Assembly (NCBI GenBank): GCA_902510995.1
Contig: CABXDL010000006.1
Coordinates: 1-55,940 of the forward strand
Direction of reading: 5' to 3'
Length of the DNA: 55,940 nt
From: an uncultured Candidatus Actinomarina sp.
GTDB taxonomy: Bacteria; Actinomycetota; Acidimicrobiia; Actinomarinales; Actinomarinaceae
Positions 1-55,940 of the stretch are shown here, piece after piece. The stretch's first letter is position 1, and the number at the start of each line of letters is the position of its first letter. Under the pieces are notes generated by a model. The model worked only from the letters and a program-made list of their open reading frames with translations. It was not told the DNA's origin and searched no databases. The translations under genes and the position numbers were made by a program.

Positions 1-187
1 TGAATTATTAGTTGTCATAGATAGAAGACTTACAACATCTTTTGAAGAACTTGTCCTAGGAGTTAAAACTACAGAACAAGCAGTAGCTTTTTTCCTAGCG
101 TTATTAGAAACTGTTAAATGGGGCTTTATAAAAGCTGATCAAGATAATATTGATAGAGAAATTAATATAGAAAAAAATTATGAATAA
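1..187 (+). CDS. scpA: Segregation and condensation protein A, C-terminal fragment
   Basis: The reading frame is open from base 2 and stops at 185-187. It gives a tail of about 61 residues with the pattern FLALLETVKWGFIKADQDN, as in the C-terminal winged-helix end of ScpA kleisins. ScpA bridges SMC heads and binds ScpB in the chromosome condensation complex. The N-terminal part lies outside the window. The stop overlaps the scpB start by 8 bases, which suggests translational coupling. The call rests on this tail and on the adjacent scpB. Confidence 0.75.
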   Translation, partial: ELLVVIDRRLTTSFEELVLGVKTTEQAVAFFLALLETVKWGFIKADQDNIDREINIEKNYE

Positions 188-704
188 GAAAATTATTACC
201 GCAACTTTATTAATAAGTGATGGACCTGTAGAACACTCTTATTTTACTGAGTTATTAGGAATCTCAAATAATGATTTATTGACCTTATTACAAGAAATAA
301 AATCTGAAATGCATAAAATTGAATTAGGTTTTGAAATAAATATTGATAAAAATAAATCAGATATTAAAACAATTAATGAAATTTCTACTTATTTAAGTGA
401 TATTAAGCCATCATCTATATTAAAAGGACTGTCAACACCAGCTTTGGAGACTCTAGCAATTATTGCTTATGAACAACCTATTACAAAACTAAAAATATCA
501 GAAATAAGAGGAGTAGAATCAGAATCATCTATTAAGACTCTTGAAGCAAGAGGGTTGATAGATAAAGGTGGACAATTAGATGTACCTGGAAATCCAATAC
601 TATATATAACAACAAATTTATTCTTAGAAAAGGCTGATTTAGTATCTCTTACAGACTTACCAAGTATTGGTGAATATTTTAATTCACCAAATGAAGAAGA
701 ATAA
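180..704 (+). CDS. scpB: Segregation and condensation protein B
   Basis: A 174-residue protein of the ScpB family, two winged-helix domains that bind the ScpA kleisin and SMC. Recognisable segments are the N-terminal LLISDGPVEHSYFTELLGIS and the typical central block TPALETLAIIAYEQPITKLKI followed by EIRGVESES around residues 88-117. It then shows the second wing LEARGLIDKGG. It is slightly shorter than many homologues because the tail is trimmed. It overlaps scpA and abuts rluB (stop 702-704, next start 705), so scpA-scpB-rluB-cmk reads as one operon, the order seen in Actinobacteria and Firmicutes. Confidence 0.93.
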   Translation: MNKKIITATLLISDGPVEHSYFTELLGISNNDLLTLLQEIKSEMHKIELGFEINIDKNKSDIKTINEISTYLSDIKPSSILKGLSTPALETLAIIAYEQPITKLKISEIRGVESESSIKTLEARGLIDKGGQLDVPGNPILYITTNLFLEKADLVSLTDLPSIGEYFNSPNEEE

Positions 705-1355
705 GTGAGAATTAATAAGTACCTAGCGCTTAATTTAAATACATCTAGAAGAGAAGCAGACAGACTAATTGAAAAAAAATTAATAAAAGTAAATGGTATT
801 GAAGGCAAGCTGGGGCAATTAGTTAATGAAAGTGATGTATTAACATATAAAAATGAAGTAATTAATTCTATTTCAGAACATAAATATTATAAATTCTATA
901 AACCGAAAAATTATACATCTTCAAGGACTAGTCAAGGTAACTCAAAAACAATGTATGAGTTAATCAATAATAAAAATTTAAAATATTCAGGTAGGTTGGA
1001 TAAAGACTCAGAAGGTTTAATGTTGCTTAGTACAGACGGGGATTGGTTAAATATTAATGCTCACCCAAGTAAAGAAGTTAGTAAAAAATATATTGTTACT
1101 ACAGACATAGAAGATGTAGATTTAACAAAATTTAATAAATCAATAAATGATAATAATGAAAAACTAATACTTTATTCAATAAATAAAATAACTAAATATC
1201 AATATGCTGTTACTTTAAAGACTGGCAAAAACAGAGAAATAAGAAGAATATTTGAATACAATAATGTAAAAATTACAAACTTAAAACGAATAAGTATTGG
1301 CAAACACACCCTAGGTAATATGAAAATAGGAGAACTTAAAGAAGTAAAAAAATGA
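705..1355 (+). CDS. rluB: rRNA pseudouridine synthase, RluB/RsuA family
   Basis: The protein has 216 residues. An N-terminal S4 RNA-binding domain (RINKYLALNLNTSRREADRLI, then IKVNG) is followed by the RsuA/RluB catalytic domain. The signature GRLDKDSEGLMLLSTDG contains the catalytic aspartate, and the later block KTGKNREIRRIFE is also typical. The expected role is conversion of a uridine in 23S rRNA to pseudouridine. The start is GTG directly after the scpB stop; no other start keeps the full S4 domain. It is a little shorter than usual for the family. It overlaps cmk by 4 bases. Confidence 0.92.
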   Translation: MRINKYLALNLNTSRREADRLIEKKLIKVNGIEGKLGQLVNESDVLTYKNEVINSISEHKYYKFYKPKNYTSSRTSQGNSKTMYELINNKNLKYSGRLDKDSEGLMLLSTDGDWLNINAHPSKEVSKKYIVTTDIEDVDLTKFNKSINDNNEKLILYSINKITKYQYAVTLKTGKNREIRRIFEYNNVKITNLKRISIGKHTLGNMKIGELKEVKK

Positions 1356-1966
1356 AAAAAATAATAACTATTGATGGACCATCAGGTGTAGGCAAAACAA
1401 CTATTGGACAAGAAATAGCTGTAAAATTAAAATATTCTTTTTTTTCTAGTGGAAAACTATATAGATATATAGCTAAATATATAGATGATTATAAAATTAC
1501 AAATTATAAACATATAGAAATAAAAATAGATAATTCTGGAAGTTGCTTTATAAATGAAAAAAAATATAATGATAATGAACTTTATAATAAAAAAATTAAC
1601 CAATACAGTTCAGAAATTGCAAAAGATCCTTTAATAAGAAATTTAATAAAATTTACTTTATTAAATTATTATGAAGATATTGACAGGGGACTTGTTATTG
1701 AAGGAAGAGATATGGGAAGCGTTGTATTTCCAAATGCTGATTTTAAGTTGTATTTAGATGCTGATGAAGAAACTAGAGGCAAGAGAAGAGAAAATCAATC
1801 TGGATCTCAAGAAACTATTGAAGAAATCAAACAAAGAGATCATAAAGATATGCACAGAGAAGAATCGCCATTAATAGTTCCCAAAAATGCAATAGTAATT
1901 GACAATACAAACAAAAGTAAAAAAGAAACAGTAGAAGAAATTATAGAGAAGTTAAAGCTTCTTTAG
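1352..1966 (+). CDS. cmk: Cytidylate kinase
   Basis: The product is 204 residues. The P-loop GPSGVGKTTIGQ is at residues 9-20, followed by the SSGKLYR motif that replaces the usual DTGAMYR. The CMP-binding and lid region VIEGRDMGSVVFPNADFKLYLDA and RRENQ are present. The enzyme phosphorylates CMP and dCMP with ATP in the cytoplasm. It is about 20 residues shorter than typical Cmk. Its 3' end overlaps the convergent ispH gene by 26 bases, so the two stop regions interleave. Confidence 0.93.
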   Translation: MKKIITIDGPSGVGKTTIGQEIAVKLKYSFFSSGKLYRYIAKYIDDYKITNYKHIEIKIDNSGSCFINEKKYNDNELYNKKINQYSSEIAKDPLIRNLIKFTLLNYYEDIDRGLVIEGRDMGSVVFPNADFKLYLDADEETRGKRRENQSGSQETIEEIKQRDHKDMHREESPLIVPKNAIVIDNTNKSKKETVEEIIEKLKLL

Positions 1967-2972
1967 CTGACCAGTTGTTGTCATTTTTAACACCAAACAC
2001 AGACTCAACATTATTATCTGGAAACATTGAAGAAATAAAATTTGTTAAGTTTTTAATATTATTTCTTAATTCAGTTGGAAGAGGAAAATATTCTTTTTCA
2101 TCTTTGTGAATATAGAATTCAATATTTTTTGGTTTTATATACCTAACTAAATCTTGAACCATATGGTCAGGAGCTGATGCTCCAGCTGTTATTGCTACAT
2201 TTTTATTTTCTAAATTTATATTATTAAGATCTTCAGTTTTTTCAACTCTATGAGCAACTTTACCTATATTTTTTAATGAAGTAACAAGAGCGTTAGTATT
2301 GCTAGAAGTAGAAGAGCCAACAACAATTACTAAATCTACTTTTTCAGATATATTTATTATTGCTTCTTGCCTATTGGTAGTTGCATAACATAAGTCATTT
2401 TTTCTAGGTAAATTTAAATCTGGAATCATTTCTTTAGCTTTTATCATTATCGGTTCCCACTCAGATATAGCTAAAGTTGTTTGTGCAAGTAATGCGACAT
2501 CTTTTGTCTCTAAAGATACATCTTCCATATCTTTTACACTTTCAATCAAAGTCATAGATTCAGGAGCAACACCCATTGCACCCATAGCTTCATCATGATT
2601 TTTATGTCCTATATAAATGATTTCTGTGCCTTGTTCACTAAATCTTTTTGCTTCATGATGGACTTTTGTGACCAATGGACAGACAGAATTTATGTTAGTT
2701 AATGATATTGATTTAAACTTTTTTTCAATTTTTGGTGCTGTTCCATGGGCTGATAGCATAACTATTGCATTTTTAGGTAAATCTTCTGGATTATTTACAA
2801 ATTTGACATTGTTATCTTTAAATTTACTGACAATCCAGTCATTGTGTACAATTTCATGATAACAATAGATAGGTTCATCATATATTTTTAACAACCAAGT
2901 CAATGCTTTAATAGCCATTTCAACCCCAGCACAAAAACCTCGTGGAGTTACAACATATAGATTATTTACCAT
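1941..2972 (-). CDS. ispH: 4-hydroxy-3-methylbut-2-enyl diphosphate reductase (IspH/LytB)
   Basis: The product is 343 residues with the three cysteines that hold the [4Fe-4S] cluster: GFCAGV near the N-terminus, SVCPLV near residue 98 and LCYATTNRQ near residue 195. The SSSTSSN substrate-binding block is also present. It performs the last step of the MEP isoprenoid pathway, making IPP and DMAPP from HMBPP. It is transcribed away from der. Only 26 bases separate the two start codons, so its transcript is probably leaderless or nearly so. The tail overlaps cmk. Confidence 0.96.
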   Translation of the reverse strand: MVNNLYVVTPRGFCAGVEMAIKALTWLLKIYDEPIYCYHEIVHNDWIVSKFKDNNVKFVNNPEDLPKNAIVMLSAHGTAPKIEKKFKSISLTNINSVCPLVTKVHHEAKRFSEQGTEIIYIGHKNHDEAMGAMGVAPESMTLIESVKDMEDVSLETKDVALLAQTTLAISEWEPIMIKAKEMIPDLNLPRKNDLCYATTNRQEAIINISEKVDLVIVVGSSTSSNTNALVTSLKNIGKVAHRVEKTEDLNNINLENKNVAITAGASAPDHMVQDLVRYIKPKNIEFYIHKDEKEYFPLPTELRNNIKNLTNFISSMFPDNNVESVFGVKNDNNWSAKEALTSL

Positions 2973-2998
2973 AAAATAAGGATAGCTATATTTAAATT
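2964..2998. promoter_or_regulatory. Divergent promoter region between ispH and der, probably leaderless on both sides
   Basis: The starts of ispH (minus) and der (plus) are 26 bases apart. On the plus strand, TATATT at 2987-2992 ends 6 bases before the der ATG, with TTTACC 16 bases upstream. On the minus strand, TATCCT ends 6 bases before the ispH ATG. No ribosome binding site fits on either side. This spacing places both transcription starts at or next to the start codons, as in leaderless actinobacterial genes. The assignment is by eye. Confidence 0.5.
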
Positions 2999-4300
2999 AT
3001 GAAAGAAAATAATACTGACGAAGTTTTAATTTTGGGTTTACCTAATTCTGGTAAGTCAACATTAGTAAATGTGCTATGTTCAAAAAAAGTATCAATTATT
3101 GGTTCAACGCCTAATACAACTAGGGACAAGGTCTCTTCACTAGCAACTATTAATGACAGAACGTTTAAGGTTTCTGATTTACCTGGATATTTAGAGAATC
3201 CAGATGAATTAAATATAAAATTTCAAAAAAAATTAGAGGGGTACATAGATGATGCAAATATAATTTTATTTGTAATTGATGTTGATTCAAAAAACTTTAA
3301 AGGTCTAGATAAGTTAAATGACATATTGAGAAAAAGTAAAGGTAAGACAATTTTTACAGTATTTAATAAATGCGAAAACTTTGAAGTTCATGATCTAGAT
3401 AAAAACTTATATAAATATATATATGATCAGGATTTTTATATTTCATCTGTTCATAAAATAGGCACAGATGAGCTCAGTAACGCGTTATCTAATAAAATAA
3501 AAAGAACAAGTAATAATCAACCTATACAGAAATCAAATTCAATAGTATTAATTGGAAGACCTAACTCCGGAAAATCTACTTTATTTAATTCAATATTAAA
3601 AACAGATAGATCGGTAGTATCTTCTATTTCAGGAACAACAAGAGATGTTATAAAAGATACTTTCAAATTTGAAAATGATAAATATCAAATAATTGATACA
3701 GCTGGTGTACCAAGAAACAAACAAAAAAATCAGATTGATAGATACGCTTCTTCTCTTGCTGTTGATCAATTGAACCATTCGTTAGTAGCATTGTTGGTTA
3801 TTGATTCAACTATTGGAATAAGTTTTGAAGATTTGAGATTAATTAATGAATGTATTGAAAATGATGTTACTCCAATATTAATTTTAAATAAATGGGACCT
3901 ACTAGATACAGAACAAAAAGAAGGTATTAATAAACATATAAAAGATAACTTAAAAAAATTTGATTGGGTTCATGTATTAAGAATTTCCGCATTAACTACA
4001 AAAGGTATAAATCTAATTAATAATGTTTTGACAGATATAAATAAACAATTAAGAACCAGGGTCACAACTTCAGATTTAAATATTTACTTAAGAGAATTGT
4101 GGGTATCTAAGCCTCCACATCCATTTAGGGGCAAGCGTTCGAAATTAAAATATGCCACTCAATATGACTCATTACCTCCATCTATAGCAATTAATTTAAA
4201 TGGACGAATACCTAAAAATTATCAAAGTTTTTTAATAAACAAATTAAGAATAAATTATGGATTTTATAATATTTGTATAAAAATGAAATATAACTTATAA
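2999..4300 (+). CDS. der: Ribosome biogenesis GTPase Der (EngA)
   Basis: The product is 433 residues with the two tandem GTPase domains that define Der. Walker A motifs are GLPNSGKST near residue 13 and GRPNSGKST near residue 186. Each domain is followed by its own G2/G3 region (NTTRDKV...DLPG and GTTRDVI...DTAG) and an NK.D-type G4 (NKCE, NKWD). A C-terminal KH-like domain contains PPHPFRGKRSKLKYATQ. It assists 50S subunit assembly. The second G1/G3 set is canonical, while G3 in the first domain is SDLPG. It follows the divergent promoter and lacks a Shine-Dalgarno sequence. Confidence 0.96.
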   Translation: MKENNTDEVLILGLPNSGKSTLVNVLCSKKVSIIGSTPNTTRDKVSSLATINDRTFKVSDLPGYLENPDELNIKFQKKLEGYIDDANIILFVIDVDSKNFKGLDKLNDILRKSKGKTIFTVFNKCENFEVHDLDKNLYKYIYDQDFYISSVHKIGTDELSNALSNKIKRTSNNQPIQKSNSIVLIGRPNSGKSTLFNSILKTDRSVVSSISGTTRDVIKDTFKFENDKYQIIDTAGVPRNKQKNQIDRYASSLAVDQLNHSLVALLVIDSTIGISFEDLRLINECIENDVTPILILNKWDLLDTEQKEGINKHIKDNLKKFDWVHVLRISALTTKGINLINNVLTDINKQLRTRVTTSDLNIYLRELWVSKPPHPFRGKRSKLKYATQYDSLPPSIAINLNGRIPKNYQSFLINKLRINYGFYNICIKMKYNL

Positions 4301-4393
4301 ATGGAAAATTTTGGCTTTAAATTTGGCATTTTTTTATTCGGATTTTATCTAATTATTAGGCTTTTTCAGTTAATTTTAAGTTTTATAACGTAA
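4301..4393 (+). CDS. Possible 30-residue membrane peptide directly after der
   Basis: An ATG sits immediately after the der stop (TAA 4298-4300, ATG 4301) and opens a 30-codon frame ending at TAA 4391-4393. The peptide starts MENFGFKFGIFLFGFYLII and is almost entirely hydrophobic, with one Arg and one Lys, so it would span a membrane once. Stop-start abutment is common in this genome, which favours coupled translation. In AT-rich DNA such a hydrophobic frame can also arise by chance. No family is recognised. Confidence 0.3.
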   Translation: MENFGFKFGIFLFGFYLIIRLFQLILSFIT

Positions 4394-4418
4394 ATATAGA
4401 TATTTTCAATTCAAAATG

Positions 4419-4510
4419 TTAAAAATATTTCATATTAATTGTATAACTAGTAAGTCCCTCTATTATTAGATGATTCCACTTAATGTGGAATTTTTGTATA
4501 CAAAAAGGAG
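4419..4510 (+). promoter_or_regulatory. Putative promoter and structured 5' leader of the peptide-binding protein gene
   Basis: The 4394-4515 gap holds a possible -10 TATAAC (4442-4447) with a weak -35 TTAAAA 17 bases upstream. Two structures follow. The first is a perfect hairpin, ATTCCAC (4473-4479) pairing with GTGGAAT (4485-4491), followed by a T-run. The second is a perfect 16-base palindrome, TTTTTGTATACAAAAA (4491-4506), that runs into the Shine-Dalgarno AAGGAG (4505-4510). The hairpin could be an attenuator, an mRNA 5' stabiliser or the der terminator. The palindrome could be an operator. These roles are inferred. Confidence 0.4.
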
Positions 4511-4515
4511 AAACT

Positions 4516-6492
4516 TTGAGTAATTTCACAGGATCTAGATCTTGGCGATTTTTATTACTTTTCACAGTTTTTGCTATGGTAGTTGTCGCTTGCGGAGGCG
4601 GAAGTGACGATACTGCAGAAGAAGTAGTAGAGGAAGCTCCGGCTGAAACTGCTGCTCCTGCAACTACTGCAGCAGCTGCTGAGGAAGCTGCACCATCCGG
4701 ACCGGACGGTGTTTATAAAATGGCTATTTTCTCGGATCCACAAACACAGAATTATTGGAATTATCTTGATACCGAAACTGATGTATGGACAGCATATGTT
4801 ATGTCTGGACAAGCAGTTTCACTATTCTCTATATCATATCCAAACTATCAGCTTGTAACAGGTATAGCTGATGAGTTAGTTGAAACTTCAACTGACAATG
4901 GTGATGACACATATACTTATACTGTGCCAATCACACAAGGATATGAATGGAGTGATGGTTCACCTATAACAGCAAACGACATGGTATTTACATATAATAC
5001 CGCTCAAGGCCTTGGTCTTTTAAGCAACTGGGAAACTTATTACGCAGCTGCTGGTGAAGACACATTAGGTATTGTTAGTTTGGTTGCTGTTGATGACTAT
5101 ACTGTAGCAATCACTTTGAACTTTGATGCAGGACTTTCTGCATGGCAATACAAAGTAGCACAAGCACCAATACTTCCAGCAAGTTATTGGTCACAATATG
5201 CAACTGATAGAGAAACTCTATTAGCTGCTGACGGGAGCAAAGCTCCTGTAGCTAGTGCATTTGTATATGACAAAGTTGAACAAGGTGCATTCTATACATG
5301 GTCATATGATTCAAATACAATGTGGTTCGGCGGAGATACTACTATTTATAAGAGTGGTACTGCTGTTGAATGGGATAATGGAAAAGCTCCAAAAGTTAGT
5401 GCATCATTTGGTGACACTACTGGAGATTCATTTACCTATACATCAGGTCCTTATGTAGGAACTGTAGAATTTACATTATATAGTGATCAGGATGCTGCTT
5501 ACTTAGCATTCCAAAATGGGGAAGTAGACTTTGTTCTTAACCCATTAGGTGTAAAGAGAAATCTTTTTGACCAACTATCAAGAGTTCAAGGTGTCGAGAC
5601 TGTTGCTAACTTAGGTAATGGTATGAGATACATGGCTTTCAATACGAGAATTTTCCCTGGTAGTGACAAAGCATTTAGACAATCAGTAGCTTGTATATCT
5701 GATAAAGAATTTGTGCTTAATAACGTTCTACAAGGGGTAGCTGTAAACATGGACGGACAAATGCCTGAAGCATTAACAGCTTGGGTTGCACCAGTAACTG
5801 GTGTGCTTAAAGACTGTGCTGGACTATCTGCTGAAGAAAGATTCAACAAATCAGTTGAAATCCTTCAAAATGGTGGATGGACAGCAAGTGACTGGGGTTC
5901 ACACCCTGGTGGTGCTGACAGAGCAGTAGCTCCAACTGGAGTTAAAGGTCCTAATGGTGAAACACCACCGAGCGATATGTTACTATACGCTCCAGGTGCT
6001 GGTTATGACCCATTGAGATCTACTATGTCTTTGTTCATAGCTGATTGGATGCAACAACTTGGTTTTGATGTAACTGCTAGACCAACTGGTTTTAGCGTTA
6101 TTGTTGACAAGGTGTTCACACCAGAAAATTGTAATGACTGGTATTTTTATATGCTTGGATGGGGCTTGGGTGCATACCCAGACCATACAGTTGATTTCTT
6201 CAACTCAGCGTATGATACATGCGACGGTGGATATAACACACCAGGATTTAACAATGCTGAATTTGACGCTTTAACAGATCAGTTCAAAGCTGCAAAAACA
6301 GTTAGCGAAGCTATTGCAATATCACAGGCAATGGAAGCAATATTGTTTGAAGAAATGCCTTACTTAGTGTTGTTTAACGTACCAACACTTGAGGTATATA
6401 AGAGCAATGTTACCTTCCCATTCACTGATGTATTGGATGGTTTAACTGGTACAGGTGGCGGATACCCATCAAACGTAAAAGTATCTGATTAA
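4516..6492 (+). CDS. Peptide ABC transporter substrate-binding lipoprotein (SBP_bac_5 family)
   Basis: Start chosen at TTG 4516, which has AAGGAG at ideal spacing; an in-frame ATG at 4483 lies in the leader hairpin and would add 11 unlikely residues. The 658-residue product begins with a lipoprotein signal peptide (SRSWRF, hydrophobic core, lipobox VVAC). An acidic, Ala-rich linker follows, then an extracytoplasmic solute-binding family 5 fold. Supporting blocks are YEWSDGSPITANDMVFTYN and TGPYVGTVEFTLYSDQDAAYLAFQNGEVDFVLNP-like spacing. Its codon use is visibly richer in G and C than its neighbours, as expected for an abundant protein. It feeds the adjacent Dpp/Opp-type permease; the exact ligand is not deducible. 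Confidence 0.93.
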   Translation: MSNFTGSRSWRFLLLFTVFAMVVVACGGGSDDTAEEVVEEAPAETAAPATTAAAAEEAAPSGPDGVYKMAIFSDPQTQNYWNYLDTETDVWTAYVMSGQAVSLFSISYPNYQLVTGIADELVETSTDNGDDTYTYTVPITQGYEWSDGSPITANDMVFTYNTAQGLGLLSNWETYYAAAGEDTLGIVSLVAVDDYTVAITLNFDAGLSAWQYKVAQAPILPASYWSQYATDRETLLAADGSKAPVASAFVYDKVEQGAFYTWSYDSNTMWFGGDTTIYKSGTAVEWDNGKAPKVSASFGDTTGDSFTYTSGPYVGTVEFTLYSDQDAAYLAFQNGEVDFVLNPLGVKRNLFDQLSRVQGVETVANLGNGMRYMAFNTRIFPGSDKAFRQSVACISDKEFVLNNVLQGVAVNMDGQMPEALTAWVAPVTGVLKDCAGLSAEERFNKSVEILQNGGWTASDWGSHPGGADRAVAPTGVKGPNGETPPSDMLLYAPGAGYDPLRSTMSLFIADWMQQLGFDVTARPTGFSVIVDKVFTPENCNDWYFYMLGWGLGAYPDHTVDFFNSAYDTCDGGYNTPGFNNAEFDALTDQFKAAKTVSEAIAISQAMEAILFEEMPYLVLFNVPTLEVYKSNVTFPFTDVLDGLTGTGGGYPSNVKVSD

Positions 6493-6503
6493 AAAAAATT
6501 ATT

Positions 6504-6541
6504 ACATAGGTGAGCTTTTATAGCTCACCTATGTATTTTTT
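6504..6541 (+). terminator. Strong intrinsic terminator inside the peptide transporter locus
   Basis: A perfect 13-bp stem, ACATAGGTGAGCT (6504-6516) with AGCTCACCTATGT (6522-6534), has a 5-base loop and is followed by ATTTTTT. It lies 12 bases after the binding-protein stop and 56 bases before the first permease. Partial read-through would give the usual excess of binding protein over membrane components. Confidence 0.9.
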
Positions 6542-6596
6542 ACATAAATCCTATTAATATATATAGGTCCTATAAATGTAGGTAGAGGATTAAATT

Positions 6597-7769
6597 ATGG
6601 CAGAATACATAATCAGAAGAACGCTTCAAATGATTGTTGTATTTTTTATTTTTCTTGTAAGTTCTTATTTATTATTTAATGCCATTCCTGGAAATGCTTT
6701 TCAAAATTTATTACTCAATCCTGATTTGCCACCAGACGCATATGAAAAAGTATTAAAAACTTATGGTTTAGATAAACCAATTATGGAAAGAGTTCAGTTA
6801 TATGTTGTTAATTTCTTTAAAGGAGATTTTGGTTATTCTTATAAATATTATCCAAAAACACCTATTGAGTTAATTGCTGAAAGACTGCCAAGGACGCTAA
6901 TGTTATTTGCAATTGTAAATATTGTTGCTTTTTACACAGGCTTTTTAGTTGGAAAAGTATTAGCTTGGAGAAGAGGTTCAAAATCTGAAACTTGGATTAC
7001 AGTAACTTCTGTTTTTTCTTATACAGTATTTTATCCATGGTTTGCTCTTATGATGCTTTGGTTCTTTGGATATAAAATGGGTTGGTTCCCAATAGGTAAA
7101 TTTTTATATCCTGAAAAATGGTATGACGCACCATGGGATAGTGATGTAATTTTTGTTTTAATGATTAAATTTACAGTAATAATTTCGGTAATTCAATTTA
7201 TGGCTTATTTATTAACAAGAGGAATAGAATCCTTAACTCAACGAAGAAATATAAGGTTTGGAAGTTTAATAGCAATATTTATAGGTAGTTATTTATTTTG
7301 GAACACTGGTGATGCACTAACAAAAAAACCATACGCAGCTGATATTGCATATCACATGATTCTCCCAGTTGTAGTTGTCACCATCGTCGCTTTTGCTGGT
7401 ACAGCTTTGTTAACAAGAACAACTATGGTTGAAGTTATAAAAGAAGACTATATTCTAACTGCAAGAGCTAAAGGCTTGAGTCAAAAAAGAATTAGAGACA
7501 GACATGCAGCAAGAACTGCTCTCCTGCCTGTTGTAACATCATTTATATTTACAATTGTTACGATCATAGATGGGTCTGTTTTAACTGAAACTATATTTTC
7601 TTGGCCAGGAATGGGTCAGTTGTTACTTCAAAGTGTTTTAGAAGAAGATATACCAGTAGCAATGGCAACATTTTCATTTGTTGGTATATTTGCCTTAATA
7701 GCACATTTAGTTGCAGATATATCTTATTCATACTTGGATCCAAGAATAAGAATTAAGTCACAAGGTTAA
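6597..7769 (+). CDS. dppB: Peptide ABC transporter permease, DppB/OppB type
   Basis: A 390-residue integral membrane protein. The N-terminus IIRRTLQMIVVFFIFLVSSYLLFNAIPG matches the conserved first helix and 'F.l....PGdP' region of DppB. The YGLDKP segment and GDFGYSY are family hallmarks. The cytoplasmic EAA loop, DYILTARAKGLSQKRIRDRHAARTALLPV, near residues 285-315 contacts the ATPases. It is longer than many DppB proteins because of an insert around residues 170-240. A possible ribosome binding site, GGTAGAGG, precedes the ATG. It is first in the permease/ATPase run. Confidence 0.93.
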   Translation: MAEYIIRRTLQMIVVFFIFLVSSYLLFNAIPGNAFQNLLLNPDLPPDAYEKVLKTYGLDKPIMERVQLYVVNFFKGDFGYSYKYYPKTPIELIAERLPRTLMLFAIVNIVAFYTGFLVGKVLAWRRGSKSETWITVTSVFSYTVFYPWFALMMLWFFGYKMGWFPIGKFLYPEKWYDAPWDSDVIFVLMIKFTVIISVIQFMAYLLTRGIESLTQRRNIRFGSLIAIFIGSYLFWNTGDALTKKPYAADIAYHMILPVVVVTIVAFAGTALLTRTTMVEVIKEDYILTARAKGLSQKRIRDRHAARTALLPVVTSFIFTIVTIIDGSVLTETIFSWPGMGQLLLQSVLEEDIPVAMATFSFVGIFALIAHLVADISYSYLDPRIRIKSQG

Positions 7770-7771
7770 AT

Positions 7772-8851
7772 ATGTCAAATAATTTAAAAGAACAAGAAGA
7801 GCTTCAAAAACAACTAAGAAAAGATGCTTTAAGAAAAAACTGGAAATTATTTTCTCAAAGTAAACTTGGAATGATTGGATTATATATAGTTGCCTTTTTC
7901 CTTTTCTTAGCTTTACTTCAACCATTCTTATTTATTACAGGAATTTGGAATCCAGCAATTTATGATCCTGTTGTTGGCTATGACCAAATAAAAGCAGAAT
8001 TATTAGTTATAGAGTGTCCTAAAGAATATCCTACAGAAAAGTATGAATCATATTCTGACTGTCCAGGACCAGGTGAAGTTAATATTAAAAAATTATATAT
8101 GGCACCAGATTTAAAAGTTGGAGAATACTATGATACATTTATTCAACCTGCCCCTCCTTCAAAAACACATTTATTAGGTACTGATTCTCTAGGTAGAGAT
8201 GTTTTTTCACAGATTATGGAAGGCAGCCAAGTAGCTTTCGTGCTTGGTTTATTAAGCGCTACCTTAGGTGTTGGCATATCTACCATTCTTGGAACAATCG
8301 CTGCTTTTTTTGGAGGTAGAGTAGATGCATATTTGATGAGACAGTCAGACTTAATTTTAATGTTACCAAGCCTTCCATTGCTATTTATTATTTCTGCATT
8401 TGCTGAATTAAAAGTATGGCATTTAGCAGTAGTTCTAGGTGTGCTAGGTGGTTTAGGTGGTTCAGTAATAACTATTAAATCACAAGCATTACAAGTAAAA
8501 GTTAAACCTTATGTTGATTCAGCAAGAATTACTGGAGGATCTAAATGGCAAATACTTTTTCAGCATATTTTACCAAACGTAGCTCCTTTGGCTCTTTTGT
8601 TCATGGTGTTTTCTGTAACTGGAGCTATTGCTTCTGAGTCTGTACTTTCTTTTCTTGGTTTGTTAAATATTGATATGAGTTGGGGGATTATGATTTATTT
8701 ATCTCAGACTGATGGATTTATATTTTCTGGATTAGATTTCTGGTGGCTAATTTTACCTGCTGGATTAGCTGTAACTTTTTTAGCAGGTGGCTTTTATCTT
8801 GTAGGTAGAGGATTAGATGAAGTATTCAATCCTAGATTGAGAAAAAGGTAA
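7772..8851 (+). CDS. dppC: Peptide ABC transporter permease, DppC/OppC type
   Basis: The product is 359 residues. The N-terminal cytoplasmic segment and first helix (SQSKLGMIGLYIVAFFLFLALLQPFL) are followed by a periplasmic insert. The invariant HLLGTDSLGRDVFSQIMEGSQVAFVLGL block of DppC permeases comes next, then an EAA loop (YVDSARITGGSKWQILFQHILPNVAPL). The insert, with two cysteines (IECPKEYP and SDCPGPG), is unusual and could hold a disulphide outside the membrane. It forms the permease heterodimer with DppB. Only 2 bases separate it from both neighbours. Confidence 0.93.
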   Translation: MSNNLKEQEELQKQLRKDALRKNWKLFSQSKLGMIGLYIVAFFLFLALLQPFLFITGIWNPAIYDPVVGYDQIKAELLVIECPKEYPTEKYESYSDCPGPGEVNIKKLYMAPDLKVGEYYDTFIQPAPPSKTHLLGTDSLGRDVFSQIMEGSQVAFVLGLLSATLGVGISTILGTIAAFFGGRVDAYLMRQSDLILMLPSLPLLFIISAFAELKVWHLAVVLGVLGGLGGSVITIKSQALQVKVKPYVDSARITGGSKWQILFQHILPNVAPLALLFMVFSVTGAIASESVLSFLGLLNIDMSWGIMIYLSQTDGFIFSGLDFWWLILPAGLAVTFLAGGFYLVGRGLDEVFNPRLRKR

Positions 8852-8853
8852 AT

Positions 8854-9828
8854 ATGGGTAAAGAGGTGTTAGTTGTCGATAAATTGAATATGCATTATGA
8901 AACACTTGATGGTCCAGTTGCAGCAGTAAAAGATGTATCATTTGTGCTTAACGAGGGTGAATCATTTGGTTTAGTAGGGGAGTCAGGTTGTGGCAAAACA
9001 TCCGTTGCTATGTCATTATTACAACTTCAGGCAGACAATGCAAAAATTTCTAGTGGAAGTATTAAATTAGAAGGTAAAGAATTAGTTGGTATGACGGAAA
9101 ATGAATTAAGAACAGTTCGTTGGGATGGTATAAGCATAGTGTTCCAAGGAGCTATGAATGCATGGAATCCTGTAGCTAAGATTGGAGAACAAATAAGAGA
9201 AGCTATTAGAGAACATAGACCTGATAACACTAAACAAGAAAATACACAAAAAATTGAAGAATTATTTAACATTGTTGGTTTAGATAACTCAATAATGGAT
9301 AGGTATCCGCATGAATTGTCTGGTGGTATGAAACAAAGAGCAATTATAGCCCTAGCACTTTCATGTGATCCAAAAGTTGTAATTGCAGATGAACCAACAA
9401 CAGCTTTGGATGTTGTAATTCAAGATCAGATTTTAAAAGAATTAAAAAAAGTACAAAACCTACTTGGACTAAGTTTGATATACATTTCACATGATATAGC
9501 TGTTATAGCCGAGATGACTGATAATATGGCTGTAATGTATGCAGGATCAGTAGTTGAAATGGGTCCTACAGCAAATATTTTTAACAAACCTAAGCACGCT
9601 TATACAAGACTTTTATTAGAATCAACTCCCTCAGTTGTCGGTAAAAGAAAAAAACTAAGATCTTTAGATGGAGAACCACCAAGTTTAATAAATGAAAATA
9701 AAGGTTGTTCTTTCTCTCCGCGTTGCCCTGAGCCATCAAAAGAATGCAAAAATCAAGAATTAGATATGAAGTTAGTTGAAATATCAAAAGGACATTGGGC
9801 TGACCTATGTTGCGTAAGCTGTGGATAA
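8854..9828 (+). CDS. dppD: Peptide ABC transporter ATP-binding protein, DppD type
   Basis: A 324-residue ABC ATPase. Walker A GESGCGKTS is near residue 41, the Q-loop is FQGAMNAWNP, the signature is LSGGMKQRA, Walker B is KVVIADEPTTALD and the switch histidine is ISHD. The C-terminal oligopeptide extension (oligo_HPY) contains the cluster CSFSPRCPEPSKEC, typical of Dpp/OppD proteins. It energises import with DppF. The Q-loop FQGAMNAWNP is the variant seen in OppD-like proteins. Confidence 0.94.
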   Translation: MGKEVLVVDKLNMHYETLDGPVAAVKDVSFVLNEGESFGLVGESGCGKTSVAMSLLQLQADNAKISSGSIKLEGKELVGMTENELRTVRWDGISIVFQGAMNAWNPVAKIGEQIREAIREHRPDNTKQENTQKIEELFNIVGLDNSIMDRYPHELSGGMKQRAIIALALSCDPKVVIADEPTTALDVVIQDQILKELKKVQNLLGLSLIYISHDIAVIAEMTDNMAVMYAGSVVEMGPTANIFNKPKHAYTRLLLESTPSVVGKRKKLRSLDGEPPSLINENKGCSFSPRCPEPSKECKNQELDMKLVEISKGHWADLCCVSCG

Positions 9829-9831
9829 ATT

Positions 9832-10785
9832 ATGAAAAAAAATGTAATCGAAGTAAAAAACTTAGAAAAATATTATGAAATTTCTAGAGGGCTATTTAGT
9901 AGGGACAAAGGTGTAGTCAAAGCTGTTGATGATATTAGTTTTGAAATACCACAAGGTGAAAGCCTTGGATTAGTAGGTCAAAGTGGTTGTGGTAAAACTA
10001 CTACAGCAAGATCACTTTGTTTATTAGATCCCAAAACAAATGGTGATGTTAAATTTTTAAATCCTGAATCTCAAGAATTAGAAAGTATAGATGATTTAGA
10101 TGATGATGAATTAAAAAAGTTTAGAAGAAATATACAGATGATATTTCAAGATCCTTATGAATCATTAAATCCTAGATGGACAATTAAAGATATTATTTTA
10201 GAACCTTTAAATATACATAACATTGGAAACTTATCAGAAAGAGAAGAAGCTGTAAAAGAAATATTAACTACTGTTGGTTTAACTCCTCCCGAAAATTACA
10301 TGCCTAGATATCCTCACGAACTATCAGGAGGACAAAGGCAAAGAGTATCTATTGCTAGAACTTTGATTATGAAACCTAAGTTTGTTGTTTGTGATGAACC
10401 AACTTCTATGCTTGATGTTTCAATACGTATCTCAATTATGGATCTTATGTTAAATCTTGCTAAAGATTTAGATATTTCATATTTGTACATTACACATGAT
10501 TTAGCAGTTGCAAGATACATGTGTAATAGAATCGCCGTTATGTTTAATGGCAAAATTGTAGAAATTGCTGAAACGGAAGAATTACTTAAAAATCCAGTCC
10601 ATCCATATACAAAAAGATTAATATCTTCAATACCTGTACCTGATCCTAAATATAAAAGGACTGAATACGAGTTAAATTTTAATGAATTAGACGAAATAAT
10701 ATCAAATAATCCTGATAAAACAATGGTTGACATAGGGGGAGAGCACTTTATAGCAACTCATGATGTAAAGGATATTCTTTATTGA
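9832..10785 (+). CDS. dppF: Peptide ABC transporter ATP-binding protein, DppF type
   Basis: A 317-residue ABC ATPase with Walker A GQSGCGKTT, Q-loop FQDPYESLNPRWT, signature LSGGQRQRVSIA, Walker B FVVCDEPTSMLD and switch ITHD. The pairing with the preceding ATPase and the FQDPYESLNPR motif identify it as the F-type partner. The extension after residue 250 is short and lacks the cysteine cluster seen in DppD. Its stop codon overlaps the TTG start of pgsA (TATTGA), so the transporter operon appears to run into phospholipid synthesis. Confidence 0.94.
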   Translation: MKKNVIEVKNLEKYYEISRGLFSRDKGVVKAVDDISFEIPQGESLGLVGQSGCGKTTTARSLCLLDPKTNGDVKFLNPESQELESIDDLDDDELKKFRRNIQMIFQDPYESLNPRWTIKDIILEPLNIHNIGNLSEREEAVKEILTTVGLTPPENYMPRYPHELSGGQRQRVSIARTLIMKPKFVVCDEPTSMLDVSIRISIMDLMLNLAKDLDISYLYITHDLAVARYMCNRIAVMFNGKIVEIAETEELLKNPVHPYTKRLISSIPVPDPKYKRTEYELNFNELDEIISNNPDKTMVDIGGEHFIATHDVKDILY

Positions 10786-11333
10786 AATTTAAGGATATAT
10801 TTTTACTTCCAAATTTGATAACTTTATCAAGATTATTTATAACGATTTACATTTACATTACATTTGAACCTGAAGAATTTTCTAGTTTTTATTTAATATT
10901 ATTAATCGCAATTATTGGTATCAGTGATTCAATTGACGGTGTTGTTGCTCGTAAATTTAATCTAGTTTCTAAGTTAGGGATTATTCTTGATCCTGTAACA
11001 GATCGTATAGTATTTGTTTTGTTATTATTTTGGTTGGCATCTTATTTTAATTTTATTTTTTTGATTTTAATTCTAATCAGAGAAATATTAGTTTCAATTG
11101 GTGGGTTATATGTAATCAAAACTCAAAAAACAGTAAAAGTTTCAAATAAAGGTAAAGCCGGAACAGCTTTAATATTTATTTCATTATGTTTATCCGTATT
11201 AGACCCAGGTTTATTAACTATTAATTCGTTATTATTCATTAAATTTGTTGATATTTTTCTTATATTTTCTATATTTTTTTACTATTTTGTAGCATTAGAA
11301 TATTTATATAAGTTGATAAATAAAAATGAATAA
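10782..11333 (+). CDS. pgsA: CDP-diacylglycerol-glycerol-3-phosphate 3-phosphatidyltransferase
   Basis: A 183-residue membrane enzyme with the full CDP-alcohol phosphotransferase signature near residues 48-70: DSIDGVVARKFN, then G and the two downstream aspartates in LGIILDPVTDR. PgsA-like proteins make phosphatidylglycerol phosphate from CDP-DAG and glycerol 3-phosphate. Several hydrophobic helices follow. The start is TTG, overlapping the dppF stop. The first residues (FLLPNLITLSRLF) match the PgsA N-terminus, which favours it over phosphatidylinositol-type enzymes, though exact acceptor specificity cannot be proven from sequence. Confidence 0.85.
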   Translation: MKFKDIFLLPNLITLSRLFITIYIYITFEPEEFSSFYLILLIAIIGISDSIDGVVARKFNLVSKLGIILDPVTDRIVFVLLLFWLASYFNFIFLILILIREILVSIGGLYVIKTQKTVKVSNKGKAGTALIFISLCLSVLDPGLLTINSLLFIKFVDIFLIFSIFFYYFVALEYLYKLINKNE

Positions 11334-11676
11334 TGAAACAATACCGTTTGAAGAATCTCTTTTTATTAATCAGAATGCAAAATATATTCTATCAATTTTA
11401 AATGAAGATGTTAGATCCTCTTCTTGGTTATTAACAAATGGAATTCATAAAATTGGTAGGTTGAACGATAAAGAAATAATTCTTGACGACGTTACCGTAT
11501 CCAGAAATCATGCATACATCTCTGTAGATGATGATATGTTATTAATAACTGATGAAGGCTCGACTAACGGAATATTTGTTAATGGAGAACTTACTAAAGA
11601 AACACAACTATTTTCAGGAACAAGATTACAAATTGGAAAATATTTTCTAATTATATCCTCTGTAGATGCATCATGA
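11326..11676 (+). CDS. garA: FHA-domain regulator, GarA/OdhI-like
   Basis: The product is 116 residues and mostly one FHA domain: IGRLNDKEIILDDVTVSRNHAYI and DEGSTNGIFVNG hold the phosphothreonine-binding Arg, Ser and Asn. ILDDVTVSR is almost identical in style to GarA/OdhI, which bind and inhibit 2-oxoglutarate dehydrogenase until phosphorylated by PknB/PknG. The position before two MerR genes and the bifunctional nuclease matches the mycobacterial order. The N-terminal tail is short and has only NNETIPFE, not the ETTS phospho-acceptor motif of GarA, so regulation may differ. Confidence 0.85.
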   Translation: MNNETIPFEESLFINQNAKYILSILNEDVRSSSWLLTNGIHKIGRLNDKEIILDDVTVSRNHAYISVDDDMLLITDEGSTNGIFVNGELTKETQLFSGTRLQIGKYFLIISSVDAS

Positions 11677-12245
11677 ATATTGGTGAAGCCGTAAAAATAA
11701 TTCAAAAACAATATCCATCAGTAAGTATTTCACGAATACGTTTTTTAGAAAAGGAAGGATTAATTAAACCAAAAAGGTCTAATGGTGGTACGAGAGAATT
11801 TTCATCAAAAGATATAGAAAGAATATTAAAAATTTTAAATTTACAAGAAGATCAATTTTATAGCCTTAAAGCAATAAAAAATAATTCTGCACTTATATCA
11901 AATAATTCAATTAAAAATATTAAAATACAAGAATATTCAAAACATGATGCATTAAAAAAATCTGGAATTTCATTAGTTAATTATAATAATTTAATTGAGT
12001 ACAATTTTGAAAAAGATAAAGAATTATTTAGCCAGAATGATGTTGATAGATTAAGTTCTTTTGCTTATTTTTATAATCTTGGATTATCTGCAAAAAATTT
12101 TACATTAATTAAATCTTTATCAGACAGGGGACTAGGTTTTTTTGAGATAATTAAAAACAATGTTGATATTAATGAAAATGATTATAAATTAGCAGTTAGT
12201 AATTTCTCAAATATTATTAGGAGTTACATATTAGAAGAATCATAG
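11673..12245 (+). CDS. ftsR: MerR-family transcriptional regulator, FtsR-like
   Basis: The product is 190 residues. The N-terminal MerR winged helix (SVSISRIRFLEKEGLIKPKRSNGGTREFSSKDIERILKI-type) is followed by a linker and a C-terminal helical region. This is the actinobacterial FtsR/Rv1828 class, which sits directly after the FHA gene; corynebacterial FtsR activates ftsZ. It is shorter than the mycobacterial protein. It overlaps the FHA gene by 4 bases and the following carboxypeptidase gene by 16 bases. Confidence 0.8.
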   Translation: MNIGEAVKIIQKQYPSVSISRIRFLEKEGLIKPKRSNGGTREFSSKDIERILKILNLQEDQFYSLKAIKNNSALISNNSIKNIKIQEYSKHDALKKSGISLVNYNNLIEYNFEKDKELFSQNDVDRLSSFAYFYNLGLSAKNFTLIKSLSDRGLGFFEIIKNNVDINENDYKLAVSNFSNIIRSYILEES

Positions 12246-13303
12246 TTCTTTTCTTAGCAGTTCTCCTAATAAATAATTCTTCTTATGCAGAAGAGTTAAG
12301 TGAAGACTTTTTATCGACAGATCATTATATTTCTTATGATATACAAAATGACTCTATTTTATTTTCAAAAAACATTAATGAAAAAATTTATCCCGCTTCA
12401 TTAACAAAAATTATGACTGCTCTTATTTTGTTAGATAAATATAACTTAAATGAATATATAACAACTATTTATCCAATAGATTATGAAGAAAATGGTAAAG
12501 TAGCATACATTCCAGAAAATATAGAAATAAGTATAGTTAATCTCTTAGAATTACTCCTTGTTTATTCAGCTAATGATGCTGCTTATATATCAGCTATTGC
12601 TGTTTCAGGAAATATTGATGATTTTGTATTTTTAATGAATAAAAAAGCAAAAGCTTTTGGTATGGATGATACAAACTTTATTAATCCAGACGGATTGGAC
12701 GAAATGAATCATTACACAACTTTAAATGATCTTTTAAAAATGTCATTGAAAGCTATTCAAAAAAAAGAAATTCTCGCATTAGTAAGTAAAGAAAATTTCA
12801 TATCTAATATTTCAGGTAACGATGTGATTTATTATTCGACAAATATATTACTAAAAGAGGGTTTCGTAGGTTTGAAAACAGGATGGACTGATATGGCAGG
12901 CCTTACGTTCATTGGTTTGAATCAAAGTAATGAAAGAGAAATAATAACAATTGTTAACAAGTCAAAAGTAGATGAAAATAAATATTCTCATTTTTCTGAT
13001 ACTAAATTGTTATATAAAACTAGTATTGAAACTTTTAATAATTACAAAATTCTAAATAAAACTGAAAACATTTATATTCTAAGAAGTAGTTATGTTACTG
13101 AACAATATAAAAGTGAAATTGAATGGACTGAATTTATCAACTTAAGTGAAAAAAATAGCATTACATTATCCGACTATAGTAATAAAAATATTACATTATC
13201 ATTTAATCAATATAAAAAATCATTTAAAATCAGCAATAATCAAAAGAAAATAAAATGGGTCTTTGATCCCTTAAAAATATTTAAAATTAATGCAAATCAA
13301 TAA
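12230..13303 (+). CDS. Serine-type D-alanyl-D-alanine carboxypeptidase (PBP5/DacA-like) with an AUU start
   Basis: The frame is open from the TAG at 12218-12220. Between that stop and ATG 12413 there is no ATG, GTG, TTG or CTG, yet this stretch encodes a signal peptide (RRIIVLFLAVLLINNSSYA) and the catalytic SLTK at residue 57. ATT at 12230 lies 6 bases after a good AGGAG (12219-12223), so it is the likely start, giving 357 residues. The other penicillin-binding motifs are SAN near residue 113 and KTG in GLKTGW. The enzyme trims peptidoglycan pentapeptides outside the membrane. The tail after about residue 240 is divergent. Starting at ATG 12413 would remove the catalytic serine. Confidence 0.88.
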   Translation: MRRIIVLFLAVLLINNSSYAEELSEDFLSTDHYISYDIQNDSILFSKNINEKIYPASLTKIMTALILLDKYNLNEYITTIYPIDYEENGKVAYIPENIEISIVNLLELLLVYSANDAAYISAIAVSGNIDDFVFLMNKKAKAFGMDDTNFINPDGLDEMNHYTTLNDLLKMSLKAIQKKEILALVSKENFISNISGNDVIYYSTNILLKEGFVGLKTGWTDMAGLTFIGLNQSNEREIITIVNKSKVDENKYSHFSDTKLLYKTSIETFNNYKILNKTENIYILRSSYVTEQYKSEIEWTEFINLSEKNSITLSDYSNKNITLSFNQYKKSFKISNNQKKIKWVFDPLKIFKINANQ

Positions 13304-13347
13304 TAAAAAAATTTATTTATAAACTATAATTTTTGAAATAATACTTC

Positions 13348-13360
13348 TAATATTTTTGAT
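13348..13360 (+). promoter_or_regulatory. Possible leaderless promoter of the bifunctional nuclease gene
   Basis: TAATAT at 13348-13353 ends 7 bases before the ATG at 13361, and no ribosome binding site lies between them. This spacing fits a transcript starting at the start codon. No convincing -35 was seen. Confidence 0.35.
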
Positions 13361-13840
13361 ATGAGTAGAAATATAAAGGTAGAAGTTAATTCAATAAGGT
13401 TAGATGAAACTTCAGAAACACCTATTTTGTTATTATTAGATCCATCATCTCAAAAAGTATTACCTATTTGGATTGGCACAATTGAAGCTGTCTCTATTGC
13501 TTACGCACAAGAGGGAATACTTCACGACAGACCTCAAACACATGATTTGTTAATAGATATCGTTGATGCACTAGATGGCAATATTAATGAAGTAAATATA
13601 TCAAATATAGATAATGACACGTATTTTGCAAATTTAATACTTAAAAATGGAAATGGCTTAGTAACATTATCTGCTAGACCAAGTGACGCAATAGCTATTG
13701 CTTTACGTTTAAATATACCAGTTACAGTAAATGAAGATTTATTTGAAACTCATTCTATAGATTTAATTGTTGATTCTTCAAATGAAATAGAAGAATTTAA
13801 AGAGTTTATTCAAGATGTAAAGCCTGAGGATTTTTCTTAA
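13361..13840 (+). CDS. Bifunctional nuclease domain protein (DUF151)
   Basis: The product is 159 residues. Typical DUF151 blocks are LLLDPSSQKVLPIWIGTIEAVSIAYAQEG, RPQTHDLLIDI and LSARPSDAIAIALRLNIPV. Proteins of this family have nuclease activity in plants and bacteria; in actinobacteria the gene is fixed between the two MerR genes of the garA locus (Rv1829 position). The biological substrate is not known. The gene order is conserved here except that a carboxypeptidase gene lies between it and ftsR. Confidence 0.9.
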   Translation: MSRNIKVEVNSIRLDETSETPILLLLDPSSQKVLPIWIGTIEAVSIAYAQEGILHDRPQTHDLLIDIVDALDGNINEVNISNIDNDTYFANLILKNGNGLVTLSARPSDAIAIALRLNIPVTVNEDLFETHSIDLIVDSSNEIEEFKEFIQDVKPEDFS

Positions 13841-13844
13841 AACC

Positions 13845-13872
13845 TTGAAATAAAATATATTCATAGTAGATT
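13845..13872 (+). promoter_or_regulatory. Leaderless-type promoter of the second MerR gene
   Basis: TTGAAA (13845-13850), a 16-base spacer and TAGATT (13867-13872) end 6 bases before the ATG at 13879. No Shine-Dalgarno sequence fits in the gap. This is the clearest promoter-like spacing among the protein genes of this stretch and implies an mRNA that begins at the start codon. Confidence 0.5.
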
Positions 13873-13878
13873 GTAATT

Positions 13879-14322
13879 ATGCGACAGGGTTATACAGGAA
13901 CAGAAGTATGTAATATAACAGGTATTACATATAGACAATTGGATCATTGGACATCAACAAAACTTGTAGAAGCATCTATAAGAAATATAAAAGGTTCTGG
14001 ATTTCATAGAATATATTCTTTTCAAGATATTATAAAAGTTAAATTAGTAAATAAATTAAGAGATGCGGGTATTAGTCTTCAAAAAATTAGAATTGCTCTT
14101 TCAAATGTAAATAAAATATTAGGTAAAAATATAAATATTACTGATATATCAATTTTTTCAGACGGACAGTCAATTTATGTAATAACTGATAATAACCAAA
14201 TGTTAGATTTATTACGTAAAGGACAAGCTGTGTTTGGAATATCATTGGGGCCTGTACACACTGAAACGGAAGCTGAAATATTTTCTCTTTATCCTGAAAA
14301 AATTTCATCAAATAATAGATGA
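13879..14322 (+). CDS. MerR-family transcriptional regulator (Rv1830-like)
   Basis: The product is 147 residues. The N-terminal winged helix GYTGTEVCNITGITYRQLDHWTSTKLVEAS and a short dimerisation helix (VNKLRDAGISLQKIRIAL) are those of MerR proteins. A C-terminal ligand-type segment contains GQAVFGISLGPVHTE. The location after the bifunctional nuclease is the standard actinobacterial one; the mycobacterial homologue has been linked to cell-division control. It overlaps the next gene by 4 bases. The target genes cannot be read from this window. Confidence 0.85.
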   Translation: MRQGYTGTEVCNITGITYRQLDHWTSTKLVEASIRNIKGSGFHRIYSFQDIIKVKLVNKLRDAGISLQKIRIALSNVNKILGKNINITDISIFSDGQSIYVITDNNQMLDLLRKGQAVFGISLGPVHTETEAEIFSLYPEKISSNNR

Positions 14323-14651
14323 AATTTGCTCACCCTTCAGAGAAGTTATTTACTGAACATCTTAATTTATTTGATATACCTTGGATTTATGAACCAATAA
14401 GTTTTCCTTTGAAGTGGGGAAGTGGTGCAATAAAAAAAATGTTTACACCAGATTTTTATTTACCAACATTAAACATTTATATTGAAATAACTACTATGAA
14501 TCAAAAACTTATAACAAAGAAAAGTAATAAAATAAAATTAGCTTCGAAACTTTATCCAAATAACAATTTTAAGTTAATTAATGAAAAAGAGTTTTATAAT
14601 TTTCTAACTAAAGATAATAAAAATTTAATTCAAGAAGCTATAGCTAGCTGA
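14319..14651 (+). CDS. Small conserved protein with a PD-(D/E)XK nuclease-like core
   Basis: The product is 110 residues. The core reads FTPDFYLPTLNIYIEITTMNQKL: PD at residues 44-45 and Glu 56 followed by I-T, with an upstream Glu 9. This resembles the restriction-endonuclease fold, although the usual lysine of E-X-K is Thr 58; lysines follow in LITKKSNKIKL. Similar uncharacterised proteins are common in actinobacteria. It is coupled to the MerR gene by a 4-base overlap, and its 3' end overlaps the convergent adenosine deaminase gene by 27 bases. Activity is uncertain. Confidence 0.65.
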   Translation: MKFAHPSEKLFTEHLNLFDIPWIYEPISFPLKWGSGAIKKMFTPDFYLPTLNIYIEITTMNQKLITKKSNKIKLASKLYPNNNFKLINEKEFYNFLTKDNKNLIQEAIAS

Positions 14652-15569
14652 CTTTACCAACAATTCTTCTGGGTTCTCTATTCCTATTTTTTTACATATA
14701 TTTAATTCATTATTTACATCAGTATTACTCATTAGCCTATTGTCTGTATTTATTGAAACATTAAATCCTAGTTTTATTAAATCTAAAATTGGATGCTTTT
14801 CTTCATTTTCATACATATTTGTATGAATATTTGACGTAATACATACTTCTAGTGGAATCTGATTGTTAACTAAATATGTTGCTGTTTTACCAAGTAGTTT
14901 ATTTTCTAGATCTACATCTTCTATAATTCTTACACCATGACCAATTCTTTTAGCACCATTTTCTAAAGCATCTGAAATTGATTCCACATTGTCACCTTCA
15001 CCAGCATGAATTGTTATATTGATACCCTCATCTTCAACTTTTTTGAAAGTTTCTTTATAAAGCGAAGGTCTAAAATTTAATTCAACTCCGGCAATGTCAA
15101 ATCCTATTATCATATCTTTATAATCTATAGCTATTTGACCAACTTTTTCTACATTTTTCTTATCATTTCTCATTCCACATAAAATTAACCCCGAATGTAT
15201 CCCATACATTTGTTCTGCTTGTTTGAAACCAGAATTAATTGATTCAAGAACATTTTTTATAGATAAATTAGAATTAACTGAATATAGGGGAGCATATCTA
15301 CTTTCATAGATGTTAATACCATTATTATGCATATCTTCTGCTGCTTCGAAAGCAATTCTTTCTAAATTTTCATAAGTGTTCATTAGAGCAGTTGTGTGTA
15401 CAAAAGCTTCTAAGTAATCTTCTAATGAATCACAATTAGACCTATCAAAAAAAATATTTATATCGTCAACCTCTAATAATGGCTTGTAGGAAGCTTTTTT
15501 TGCAAATTCTAATGCTGTAGTAGCTCTTAATCCGCCATCTAGGTGATCATGTAAAATTGCCTTATACAT
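14625..15569 (-). CDS. add: Adenosine deaminase
   Basis: A 314-residue metal-dependent deaminase. The zinc-binding HDHLDGGL is at the N-terminus, HAGEGDN in the middle carries the metal His and catalytic Glu, RIGHGVR follows and SINTDNRLMS near the end carries the final metal Asp. The NTDNRLMS form is typical of actinobacterial Add. It converts adenosine or deoxyadenosine to inosine forms in purine salvage. It is slightly shorter than usual. It is divergent in orientation from its left neighbour's operon and stands alone. Confidence 0.92.
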   Translation of the reverse strand: MYKAILHDHLDGGLRATTALEFAKKASYKPLLEVDDINIFFDRSNCDSLEDYLEAFVHTTALMNTYENLERIAFEAAEDMHNNGINIYESRYAPLYSVNSNLSIKNVLESINSGFKQAEQMYGIHSGLILCGMRNDKKNVEKVGQIAIDYKDMIIGFDIAGVELNFRPSLYKETFKKVEDEGINITIHAGEGDNVESISDALENGAKRIGHGVRIIEDVDLENKLLGKTATYLVNNQIPLEVCITSNIHTNMYENEEKHPILDLIKLGFNVSINTDNRLMSNTDVNNELNICKKIGIENPEELLVKSASYSFLN

Positions 15570-15616
15570 AACGCAACATAATATTAATTATACGACAAAG
15601 TGAGATATTCATAATT

Positions 15617-16483
15617 TTACCTAATCTCATTAAGAACACTCTCCTTATGGGTCAATGGTAACCAATGTCCTGCACCTTTTACTTCTTTAATAGTAATGTC
15701 TGAGCCTAAATTATTTAATCGGTTACTCATTTTATCTGTCAACTTAACTGCAACATCTAATTCACCATAGAGAAATGTAACTGGTGTTTTTACTTTCTTC
15801 CTCCATTCACTACTTAACTCAATGTTCAAATCTATATTTGAATACCAACAAATGGGCTGGTATAAAGAGTGTCCTTTAAAATGGTCTATGTAATTGTAAA
15901 TCGTAGTATCGTCAACAACTAACTTCCTTGCTTTTCCGTGAGTAAATAATTTTTGTAGTGATAAATCAGGTTGTCCTATTTTTGTAAAAACATCTCTATA
16001 AGCTAATCTAAAGAAAGAATCTAGATTTAAATCAATTTCCTCTGCAGATTTTTTTGGATTTTGAAATGAAGTAATATAGTGATCTTCAAGATTAAATTTC
16101 AAATTATTATAAATATTTGAACCAGGAAACTCATCACCACCACATATAGATACAAAATTTTTAACACTTATATTTTTTCTTGATACTACTGCCCAGCCAA
16201 CAATTGATCCCCAGTCGTGTCCTACAATTGTTAATTCATTATCTAAATTTAATTCTTTAACTAACTCTTCTATATCTAGTGCTAAACACTCAATATTAAA
16301 ATCAATAGCAAGTGAATTATTTAATTCTGATAAAGGATATCCTCTCTGTTCAGGTACAGTTACTCTTTTATTGTTTATAATAAGATCTTTTTTAATTTCA
16401 TCCCAAAAATACATATTCGATGGGAACCCATGCAACAAAAGAACATCACTCCCCTCGCCTTCAATGGTGTGTGCTAATTTCAT
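15617..16483 (-). CDS. Alpha/beta hydrolase, epoxide hydrolase/haloalkane dehalogenase-like
   Basis: The product is 288 residues with an oxyanion-hole block LLHGFPSNMYFWDEI and a nucleophile elbow VGHDWGS. An Asp nucleophile at the elbow places it with epoxide hydrolases and dehalogenases rather than Ser esterases. The acid region is FLYGELDVAV and the catalytic His is GAGHWLPLTHKE. No cap-domain detail is clear enough to choose a substrate. It overlaps the SURF1 gene by 4 bases, so it is co-transcribed with it. Confidence 0.82.
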   Translation of the reverse strand: MKLAHTIEGEGSDVLLLHGFPSNMYFWDEIKKDLIINNKRVTVPEQRGYPLSELNNSLAIDFNIECLALDIEELVKELNLDNELTIVGHDWGSIVGWAVVSRKNISVKNFVSICGGDEFPGSNIYNNLKFNLEDHYITSFQNPKKSAEEIDLNLDSFFRLAYRDVFTKIGQPDLSLQKLFTHGKARKLVVDDTTIYNYIDHFKGHSLYQPICWYSNIDLNIELSSEWRKKVKTPVTFLYGELDVAVKLTDKMSNRLNNLGSDITIKEVKGAGHWLPLTHKESVLNEIR

Positions 16484-17139
16484 ATAAGCTTATTTTTTCT
16501 TAAAATCACAATACTTAAACATATAGCAAAAAAGAGCCATTGAATAGAATAACTCATATGTGGAGGACTATAACCTGTATTTAAAGGAGCACACTCAATA
16601 CCTACACCACAGTTTGAGGTTAAATGGACATATTTATCCGATAACTTAATAATTTGATCTTTTTCAATAAAGTTCTTATCAATACGAAAGATATATTCAG
16701 AACTTATTATGTCATCTTGACCTATAGGTGACTTTATATCATAATTTAGTAAGAAACCATCAAACCCATATGTAAAGTTTCCTATTTCGAACCTTGCATT
16801 TTCTAATGGTATCCATCCATGATTAACTGTTAAATGTGTATTATTTTGATCTTTATAAATAGCAATGATGTGATAACCAGAGATTCCATTGTAAACTCTT
16901 GAACGTAGTTTATAATAATCGACAAGTTTAAATGCCCCGTTTAATTTTATAAATGTATCACTTGTAGTTAAATTTATTTCATCAATGTTTATTAACTCTT
17001 GATTATTTTCATCATACGATAAGTTTTTATTAGTTTGATATCTATCGAATTGCCAATATGAAAGAATTAAAAATATAATAACAACCATAGAGCCAAAATA
17101 GAATAGATTCTTATGAGGAATACTTTTTAATTTGTCCAA
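16480..17139 (-). CDS. SURF1-family cytochrome oxidase assembly protein
   Basis: The product is 219 residues with two membrane helices at the ends (LFYFGSMVVIIFLILSYWQFDRYQTN and MSYSIQWLFFAICLSIVIL) and an external domain between them. The WQFDRYQTNK segment, VNHGWIPL and HMSYSIQW are the three SURF1 signatures. SURF1 proteins help insert haem a into cytochrome c oxidase. No oxidase gene is nearby. Its start overlaps the end of the gamma-glutamyltransferase-like gene by 13 bases. Confidence 0.85.
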   Translation of the reverse strand: MDKLKSIPHKNLFYFGSMVVIIFLILSYWQFDRYQTNKNLSYDENNQELINIDEINLTTSDTFIKLNGAFKLVDYYKLRSRVYNGISGYHIIAIYKDQNNTHLTVNHGWIPLENARFEIGNFTYGFDGFLLNYDIKSPIGQDDIISSEYIFRIDKNFIEKDQIIKLSDKYVHLTSNCGVGIECAPLNTGYSPPHMSYSIQWLFFAICLSIVILRKNKLI

Positions 17140-18560
17140 CTTATATCCCCCCTTCTTTTGTCTCCATATGCAACTACATCATCATTTATACCAGTAACAC
17201 AAACACCACCAAAATACATATCATTTGGATTAGTAAAAGTAACATTTATATTTTCTTCAATTGATTCTGGTTCTGCTCTTACTGATTTATCTTGATTCAC
17301 ATGAAATCTTGGTTTTGATATAGCAGAAGCCCAATCATTATTATTTATATAATTATTTATCACTTGAGCTAAAGCTGTACTTATTCTATCCGCACCCGGT
17401 GATCCTAATGCATAAATTGACTCCTTGTTTGAAACAATAAGTGGGCTCATGTTTGAAATTAATCGTTCATTATATGTATTACCTAAAAAACCTTGGGGGT
17501 TTAATTCAATTTCTCCAAGAGAGTTGTTAAAAAACATACCTGTACGTTTACAAATAACTCCAGAACCATAACCACTTGAAAATGTAATTGAGTAATGGTT
17601 GTTATCAGTATCTGAAGTACTGATTTGAATTGTTGAAGGTGATGAACTTAATTTTTCTATTTCTTGTTTTACAAGACTACTTCTATTTTCAAATATTTCA
17701 AAATTTTGTTTCCTTTCAAGATATACATTTAGTAATGTTTCTTCTAAATTATCAGTAGATGATGTTAAAGCATTAAGGTACTTTAATACCATTAATCCTC
17801 CTATAGAGGGTCCTTTATGTCCGTATATTTTTATATTATTAAATTTATGTTCAAAAATAGAATCATGGATTAATTCATAAGAATTAAAATCATCAAAAGT
17901 AGCATGACCTCCACCTTCGTTAATTGTTTTAGTTAATTCTTTTGCGATATCACCAGAATTAAAGTCTTCAAAACCATTATTTGACATATGTGCATAAGTA
18001 TCAGCTAATTTCTCTAATTTGATAATTCCATTATCTAAACCGTCTTCTTTCAATACTTTAAATGTTTTCAATGCTTCATCGTTAATTGAAAATAAAGAAT
18101 CTAATGTATAACCTAAATATTCTTTTGAAGTTTCATTTAGTTTAAAACCATCTTTTGCAATTGATACTGGATATTCAAATAAAACTTCTAAAGGTAGTGA
18201 AGCTTTTTTTTGGTATATATATTCCATTAATTTATATATTCCTGGAATAGCAAATGTATTTACTCCCGTGCATGTTTCAACATAACCTCCATATGCAATA
18301 GCTATTTTATTTTGGCTTACATCATCTCCCCCAAATTTCTTAGGTGCTACAAAATAAGCATCAACTGTTTGAGCTGAATTTACATCACTATCAAAGAAAG
18401 TTAACAACCCACCTGATGTAGGTGTAATAACGCCTAAATCAGCCACCATAGAGGTTAAAATGCTAGTTATTAGTAAATCTGCAGCATTCGGGTTTAAATC
18501 AGAAATAGCTTTAGCTGCATCTAAAGACTGCATTGATGTACTTGATAAAGAAACTTTCAC
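17127..18560 (-). CDS. Gamma-glutamyltransferase-like N-terminal nucleophile hydrolase
   Basis: The product is 477 residues, shorter than the 530-580 usual for GGT. Matching blocks are DAAKAISDLNPNAADLLITS, TGVNTFAIPG, TINEGGGHATFDDF, the late YGSGVICKRTGMFFNNSLGE and SNMSPLIV followed by ALGSPGADRI. The autoprocessing Thr region reads QISTSDTDNNHYSITFSS, where GGT has TTH.SV.D..G; Thr is present but the next residues differ. There is no signal peptide, so a cytoplasmic place is likely. It starts with GTG, and 43 bases separate it from the divergent hydrolase gene. Confidence 0.8.
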   Translation of the reverse strand: MKVSLSSTSMQSLDAAKAISDLNPNAADLLITSILTSMVADLGVITPTSGGLLTFFDSDVNSAQTVDAYFVAPKKFGGDDVSQNKIAIAYGGYVETCTGVNTFAIPGIYKLMEYIYQKKASLPLEVLFEYPVSIAKDGFKLNETSKEYLGYTLDSLFSINDEALKTFKVLKEDGLDNGIIKLEKLADTYAHMSNNGFEDFNSGDIAKELTKTINEGGGHATFDDFNSYELIHDSIFEHKFNNIKIYGHKGPSIGGLMVLKYLNALTSSTDNLEETLLNVYLERKQNFEIFENRSSLVKQEIEKLSSSPSTIQISTSDTDNNHYSITFSSGYGSGVICKRTGMFFNNSLGEIELNPQGFLGNTYNERLISNMSPLIVSNKESIYALGSPGADRISTALAQVINNYINNNDWASAISKPRFHVNQDKSVRAEPESIEENINVTFTNPNDMYFGGVCVTGINDDVVAYGDKRRGDISWTN

Positions 18561-18603
18561 ACATATATTTTAGTTTATAAACCAATTATGCAACAATGTA
18601 AAT

Positions 18604-19518
18604 GTGCAACCAATTGTTAAAAAATTTGATAATAATATATATCAAATTGATGTATTAATGGAAGGTAAAGAAGGCAGGCTAGCTTGCTATTACATTGATT
18701 CTAAAGATCCAATACTAATTGAGGTTGGACCATCAAAATCATTCCCGTATCTTGTATCTGCTTTAGAGAGTTTAGGTATACAAAATATAACAAGATCCGC
18801 AATAACACATCTTCATCTTGATCACGTAGGTGGTATTGGGCATGTTGTTAGTAAATATAAGAATCATTTTGTGCATGTACATGAATTAGGAGTAAAGCAC
18901 CTACCTAATCCAGAGAGATTATGGAACGCCGTTGCCGAAATTTATACTGATGAATGGCTTACTAATAATTGGGGAAAAATAAAACCTACACCTATAGAAA
19001 ATATTAAAACTTTAAATGATGGTCATGAATTTAACCTTGATAAAAATAGAAAATTAAAGTCTTTATATAGTCCAGGACATGCAAAACACCACTATACATT
19101 TTATGATTCTGAATCTGGGACTATATTTATGGGAGACACTCTAGGCTTAATTTATCCTCATGGTGATTTTATACAACCAAACTTGCCTCCTCCGGATTTT
19201 AATAAAGATATACTATTTCAATCTTTAGAGAAAATATATAGTTTAGATTTAAAACAAATAGCAATAGCTCATTTTGGGTTACATTTAAATCCTTATGAGT
19301 TAATTGATAACGCTTATAAAAGTATTAACGAATGGATAATGTTTATTAATAACTTACCAAACACGAGTAATGATGAAGCAGCTGAATTATTAAAAAATTG
19401 GGTAGTAAATAATTATGAGAGTTTGAATGTAGATAGTGAAACAATACAAAACTATATAAGCAATTCTCATTTCTTGATGCAAGTTGCTGGAATAAGAAAT
19501 TATTTAAGTAGCAACTAA
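18604..19518 (+). CDS. Metallo-beta-lactamase-fold hydrolase
   Basis: The product is 304 residues. The di-metal motif THLHLDHVGG is at residues 82-91, with further ligands in SPGHAKHHYTF, FMGDT and IAHFG. This is the glyoxalase II-like or phosphohydrolase branch of the superfamily; the substrate cannot be inferred. Start is GTG 18604 without a clear ribosome binding site. The stop overlaps the convergent glycosylase gene by 4 bases. Confidence 0.82.
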   Translation: MQPIVKKFDNNIYQIDVLMEGKEGRLACYYIDSKDPILIEVGPSKSFPYLVSALESLGIQNITRSAITHLHLDHVGGIGHVVSKYKNHFVHVHELGVKHLPNPERLWNAVAEIYTDEWLTNNWGKIKPTPIENIKTLNDGHEFNLDKNRKLKSLYSPGHAKHHYTFYDSESGTIFMGDTLGLIYPHGDFIQPNLPPPDFNKDILFQSLEKIYSLDLKQIAIAHFGLHLNPYELIDNAYKSINEWIMFINNLPNTSNDEAAELLKNWVVNNYESLNVDSETIQNYISNSHFLMQVAGIRNYLSSN

Positions 19519-19916
19519 GAGTATCTATACCAATCAGGTTTTAAATTTATCTTCTCCTCAATTCTTTTTCTAATAATCTTTAAATCTTTATTTTTAGGTT
19601 TCCAATCATTGTATAAATATTTAGGCCATTGAGATTTATTAAATTTTCTTTTCGGATCTGGATTCATCCCCCTTCTTTTCATCTCTTTTACTAACAGTGA
19701 ATATCTTTTATCTAGGTACATACCTTTATTATAAAAAAAAGTAACATGTCCTTTGTTTAACGTAAATACATCAGGTATATTATTTTTAGTTTTTAACCAA
19801 TTTTTTGATTTAATAGATCGTTGTAGAGAACTTCCAACCATAAATATCTCACGATATTCAGCTACTAGATGTTGATCACTTAATTCTTTCGGATTAACTA
19901 AGTTAATTCTTGTCAT
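19515..19916 (-). CDS. Pyrimidine dimer DNA glycosylase, T4 endonuclease V-like
   Basis: The product is 133 residues and close in pattern to phage T4 DenV. The N-terminus MTRINLVNPKELSDQHLVAEYRE keeps Thr 2 (the catalytic N-terminal amine after Met removal), Arg 3, Arg 22 and the catalytic Glu 23. GHVTFFYNKGMYLDKR and the final KPDWYRY also match DenV's GHVTFFYDK and RPTWYKY. It would cut cyclobutane pyrimidine dimers, suiting a sunlit-ocean organism. Viral ancestry is likely by family distribution. It abuts the membrane protein gene. Confidence 0.93.
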   Translation of the reverse strand: MTRINLVNPKELSDQHLVAEYREIFMVGSSLQRSIKSKNWLKTKNNIPDVFTLNKGHVTFFYNKGMYLDKRYSLLVKEMKRRGMNPDPKRKFNKSQWPKYLYNDWKPKNKDLKIIRKRIEEKINLKPDWYRYS

Positions 19917-20315
19917 TTAATAATTATTAGAGTTTTCAATTTTCTTTTTAATGAAGTAAAAAACAGGAGCACCTAGAAATTCAGCAGGATAAGCCATTAT
20001 TACAAACAACGAAATATTAAGGCCATCAACTAATATTCCATATGTACGCATAACAGCAAAAAGTATAAATATAATTATTAACGTGTTTATATGTTCTAAA
20101 TTATTTGTACCTAAATATTTAAAACCTAAAATTATCGTAAATAAATAAACAATACTTGGATAAGTTATAAAATTTATAAAACCGTAACTTTCACCTGGAT
20201 AAATATCATAAAATTCAAAAGCTATTTCACTTAAAAAATTTACTAGGATCAATAGTCCAGTTAGTAAAATAATCATAAAAATAATAAGAAATCTTAACAC
20301 TTTTGAATAATCCAT
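19917..20315 (-). CDS. Small four-helix membrane protein of unknown function
   Basis: The product is 132 residues with about four hydrophobic helices: LRFLIIFMIILLTGLLILV near residues 7-25, IVYLFTIILGF near 55-65, TLIIIFILFAVMRTYGIL near 78-95 and LFVIMAYPAEFLGAPVFYF near 103-122. A motif NLEHINT sits between helices. No family is recognised with confidence. It is followed directly by the UV glycosylase gene on the same strand, so the two may share a transcript. It starts 29 bases downstream of the terminator at 20345-20362. Confidence 0.65.
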   Translation of the reverse strand: MDYSKVLRFLIIFMIILLTGLLILVNFLSEIAFEFYDIYPGESYGFINFITYPSIVYLFTIILGFKYLGTNNLEHINTLIIIFILFAVMRTYGILVDGLNISLFVIMAYPAEFLGAPVFYFIKKKIENSNNY

Positions 20316-20339
20316 TATTTCATTATATATAAAAAATAG

Positions 20340-20362
20340 AAAAACCCCTGATTTCTCAGGGG
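20340..20362 (-). terminator. Intrinsic terminator copy next to the 5S fragment
   Basis: Reading the minus strand, CCCCTGA pairs with TCAGGGG around a GAAA tetraloop (plus positions 20345-20362) and is followed by a run of five T. It closely resembles the terminator after the complete 5S gene at 21514-21535. It appears to be the original rrn terminator, now displaced with the 5S fragment. Confidence 0.85.
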
Positions 20363-20370
20363 CTCTTCAA

Positions 20371-20441
20371 TAAAAGTCGGCGGTGTTCTACTCTCCCAGA
20401 GGGTTGCCCCTCAAGTACCATCGACGCTAGTGGACTTTACT
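20371..20441 (-). pseudogene. Displaced 3' fragment of the 5S rRNA gene
   Basis: These 71 bases are identical to 21542-21612, which is the 3' part of the complete 5S gene plus a few bases beyond it. At 20442 the match stops abruptly (AACG versus TCCG). The 5' half of 5S is missing, so it cannot make a working 5S. Exact identity implies a recent event or continuing gene conversion. Together with the intact gene it brackets the two lipoprotein genes as a direct repeat. Confidence 0.93.
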
Positions 20442-20566
20442 AACGAAATTGGTAGGTATACAGTACCCTCATGTGCATACAGCGAATATAGGTAATAGTT
20501 GTACGAGTTTTTTCTTTAGTTTTTAGTAATTACGTAATCTGTTCATACTCAATATAAGGAAATAAC
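20442..20566. other. Non-coding left arm of the 5S-bounded island
   Basis: These 125 bases contain no convincing reading frame on either strand, no tRNA and no recognisable promoter. They begin exactly where the 5S fragment ends and stop at the first repeat copy. The content is unlike any sequence on the other side of the intact 5S gene, so this is island-specific DNA or decayed sequence. Confidence 0.5.
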
Positions 20567-20623
20567 AAAAAAAATAGTCGCATAATAGTCGCACTATTTT
20601 TACTACAATTATTTTATGAAACT
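20567..20623 (+). repeat. Repeat copy A, heading the first lipoprotein gene
   Basis: After an A-run, TAGTCGCATAATAGTCGCAC contains the unit TAGTCGCA twice, followed by a shared tract up to the ATG and the first codons (20575-20623). Copy B (20997-21046) differs by three substitutions and one extra T. The tract could hold the promoter, but no -10/-35 pair is clear. The ATG has no Shine-Dalgarno sequence. Confidence 0.85.
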
Positions 20624-20999
20624 TTTTCGTTTTATGTTATTGGCAATTATGTTAATGTCTTGTTCATCTTTTCAAGCAAATAATACAGAAGAAGTAATTT
20701 CAGAGGAAGTATGGCACTGGTGTGTTGGCAACCATAGATATATTTCCTACAACTATGACTACTTGTGGAAAGATGAAGATTTGAGAAATGAAGAAATTGA
20801 TTATACCGAGATACATAAACTTTTTAGCACTTTACTCGCTGCTTTTGATCTTTCTAAAACCCAGCAACTAATAGAAAATAATAACCTAAATTATTCAAAT
20901 CTTCTAGAATCTGAATTTTATACAGCACTTCAAGTCAAAGAAGAAGCACATTTAGAAATTTGTACAATATGGTTTAATATGAATAATCCAAATAAATAA
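20616..20999 (+). CDS. Putative lipoprotein, paralogue 1
   Basis: The product is 127 residues. It has a lipoprotein signal peptide (MKLFRFMLLAIMLMSC) with the lipid-attached Cys at 16. The mature part is acidic and has two further cysteines: WHWC at 36 and ICTIW at 116, which could form a disulphide outside the membrane. The same three-Cys plan and the C(T/K)IW ending occur in the next gene, so they are paralogues. No known family is recognised. Its stop codon lies inside repeat copy B. Confidence 0.75.
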   Translation: MKLFRFMLLAIMLMSCSSFQANNTEEVISEEVWHWCVGNHRYISYNYDYLWKDEDLRNEEIDYTEIHKLFSTLLAAFDLSKTQQLIENNNLNYSNLLESEFYTALQVKEEAHLEICTIWFNMNNPNK

Positions 21000-21046
21000 T
21001 CGCATAATACTCACACTATTTTTACTACAATTATTTTTATGAAACT
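20997..21046 (+). repeat. Repeat copy B, heading the second lipoprotein gene
   Basis: TAATCGCATAATACTCACAC and the following tract match copy A (20575-20623) with three substitutions and one inserted T. The match continues through the ATGAAACT gene start. The copy begins on the stop codon of the first lipoprotein gene. The distance from A to B is 422 bases, about the same as from B to C. Confidence 0.85.
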
Positions 21047-21410
21047 AAAATATGTTATCTTATTTGCAATTATATTAACTTCTTGTACAACCACTGATCT
21101 AGCAACAGATAATCAAATAGATTGGTGTATTTCTAGATCACGTAGTATTAATTTTGTAGCTAATTCTGTATCAGGAAAAAGTTCAGATACGAAGTCTGAA
21201 ACAATAAATTTAATTATATATTGGGAAACAGCCTTGAACCGAGTCGCAAAAAATATGGAAATTGATCCCGATGATGTATTAAATATTGATTATAATACAA
21301 TTGACCCAAATTCCTTATTTCAAGACTTTCAAAATTTGCTAGAAGAAGATGGTGAAGATTTTATGCGTGCTTCTAGAGTTTGTAAAATTTGGGAAGAACT
21401 TTCAAATTAA
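21039..21410 (+). CDS. Putative lipoprotein, paralogue 2
   Basis: The product is 123 residues. The signal peptide MKLKYVILFAIILTSC places the lipid-modified Cys at 16. The mature domain has Cys at 30 (IDWC) and 115 (VCKIWEEL), in the same relative places as paralogue 1. The middle is acidic and helical-looking, without transmembrane segments. Sequence between the conserved cysteines has diverged strongly from paralogue 1 even though the upstream repeat is nearly unchanged. Function unknown. Confidence 0.75.
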   Translation: MKLKYVILFAIILTSCTTTDLATDNQIDWCISRSRSINFVANSVSGKSSDTKSETINLIIYWETALNRVAKNMEIDPDDVLNIDYNTIDPNSLFQDFQNLLEEDGEDFMRASRVCKIWEELSN

Positions 21411-21416
21411 TTTTCT

Positions 21417-21444
21417 AAAAAAATAGTCGCATAATAGTCGCACT
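21417..21444 (+). repeat. Repeat copy C, after the second lipoprotein gene, with no gene behind it
   Basis: This copy is identical to copy A over 25 or more bases (A-run plus TAGTCGCATAATAGTCGCACT) and then diverges. No reading frame follows. It may mark a third unit lost by deletion, or the boundary of the unit. An inverted repeat, TTTTCAA (21451-21457) with TTGAAAA (21466-21472), lies just after it. Confidence 0.85.
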
Positions 21445-21513
21445 TTCTATTTTTCAATAATATCGTTGAAAATTATTAGATAATATTTTATTAAAAATTA
21501 CACTATAAAAATG

Positions 21514-21535
21514 AAAAACCCCTGATAAACAGGGG
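21514..21535 (-). terminator. rRNA operon terminator
   Basis: On the minus strand, CCCCTG pairs with CAGGGG (plus 21519-21535), followed by TTTTTC, about 10 bases after the 5S 3' end. The plus strand also carries a short T-run after the hairpin, so it could stop transcripts of the convergent lipoprotein genes. Confidence 0.9.
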
Positions 21536-21545
21536 CTTTTCTAAA

Positions 21546-21662
21546 AGTCGGCGGTGTTCTACTCTCCCAGAGGGTTGCCCCTCAAGTACCATCGACGCTA
21601 GTGGACTTTACTTCCGTGTTCGGAATGGGAACGGGTGTATCCCCACTGCTATCACCACCGCA
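21546..21662 (-). rRNA. rrf: 5S ribosomal RNA
   Basis: About 117 bases, beginning CGGTGGTGATAGCAGTGGGG and containing the typical CCCATTCCGAACACGGAAGT core. It ends ACACCGCC near the terminator, pairing with the 5' end. It lies last in the 16S-23S-5S operon. Its 3' 66 bases, plus about 5 bases beyond, are duplicated at 20371-20441. Ends are set by pairing and are accurate to a few bases. Confidence 0.95.
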
Positions 21663-21686
21663 ATTCTTTAAACTTTTTAAACATTC

Positions 21687-21698
21687 TATAGCAAGCGC
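21687..21698 (-). other. 3' arm of the 23S processing stem
   Basis: TATAGCAAGCGC on the plus strand is the exact reverse complement of 24794-24805 on the other side of the 23S gene. In the transcript the two arms would form the long helix cut by RNase III to release pre-23S. Confidence 0.8.
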
Positions 21699-21713
21699 GC
21701 TTACTCAGCATTC

Positions 21714-26438
<4,725 letters not shown>

Positions 26439-26646
26439 AAATCTTTGAATTTTAATCTGACCAAAGAATCAACATGGGTTTTATCCCATATTATGGTTAA
26501 AAACCATAACCAACTTTTTCCTAAAAAGTTGACAAAAAAAGAGTGCTAGAAAATTAATTCTGCACTACCGGCGTTCATACTCTACTCAGTTGTCAAAAAG
26601 CCAAATTTCTTAATTATTAGAGTAACACTAATAGGTTTAAAGTGTA
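26439..26646 (-). promoter_or_regulatory. rRNA operon promoter region and structured leader
   Basis: Between tyrS and 16S lie, in transcription order, several elements. A weak promoter candidate is TTTAAA-N16-TAATAA (plus 26641-26614). A boxA-like GGCTTTTTGACA (26602-26591) follows, then CAACTGAGTAGAGTAT (26592-26577), which pairs with the 16S-23S spacer. Three perfect inverted repeats come last: CAACTTTTT/AAAAAGTTG (26511-26531), TTATGGTT/AACCATAA (26491-26509) and ATGGG/CCCAT (26474-26489). The pairing element shows that transcription starts upstream of 26592. The promoter hexamers are uncertain. Confidence 0.65.
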
Positions 26647-27825
26647 TTATTTCTTAATAATTCTAACGAAATTTCGCTTTCCTATTTGTAGTGTTTTATT
26701 GATAAGAGCATCTGAATTAATATCTAAATCTTCATATTTTTCATCATTAATTTTAAATGCTCCTGATGAAATCAGCCTTCTTCCTTCAGAATTTGACTTT
26801 ATTATGTTGTTATCTAGAAGAAATTTAGGTAAATGTAGTTCAATGTTGCTATTAATTGCAATATTTTCTATTTCATCTGGAAAATTTTTATTTATGGTAA
26901 TATTTTCAAATGATTCATACGCTTTTTCTGCTGTTTGATTGTCAAATAATTCTGTAATTATTAAATTACCAAGTTGTTTTTTTAAATTGAATGGATTTTC
27001 TTTATCTGCTTTAACCTCATTTTTGTAATTTTCTATTTCTTTAATTTCTAAATCTGTAAGCATCAGAAAATAATCCCACATAGTTTCATCTGGTATGCTC
27101 ATTATCTTACCAAATATTTTTTCGGAATTATCAGTAATAGATATATAGTTATCATAAGATTGAGACATTTTCTTTTTACCATCAGTACCTATAAGAAGTG
27201 GAAAAGTTATTGCAATCTGTGGATCAATATTATAAAACTTTTGAATTTCCCTTCCAAGCATTAAATTCCAAAGTTGATCATTTCCACCAATTTCAATATC
27301 TGATTTTACTGCAACTGAATCGTAACCTTGGAAAAGTGGATAAAAGAACTCTAATAATGATATAGGATTTTTATTTTCATACCTGTTAGAAAAATCTTCT
27401 CTTTCTAACATCTGAGCCAAAGTAGTTGATGATGCTAAATGCATCATGTCGTTAATTGTTAATTTAGATAGCCAATCTTTATTTGAAACAACTTCTAAGT
27501 TATCTTTATGTAAAATAGATTTAATAATTGGAAGAACTCCTTCAGAATTCACACCTATACTATCATCATCTAAAACATTTCTAGTTTCTGATTTACCCGA
27601 TGGATCTCCAACTTTGGCTGTAAATTCTCCTAAAATTAAAATTACTTCATGTCCATATTCTTGAAACTTTCTTAAGGCTCTTATAACGGCATACCAACCT
27701 AATGTAACTTCAGGTGCGGTTGGGTCAACGCCAAGTTTAACTCTTAATTTTTTCTTAGACTTTAATAAACTATGATAATCTTCAAGTGGATTGATTACTG
27801 ACGAACGTTCTTCTATATATTTCAT
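26647..27825 (-). CDS. tyrS: Tyrosyl-tRNA synthetase with degenerate HIGH and KMSKS motifs
   Basis: Start chosen at ATG 27825, which overlaps the mpg stop as ATGA; an upstream frame extension to 27849 adds 8 unlikely residues. The 392-residue protein matches TyrRS: VDPTAPEVTLGWYAVIRALRKFQ, GEFTAKVGDPSGK, FQGYDSVAVKSDIEIGGNDQ and GKKKMSQSYDNY, then a C-terminal S4-like domain (LISSGAFKIN). The HIGH position reads T41-L-G-W44, so both His are gone, and KMSKS reads KMSQS. It joins tyrosine to its tRNA in the cytoplasm. Pairing with mpg is the actinobacterial order. The gene leads straight into the rRNA operon. Confidence 0.92.
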   Translation of the reverse strand: MKYIEERSSVINPLEDYHSLLKSKKKLRVKLGVDPTAPEVTLGWYAVIRALRKFQEYGHEVILILGEFTAKVGDPSGKSETRNVLDDDSIGVNSEGVLPIIKSILHKDNLEVVSNKDWLSKLTINDMMHLASSTTLAQMLEREDFSNRYENKNPISLLEFFYPLFQGYDSVAVKSDIEIGGNDQLWNLMLGREIQKFYNIDPQIAITFPLLIGTDGKKKMSQSYDNYISITDNSEKIFGKIMSIPDETMWDYFLMLTDLEIKEIENYKNEVKADKENPFNLKKQLGNLIITELFDNQTAEKAYESFENITINKNFPDEIENIAINSNIELHLPKFLLDNNIIKSNSEGRRLISSGAFKINDEKYEDLDINSDALINKTLQIGKRNFVRIIKK

Positions 27826-28400
27826 TTTAATATTAAGGAAAATCTCCACAAATGTTTATCTCGAGGTTTAGAATTTTTTCTTTGTTTAGCTATTGCTTTA
27901 TCTGCGGGATGAATTCTTGGAGATAAGTTAATAGGTCCATCTAAAATGTTATTACCATCATTTTTCAAATTAATTCCTAAGGCTTTTGTTACATTCCCAG
28001 GACCGGTTAAATTGTCAGTCCTCATTTTCGTTTTTCTTCTTACTTCTATATAATTTTTTCCTAACAATATTTTTCCTGATCTGATTAGTACTGCTTCGCA
28101 GGAACCTTTTTTAGATGTTAAAAGATATAAACTTTTATTTGTCCCATAAGATTTAAGAATTAATACTGAAGGTGGTCCTGATGGTAAAGTCTTTGGTATT
28201 TTTCTATTTAATTGTGTAGCTAAAGACATTTGATCTGTATTGGCTCTACCAAATGCTTCTGTTTCAGTAATAAGTATTTCAGTAAATTTTCCATTAAAAT
28301 TTGTAGATAGTCTCATTCCTAATAAATCAACCGCAGCTTTAGAAGATTTTTGTGATAAAAGTTGATAAACCCTATTGTCTAAACCACTAATATCGGTCAT
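27822..28400 (-). CDS. mpg: 3-methyladenine DNA glycosylase (AAG/MPG family)
   Basis: The product is 192 residues of the Pur_DNA_glyco family. AAVDLLGMRLSTNFNGKFTEILITETEAFG holds the catalytic Glu region, and VLIRSGKILLGK and GPGNVTKALGINLKNDG are typical. The C-terminus has ILDGPINLSPRI. It removes alkylated purines in base-excision repair. The usual YR(T)..MF segment is shortened (TDQMSLATQLNRK), so substrate range may differ. It overlaps pheT and tyrS by 4 bases each. Confidence 0.9.
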   Translation of the reverse strand: MTDISGLDNRVYQLLSQKSSKAAVDLLGMRLSTNFNGKFTEILITETEAFGRANTDQMSLATQLNRKIPKTLPSGPPSVLILKSYGTNKSLYLLTSKKGSCEAVLIRSGKILLGKNYIEVRRKTKMRTDNLTGPGNVTKALGINLKNDGNNILDGPINLSPRIHPADKAIAKQRKNSKPRDKHLWRFSLILK

Positions 28401-30760
28401 GATTTGCTCATATTCAATGTTATTTTAAATTTACTTTGTATTTTTTCAGCAAGCATTTCCAAAAGCCCTCTTGTTTCTTCTTCATTATAAGTTTGTTCAT
28501 AGTTTCTTGTACTTATTCTAATTCCTAAATTACGAGATTTCTCTTTTACATAATCATCAAAAATATCAATTTTATTTTCATTATTTTCAAGGAGTGATTT
28601 AACATAAGAAACTAACTCCATGGCTTTAAATTCTAGAGGTACGGTAAATGATAAGTCAAACTTAATAAACGGATACTGTGCTAGTGGAACATATTCAGTT
28701 CTATTACTAATGTTATTTTCTAAAGAATCCATATCTATTTGTATTAAAAATAATGGACTTTCAATATTCAATTCTTCCATTAAATTGTATGCTAATTGTC
28801 CAAAAAATCCTACGTTCTGACCATTTTTAATAATCAAATATGAATAATTCTGATGAAATCCTGGTTTCGATATACTTTTTATCTCATAGTCTCCAATTAA
28901 ATTATCAATAATATGTTTTACATAATGTATATCATATTGTAAAACACCACCACGAAGATCGACATTAGTTACAATTGAAGGTGTTATGATACCTACAGAA
29001 TAAGTTTGATTAGGTATTTTCTCGTAAAGTTTATGTTTTGAATTATCAAAAATAGTATTAATTTCAAAAAATTTTTCAGAAATATTATTTTGTTCAAGAT
29101 TAAATTTATATATATTTAATAAAGATGAAAATAAATTAGATCTTAAAAATTTGTTGTTTGTATCTATGGGATTGAATACTTGAACATATTTTTTGTCAGG
29201 GTTAAATCTACTATTGCTTTTTTCATCAACAAATGATAAAGTTTGAACTTCTTGATAGTTGTTTGCTCTTAATTTACTAGTAAAATATCTTTTTAAATTC
29301 CAAAAAGAACCAGGATTGTTTTTATTGTTTCCATATGGAAGTGTGCTCTCAAAATTATTAAATCCAAAATGTTTAGCTAATTCTTCAATTATATCTATAG
29401 GTCTTTCTAAATCATATCTCCATGATGGTGATATAAATGAAATATTTTCTTTATCAATGTTGTGTTCAATGTTTAATCTTGATAATGTTTTAGCTATAAA
29501 TTTAGAATCTAATTTAGTTCCAAGGATTTTATAAATTTCATTATCATTAAATGAAACAGTTTTATTTTGTATTTTCTTCTTGTCGTCTATTAAAGTTCTT
29601 GAATAATTAATTTCTTGATTTGATGAGAACAGTTCAATAAATCTCACTAAAGCATCTTCTTGTAAGTTGTAATCAATTCCTCTTTCAAATCTTATTGATG
29701 CGTCTGATATTAAATTTAATTTTCTGGATGTGTTCATAATTGAAACTTTATCAAAGTATGCACTCTCAATTAAAAGGTTGGTTGTATTTTCAGTTACTTC
29801 AGTATCAAGTCCACCCATAACGCCTGCTAATGCAATTGGCTTATCATTATCAGTAATCAATAAATCACTCTCATCAAGATTTCGTACTTGATTATCTAAT
29901 GTAGTTATTTTTTCTTTATTTTTAGCTTGTCTTACAGAAATAGTACCAAATATTTTATCTCGATCAAAAGCATGTAGAGGTTGTCCAATGTCATATAAAA
30001 CATAGTTAGTTAGGTCAACTACGTTGTTTATTACTCGTGTCCCAACCTGTGAAAGCCTATATCTTATAAAAAAAGGTGAATCAGTTATTTTAAAATTTTC
30101 TATTTCAACTGAAGCATAAGAGTTACATTCAATTATCTTTCCACTATTAGTAATAAGTACATTTTCTATTGATGGAGTAATTTTAAAACTATTAGTAATA
30201 AGTTTTAAGTCAAAATAATTGCTAAGTTCTCTAGCAACACCCAGGTGAGACATGCAATCTCCTCTATTAGGTGTCACACCTATTTCCCATGATGTATCAT
30301 AAGAACTATAAGTAGAACTAAAATCTGTACCTGGTTTTATATTTTCATCTAAAATTAAAATTCCTTCATGTTCTTCCCATAGTCCAAGTTCTTTAGCTGA
30401 ACATATCATTCCATTCGAGACAATTCCTCTAATTTCTCTTTTCTCAATTAAAAAATTATCTACAATATGCGATTTCGGTAATGCAACTGGAACAAGTGCA
30501 CCAATTTCAAAATTCCATGCACCACATACAATTTCGTAAGTATTGTTTCCAACATCTACTTGTGTCACTCTTAATTTGTCCGCATTATTATGTGGATAAA
30601 TATCTACTACTTTACCAACTACTATATTTTTATAATTTGGTTCTACAATTTTCATATTTTCAATTTCAAAACCTAAAGACTCTAAACCTTCGGAAATATC
30701 GTTATCACTAATATTTGATAAATCAATCCATTCATTTATCCATGATTTTAAAATAATCAT
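28397..30760 (-). CDS. pheT: Phenylalanyl-tRNA synthetase beta subunit
   Basis: The product is 787 residues in the usual order. An N-terminal EMAP-like tRNA-binding domain (VVGKVVDIYPHNNADKLRVTQVDVG) and the B3/B4 editing domain (DCMSHLGVARELS, GTRVINNVVDLTNYVLYDIGQPLHAFD) come first. The B5 domain and a core catalytic-like domain (DIIEELAKHFGFNNFE) follow. The C-terminal ferredoxin-like anticodon-binding domain is at the end (YPFIKFDLSFTVP). It forms the (alpha-beta)2 enzyme with PheS. The start overlaps the pheS stop by one base. Confidence 0.95.
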   Translation of the reverse strand: MIILKSWINEWIDLSNISDNDISEGLESLGFEIENMKIVEPNYKNIVVGKVVDIYPHNNADKLRVTQVDVGNNTYEIVCGAWNFEIGALVPVALPKSHIVDNFLIEKREIRGIVSNGMICSAKELGLWEEHEGILILDENIKPGTDFSSTYSSYDTSWEIGVTPNRGDCMSHLGVARELSNYFDLKLITNSFKITPSIENVLITNSGKIIECNSYASVEIENFKITDSPFFIRYRLSQVGTRVINNVVDLTNYVLYDIGQPLHAFDRDKIFGTISVRQAKNKEKITTLDNQVRNLDESDLLITDNDKPIALAGVMGGLDTEVTENTTNLLIESAYFDKVSIMNTSRKLNLISDASIRFERGIDYNLQEDALVRFIELFSSNQEINYSRTLIDDKKKIQNKTVSFNDNEIYKILGTKLDSKFIAKTLSRLNIEHNIDKENISFISPSWRYDLERPIDIIEELAKHFGFNNFESTLPYGNNKNNPGSFWNLKRYFTSKLRANNYQEVQTLSFVDEKSNSRFNPDKKYVQVFNPIDTNNKFLRSNLFSSLLNIYKFNLEQNNISEKFFEINTIFDNSKHKLYEKIPNQTYSVGIITPSIVTNVDLRGGVLQYDIHYVKHIIDNLIGDYEIKSISKPGFHQNYSYLIIKNGQNVGFFGQLAYNLMEELNIESPLFLIQIDMDSLENNISNRTEYVPLAQYPFIKFDLSFTVPLEFKAMELVSYVKSLLENNENKIDIFDDYVKEKSRNLGIRISTRNYEQTYNEEETRGLLEMLAEKIQSKFKITLNMSKS

Positions 30761-31752
30761 TAAAATTGCCTAAGAAATCTTAAATCGTTATCATAGAAAT
30801 TCTTTATGTGGTCAATATTGTGTCTTAACATTGCTAGTCGTTCAACACCTACACCAAAAGCAAAGCCTTGAGTACCTTTTTTAAAACCAACTTTTTCAAA
30901 AACATTAGGATCAACCATCCCACATCCAAGAATTTCTAACCAGTTATTATCTTTCCAACTAACTAATACTTCAGCTGAGGGTTCTGTAAATGGAAAGAAG
31001 TGAGGAATAAATTTAGTTTTGATATCTTTACCAAAAAATTCTTTAACAAAAAATTCTAACGTTCCTTTTAAATCAGTAAAAGAGATTGCATCATCAACAG
31101 CTAAACCTTCAATTTGATGAAATACAGGTGAATGTGTTGAATCAAGTTGGTCTGATCTATATACTCTTCCAGGGGAAACTATATAAATAGGTGGTTTTTT
31201 TTCTTGCATGTGCCTAACTTGGACAGTACTTGTCTGAGTCCTCAGCAAATTGTCCAATTTTTTATCTAAATACAAGGTATCTGATTCATATCTTGCTGGA
31301 TGCCAAATAGGTGTATTTAAAGCATCGAAATTATGCCAAGAAGTTTCTGCTTCTGGCCCATGAGCAACTGTATAACCGATAGATGAAAATATTTGTACTA
31401 CTTCTTCCATTACTGATGAAATAATATGTTCTTTTGTTCCGGTATTTTCAAACCAATCAATAGTTATATCTGTAAATTCTTTTTCCTCTCTGTTCTTATA
31501 TTTAGCTTTAACTAGTTTTAATTTATGAGATTCAATGTCATTTACAATATTTTCAGTAATTTCCTTGATTTTTTGACCATACTTTTTTTTATCATGATCA
31601 TTTAAACTTGCAATATTTTTACGTTCTTCAGAAATAACAGAATTTTTACCTAGAAATTCTTTTTGAATATCAATTAATTTATCAAGTGTATCGGTATCTT
31701 CTATAGCTAATAAGAATGAAGAATATATTTTGTCTAAATTTAATTCAGCCAT
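30760..31752 (-). CDS. pheS: Phenylalanyl-tRNA synthetase alpha subunit
   Basis: The product is 330 residues. A short N-terminal coiled-coil region (about 1-100) precedes the class II core: motif 1 near GYTVAHGPEAETSWHNFDALN, motif 2 with VSPGRVYRSDQLDSTHSPVFHQIEGL, and motif 3 GFAFGVGVERLAMLRHNI. These bind ATP and phenylalanine. It overlaps rplT by 8 bases. The usual actinobacterial RNA methyltransferase gene between rplT and pheS is absent. Confidence 0.95.
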   Translation of the reverse strand: MAELNLDKIYSSFLLAIEDTDTLDKLIDIQKEFLGKNSVISEERKNIASLNDHDKKKYGQKIKEITENIVNDIESHKLKLVKAKYKNREEKEFTDITIDWFENTGTKEHIISSVMEEVVQIFSSIGYTVAHGPEAETSWHNFDALNTPIWHPARYESDTLYLDKKLDNLLRTQTSTVQVRHMQEKKPPIYIVSPGRVYRSDQLDSTHSPVFHQIEGLAVDDAISFTDLKGTLEFFVKEFFGKDIKTKFIPHFFPFTEPSAEVLVSWKDNNWLEILGCGMVDPNVFEKVGFKKGTQGFAFGVGVERLAMLRHNIDHIKNFYDNDLRFLRQF

Positions 31753-32104
31753 TTATATTTTTTTTTGCTAAATCTACAAGTTTTTTAAATCCCTTTGGGT
31801 CGTTAATAGCTAAATCTGCAAGAATTTTTCTATCAATCTTTATCTCAGCATTGTTTAATCCATTAATAAACTTTGAATAAGATAATCCGTGGGTACGTGA
31901 AGCAGCATTTATTCTGCTAATCCACAATCTTCTATAGTCACCTTTTTTATCTTTTCTATGTGTAAACGCATCAGCACCGGCATGCATTACTTGTTCTTTA
32001 GCAGCTCTTAATCTTTTACTCCTTGCTCCTGTGTAGCCTTTAGCTTTTTTTAAGACTTTCTTTCTTGATTTTCTACTACTAACAGACGAACTAATTCTTA
32101 CCAT
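31745..32104 (-). CDS. rplT: Ribosomal protein bL20
   Basis: The product is 119 residues, the normal length. The basic N-terminus VRISSSVSSRKSRKKVLKKAKGYTGARSKRLRAAKEQV and the block RDKKGDYRRLWISRINAASR-type are family-typical. It binds 23S rRNA early in 50S assembly and in some bacteria represses the infC operon. It follows rpmI without a gap. Confidence 0.96.
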   Translation of the reverse strand: MVRISSSVSSRKSRKKVLKKAKGYTGARSKRLRAAKEQVMHAGADAFTHRKDKKGDYRRLWISRINAASRTHGLSYSKFINGLNNAEIKIDRKILADLAINDPKGFKKLVDLAKKNING

Positions 32105-32293
32105 TTAACTCAACAACTTTCTTATTTTTTTACTGTCACCCTTAGATGCTTCTACATCTCTTTTTAACCTTGCCCAAGTGTTACTACCTTTAGCTAATTT
32201 ATAGTGCGATGAATGTGATCTTCTTCTCATAAATTTTCCTGTTCCAGTAACTCTTATTCTTTTCTTCATTCCTTTATGTGTTCTATGTTTCAT
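32105..32293 (-). CDS. rpmI: Ribosomal protein bL35
   Basis: The product is 62 residues: KHRTHKGMKKRIRVTGTGKFMRRRSHSSH is the family signature, highly basic. It is a 50S component. It overlaps infC by 4 bases (ATGA), as in the conserved infC-rpmI-rplT operon. Confidence 0.96.
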   Translation of the reverse strand: MKHRTHKGMKKRIRVTGTGKFMRRRSHSSHYKLAKGSNTWARLKRDVEASKGDSKKIRKLLS

Positions 32294-32805
32294 TTTTTTA
32301 CTCCATTCGGTGCTAATACCATAGTTAAAGACTTACCATCAGGTTTTGAAGTTGATTCTATTTCAGATATATCACTTAATTCATCCTTAAACTTATCAAG
32401 TATTCTTTGTCCAAACTCAGGATGTTCTGCTTCTCTCCCTCTAAATCTCATTGTAAATTTAACTTTATCTCCTTCACTTAAAAACTTTTTTGATTGATTA
32501 AGTTTATTTTGAAAATCATGAGTATCAATCTTAGGTTTTAGTTGCATTTCTTTAACATTGATCTTTACTTGATTCTTTCTTGATGATTTTGCTTTTTGAG
32601 ATAATTCATATTTATATTTCCCATAATTCATAAGTCTTGCAACTGGAGGTTTACTTTCTGGAGAAACCTCAACCAAGTCTAAATCTAATTCTTCAGCTAC
32701 AATTATTGCTTTTTTTAATTCTAAAACTCCAATTTGAACACCATCAGGCGCTATAACTAGTAATTTTTTAGATTTGATATCATCATTTATATTAAGTTCC
32801 GGTAT
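32290..32805 (-). CDS. infC: Translation initiation factor IF-3 with a probable AUA start
   Basis: The product shows the N-terminal domain (NINDDIKSKKLLVIAPDGVQIGVL), the linker PPVARLMNYGKYKYELSQK, and the C-terminal domain (KIDTHDFQNKLNQSKKFL, KVKFTMRFRGREAEH). An ATG at 32820 is possible but lies right after the attenuator T-run and has no ribosome binding site. Its own next codons, GGAAGGAG, form one positioned for the in-frame ATA at 32805. That gives 171 residues with the usual short lead before IND. infC is known for rare starts that IF-3 itself discriminates against, so autoregulation is likely. Confidence 0.93.
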   Translation of the reverse strand: MPELNINDDIKSKKLLVIAPDGVQIGVLELKKAIIVAEELDLDLVEVSPESKPPVARLMNYGKYKYELSQKAKSSRKNQVKINVKEMQLKPKIDTHDFQNKLNQSKKFLSEGDKVKFTMRFRGREAEHPEFGQRILDKFKDELSDISEIESTSKPDGKSLTMVLAPNGVKK

Positions 32806-32921
32806 AAGTACTCCTTCCATAAAAAAAACAGCACGAAGCTGTCTTACTTACTCCACTATTACACACAGTGGGTGGAACATTGTTCGCTTAATCAATTATA
32901 TCTTATAAAAAATAAAATCAA
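32803..32921 (-). promoter_or_regulatory. infC promoter and attenuator-type leader
   Basis: In transcription order, TTGATT (32921-32916), a short 15-base spacer and TATAAT (32900-32895) form a promoter. It is followed by a leader of about 80 bases. The leader can form CCACT/AGTGG, then ACAGC-TTCGT-GCTGT (32840-32826) with eight T, which is an intrinsic terminator placed just before the gene. The Shine-Dalgarno AAGGAG and ATA start follow. The layout suggests control of the IF-3/L35/L20 operon by termination or by L20 binding. Confidence 0.65.
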
Positions 32922-33310
32922 GTAAATAATAAATTAATAGCTTTAGCGGCTTCAGACCCTTTGTTATTACTACCTTGAGAGCGATTTATTGCTTGTTCGA
33001 GATTGTGCACGTTCAATATACAGTTTGCAATATATACAGAGTTGCTTACTGATAAGTTAATAAGACCGTTTGCTACTGCACTTGATATGTATTCATAATG
33101 ATCAGTTTCACCTTTACAAATAACTCCAACAGCGATAAAAATATTGTATTCTTTTGATAGAGTATTAATTTTGTAGACTATATCCCAACTTCCTGGAACT
33201 TCAAATAGAGAAAGATCGAAAGCTTTGTCCATATCTTTATCGATACCTTTTAATAGATTCTCTATTATTTCTGGGTAATATCCTGAATGTACAATAGCTA
33301 CTTTATTCAT
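32918..33310 (-). CDS. ribH: 6,7-dimethyl-8-ribityllumazine synthase
   Basis: The product is 130 residues. FEVPGSWDIVYKIN, the GVICKGETDHYEYISSAVANGLINLS segment and the final NRSQGSNNKGSEAAKAIN match RibH; the catalytic His is in DHYEY. It condenses the pyrimidine from RibD with DHBP. It is shorter at the N-terminus than usual (typically 150-160 residues). It overlaps ribBA by 8 bases and ends the rib block. Confidence 0.92.
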   Translation of the reverse strand: MNKVAIVHSGYYPEIIENLLKGIDKDMDKAFDLSLFEVPGSWDIVYKINTLSKEYNIFIAVGVICKGETDHYEYISSAVANGLINLSVSNSVYIANCILNVHNLEQAINRSQGSNNKGSEAAKAINLLFT

Positions 33311-34505
33311 CTTTAAAATTATGACCCATTTTTTGTTGTTTAGTATCTAAATATGACTCGTTTTCTTTAGTTTTATTACCAATGAGTGAGGTACGTTTTG
33401 TAATGTTTAAACCGAAACCTTCTAGGCCAGCTCTTTTTGATGGGTTATTAGTTAAAATATTCATATTATTAATACCTAAATCTCGTAAAATTAAAGCACC
33501 GGTACCATAGTCACGTTGGTCCATTTTAAATCCTAATTTTAAATTAGCATCAACTGTATCTTCTCCATCATCTTGCAAAGAATAAGCTTTTATTTTATTA
33601 CCTAAGCCTATACCCCTGCCTTCATGACCTCTCATATAAAGTAATACTCCAGATCCATTTTCTGTTATAGCTTTAAAAGCGTTTTCTAATTGCGAGCCAC
33701 AATCACACTTATTAGAAAATAATACATCTCCAGTCAGGCATTCTGAATGAACCCTAACCATTGTTTCATTATTTTCAAGATAGTCATTAAAAGTTAGCGC
33801 TATATGTTCAGTGTTATCTAAATTATCTTTATATACATGAGCAGTAAAATCACCATATGCAGTTGGTACTTTTGCTTTTGAAACAAAAGATACCATATCA
33901 GTCTTGTTGATTCTGTATTCAATTAAATCTTTTATTGTTCCAATAGGTAAATTATGCTCTTTTGAAAATTTTATCAAATCATCATAACGTGCCATAGAGC
34001 CGTCTTCATTAATTATTTCACATATTACTGCAACTGGATAGTGGTCTGCTAGTTTACATAAATCAATAGCAGCCTCTGTATGTCCCGCTCTACGCAAAAC
34101 TCCTCCGTCCATAGATTGAAGTGGAAAAATATGTCCAGGTACATTAAAATTTTTTCTAGTTGAATTTTCATTACACAGACCTTTTATAGTTTTATATCTA
34201 TCTTCAGCAGAGATGCCAGTAGTGACCCCATCTCCTTTTAAATCTACTGAAGCAGTAAATTGAGTCTCAGTTTCATTATTGACGCCTAACATTAATGATA
34301 AATCTAATTTTTGAGATATTTCTGTAGCAATAGGTGCGCAAACTAGTCCTTTACCTTTAGTAATCATAAAATTTATATGATCAGGAGTTAAATATTCTGA
34401 AGATACTACAAGATCTCCTTCATTTTCTCTTTCTTCATCATCAATAAGGATGATCATTTCTCCAGATTTAAATTTACTTATTATTGTTTCAATATCAGTT
34501 ATCAT
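33303..34505 (-). CDS. ribBA: Bifunctional DHBP synthase / GTP cyclohydrolase II
   Basis: The product is 400 residues. The RibB half (1-200) has DDEERENEGDLV and GHTEAAIDLCKLA. The RibA half has the zinc cysteines in SECLTGDVLFSNKCDCG and RGHEGRGIGLGNKIKAY. It supplies both riboflavin precursors: DHBP from ribulose 5-phosphate and the pyrimidine from GTP. All catalytic motifs appear intact. It overlaps ribE by 11 bases. Confidence 0.96.
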   Translation of the reverse strand: MITDIETIISKFKSGEMIILIDDEERENEGDLVVSSEYLTPDHINFMITKGKGLVCAPIATEISQKLDLSLMLGVNNETETQFTASVDLKGDGVTTGISAEDRYKTIKGLCNENSTRKNFNVPGHIFPLQSMDGGVLRRAGHTEAAIDLCKLADHYPVAVICEIINEDGSMARYDDLIKFSKEHNLPIGTIKDLIEYRINKTDMVSFVSKAKVPTAYGDFTAHVYKDNLDNTEHIALTFNDYLENNETMVRVHSECLTGDVLFSNKCDCGSQLENAFKAITENGSGVLLYMRGHEGRGIGLGNKIKAYSLQDDGEDTVDANLKLGFKMDQRDYGTGALILRDLGINNMNILTNNPSKRAGLEGFGLNITKRTSLIGNKTKENESYLDTKQQKMGHNFKDE

Positions 34506-35073
34506 TTATTAATCTTTCAACATATTTAGATAAAATATCATATTCAATATTAACTTGAGTACCGGCTTCTAAGTATTGAAAATTTGTTCTTTTGTAGGTT
34601 TCTTCAATTACAGCAATAGTAAATTCACTTTTATCAGGTTTGTTTGTAGTTAGGGATACACCGTTTATTGCTACAGATCCTTTATCTACTAAATATTTAG
34701 AATTGTTACTTGAAAATATAAATTCCCAAAGATTATTTTCTTGTTCAATTACATCGATGACTTTAGCCACTTCATCAACGTGACCTTGCACTATATGACC
34801 ACTTAGGAAATCGTTAGCTGTTACTGGAGTTTCTAAATTAACGTAAGAATCTACTTTATAATATTTAATAATACTTCTATTTATACTTTCGTTTGAAATT
34901 TGAAAGTTAATGTTATCGTTTTCTAGAGATGTTAAGGTTAGACATACTCCGTCAACAGAAACGCTAGTTCCAGTATCGATATTTTTAAATAGTTTATTTT
35001 CTGTATTAACAGATAATAAATTGTCACTAACACTTGTAACAATACCTATATTATTAATTATTCCTGTAAACAT
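34495..35073 (-). CDS. ribE: Riboflavin synthase
   Basis: The product is 192 residues made of two lumazine-binding repeats. The first begins MFTGIINNIGIV with VSVDGVCLTL. The second begins GHIVQGHVDEVAKV with VAINGVSLTT. It dismutates two lumazines to riboflavin. Normal length. It abuts ribD by one shared base. Confidence 0.95.
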   Translation of the reverse strand: MFTGIINNIGIVTSVSDNLLSVNTENKLFKNIDTGTSVSVDGVCLTLTSLENDNINFQISNESINRSIIKYYKVDSYVNLETPVTANDFLSGHIVQGHVDEVAKVIDVIEQENNLWEFIFSSNNSKYLVDKGSVAINGVSLTTNKPDKSEFTIAVIEETYKRTNFQYLEAGTQVNIEYDILSKYVERLINDN

Positions 35074-36089
35074 TATTTTCTAGTATAAATAACTAAATCA
35101 TTATCTTTAAGAAGAAATTTATTCTCTTCTTTATACTCTTTGTTAAATACATTTTGACTTAAATAGTTCATAGATAGACCTTTGTTAACAATATTTTGTG
35201 AACGAAATTCATAAAATTTAAGATATTTATTATTAGCAAATAACAATTCATGTACGTATTTACCACCCTCTACAAGAACTGATCTACAGTTATTTTTAAT
35301 TAAAATATCTTCTAATTCTTGTAAGGAATTTGACTCAATGAATGTATATTGATTTAATTTATCATTTTTGTTAATTTCATTAGGTACTTTTGATCCCCAC
35401 CAAACAAATTTTAATGGACTGTTTGTAGTTTCTTTTAACTCAGCATTCCTAATATTTAAAATTGGATTGTCTATAATAAATGTATTTTTACCAACCAATA
35501 TAGCATCAACTGTAGCTCTTAAAATATGTGAAATATCTAAAGATATATCATTCGTTATGTACTTATTTTTAGATTCAGAATCATATATATAATTGTTACC
35601 TGATATACCAATTTTTCCTATGTAAGTTAAAGGATTAGATTTACTTATATTTTTATAATATGGATTAAGTAAGTCATTTACACCTGTTTCAACTGTAATA
35701 TTTATTCCGTTATTTTTTAGAAGCTTGATACTTTTGCCAAATGTTCTTGAGTCTACATCAACATCTCCTATAATCACATTTTTGATATTTGTATTAATTA
35801 ATTCTTTAGCACATGAGGGAGAAGTATCGTCATGGTAACACGGTTCTAAAGTGATATATAGATAATCACTATCTTCTAACTGAGTCTGTTTAATTAATGC
35901 AACTTCAGCATGATCTAGACCTTTTTGTACATGATAAGATTTATTTTTTAAATTCATATTTTTATCGAATAAAGCAGCACCAACCTTTGGATTAGGAAAG
36001 GGATTGCTCTTTAATGCTTCTATAGCAGCAATGGTCATACCCTTAGAGATTTTTAAATAATTTAAGTTGTTAACCAAAAATTGCTCCAC
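35073..36089 (-). CDS. ribD: Riboflavin biosynthesis deaminase/reductase
   Basis: The product is 338 residues. The N-terminal deaminase has PFPNPKVGAALF, the zinc site HAEVALI and EPCYHDDTSPSC. The C-terminal reductase (from about 165) has VDAILVGKNTFIIDNP and LVEGGKYVHELL and is more divergent. It carries out two pyrimidine steps of riboflavin synthesis. It overlaps rpe by 20 bases at its start; an internal Met at 36038 would also give a good deaminase N-terminus. Confidence 0.93.
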   Translation of the reverse strand: MEQFLVNNLNYLKISKGMTIAAIEALKSNPFPNPKVGAALFDKNMNLKNKSYHVQKGLDHAEVALIKQTQLEDSDYLYITLEPCYHDDTSPSCAKELINTNIKNVIIGDVDVDSRTFGKSIKLLKNNGINITVETGVNDLLNPYYKNISKSNPLTYIGKIGISGNNYIYDSESKNKYITNDISLDISHILRATVDAILVGKNTFIIDNPILNIRNAELKETTNSPLKFVWWGSKVPNEINKNDKLNQYTFIESNSLQELEDILIKNNCRSVLVEGGKYVHELLFANNKYLKFYEFRSQNIVNKGLSMNYLSQNVFNKEYKEENKFLLKDNDLVIYTRK

Positions 36090-36681
36090 CTTGTACTGAT
36101 ATATCTACATTAAGTTCTTTTAGTTCTTCTAACATACTATCTGTAACGCCGCCATCCACCACAATTTCACCTTCATAGTTTGGAAATAATAGTTTAAATT
36201 CCTTAACTCTCTCTACTGGAGAGATAATAGGATTCTGATTTGAAAATCCAGGTTCTACACAAAGTAATAAAATATACTGAATACTAAATTTTTCATTATA
36301 AATAAAACTTTTTAAGATATTTAAATCAGAAGAGCCCAAAACACCGACACCTGTTTCGATATTGCTTTGTTTACTCATTTCAGTTAGAAATTTATTAATT
36401 GAATTTGATTCAACATGAAGTGATGCTTTTGTAATATTGCTTTTATTGTTTAATAGGTTGTTTAAAAGCTCTGGAAAATCATTAGTCATAAAATGCATAT
36501 CAATTAGTAAATCAATATCTTCTAAGAGTTTATATACAATTTCATGTGAGATTCCATATGTTGGACAAAAATCATTATCACCTATGTCTACATGAACATA
36601 GTCGTATTTATCTTTTTTAATTTTAAGATCTTCCAATACAGTTAGTTGATCTGCAGCTAATATGCTTGCTGAAATTTTCAT
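36070..36681 (-). CDS. rpe: Ribulose-phosphate 3-epimerase
   Basis: The product is 203 residues, a TIM barrel: ISASILAADQL at the N-terminus, VHVDIGDNDFCPTYGIS, DMHFMTNDF, LLLCVEPGFSNQNP and DGGVTDSML then VQGGAIFG. It interconverts ribulose 5-phosphate and xylulose 5-phosphate, which is relevant next to ribBA because ribulose 5-phosphate feeds DHBP. Key blocks are recognisable but more divergent than usual (MSVNPGFGGQ is LCVEPGFSNQ). Confidence 0.88.
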   Translation of the reverse strand: MKISASILAADQLTVLEDLKIKKDKYDYVHVDIGDNDFCPTYGISHEIVYKLLEDIDLLIDMHFMTNDFPELLNNLLNNKSNITKASLHVESNSINKFLTEMSKQSNIETGVGVLGSSDLNILKSFIYNEKFSIQYILLLCVEPGFSNQNPIISPVERVKEFKLLFPNYEGEIVVDGGVTDSMLEELKELNVDISVQGGAIFG

Positions 36682-37493
36682 CTAATACCTCTTATGTAGT
36701 CTGCTACAGGCATTCTATTTTTACCCTCAGGAGTTATTTCAATTGGATAAATAAAACCATCTAGAAGTTTAAAATCTAAACCTTTGGTTTCGAAACCATA
36801 TTTATGGATTTTATAAACTTTATTATTATGAACATAATATGCGGGGCCGATTACATCAAATGCTTTAATTTTTTGTAAGGCTACTTCAATAGGGTCATTA
36901 TTTATGCATAAATCTTTTTTTTCAAATTTTTTAGTAAAATTTTCATTAGTATTCTTCTGATTTACTAAAAGATTTGAACTTTTAATTATTTCATCGTAAG
37001 AACTTATAAAATCTTTATAAATAAAGTTATATACATCAGATGCGTAGTGAGTTTCTAATAAGTTTATTTCTTTAGAGAACATTACTGGTCCTGCATCAAC
37101 GTACTTATTAATTTTGAATATTGTATAACCAGTTTTATTTTCACTATTTAAAATTTGTGTTTCAACAGGTGAGGGTCCTTTATATTTTGGCAGTAAACTT
37201 AAATGTAGGTTATAAATATCTTTGTTATTGTTCAAAAAATTATCACTAAAGATACTTTTAAAACTCACACAAAAAGCATTTAACATATCTTCATATATGT
37301 CGTTTTGATTGAAATATTTAAAATTGATATTGTTTTTTATACTGAATAATTCAATATCGTTTTGTTTCAATTTCTTTCCTCTACCTGCTTCTACAGGTGC
37401 TGTTGTAACTACGGTTATATTTTTATTTTTTTTATGTAAAAATTTAAGATAGTTAATACTTCTTTCATCAGAACCAAAAAAATAATTAAACAT
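36678..37493 (-). CDS. fmt: Methionyl-tRNA formyltransferase
   Basis: Start chosen at ATG 37493, 8 bases inside def, because MFNYFFGSDE matches the family start; an upstream frame Met at 37511 adds 6 residues. The 271-residue protein has the formyl-binding domain with LHLSLLPKYKGPSPVETQIL (HxSLLPxYRG type) and a shortened C-terminal OB domain. It formylates initiator Met-tRNA. The typical length is about 310. Confidence 0.9.
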   Translation of the reverse strand: MFNYFFGSDERSINYLKFLHKKNKNITVVTTAPVEAGRGKKLKQNDIELFSIKNNINFKYFNQNDIYEDMLNAFCVSFKSIFSDNFLNNNKDIYNLHLSLLPKYKGPSPVETQILNSENKTGYTIFKINKYVDAGPVMFSKEINLLETHYASDVYNFIYKDFISSYDEIIKSSNLLVNQKNTNENFTKKFEKKDLCINNDPIEVALQKIKAFDVIGPAYYVHNNKVYKIHKYGFETKGLDFKLLDGFIYPIEITPEGKNRMPVADYIRGIR

Positions 37494-37980
37494 CTTTACC
37501 TGGAAATCCATTTAAAGAAATATCTTTCAAAGCTTGTTTACGTGTTTTTCTATCTAGAGATGTAAGCAAAACTTTACCTTTTAAATGATCTAATTCATGC
37601 TGAAGTACCCTGCCAAGGAGGTCATCCCCTTCATAATGTATATTATTGCCTTGTAAGTCAAAACATTCTATTTTTGCATACTCTGGTCTTGAAATCTCCC
37701 AATAATATCCTGGTAATGAAAGACAACCTTCAAGAAAGTTAATTTTGCCTTTCTTCTTAATTGATTTTGGATTAACAGCTATATTTGGACCATCACCAAC
37801 ATCGAATACGAAAACATTTTTATTAATCCCTATTTGAGGAGCTGCTAAACCCACACCGGGAGCAGCGTACATAATTTCCAACATCATGTCTGTAAGGTTT
37901 TTTAACTCGTCATCAAAAGAAGTAACGTTAATAGATTTTATCTTTAATGAAGGATGTCCAAATGTAACAATGTCTAACAT
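37486..37980 (-). CDS. def: Peptide deformylase
   Basis: The product is 164 residues with the three motifs GVGLAAPQIG, EGCLSLPG and QHELDHLKG, giving the Cys, two His and Glu of the metal site. It removes the formyl group added by Fmt, whose gene follows directly. Normal length. Confidence 0.96.
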   Translation of the reverse strand: MLDIVTFGHPSLKIKSINVTSFDDELKNLTDMMLEIMYAAPGVGLAAPQIGINKNVFVFDVGDGPNIAVNPKSIKKKGKINFLEGCLSLPGYYWEISRPEYAKIECFDLQGNNIHYEGDDLLGRVLQHELDHLKGKVLLTSLDRKTRKQALKDISLNGFPGKDV

Positions 37981-37981
37981 T

Positions 37982-39349
37982 TCAAATATTCCTTATTTTT
38001 ATTGGTTCAAACTTACTTACATCAGAAAATAAACTCATTATCTTATTGTAATTAAGATTATTACTTAAAATTAATCTGATTTCATACTCAAATAAATCAT
38101 TACTATTTTTAGGACCTAATATATAATCATTAAAATTTTCATTAATATATTCATCTTTTGTTGCAAAAGAGAAAACTTTAGTATTTATATTTGGGCCATA
38201 ATCAATACGTTCTTGTATCTCTTTACGTGCCAATTTTTTAATATTGTTTATAGATAATAAATCATTAATATTTTGTTCTTTAGTAGATATTATTGTAACT
38301 TCAATGTCATTTTTTTTACAAAATTCTAACTGCTTTAATAAAGATATTAATCTTAATGAGTTAAGTGTTCTGTTGGTTGATATTTTAGGATTAAATAGTA
38401 TAAACATATTATTGTCTTTTTCATCAAAATGATTTGAGAAATTAAAATCAGAAAGAATATTTTTTACTATATCAGAAAATGTAAATGGTTTTGTAAGACT
38501 ACTATCAAATTTAGTTCGAAACATATTGATACATTCTTCTAGATTATTTCCATATAAGTAAGTTATTTTATTATTGATATCTATTTTATTAACATGTTTA
38601 ATAGAGTTAAAAACATCAAGCGCTGGAAATTTGTTATAAAATATAAAATTTCCACCAAAGGTCATATTCTTATAAACTGCTAATTCCACAATGTTCATAG
38701 AATTTAACTTAGGAAGGTTAAATGCTTTGTTATTTGTGTCATAAAAGTGAAAAATAGTTTCATCTTCGACCTCAAAATAGTTGAAATTGTTAGAAAGAAT
38801 AATTATGTTTTTAACTTTCAGTTTATTGGACAATATTTTTTCAATCTCATTTCTACCACCAGTTTTTTGAAAAAAGTCTATTTGTATATTTTCTTCGCTT
38901 AACTTATTATTTAATTTCATGCATTGTTCTAAGGAAGAAACTATAAATATATTTTTATGATTATCTGAAACGTTATCATTCAAAGTTTCTAATTCCATTA
39001 GTTTGTATTTTTTGTCATTAATTTTCTCTTGTGTTATGAAAGTAGTTAAATTGAATATATTATAAAGCAACATGCCAATGTTAAGATAATTTGAAATCGC
39101 AACTATTTTTATATAATCAAATTGTTCTTTAGATAAGTTGCATAACAATTTCTTAACTTCATTAGTTCTTATATTATTTGATAATTTAACGTTAATTTCA
39201 ACAACAACTGCATTATATTTTTTATTTCTAAATATAATTTCTATGATTGAACCTATGTCTATTTTATTTATAAATTTTTTAGGAACCTTATAGGTAAATT
39301 GAACAAAGTTATACGTATTGTTATAGATTAATTCAACATTGATATACAC
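37982..39349 (-). CDS. priA: Degenerate PriA-like primosomal protein
   Basis: A 455-residue protein that sits exactly where PriA lies in actinobacteria, between coaBC and def. The N-terminus (VPKKFINKIDIGSIIEIIFRNKKYNAVVVEI) resembles the PriA DNA 3'-end-binding domain. The rest has no Walker A, no DEAH box and no paired cysteines of the zinc-binding insert. Actinobacterial PriA is known to lack helicase motifs, but usually keeps about 650 residues; this copy is much shorter. It is A/T-rich and divergent. The call is mainly by position and the N-terminal domain. Confidence 0.6.
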   Translation of the reverse strand: MYINVELIYNNTYNFVQFTYKVPKKFINKIDIGSIIEIIFRNKKYNAVVVEINVKLSNNIRTNEVKKLLCNLSKEQFDYIKIVAISNYLNIGMLLYNIFNLTTFITQEKINDKKYKLMELETLNDNVSDNHKNIFIVSSLEQCMKLNNKLSEENIQIDFFQKTGGRNEIEKILSNKLKVKNIIILSNNFNYFEVEDETIFHFYDTNNKAFNLPKLNSMNIVELAVYKNMTFGGNFIFYNKFPALDVFNSIKHVNKIDINNKITYLYGNNLEECINMFRTKFDSSLTKPFTFSDIVKNILSDFNFSNHFDEKDNNMFILFNPKISTNRTLNSLRLISLLKQLEFCKKNDIEVTIISTKEQNINDLLSINNIKKLARKEIQERIDYGPNINTKVFSFATKDEYINENFNDYILGPKNSNDLFEYEIRLILSNNLNYNKIMSLFSDVSKFEPIKIRNI

Positions 39350-39354
39350 AATAT

Positions 39355-40464
39355 TTAGAAAGTATTATTGATAATATGCTTAGCAATTATATATTTATTT
39401 TCATTATCAGATTCATATATTAATTTGTTATGATCAATTATTAAAATTTTATTGTTATCTGATCCAAAATCATTTGTCTGAAGGTTATTTATTACAAGAA
39501 AGTCACTATTTTTATCAGATATCTTTTCGTAATTTAAATCGTTATTTAATTGTGCAGAGAAAGCTATCACTTTAATGTCCTTATGTTTTTCTTTAATTGA
39601 TTTAATAATATCAATGTTGGGTGACAATTTTATATTTATCTCGCCATCCTTTCTGTTCAATTTTCCTTTGTGTTTTTCAGGTATGAAGTCAGATACAGCT
39701 GATGTCATATATATTTTTGTAACATTTTCAATATTATTTAGAATTTCATTATTTAAATCATTAGAAGAGATGTATTTAACGTTATTGGAATGAGGTACGG
39801 GATCAATTTTATCAGAATGAATATATGTTACTTCAAATCCTCTTGATAGGAGTTCAAAAGCTATTGCCCTACCCTGTTTTCCACTTGATGAATTTGTAAT
39901 ACCTCTTACGGAATCAATTTTCTCATAAGTAGGCCCAGCAGTAACAATTACCTTTTCATTATTACCATTTATAATTTCAAGAACTTCAGTAGGTTCTAAA
40001 AGCCTTCCTAACCCCTGATCACCAATATCTAAATTCCCATATCGTGGTCCACAAAAAATATGTTTGCTTGCTAATTTTGTGATATTAGTTTGTGTTTGTT
40101 TATTTAAATACATCTCTTCATGCATCGCTGGTGATATATAGATACTTTTTTTGTACATAAGCATTGTTGATAAAAGTAAATCATCAGAAATACCACTATT
40201 TAATTTTGCAATAAAATTTGCTGTTGCTGGATATATTATAACTTTGTCAGCCCATCGTGATAATTCAATATGTGGAGAACCAGGATAATCTTCCCAGGAA
40301 GATAAAACATTATGGTTAGTTATAAAACTTTTGCTTAAATATTTAAGACCCTCAATAGTTGAAATGATTTTAATATTATAAGAATCTATAAGTAACGAAT
40401 GTAGTTCCTCTGTTTTTGAAGCAGCAATACTACCTGTTACACCAAGCAGTAAATTCTTTTTCAT
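39355..40464 (-). CDS. coaBC: Bifunctional phosphopantothenoylcysteine decarboxylase/synthetase
   Basis: The product is 369 residues. The N-terminal CoaC flavoprotein domain has GVTGSIAASKTEEL, SRWADKVIIYPATANFIAKLNSGISDDLL and SPAMHEEMY. The C-terminal CoaB domain has VTAGPTYEKIDSVRGITNSSSGKQGRAIA. These perform two central steps of coenzyme A synthesis. It is slightly short. It comes directly after rpoZ, as in mycobacteria, although metK is not next to it. Confidence 0.94.
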   Translation of the reverse strand: MKKNLLLGVTGSIAASKTEELHSLLIDSYNIKIISTIEGLKYLSKSFITNHNVLSSWEDYPGSPHIELSRWADKVIIYPATANFIAKLNSGISDDLLLSTMLMYKKSIYISPAMHEEMYLNKQTQTNITKLASKHIFCGPRYGNLDIGDQGLGRLLEPTEVLEIINGNNEKVIVTAGPTYEKIDSVRGITNSSSGKQGRAIAFELLSRGFEVTYIHSDKIDPVPHSNNVKYISSNDLNNEILNNIENVTKIYMTSAVSDFIPEKHKGKLNRKDGEINIKLSPNIDIIKSIKEKHKDIKVIAFSAQLNNDLNYEKISDKNSDFLVINNLQTNDFGSDNNKILIIDHNKLIYESDNENKYIIAKHIINNTF

Positions 40465-40470
40465 TAGGAC

Positions 40471-40698
40471 TTACTCTTTTTCTGAAACCTCAACCTTACC
40501 GGCAGCTATTTCCTCAAAAGATATTGTTAATGGTTTTCTACTTAAACTTTGCACTTGAGGAGGTGTATAAGCACCAATACCTTCACCCAACTGATTAAAA
40601 TATGAGTTAATATCCTTAGCTCTTCTTGCAGAAGCAATAACTAAAGCAAATCTTCCTGGTGTCTTATCTAACAATTCTTCAATAGGTGGTTTTATCAT
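40471..40698 (-). CDS. rpoZ: RNA polymerase omega subunit
   Basis: The product is 75 residues. IKPPIEELLDKTPGRFALVIASARRAKDIN is the conserved omega core that latches the beta-prime subunit. It overlaps gmk by 4 bases in the standard gmk-rpoZ-coaBC order. Confidence 0.93.
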   Translation of the reverse strand: MIKPPIEELLDKTPGRFALVIASARRAKDINSYFNQLGEGIGAYTPPQVQSLSRKPLTISFEEIAAGKVEVSEKE

Positions 40699-41228
40699 GA
40701 TTCCTCTAAGTTACATATTATATCAAGAATATTATTAACAGTAGTATTAATATCAACATTCTTAACTATATAATCGAAATCATTTATTCTACTACGTTGT
40801 TCATTTGCTAAAGCCATTCTTTTATCGATAAATATTTCATCATGACCTCTTTCTTTTAATCTTTTAATTAATTCTTTATTTTCTATGTCAATAAAAATAC
40901 CTACGAAATGCTTATTGTTGTTTAAAAGCTTAGTAGCACCATTAACTTCAACATCTAAAACTATTATTGAGTTTTTATTTTCTAATTGATTTTTACCAGT
41001 TCCGTAATAATCTGTTCCGTATTTTTCGTATTCTATAAAAAATTCTTCAGAAATTAGCTCTTTAAATTGATCAGTAGTTACAAAGAAATAATCTTGACCT
41101 TCAATCTCATTATGACGTTTTTCTCTAGTTGTATGTGAAATAGAGAAGTATAATTCATGTTCTTTTATTAATTCATTAATTATTGTTGACTTGCCAACTC
41201 CTGAGGGACCGCTAAATATAATTATCAT
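40695..41228 (-). CDS. gmk: Guanylate kinase
   Basis: The product is 177 residues with P-loop GPSGVGKST at the start, SHTTREKRHNEIEGQDYFFVT as the GMP-binding segment and VLDVEVNGATKL. It makes GDP from GMP. Slightly short. It overlaps mihF and rpoZ by 4 bases each. Confidence 0.95.
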   Translation of the reverse strand: MIIIFSGPSGVGKSTIINELIKEHELYFSISHTTREKRHNEIEGQDYFFVTTDQFKELISEEFFIEYEKYGTDYYGTGKNQLENKNSIIVLDVEVNGATKLLNNNKHFVGIFIDIENKELIKRLKERGHDEIFIDKRMALANEQRSRINDFDYIVKNVDINTTVNNILDIICNLEES

Positions 41229-41518
41229 TTTTCACTACAGTATTTGGCTATTTTAATAATTAAATCGTCGTTAAGTTCTGATATTTTAAAAGTTTCATTT
41301 AAACCAATTGATTTTAAGTATCTTGCAGTGTTGACTTTTCCAAGCTTTTTATTGTTTGTGAGATATTTATGCAATCTAATTGAATTTAATTTATTATTGT
41401 TAACTGCTTGTGTTAGTGATTCAAATACAGATTCATATTTTATATCAAAATTTTCTAAAAAGTTATTGCGTAAATTTTTAATATTATTTACGTTGATTAA
41501 TATCTCTTTATAATTCAT
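41225..41518 (-). CDS. mihF: Integration host factor, actinobacterial type (mIHF)
   Basis: The product is 97 residues and lies directly before gmk, the fixed place of mIHF. The tail LGKVNTARYLKSIGLNETFKISELND matches the helix-two-turn-helix DNA-binding region (KVGKVRARQIMERLGI-type). It is a nucleoid protein that bends DNA. It overlaps nusB by 11 bases. Confidence 0.85.
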   Translation of the reverse strand: MNYKEILINVNNIKNLRNNFLENFDIKYESVFESLTQAVNNNKLNSIRLHKYLTNNKKLGKVNTARYLKSIGLNETFKISELNDDLIIKIAKYCSEK

Positions 41519-41876
41519 TACTTATCTTATCTAATATACCATTTACAAATTTTGCACCATTTGATGATGAGTGAGTGTCAGTTATCTTTACCCATTCTGA
41601 TATGATCACTTTATTAGGTGTTAAATTCATTATTAATTCTGAAATACCTAATTTTAATGATATTAATTCTACTTTACCTATCCTGTCGTAACTCCAGTTT
41701 TCAGAGTATGTTTCAATAGAGTTATCGATTCTTTCAATATTTTCCTTTGTGTTTAAAATTAACTGATCAGCTCTTAAAGTTTGATTTTCATTTAGTAAAT
41801 TTTTGTCAATTTCTATATCATTTAAATCTTTATTAAAAAATTCTTGAAAACAAAGGTGTCTAAAATCTTTAATCAT
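41508..41876 (-). CDS. nusB: Transcription antitermination factor NusB
   Basis: The product is 122 residues, shorter than usual (about 135-150). FRHLCFQEFFN at the N-terminus and the later block YDRIGKVELISLKLGISELI, NKVIISEWVKI and FVNGILDKIS match NusB. It binds boxA in rRNA leaders with S10; boxA-like sites occur in the rRNA operon of this window. It overlaps efp by 4 bases. Confidence 0.9.
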   Translation of the reverse strand: MIKDFRHLCFQEFFNKDLNDIEIDKNLLNENQTLRADQLILNTKENIERIDNSIETYSENWSYDRIGKVELISLKLGISELIMNLTPNKVIISEWVKITDTHSSSNGAKFVNGILDKISNEL

Positions 41877-42430
41877 ACTCTTGTAATGTATGTTGAAGAT
41901 TTTGTATCTACTCTTATAACTTCGTTTTCTTCTATGAACATAGGCACATTAATTACTAAACCCGTTTCACAAGTTACTGATTTATTTGAAGAAGTAACGG
42001 TATCTCCTTTAACAGCAGGCTCAGCTTTTGTTACCCTTAGATCTACAGCACTTGGCAAAACAACATCAATTGGGTTATTTTGGTACATTTGAATTGTTAA
42101 TTCTTGATTCTCTTTCATAAAAAGGTTTTTATTTTCAATTATTTTTTCGTTTAAAGTGATTTGTTCATAATTTTCATTATTCATAAAAATATATTCTGAA
42201 CCATCTTTATATAAATATTGAAAGGATTGCTTGTCTATAAAAGCCTGCTCTACGTCTTCATCAGCTCTAAATGTCTTATCTACAACTCCTCCGTTACTTA
42301 AATTTTTTAATTTAGTTTTAACAAAGGCTTTTCCTTTACCTGGTTTTACGTGTTGATACTCTAAAATTAAAAAAATTGAGCCTTCGATAATTATTGATTG
42401 TCCCGGTCTTATATCGTTTGTAGAAACCAT
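41873..42430 (-). CDS. efp: Elongation factor P
   Basis: The product is 185 residues with three beta-barrel domains: N-terminal KPGKGKAFVKTKLKNLSNG, central QEL and YQNNPIDVVLPSAVDLRV, and C-terminal TCETGLVINVPMFIEENEVIRVDT. EF-P rescues ribosomes at proline runs. In the loop that normally carries the modified residue (HVKPGKGKA) there is Lys. Its order with nusB is conserved. Confidence 0.96.
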   Translation of the reverse strand: MVSTNDIRPGQSIIIEGSIFLILEYQHVKPGKGKAFVKTKLKNLSNGGVVDKTFRADEDVEQAFIDKQSFQYLYKDGSEYIFMNNENYEQITLNEKIIENKNLFMKENQELTIQMYQNNPIDVVLPSAVDLRVTKAEPAVKGDTVTSSNKSVTCETGLVINVPMFIEENEVIRVDTKSSTYITRV

Positions 42431-43503
42431 TAAGGATTGACACCTTCCTCTTTTGCTTTATTCTTCATATTAATAAAGTCTGAATAGTCATTAGTGAAAG
42501 ACATCTTCCCATTTTTATCTGTTAAAAGATAGTATATAAAATCACTTTCAGGAGCATTAAGTGTAGCTAATAACGATCTTTCCCCAAAACCTGAAATTGG
42601 AGTAGGCGGTAATCCAGTGTATTTATAAGTGTTATAGTTTGAATCAATTTGAAGATCAACAAGAAGTACTTGAGACTTTCTTTTTTGCAAAGCATATAAA
42701 ACTGTTGCATCAATTTGTAACAACATATCATCGTACAGTCTATTTTTAATAACTGATGCAACTAGTGGCCTGTCTTCTTCAAGCTTTGATTCAGCTTCAA
42801 CTAAGCTTGCAATTACAAATAGTTGATTATAAGTATCTATCCAGTAAGGTAGTTCTGTATTTTGAAACAATTTATCAACTACATTTTCAAGTTCAGAAAC
42901 CATAAGCTGCAATACTTCTTCACCGTTAGCTTCTAAATTAATTTCATATGTATTTGGATATATTAAACCCTCCCAATTTTGCAATTGACTATAATCACCG
43001 AGATATATATATTTACTTTCAACTAACCCAGATATTAAAGAATTTTTTAACAATTCAACATCAAAACCTGTTTGTGAAGCTATTGACTCTAACGTTTCGT
43101 TAATCCATAACCCTTCAGGAACAGTAATATTATATGTTTTTAAAGGAGGTCCTTTTAACAATATTTCAGTTAGCTCATCAAATTGAAGATTGTTAGCTAT
43201 TTCGTAATCTCCAGCCCTTAACTTATCAGACATATTCTCATTTCTTAAATATATTTCATAAGCTAAGGAAGAACTTATTACTCCTCTATTATCTAAAATT
43301 GAAGTGATATCTGTAGCAGAAGATCCTTGTGGTATTGATACATAAACAATTTTAACTTCTTGAATATTTTCTGAGCTAGTTACATCGATGATTTTCTTGA
43401 TTGAGTTAGCTGCACTATTCGCAAATATTACTGAAGCTATTACTGATGTAATAGTTATTACAACATAGAAATAGGATCTATTTTTATAATATAAACTATT
43501 CAT
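42430..43503 (-). CDS. mltG: Endolytic murein transglycosylase MltG
   Basis: The product is 357 residues. One N-terminal membrane helix (FYVVITITSVIASVIFANSAA) precedes the YceG-like domain: YNITVPEGLWINETLESIA, the catalytic Glu block VEAESKLEEDRPLVASVIKNRL, YTGLPPTPISGFG and YYLLTDKNGKMSFTNDYSDF. It cuts growing glycan strands at the inner membrane. It overlaps ruvX by 8 bases. Confidence 0.94.
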   Translation of the reverse strand: MNSLYYKNRSYFYVVITITSVIASVIFANSAANSIKKIIDVTSSENIQEVKIVYVSIPQGSSATDITSILDNRGVISSSLAYEIYLRNENMSDKLRAGDYEIANNLQFDELTEILLKGPPLKTYNITVPEGLWINETLESIASQTGFDVELLKNSLISGLVESKYIYLGDYSQLQNWEGLIYPNTYEINLEANGEEVLQLMVSELENVVDKLFQNTELPYWIDTYNQLFVIASLVEAESKLEEDRPLVASVIKNRLYDDMLLQIDATVLYALQKRKSQVLLVDLQIDSNYNTYKYTGLPPTPISGFGERSLLATLNAPESDFIYYLLTDKNGKMSFTNDYSDFINMKNKAKEEGVNP

Positions 43504-43876
43504 TTGAACAGTATGTTTCTAATAACTTAACAGCAGATAGGTCATCATATCTTTTATCAGTTGAGTGATCTATAATTTTTGACGTCAATCTTTCATCAAC
43601 TTTTTTGATAGGCAAATCAAAATTTACTTTTAAATCATTTTCTATAAAATTATCTACTAACTTACTCATTCTTGAAGGTTTTTTACTCAATCCAATCGGA
43701 TACCCGATTATTATTTTACTTATACCCTCTTTTTCTACAGTTTCTTTTATTTCAGAAATTAATTCAGTATTTTTGGTATCAATGATTTTATGTGCATAAG
43801 GGATTGAAATATTATTTTTTTTTATAGCTATACCTACAAACCTTTCTCCAAAATCAATTCCTAATAAATTATTCAA
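43496..43876 (-). CDS. ruvX: RuvX/YqgF-type pre-16S rRNA nuclease
   Basis: The product is 126 residues with an RNase H-like fold: LLGIDFGERFVGIAIKK, IIIGYPIGLSKKPS and VDERLTSKI. It is taken to finish the 16S rRNA 5' end. It sits between alaS and mltG, the usual arrangement. Confidence 0.93.
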   Translation of the reverse strand: MNNLLGIDFGERFVGIAIKKNNISIPYAHKIIDTKNTELISEIKETVEKEGISKIIIGYPIGLSKKPSRMSKLVDNFIENDLKVNFDLPIKKVDERLTSKIIDHSTDKRYDDLSAVKLLETYCSNE

Positions 43877-43877
43877 T

Positions 43878-46406
43878 TTAAGTATTTTTAGTAAATTCTT
43901 GAGTTACATACTCAATACATTTCTTATCATCATATTCAGATGTACCACCGCCTATTGATAAAACCTGATCTTTGGAAGCACCTCCACCGTAAAGTTTGGA
44001 TGCGTTACTTACAATCTCAGATACATCAAACTTATCTAGACTTTCTGCGTTCTTGCATCCAACAATAACTGTTTTAGTTTCAATTTTTGCTAATAGGAAA
44101 ATAAAGTCTAGATTATGAGATTTTATAGTTTGCACCGCTAAATCTTTAGCTTCATTAGAGTCAGAAACATTTACTTTGCCTATGTAAGTGTTTAAATTAT
44201 TAATAACTTTTGCTTCGTTGATAATTCTAACTAATTCCTTACCGCTCTCTTGTTTGTTGTAAGTGTCTAACTTTTCTTTAATATCTTCATATGTTTCCAT
44301 AAAAGTTTTTAATTTTTCAGGAACATTCTCAATATTAGTTTGGAGCATTTCGCTTACTGATTTATATGATTTATAAGCATTACTCATAAAACTATAAGCT
44401 TGTTCACCAGATAACATTTCAATTCTTCTTAAATTAGAACCAATAGATGATTCGTTTAAAAGTACTATCAAGCCAACTTCATTAGAATTGTGAACATGAG
44501 TGCCACCACATAACTCTTTAGAGAAGTTACCTATATTAACTACGCGTACATCATCATCGTATTTATCACCAAAAAAAGCTAACGCACCTTCATCTTTTGC
44601 TTTTTTTATATCCATAACATTTGTATTAACTGATAAATCTTTGTAAATATTATCGTTACTCATTTGAAAAATCTCTTCCAGTTCTTCTTTTTTTACTTTT
44701 TCTGTATGGCTAAAATCAAATCGAAATTTTCCAGGAGCTACGTGGGAACCAGCTTGGGCAACATGATCTCCTAATATGTTCCTTAATGATGAGTGAACAA
44801 TATGAGCAGCTGTGTGGCTTTTTGAAACAGAACTTCTGAACCCTTTATCTACATTTAATGTGATCTTATCACCTATTTTTAAATTATTATTTTCAATTAG
44901 TAATCCGGTCGAACCTGTGTCTGATTGAATAACATCTTTTACATCAATTATTTTCTCATTAATTTTTATTGAGCCTTTATCAGATATTTGCCCACCTGCT
45001 TCGAAATAAAATGGATTTTCATTAGTAAAAATGACAGAATTTTTACCTACTTCTTCTATATGAAAAACTTCTGATTCTATAGATATTGAATCGTAACCAA
45101 CAAATTTGTTAATATCCACACCTATAATTTTATTGTCTGTTTCAGATTTTTTACCTGTATTTGATTTTATTCTGTGTTCATCAAGTAAGATATTAAATTT
45201 ATCAAAGTTAATAGATAAACCATGTTCGATTGCTGATTCTTGTGTTAATTCAAATGGAAAACCAAATGTTTCAAATAAATAAAAAGCATCTTTTTCATCA
45301 ATATCGTTTTTATTACTAAGCATATTGGTAATTTCTTGATTACCTTTAACAAGAGTATTTTGAAATAATTCTTCTTCTTTTTTGAACAGTTTAATTATTT
45401 TTGATTTGTTTTGTACTAACTCTGGGTATGTACTTTTATAATCATCAACTACTATTTCAATTAAAAAATCGAGAGACTTTAGTTCATCAGTTAATCTATA
45501 CATTGCTCTGGCAGCTCTTCTAATGATTCTTCTTAATACATAACCCCTTCCTTCATTAGTTGGTACAACTCCATCAGATATCATAAAGGTTGATGACTTT
45601 ACATGGTCAAGGACTATTCTTTCATATTTTTTATCATTTTTATGTATAACTTTATTAAGTTCTTCATACATAGAACTAAATGTATCGATCTCAAAAGGTG
45701 AATCTTTTTCCTGTAAAACCATAGCCATTCTCTCTAAACCCATTCCAGTATCTATATTTTTAGCTGGCAAATCATCTATAACATGATAAGGTTCGTCTTG
45801 AATTGATTCCATAAATACTAGATTCCATATTTCAATAAACCTATCCTCACCTCCTCCAATTGGACCACCTTCTTCACCAAAATCTTTACCTCTATCAATA
45901 AATATTTCAGAACAAGGACCACATGGGCCTGGAATATTCATATGCCAGAAATTATCTTTATCCCCCTTTTGAATTCTATCTTCCGGAATACCTATTATAT
46001 TTTTCCAGATATTATAAGACTCTTCATCATCTTTATAAACTGTGAACCAAAGGTCTTTCTTGTCAACACCTAATTCATTAGTTATAAATTCATATGACAA
46101 TCTCATTGCATCCTCTTTGAAATAATTATCAATACTAAAATTTCCTAACATTTCAAAAAATGTAAGATGCCTATCTGTATCTCCTACTATATCTATATCA
46201 ACGGTCCTGATACATTTTTGAGATGAAGTTAAATTATTATGAGGCGGTTCTTTAGAACCCATAAAAAATTCTTTTAAAGGAACCATTCCAGCTGCTGTAA
46301 ATAATAACGTCTCATCGTGTGGAATTAATGAAGATGATTCTAAAATTTTGTGATTGTTATCTTCAAAATATTTTAAGAATTTAATTCTTATTTGATCGCT
46401 ATTCAT
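43878..46406 (-). CDS. alaS: Alanyl-tRNA synthetase
   Basis: Start chosen at ATG 46406 (MNSDQIRIKFLKYFEDNNHKIL), overlapping the aspS stop; a TTG at 46421 would add five residues without a better ribosome site. The 842-residue protein has the class II core (SSLIPHDETLLFTAAGMVPLK, GPCGPCSEI), the editing domain metal site HTAAHIVH with CGGTHVHN, and a C-terminal C-Ala-like domain (GGGASKDQVLSIGG). It charges tRNA-Ala and clears mischarged Ser. Confidence 0.95.
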   Translation of the reverse strand: MNSDQIRIKFLKYFEDNNHKILESSSLIPHDETLLFTAAGMVPLKEFFMGSKEPPHNNLTSSQKCIRTVDIDIVGDTDRHLTFFEMLGNFSIDNYFKEDAMRLSYEFITNELGVDKKDLWFTVYKDDEESYNIWKNIIGIPEDRIQKGDKDNFWHMNIPGPCGPCSEIFIDRGKDFGEEGGPIGGGEDRFIEIWNLVFMESIQDEPYHVIDDLPAKNIDTGMGLERMAMVLQEKDSPFEIDTFSSMYEELNKVIHKNDKKYERIVLDHVKSSTFMISDGVVPTNEGRGYVLRRIIRRAARAMYRLTDELKSLDFLIEIVVDDYKSTYPELVQNKSKIIKLFKKEEELFQNTLVKGNQEITNMLSNKNDIDEKDAFYLFETFGFPFELTQESAIEHGLSINFDKFNILLDEHRIKSNTGKKSETDNKIIGVDINKFVGYDSISIESEVFHIEEVGKNSVIFTNENPFYFEAGGQISDKGSIKINEKIIDVKDVIQSDTGSTGLLIENNNLKIGDKITLNVDKGFRSSVSKSHTAAHIVHSSLRNILGDHVAQAGSHVAPGKFRFDFSHTEKVKKEELEEIFQMSNDNIYKDLSVNTNVMDIKKAKDEGALAFFGDKYDDDVRVVNIGNFSKELCGGTHVHNSNEVGLIVLLNESSIGSNLRRIEMLSGEQAYSFMSNAYKSYKSVSEMLQTNIENVPEKLKTFMETYEDIKEKLDTYNKQESGKELVRIINEAKVINNLNTYIGKVNVSDSNEAKDLAVQTIKSHNLDFIFLLAKIETKTVIVGCKNAESLDKFDVSEIVSNASKLYGGGASKDQVLSIGGGTSEYDDKKCIEYVTQEFTKNT

Positions 46407-48102
46407 CTTCTTCCCACTCAACTTTTATGTTATATTCAAGTAAATCTTGCTCTGATAATCTAGCTGGCGCATTTGTTAACGGATCTAATCCCGATTGTGT
46501 TTTAGGAAATGGTATTACATCCCGAATAGACTCTGCATTAACCATTTCAGCTATTAATCTATCAATGCCTATTGCAAAACCTGCATGTTGGGGAGAACCA
46601 TATGATAAAGCCTCAATAAACCAACCAAAACGTTCCCCTATTTCCTTATCAGATAAACCCCATTTACTTAAAACAATAGTCTGCATATTTGGATCATTTA
46701 TTCTTTGTGAACCTGAACCGAGTTCTACTCCGTTAAGAACAAGGTCATAATGTAATGCAGTAGCACTTTCTGGGTTATTATTAAATTCCTTTGTATTTTT
46801 AGGTGCAGTAAATGGATGATGAGATGGTTGCAATTCTCCATTTTCGTATTCAAAATATGGAAATTCATCTATCCAGATAAATTCATATTGATCTTTTTCT
46901 TTTTTTTCATACAGCTTTCTTCGGAGTATATCAAGAATAGAAGCTGTTTCTGTTGAATTCCCTGCCTGAAATATTACTGTACTATTGTTATATTTTTTTA
47001 TTTTGTTTATCTCGTTGTCTTTTAATATTTTTGTTAGAGGTCCGGATATTTCATTATCAGTGATTTTAAACCAACCTAAACCAGCGCTTCCTTCTTCTTT
47101 AACAAGCTTATCCAAATTATCTATTTCAGATCTAGTTAATAGTTTATCTAAGATAAAACCACGTACTGAACCTTTATTGTTAATGCTATTTTTTATGAAA
47201 GAAATTTCAGTGTCTATAAATATGTTTGTTAAATCTGTAATTGTTTCAGTTATTCTTAAATCAGGTTTATCAGTACCGTATAGCATTAATGATTCTTGAT
47301 ATGAAAGTCTTTTGAATGGAGTTTTTATCTGAATGGAATATACAGATTTAAGTAGATACTTCATAGTTTTTTCAACTATTTTTTGAACAGTTTGAGGATC
47401 GGCATTAGCTATTTCAATATCTAATTGTGTAAATTCAGGTTGTCTATCTTTTCTAGAATCTTCGTCCCGGTAGCATTTTGCTATTTGATAATAATTTTTA
47501 AGACCTGACAACATAAATAATTGCTTATACATTTGGGGAGATTGAGGTAACGCGTAGAAATTACCTGGTGATTTTCTTGAAGGAACAACGAAATCTTTAG
47601 CACCTTCTGGTGTTGATTTGATTAATGTTGGTGTGTCAATTTCATCTATACCAAGTTTGTTCATTGCTTCTCTAATACTTTTAAATGTTTTAGATCTTGC
47701 TAAGATATTATTTTTCATTTCATTTCTTCTTATGTCCAAATATCGATGTTTTAGTCTTATTTGCTCATCTACGTCAATACCATCATCAATTTGAAATGGA
47801 AGAACTTTACTCTGAGAGATAACACTTAAGGTTTCTAACTCTATTTCAATATCTCCATATTCCTCATCTGAATTAATATTCTCTTTTTGACGTTTAATAA
47901 GACTTCCTGATACTGATACATAATATTCATTTTTTATGCTTTCGAAATCATCAGGTTTATCTGTTACGATTTGTACTTTTGAGTCGTGATCTCTGAGTTC
48001 AAAAAAAAGTAATCCACCATGATGTCTAATGGTGTCTACCCAACCTCTTAGATCATCTATTTCATTATTAGTTTTTACACTACTTATATCTGATATATAC
48101 AT
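46399..48102 (-). CDS. aspS: Aspartyl-tRNA synthetase
   Basis: The product is 567 residues. An N-terminal anticodon-binding OB domain (LRGWVDTIRHHGGLLFFELRDHDSKVQIV) precedes the class II core with FVVPSRKSPGNFYALPQSPQMYKQ, CYRDEDSRKDRQPEFTQLDIE and the C-terminal GFAIGIDRLIAEM. A bacterial GAD insert is present near 280-400. The gene starts 2 bases after the hisS stop. The sequence alone does not show whether it also charges tRNA-Asn. Confidence 0.96.
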   Translation of the reverse strand: MYISDISSVKTNNEIDDLRGWVDTIRHHGGLLFFELRDHDSKVQIVTDKPDDFESIKNEYYVSVSGSLIKRQKENINSDEEYGDIEIELETLSVISQSKVLPFQIDDGIDVDEQIRLKHRYLDIRRNEMKNNILARSKTFKSIREAMNKLGIDEIDTPTLIKSTPEGAKDFVVPSRKSPGNFYALPQSPQMYKQLFMLSGLKNYYQIAKCYRDEDSRKDRQPEFTQLDIEIANADPQTVQKIVEKTMKYLLKSVYSIQIKTPFKRLSYQESLMLYGTDKPDLRITETITDLTNIFIDTEISFIKNSINNKGSVRGFILDKLLTRSEIDNLDKLVKEEGSAGLGWFKITDNEISGPLTKILKDNEINKIKKYNNSTVIFQAGNSTETASILDILRRKLYEKKEKDQYEFIWIDEFPYFEYENGELQPSHHPFTAPKNTKEFNNNPESATALHYDLVLNGVELGSGSQRINDPNMQTIVLSKWGLSDKEIGERFGWFIEALSYGSPQHAGFAIGIDRLIAEMVNAESIRDVIPFPKTQSGLDPLTNAPARLSEQDLLEYNIKVEWEEDE

Positions 48103-48104
48103 AT

Positions 48105-49052
48105 TTATTCTAAATCCATTATTCTATCAATGCCGAATGCAACACCAAATCCATTTATTTCTTTGCCTCCAAGTAAACTAGATAGTCTATCATACTGGCC
48201 ACCGCCACCTAGAGCATCCTGGCTTCCATTGCTTTCATTAGGTACAATCTCAAAAGTAAAATCATTATAATAATCTAAACCCCTAACTAATAATGGATTT
48301 TCTTTATATGAGATTTTTGCATCAGAAATCATATTAATTATTTTTTCATAGCTATCTTTTGATTTATCGGATCTATATTCAGATAATTTAGGCGCATTTA
48401 CTAATATTTCTGTATCATTTTTGTTTTTAGAATCAAGAATCCTTAGTGGGTTGCTTTCTAATCTTTTTAATGAGTCTTCAGATAAATTATCTTTATGATC
48501 TTCTAAATACTTTACAAGAACTTGATTGTATTTAATTCTATCATCGCTATTACCAATAGAATTAATTTCGAATGTAAAATTTGAATCTACAGGTATGCAG
48601 GATTCTAAGAAGTCGTTACTTAATTGTATAATTGAAAATATTTCATTAACTGAATCACTTTTGTAACCTAATGTTTCTGCGCCTACTTGATGAAATTCCC
48701 TATACCTACCTTTTTGCGGTCTTTCGTAGCGAAACATTTGATCTGAATAATAATAATTTTTATTTTTGGAATACTTCTTTTCAATATGATGTCTCACAAT
48801 TCCTGCTGTTCCTTCTGGTCTTAATACTAAATTTCTACCCTTTTTATCAGGGAATGTATACATTTGCTTAGTAACAATATCAGTATGTTCACCAACTGAT
48901 CTTGTAAAAAGTTCTTCTTTTTCCAAAGTAGGTATTTTAATGTAATCAAACTCATATTTTTTAGCTACATTATGAAAGGTGTTAATAATTTCTAAATATC
49001 TTTTTGCCTCATCACCTTCGATAACTCTTGTACCTCTGACACCATCAATCAT
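48105..49052 (-). CDS. hisS: Histidyl-tRNA synthetase lacking the anticodon-binding domain
   Basis: The product is 315 residues. The catalytic domain is complete: GTRVIEGDEAKRY, motif 2 FRYERPQKGRYREFHQVGAE, the histidine motif LVRGLDYYNDFTFE, GGGGQYDRL and motif 3 GFGVAFGIDRIM. It stops immediately after motif 3, where other HisRS continue for about 100 residues into the anticodon-binding domain. The stop is TAA at 48105-48107 with aspS starting 2 bases later, so there is no room for the missing domain. The intact histidine motif argues against a HisZ role. Confidence 0.9.
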   Translation of the reverse strand: MIDGVRGTRVIEGDEAKRYLEIINTFHNVAKKYEFDYIKIPTLEKEELFTRSVGEHTDIVTKQMYTFPDKKGRNLVLRPEGTAGIVRHHIEKKYSKNKNYYYSDQMFRYERPQKGRYREFHQVGAETLGYKSDSVNEIFSIIQLSNDFLESCIPVDSNFTFEINSIGNSDDRIKYNQVLVKYLEDHKDNLSEDSLKRLESNPLRILDSKNKNDTEILVNAPKLSEYRSDKSKDSYEKIINMISDAKISYKENPLLVRGLDYYNDFTFEIVPNESNGSQDALGGGGQYDRLSSLLGGKEINGFGVAFGIDRIMDLE

Positions 49053-49671
49053 CTATAAATTCCTTTAAATAGTCATTATAGTTAAGAATATTAGAGACAG
49101 TGTCACTATCACCATGACCGGGGAAAACTTCCAAACCTTTATCAAATGATAAAAACACATTGTTGACTGAATCTTTCATTTCTTCATAACTTCCACTAAA
49201 CAAATCAGTTCTACCAATACCTTGAGAAAAGACAAAATCTCCTGTAAAAACTACTCCTATTTCTACGAATTCATAGGATATGCTACCTTTTGTATGTCCA
49301 GGATTTTTATATACCTTTATGACTTCATTATCAAACGTTTCAATATTTAATAATGGTCCTTTATACTCTTCAATTAATAGTTCTTCGTTAGTAAATTGAC
49401 TAAGTTGCTCTTGAGGGTTTCTGGCTAAAAATTCATCATCCATATTTAGATAAATATTACCATCTACTTTAGGCGCCCCTAAAGCGTGGTCATAATGCCC
49501 ATGAGTTAATAAATATCCACCAACAGATAAATTCCTATCTTTTATATATTCAATAGCTGGCTCTACATCCGGAGGTAAGTCTATTACATAGCATATATCA
49601 ATTTGAGGATCTGGTTGAACTACATAACAGTTGGAAGTAGTAAAACTAGTGAAAGTGTTAATAGTGTTCAA
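49045..49671 (-). CDS. Metallo-beta-lactamase-fold hydrolase next to relA
   Basis: The product is 208 residues with LTHGHYDHALG (metal ligands), NPGHTKGSISYEF, VFTGDFVFSQGIGRTDLFSG and FPGHGDSDTV, which are glyoxalase II-like features. A similar gene lies between relA and hisS in mycobacteria. Substrate not determined. It overlaps hisS by 8 bases. Confidence 0.9.
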   Translation of the reverse strand: MNTINTFTSFTTSNCYVVQPDPQIDICYVIDLPPDVEPAIEYIKDRNLSVGGYLLTHGHYDHALGAPKVDGNIYLNMDDEFLARNPQEQLSQFTNEELLIEEYKGPLLNIETFDNEVIKVYKNPGHTKGSISYEFVEIGVVFTGDFVFSQGIGRTDLFSGSYEEMKDSVNNVFLSFDKGLEVFPGHGDSDTVSNILNYNDYLKEFIDD

Positions 49672-49674
49672 AGA

Positions 49675-51840
49675 TCAGTCTCCTTTACCTGGAAATACTC
49701 TTTTTGCATCAAATACGTTTTCAATATCTTTAGAATCAGCAATAATAGACTCTAATTGTATGTTGTCACTTAACTCTATCTGAAAAAGTAAAGATACTAT
49801 TCTTTTACTATTAGTTACTGATTTAGCAACAAGTATGTTTCCACCATTATCAGAAATAGCGATAGTAGCGTCTCTTAACAGGTATGGTCTATCAATAGCT
49901 TCAATCTCAACCCAGACAATTGAACCAGTGTGTGTATTAAGCCCCCAACTAACATCAACAATACGTTCACCTTGAGAGTTATCTATATTAACGTTTAGAC
50001 AATCAGATCGATGTATTGATATACCATTATTAATTGTCACAAAGCCTAATATGTCATCTCCAGGTACAGGAACACAGCATCTTGCCATTCTTACTTTTAT
50101 ATCGTCATATCCTTCAACTAAAACCAATTGGGAACTATTACTAGGTGTGGATTCTGGTGATAAAATATCTTCTTCTGCTGAAATTTCCTCTGGAAAAACA
50201 AATTTTCTTATTCTGTTAGCTAAGTTATTAATTTTTAAATTGTTATTTCCCAAATTTAAATACAAAGTCTCATAATTAGGGTATTTATAGTCAGATAATA
50301 AATAATCTAGAATACTTTCTTTATTTGAAAAATTTAATATATCAGTATTTTCATCAAGCCAAGTATTTAAAAGTTGCTTGCCTCTTTGAATGTCCTCATC
50401 CTTCATTTGTTTTTGATGCCATTGTTTTATTTTTGACCTAGCACGTGTTGTTTTTACAAATCCTAACCAATCCCTGCTAGGTCCTTTATCCATATCTTTA
50501 GTTGTTAAGATTTCGACAGTATCACCAGTTTTTAATAAAGTACCTAAATTTACTAGTTTTCCATTTATTTTAGCTCCAATAAGTTTTTCTCCTACTTGTG
50601 TATGTACTGCAAAAGCAAAATCTACTGGAGAAGCACCAGTAGGTAAAGTAATTACATCTCCATTAGGGGTTAAGCAAAATATCTCTTGCTCATATAAGTC
50701 AAGTTTCATATGAGATAAAAATTCATTTGGTTCTGGGTATTCTTCAGAGATACTATTTAAATCATTCGTCCATTCTTGTAGATCATTTTTTGGTTTTTCT
50801 TTATATTTCCAGTGTGAAGCAACTCCAAATTCTGCTCTGTAATGCATATCATGTGTCCTTATTTGAATCTCCATTCTTTGACCTTCTGTTGTTAAAACAG
50901 TTGTATGCAAGCTTTGATATAGATTAAATTTTGGCATGGATATAAAGTCTTTAAATCTACCAAGAACAGGTTGAAAGTTAGCATGTATTAAGCCAAGTAT
51001 TGTATAACAATTTTTTACGTCGTCAGTAAGTATACGTATACCGACTAAGTCATTTATTTCATTAAATGAAAGTCCGCTGTTGATAATTTTTTTATAAATA
51101 GAATAATTATGTTTAGGTCTACCTACTACTTTGGCTGATAAAGAGTTGTCTGTTAATAACTTTTGAATAATAGATATAGATTCGTTAATGTTTTTAGCTC
51201 TATTTGGAGCGGATTTAGAAATTAAATTGTTAATTTCTTCATTTTGATTTTTAAATAAAATATTAAAAGATACATCTTCTAAGGTGTGCTTTATATTTTG
51301 TAATCCTAATCTGTGAGCTAATGGAGCATAGACGTAGAGTGTCTCTTGAGCAATTTTTTCCTTTTTCCATTCATTAAGATAATCAATTGTTTCAATATTG
51401 TGTAATCTGTCAGCTAATTTTAAAATTAGTACTCTAATATCCTTCGACATAGCAATAACCATTTTTCTAATGGCATCAGCTTTAGCTTCTTCTTTTGAAT
51501 TATAATTTATCTTATCTAATTTGGTTACACCGTCAACGATGTCAGCAATTTCCTTACCGAATTCTTTTTTTAGTTGACTGTAGGTAATATCTGTATCTTC
51601 AATTAAATCATGTAAAATTGCAGCAACAATTGATTCAATATCCATACTTAAATTGGAAAGATATATTGCAACATGTAAAGGATGTGTAATATAAGGCTCA
51701 CCAGAATGTCTTTTCTGATTACCATGCCCAGCTAAAGCTAAATCAAAAGCTTTTTTCAGTAAAGCTATTTCATCTTTAGAGTAACCATCTGTAAGTTTTT
51801 TAAATAGATTATCTACTTGTTCAATTGTCGAATTACTCAT
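49675..51840 (-). CDS. relA: Bifunctional (p)ppGpp synthetase/hydrolase
   Basis: The product is 721 residues. The N-terminal HD hydrolase domain has HSGEPYITHPLHVA and LHDLIEDTDITY. The synthetase domain has GIRILTDDVKNCYTILGLIH and FKDFISMPKFNLYQSLHTTV, and TGS (EIFCLTPNGDVITLPTGASPVDFAFAVHTQVG) follows. The C-terminus carries a zinc-finger/helical part and an ACT domain. The hydrolase and synthetase motifs look intact, so it should both make and remove the alarmone. It lies 21 bases downstream of secF. Confidence 0.95.
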   Translation of the reverse strand: MSNSTIEQVDNLFKKLTDGYSKDEIALLKKAFDLALAGHGNQKRHSGEPYITHPLHVAIYLSNLSMDIESIVAAILHDLIEDTDITYSQLKKEFGKEIADIVDGVTKLDKINYNSKEEAKADAIRKMVIAMSKDIRVLILKLADRLHNIETIDYLNEWKKEKIAQETLYVYAPLAHRLGLQNIKHTLEDVSFNILFKNQNEEINNLISKSAPNRAKNINESISIIQKLLTDNSLSAKVVGRPKHNYSIYKKIINSGLSFNEINDLVGIRILTDDVKNCYTILGLIHANFQPVLGRFKDFISMPKFNLYQSLHTTVLTTEGQRMEIQIRTHDMHYRAEFGVASHWKYKEKPKNDLQEWTNDLNSISEEYPEPNEFLSHMKLDLYEQEIFCLTPNGDVITLPTGASPVDFAFAVHTQVGEKLIGAKINGKLVNLGTLLKTGDTVEILTTKDMDKGPSRDWLGFVKTTRARSKIKQWHQKQMKDEDIQRGKQLLNTWLDENTDILNFSNKESILDYLLSDYKYPNYETLYLNLGNNNLKINNLANRIRKFVFPEEISAEEDILSPESTPSNSSQLVLVEGYDDIKVRMARCCVPVPGDDILGFVTINNGISIHRSDCLNVNIDNSQGERIVDVSWGLNTHTGSIVWVEIEAIDRPYLLRDATIAISDNGGNILVAKSVTNSKRIVSLLFQIELSDNIQLESIIADSKDIENVFDAKRVFPGKGD

Positions 51841-51861
51841 AATTTAATGGTAGTAAGATTA

Positions 51862-52767
51862 TTATTTTTTAATTATTTTAGATAAAAATGGGATAGTAAC
51901 GAAAATTGAACTATATGTTCCAGATAATATACCGATAAATAAAGGTAAAGCAAAATCAGTTAAGGCTCCAGATAAACCAAGATAATTACCAATAAATAAA
52001 ATAGAAGCTATTGGAATAACAGAAGTAATAGATGTATTAATACTCCTCATTAATACAGCATTGAAAGTATTATTTAAAGTTTCAATATTGATATTATTTT
52101 GCTTATTAATTTTCTTAGAATCGTTAAGTTTATCAAAAAGGATAACAGTGTCGTATAGAGAATAACCTAATATTGTTAGCAGGGCGATTACAGTAGAAGG
52201 AGTTATCTCTAAATTTAGTAATAAATATACACTTAAACAAAGTAAGAGATCGTGTATAAGTGCAATTAAAGCAATTAGTGAAAATTTAAATTCATATCTA
52301 TAGCTAATTAAAATTACTATAAAACTTAAGAATATAATTAAAGCTCTCAAACCTTTTTCCGTAATTTCATCTCCAAATGTGGGTCCAACTCTTTGAAACT
52401 CAATATTTGAATCAGAAATATTAAATTTAGTTGATAAGTAAGATAAAAACTCTGCCTCTTTATCGGATGTAGATTCAGTTGCTCTAAAAATTATAGAGCT
52501 TGAGTTATCAAAAGTTTGATACCTTGAAACTTCTAATATTTTACTATTCATTACATCATTTATATCATCTGTTGAGTATTCAGTTTCAAGTTGATATGTA
52601 GTACCTCCTGTAAAATCAACAGAAAGATTCAATTCGAGTATATTTGTAAAAGTTAAAACTAATACAGTTGAAAATAATACTAATTCAACAATGAACATTT
52701 TATAAAAAATGTTACTGATTTTATAAAAATCTATTTTGGTATCACCTAGAAATAGTTTTTTAAACAT
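51862..52767 (-). CDS. secF: Preprotein translocase subunit SecF
   Basis: The product is 301 residues with an N-terminal helix, the periplasmic SecF domain beginning LSVDFTGGTTYQLE, and five further helices including GYSLYDTVILFDKLND, the conserved SecF block. It forms a proton-driven complex with SecD that assists export. It overlaps secD by 8 bases. Confidence 0.95.
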   Translation of the reverse strand: MFKKLFLGDTKIDFYKISNIFYKMFIVELVLFSTVLVLTFTNILELNLSVDFTGGTTYQLETEYSTDDINDVMNSKILEVSRYQTFDNSSSIIFRATESTSDKEAEFLSYLSTKFNISDSNIEFQRVGPTFGDEITEKGLRALIIFLSFIVILISYRYEFKFSLIALIALIHDLLLCLSVYLLLNLEITPSTVIALLTILGYSLYDTVILFDKLNDSKKINKQNNINIETLNNTFNAVLMRSINTSITSVIPIASILFIGNYLGLSGALTDFALPLFIGILSGTYSSIFVTIPFLSKIIKK

Positions 52768-54205
52768 CTTGTAAATCCTTATTTGTTATTGGAAAACACA
52801 TTCTTGGGCTCTTAGTAAAATTAGAAATAAGAGGTACAGAGTTTCTTGTATAAATTCTTGTAAATAGTAAATCAAATGTAGTTGCTAAACCTAGTGCTAA
52901 CGCAAAACCTCTAATTGGTCCAATAGCAAGAATGTATAATAGAAAAGCTGCTGATATAGAAACAAAATCTGCAATCAAAATAGTTTTCCATGCATCTTGA
53001 ACTGCTTTGTTAGCTGCAAATTCAAACGATCTACCTATTTTAAGTTCATCTTTAAACTTTTCAAATGTAACAATATATGAATCTGCTGCTAAACCAATCG
53101 AGACTATAGCTCCAGCTATACCAGCAAGAGTCAATGTATAGCCTTGGAATTTACCAAGTAAAGAAATAACAGAATAAAATAAAAAACCGAATGAAGAAAG
53201 GCCAAAAATAGCAATTAATCCAAGAAGTCTATAATAAAGAAGTAACAAAGTTGATACTATAATTAATCCAAATACACCAGCTTGAAGACCTAAATTTAAT
53301 GTATTTTCCCCTAAGGTAGCAGATACCTTTTGTATTGAGGATCTTTCAAATGCAACAGGTAAGGCACCATATCTTAATATGACTGCTAAATTATTTGCAG
53401 ACTCTCCTGCATCAGCATTACCCATAGATATAGCTGCTGTTCCACCTGTTATGCCAACATTAGGATCTACGTCAAAAGCTATACCGGGTGCTGAGACAAC
53501 CTCTCCATCAAGAACAATAGCAATTTTTCTTTGGTCGCCAGATTTAGAAGCTAGTTCTTTAGTAAGATTAGTAAATTTACTTTCTGATTCAGAATTTAAT
53601 TCCAAAGACACTATCCATTCATTATCTGGATAAACAGCAATTGCATCTGAAATATCATTACCTGTCAAAGCAGCTGGTCCAAGTTCATAGATAACTGGAA
53701 ATCCACTATTAACGCCTAATAGATAAGAAATTGTTGAAGGGTTATCATCAAGGCTTATCCCAACTAAATCATCTACACCTGCAGGTACAGTTTTAATCGG
53801 ATTATCAGGATCGTCTGGGTTAGGACTATATTCAAATGCTGGTGAGTAACCAGTATTTAATGAAGAATCTAATACTGGTCTAAATGTTAATAAACCAGTA
53901 GTACCGAGTGCTTCAATTGCTTTGTTTTGATCAGTAACTCCTGGTAACTGTACTAATACTGACCTATCACCACTTATTGAAATTTCAGGTTCTTGTACAT
54001 CTCCAAAAGCCTCTATACGTGTTCTCATAATCTCTACAGCTTTTATTAGGAGCTCTTCTTCTGTATCTTCAGGAGCAGTTAGTATTACTGATATTCCTCC
54101 TTGTAGGTCTAGACCTAATTTTGGTTTTATATCCAAAGCTACTGTGTAGTAAAACAAACCAAAAGCAATCAATGGTAAAAGAAGTATTTTAATTATATTT
54201 TTCAT
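52760..54205 (-). CDS. secD: Preprotein translocase subunit SecD
   Basis: The product is 481 residues: LGLDLQGGISVILTA near the N-terminus, the periplasmic P1 domain (RIEAFGDVQEPEISISGDRSVLVQLPG) and helices with TLTLAGIAGAIVSIGLAADSYIVTFEKFKDEL, matching D5/D6 motifs. The usual residue pattern GMAVDANVLIFER is GLAADSYIVTFEK, as in actinobacteria. It overlaps yajC by 4 bases. Confidence 0.95.
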   Translation of the reverse strand: MKNIIKILLLPLIAFGLFYYTVALDIKPKLGLDLQGGISVILTAPEDTEEELLIKAVEIMRTRIEAFGDVQEPEISISGDRSVLVQLPGVTDQNKAIEALGTTGLLTFRPVLDSSLNTGYSPAFEYSPNPDDPDNPIKTVPAGVDDLVGISLDDNPSTISYLLGVNSGFPVIYELGPAALTGNDISDAIAVYPDNEWIVSLELNSESESKFTNLTKELASKSGDQRKIAIVLDGEVVSAPGIAFDVDPNVGITGGTAAISMGNADAGESANNLAVILRYGALPVAFERSSIQKVSATLGENTLNLGLQAGVFGLIIVSTLLLLYYRLLGLIAIFGLSSFGFLFYSVISLLGKFQGYTLTLAGIAGAIVSIGLAADSYIVTFEKFKDELKIGRSFEFAANKAVQDAWKTILIADFVSISAAFLLYILAIGPIRGFALALGLATTFDLLFTRIYTRNSVPLISNFTKSPRMCFPITNKDLQDV

Positions 54206-54453
54206 GGTTTTTCTTGAATGTAGCTTTTATTAATTATGATTTCACCTTTTTTTAAAACTAGTGTTATCTGTTCTTTATTTATTGTTGTTACTCTTCCATG
54301 GATTCCAGATTCAGTTACAACATTGTCACCTATTTGTATGTTGTTTATAAATTCTCGATGTTTTTTGTTTCGTCTTCTCTGAGGAATATATAATAATGCA
54401 TAAAAAAATATGAAAATCGTAATTAAAGGCAGCAATGTTATTAAATCATTCAT
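54202..54453 (-). CDS. yajC: Preprotein translocase subunit YajC
   Basis: The product is 83 residues: one membrane helix (LITLLPLITIFIFFYALLYI) followed by PQRRRNKKHREFINNIQIGDNVVTESGIHGRV, the YajC signature. It joins SecDF. It overlaps tgt by 8 bases. Confidence 0.94.
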   Translation of the reverse strand: MNDLITLLPLITIFIFFYALLYIPQRRRNKKHREFINNIQIGDNVVTESGIHGRVTTINKEQITLVLKKGEIIINKSYIQEKP

Positions 54454-55531
54454 CTTGATATCTCTTTTTAAATTGATTAAAACTTGATTCTAATATACTT
54501 CTCCTAGCTTCATCAAGGATAATCTCAGTTTGAATTAAGTTGTGTACTGTTAAATAAAGCCATGAAGATGTATTTTCATTATGTATTAAATGTCTTAAAT
54601 AAGCTTTTGAAAAATTCTTGCATGTAAAGCAAGGGCAGTCTTTACTAATTGGATTAGGATCATTTTCATATCTTTTATTTTTAATGTTTATATAATCATT
54701 TCCATCAACTAACTTTCCATGCCTAGCTAGTCTTGCGGGCCAAACACAGTCAAATATATCTATACCTTCTTCTATTAAATCCACAATTCCATGAAGGTCA
54801 CCCAAACCCATTACATATCTAGGTTTATTTTCAGGCAACAACTTAGTAGTAAAGTTAACAATATCTTTTCTTTCAGACCTTGTCTCCCCTATTGCCAGTC
54901 CACCTATTGCATAACCGTCATAATTTTGTTCAATCATATATTTTGCTGATAACTCTCTTAAGTCTTTATGTAAACCACCTTGCAATATACCAAACAAAGA
55001 TTGTTTCCTATTAGCATGTTTTTCTTTTGATTTTAACCCCCAGGCTCTTGTAAGATTAATTGCAGCTAATTGTTTTTCTTCAGGATCGTTTATATCGATC
55101 AGACAGTCAAATATCATTGCTATATCGCTTCCAAGTTTATTTTGAGTTTCTATAGACATCTCTGGAGTCATCTCAAATGAAGAACCATCATATACATTTT
55201 TAAAAATAACTCCATCATCGTTTATTTTTGTAGGTATCGACCAAGCTTGAAAACCACCAGAGTCTGTAAGAATAACTTTGTCCCAATTCATAAATTTATG
55301 AATTCCACCCAATTCTTTAATTATGTCTGAACCAGGTCTTAAATGTAAATGATATGTATTTGCTAACAAAACATCTGTATTATTAAGAAACATGTGAGGT
55401 GTTGACTTTATTGCACCTCTTGTTGCAACCGGCATAAAACTAGGTGTTTTAATTATCTTATTATTTAGAATAATCTCAGTTGCCCTAGCGTTTCCATCTT
55501 TTTTAATTATATTTAAATTTAAGTTACTCAT
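54446..55531 (-). CDS. tgt: tRNA-guanine transglycosylase
   Basis: The product is 361 residues. TPSFMPVATRGAIKSTPHMF, NTYHLHLRPG, ILTDSGGFQAWS (catalytic Asp), GGLAIGETRSERKDIV and a zinc site CPCFTC...H match bacterial Tgt. It exchanges guanine for preQ1 in tRNA anticodons on the queuosine path; queA upstream performs the next step. It overlaps queA by 4 bases. Confidence 0.95.
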   Translation of the reverse strand: MSNLNLNIIKKDGNARATEIILNNKIIKTPSFMPVATRGAIKSTPHMFLNNTDVLLANTYHLHLRPGSDIIKELGGIHKFMNWDKVILTDSGGFQAWSIPTKINDDGVIFKNVYDGSSFEMTPEMSIETQNKLGSDIAMIFDCLIDINDPEEKQLAAINLTRAWGLKSKEKHANRKQSLFGILQGGLHKDLRELSAKYMIEQNYDGYAIGGLAIGETRSERKDIVNFTTKLLPENKPRYVMGLGDLHGIVDLIEEGIDIFDCVWPARLARHGKLVDGNDYINIKNKRYENDPNPISKDCPCFTCKNFSKAYLRHLIHNENTSSWLYLTVHNLIQTEIILDEARRSILESSFNQFKKRYQDE

Positions 55532-55940
55532 TCTATTTCAAATAATACAGCATCGCCAAAGCTTAAGAATTTAAGTTTAGATCTCTGAGCATATTTATAT
55601 AATTCATTCCATTTTTCTCCATATATTGTTAATACAATAGACAAAAGAGTGCTTCTAGGTGCATGAAAATTAGTTATTAATAAATCTACTATTTTAAATT
55701 TATAACCTGGTTTTATAAATAAACTTGTTTGTCCTTTGTAAACATTAGTGTTAGCAACTGTTTCTAATGTTCTCAATACAGTTGTACCTACTGATATGAT
55801 CTTATAACCTTTATTTTTAAGTTTTAATAATTCTGAAAAATCTTTTTTTGATACTGAGTAATTTTCTTCATGAATTTTATAATTTTCTAAATATTCTGTA
55901 TCTATTGGTTTAAAAGTCCCTAAACCAATATCTAAATTTA
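55528..55940 (-). CDS. queA: S-adenosylmethionine:tRNA ribosyltransferase-isomerase, C-terminal part
   Basis: The frame is open to the window edge; the TTG near 55776 is internal. The readable 136 residues contain LDIGLGTFKPIDTEYLENYKIH, VGTTVLRTLE, FIKPGYKFKIVDLLITNFHAPRSTLLS and FLSFGDAVLFE, all QueA hallmarks. It converts preQ1 in tRNA to epoxyqueuosine using SAM. It ends 4 bases into tgt. Confidence 0.93.
   Translation of the reverse strand, partial: NLDIGLGTFKPIDTEYLENYKIHEENYSVSKKDFSELLKLKNKGYKIISVGTTVLRTLETVANTNVYKGQTSLFIKPGYKFKIVDLLITNFHAPRSTLLSIVLTIYGEKWNELYKYAQRSKLKFLSFGDAVLFEIE

Follow-up and report, generated by a model that had tools for sequence, protein, structure and literature searches.

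The 1.17-kb island behind the 5S rRNA gene of an uncultured Candidatus Actinomarina sp. is probably an integrase-less mobile element that was inserted site-specifically at the 3′ end of this single-copy gene by a phage-type tyrosine integrase acting in trans, a reading to which we assign a probability of roughly 65%. The island lies in a stretch of 55,940 nucleotides (contig CABXDL010000006.1) that is referred to as the window. Comparison with related genomes showed that the 5S locus is a real, recurrent hotspot of site-specific insertion with phage-type attachment architecture and no integrase. Judging from the sequences, action of the integrase in trans is likely.

The island at the 5S rRNA gene and its repeats

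The island is delimited by an exact 71-bp direct repeat, as the initial annotation had stated: positions 20371–20441 equal 21542–21612 at a spacing of 1171 bp, a match far beyond chance. The proximal copy (21542–21612, reverse strand) is the 3′ part of the intact 5S gene plus TTTA. The complete gene (21546–21662, reverse strand; Rfam RF00001, 99.4 bits), which is the attachment gene and whose 3′ end is restored by the insert, is located directly behind the 23S and 16S rRNA genes. The displaced copy (20371–20441, reverse strand) corresponds in a BLAST comparison to 5S positions 51–117 plus TTTA and represents the old 3′ end. As in integration at an RNA gene, the intact gene thus marks one end and a directly repeated copy of its 3′ part the other.

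A rho-independent-type hairpin is present at each copy, in keeping with the annotated terminator pair, yet the two are less similar than had been described. The hairpin adjoining the intact 5S gene (21513–21541, reverse strand; −19.7 kcal/mol) has the spacer TTAGAAAAGCCCCT, which is atypical among 24 relatives, while the displaced one (about 20340–20367, reverse strand) has the genus-typical spacer TTATTGAAGAGCCCCT of the native rRNA-operon terminator. Because the atypical terminator adjoins the gene and the typical one is displaced, the terminator now serving the rRNA operon is the insert-borne one. Both the 5S 3′ end and the terminator are replaced by copies on the insert, and the rRNA gene and its transcription stop are therefore restored.

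Two genes of the lipoprotein type, convergent to the rRNA operon, occupy the island. Gene 1 (20616–20999, forward strand) encodes 127 amino acids and gene 2 (21039–21410, forward strand) 123 amino acids; the lipoboxes, identified by eye, are LMSC and LTSC, and the two genes have promoter-proximal sequence in common. The annotation of both as lipoprotein genes of no family, opposite in direction to the operon and unaccompanied by an integrase, was borne out. Profile searches assigned neither protein to a family in Pfam or PADLOC, and matches in PHROGs were marginal and to proteins of unknown function. Single-sequence AlphaFold models were too poor for use (pLDDT 41 and 51). The two lipoprotein genes are the only open reading frames of the insert, which contains no integrase or regulator gene, and no phage gene is present between its attachment sites. 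The incomplete draft genome of the window gave no match at all to PF00589.

A feature overlooked in the initial annotation is a doubled 11-bp direct repeat at both ends of the insert. The doubled repeat TAGTCGCATAATAGTCGCAC at 21424–21443 (forward strand) is placed at +116/+127 from the proposed recombination core, and a copy identical over 20 bp is found at 20575–20594 (forward strand), at −206/−195 from the displaced core. Both are perfect doubled 11-mers, and a search of the repeat family revealed a third, decayed copy between the two cargo genes (20998–21016, forward strand). Among about 2000 segments of 200 bp drawn at random from the window, none had a doubled 10–12-mer. We propose that the outer copies are the arm-type integrase sites P′ and P, respectively.

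Alternatively, the doubled TAGTCGCA repeats might be operators of the two lipoprotein promoters, the insertion having taken place by another route; two of the three copies are indeed located 20–25 bp upstream of start codons. This is unlikely, because the outer copies are identical over 20 bp and the inner one is decayed, the 5S-proximal copy has no gene to serve, and the same layout surrounds unrelated cargo in the congeners G008 and G033. Similar pairs also argue against operators: in the viral contigs L155 and L160 they are located ~115 bp from a tRNA gene, and L150 has such a pair where an integrase gene ends. Viral contigs with such pairs number 13, though this is no more than chance for so short a pattern. 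Doubled repeats of the TAGTCGCA type near tRNA or integrase genes were noted in unrelated phages (L149, L150, L153, L155, and L160), and this type of repeat may be a widespread arm-site motif.

The initial annotation had left three origins open: mobilisation in trans, a decayed remnant, or tandem duplication. The phage-type attachment architecture is compatible with the first two. The third was rejected, since the cargo is unique and the terminators differ. A simple tandem duplication or unequal crossover at the 5S gene, with the lipoprotein genes as residents, could leave a partial 5S copy and a terminator, but it is extremely improbable: the native-type terminator is the displaced one, the same architecture with unrelated cargo is found in other genomes, and a comparison with 41 congeners gave no clear relative of either gene, with very weak matches at most.

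The variable slot in related genomes

The locus was surveyed in about 30 congeneric genomes in which it is present. The usual order is the 5S gene, its terminator, a variable slot, and a metallo-beta-lactamase gene followed by a fixed gene order, with few exceptions. In the window, the metallo-beta-lactamase gene at 18604–19518 (forward strand) is the conserved far border of the slot. The slot is empty in G001, G009, G012, G014, and G015. In many other congeners it contains one to three copies of a 130–140-aa membrane-protein family (c4), with 20 members in the slots of relatives; the native c4 gene of the window (19917–20315, reverse strand) lies outside the insert. Also outside the insert is a pyrimidine-dimer glycosylase gene (Pyr_excise; 19515–19916, reverse strand), which among the congeners examined is found in the slot only here and in G019, where it directly follows the 5S gene and its terminator.

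Nine inserts were found in six genomes, namely the window, G008, G011, G013, G027 (two), and G033 (three). They are about 0.3–2 kb in size with one or two genes, and each is followed by a displaced 5S 3′ fragment and a terminator. The cargo differs between inserts and includes AIPR/AbiU, T5orf172/PDC-S57, HIRAN-like, lipoprotein, and unknown genes. The AIPR protein scores as AbiU (1.3e-17), the G023 homologue of the T5orf172 protein scores as PDC-S57 (2e-67), and the match of the HIRAN-like protein is sub-threshold. Since some of the cargo has no known function, the term "defence array" describes a tendency and not a rule.

The flanks of G032 and G033 are 97.6% identical over 3 kb, and the three G033 inserts are missing in G032, which is a close, near-empty-site match to the pre-insertion state of G033. 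The locus alignment that the initial annotation had called for thus revealed unoccupied sites as well as different cargo between 5S fragments. This supports its reading of an element that integrated at an RNA-gene 3′ end, restoring the gene and displacing the old end. With empty sites and alternative cargo in relatives, and at most very weak matches to the two genes of the window in 41 congeners, the locus does not show the same cargo in all relatives by vertical inheritance.

Several other arrangements were observed at the slot. In G031:C8 (L051), a gene for a 1101-aa NB-ARC/STAND-type protein fills the slot, and no 5S fragment was found behind it. The bordering metallo-beta-lactamase gene, present in every other congener whose locus is complete, is missing from G020:C2 (L048). 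In G062:C5 (L118), the c4 gene behind the 5S gene is broken off and followed by mpg and pheT, which are normally upstream of the rRNA operon; this looks like an assembly or amplification chimera. A displaced 5S fragment supplies the stop codon of a cargo frame in G027:C28, and the last residues and the stop codon of the cargo frame of the second insert in G033:C1.

In the window, G008, and G033, the insert next to the 5S gene has doubled 11-bp direct repeats at each end, and putative arm-type sites are thus found on both sides of the core, as in RNA-gene integration. The arm type of the window is TGCGACT and that of G008 and G033 is GGCYMVG. Across 42 congeneric genomes, arms of the GGCYMVG type were confined to the two ends of the inserts in G008 and G033; when the entire genome collection was considered, the contigs of these two congeners were the only ones with two occurrences. 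Recognisable arms are absent from six of the nine inserts (G013, both of G027, the two deeper ones of G033, and G011). The confinement of arms to 5S-proximal inserts, with none in deeper ones, fits decay after insertion.

The junctions are clustered. Seven of the nine lie close to the 5S 3′ end in an interval of about 14 bp (positions about 91–104), while those of the window and G011 have a common start near 5S position 50 (the identity block of the window begins at 51). In the attachment model, the longer 71-bp block only means that the donor carried more of the 5S gene and does not mark the crossover point of the window. The part common to the junctions, AGTAGR-ACACYG-CCGACT, appears from its sequence to consist of two imperfect inverted half-sites around a 6-bp spacer. 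Based on the junction clustering and the cores of phage attP sites, the proposed recombination core of the window is AGTAGA-ACACCG at 21552–21563 (reverse strand), followed by the right half-site CCGACT at 21546–21551 (reverse strand).

Illegitimate or homology-assisted recombination of linear donor DNA, delivered by transformation or transduction and anchored in the rRNA operon, would proceed without a site-specific enzyme. The G011 insert is suggestive of such an event. It contains native slot sequence and ends in 115 bp of a metallo-beta-lactamase gene that is 87% identical to that of G012 (near G011:C4 78500); this end resembles host flank more than part of a purpose-built cassette, and the 115-bp piece is the result of a transfer of slot DNA between distant lineages. 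The location of both the window and G011 junctions near 5S position 50 also points in this direction. Nevertheless, the clustering of seven junctions within about 14 bp, with no scatter over several kb of rRNA genes, the doubled repeats at both ends of three inserts, and the phage-identical arm spacing in G033 make this route improbable.

Phages with a 5S attachment site and the source of the enzyme

A scan of viral contigs for the doubled repeat of G008 and G033 retrieved contigs with the repeats on either side of a 5S 3′-end copy. Among the genes of these contigs are those for a WhiB regulator, a tail tape-measure protein, and a tyrosine integrase of 398 aa, which has Phage_integrase and SAM-like core-binding domains; the arm DNA-binding domain in L122 scored just below the cut-off. 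The core GGGGAGAGTAGGACAC is located 0.8–1.65 kb from the integrase gene in all 10 viral loci found with this integrase family. The arms of the phage attP sites are placed at −158/−147 or −148/−137 and at +76/+87 from the core (L122, L126, L173, and others). In the first insert of G033, the arms at −158/−147 and +76/+87 have the spacing of phage attP to the base, and the P-arm spacer is close to that of phage L126. The G008 arms are at +74/+85, within 2 bp of phage attP, and at −57/−46, where the spacer has undergone a deletion. A terminator hairpin (−20.5 kcal/mol) is present between the core and the P′ arms in the attP sites of L173–L175, at the same position as the terminators of the inserts, and the idea that a terminator beside the core is found in cassettes and never in phages was dropped.

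The window shares the layout of these attP sites but differs from them in arm sequence and spacing (+116/+127 and −206/−195), and a different type of integrase was therefore probably involved. Neither a phage nor an integrase with TGCGACT arms and a 5S core was found in the viral contigs searched; a candidate, L148, proved to be a chance match in coding sequence. Exact Actinomarina 5S-end patterns were absent from the viral contigs, and the 5S 3′-end pattern of the phages had no match in 395 genomes of the class. The WhiB regulator and the 5S end suggest that the 5S-core phages infect Actinomarina, and from this presumed host the contigs would be of marine origin.

Genomes of the genus essentially contain two tyrosine recombinases each, both of XerC/XerD size, which implies that the enzyme used by the inserts was supplied externally or by a prophage since lost. 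Insertion by XerC/XerD themselves is not supported: a search for actinobacterial dif-like sites gave no clear conserved match, and the 5S core is unlike dif. A full-length, non-Xer tyrosine recombinase was seen only in G034. It was considered as a close relative of the 5S-phage integrase and rejected, since the two are only distantly related (28% identity over 131 residues). The G034 gene adjoins a DNA methyltransferase gene and a restriction-like gene (G034:C1:220000-238000; L144:8100-9978), and the region is probably an integrated restriction-modification island, which is rare in the genus.

The inserts could also be remnants of temperate phages that integrated at the 5S gene and lost everything except the attachment regions and one or two lysogenic-conversion genes. 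The attachment regions of the first G033 insert and, nearly so, of G008 are phage-like to the base, the G033 P-arm spacer resembles that of L126, the older inserts of the arrays lack arms as decay predicts, and the genomes of the group are strongly streamlined (PMC7771536). On the other hand, the cargo takes up the interval between the arms except for 2–8 bp on one side, no phage gene remains, and several different inserts would each have to retain exactly one or two ORFs. The cargo proteins had no match in the 5S-phage contigs, and no relative of the AIPR protein was found in IMG/VR. An intact prophage with the 5S-phage integrase was present in none of the 395 class genomes, in a search made without a positive control. 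On balance, we regard such remnants as somewhat unlikely.

The tight fit of the cargo between the arms and the lack of phage genes favour purpose-made cassettes over stripped prophages, though not decisively. We tentatively consider, at less than even odds, a dedicated class of non-autonomous single-gene cassettes with complete phage arms and no integrase, with which the integrases of the 5S phages would build anti-phage arrays behind the only rRNA operon, each cassette bringing a 5S end and a terminator. The phages and the inserts have no cargo in common, and accordingly no phage–cassette pair is documented.

In the preferred mechanism, an integrase from an infecting or co-resident temperate phage would bind the doubled 11-bp repeats as arm-type sites and recombine over about ACACYG, between the inverted half-sites at the 5S end. 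Counting against this mechanism are the failure to find a phage or integrase for the arm type of the window, the start of its 5S identity block at position 51, the six inserts without recognisable arms, the host-like end of the G011 insert, and the lack of cargo shared with the phages. The cargo would be kept for host benefit or for the exclusion of competing phages, as the resemblance of several cargos to defence genes suggests; the lipoproteins of the window may act in superinfection exclusion, a guess by analogy. In older inserts the arms would be lost, with the genes persisting between 5S-terminator scars.

Comparison with known elements and significance

Cassettes in tRNA genes, marked by repeats of tRNA fragments, have been known in this order since 2020 (Lopez-Perez et al., PMC7771536). 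These fGI1 cassettes of Ca. Actinomarinales belong to the same host order as the 5S inserts but target tRNA genes and contain mostly envelope-related cargo, in contrast to the 5S target described here. In that study, 5S is named only as a component of the single rRNA operon, the term integrase does not appear, and no link to phage attachment arms is drawn. The use of 5S as the target and the link to phage attachment sites are new relative to it. No report of phage integration at a 5S gene was found in the literature searched, which is weak evidence of absence as subscription papers were mostly outside it.

Temperate phages with tRNA attachment sites, including an Actinomarina tRNA-Val phage (PMC3861242) and a prophage (PMC7771536), likewise have an attP derived from the 3′ end of an RNA gene and restore that gene. 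They carry the integrase in the phage and a WhiB-type regulator, as found also in the 5S-phage family, whereas here the target is 5S rRNA and the inserts are without integrase or phage genes. Phage satellites (PICI, PICMI, PLE, and P4-like elements) are also phage-tied chromosomal elements, often with anti-phage genes (PMC10803314, PMC11389934). Satellites described to date bring an integrase and excision factors of their own (PMC10803314), and the 5S inserts, of about 0.3–2 kb, encode neither. The window insert does not fit a satellite of the PICI/PICMI type, as it has no integrase or regulator gene. CALINs and MITEs are similarly recombinase-less and dependent on an enzyme in trans (PMC11389934), but their sites are attC hairpins or transposon ends, while that of the 5S inserts is the 5S end with phage-type arms. 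Nor does the window insert fit an integron or CALIN, because the junctions are 5S 3′ fragments and terminators, not attC, and the recombinases of the genus are almost all of Xer size.

The initial annotation had pointed to SAR11 as a parallel. A variable region beside 5S does exist in that streamlined marine bacterium (HVR2, PMC4053759); unlike the window locus, it is about 50 kb, located between 23S and 5S, and found in another phylum. The parallel does not apply here, as the host is Ca. Actinomarina and not SAR11.

At this locus a 5S rRNA gene functions as an attachment site, and cassettes are tied to the attachment sites of a definable phage family. The single-copy rRNA operon survives repeated insertion because each element supplies a 5S end and a terminator. 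The 5S fragment together with the arms provides a concrete hook for gathering new defence candidates from metagenomes. If the integrase acts in trans, phages would move genes that are directed against phages.
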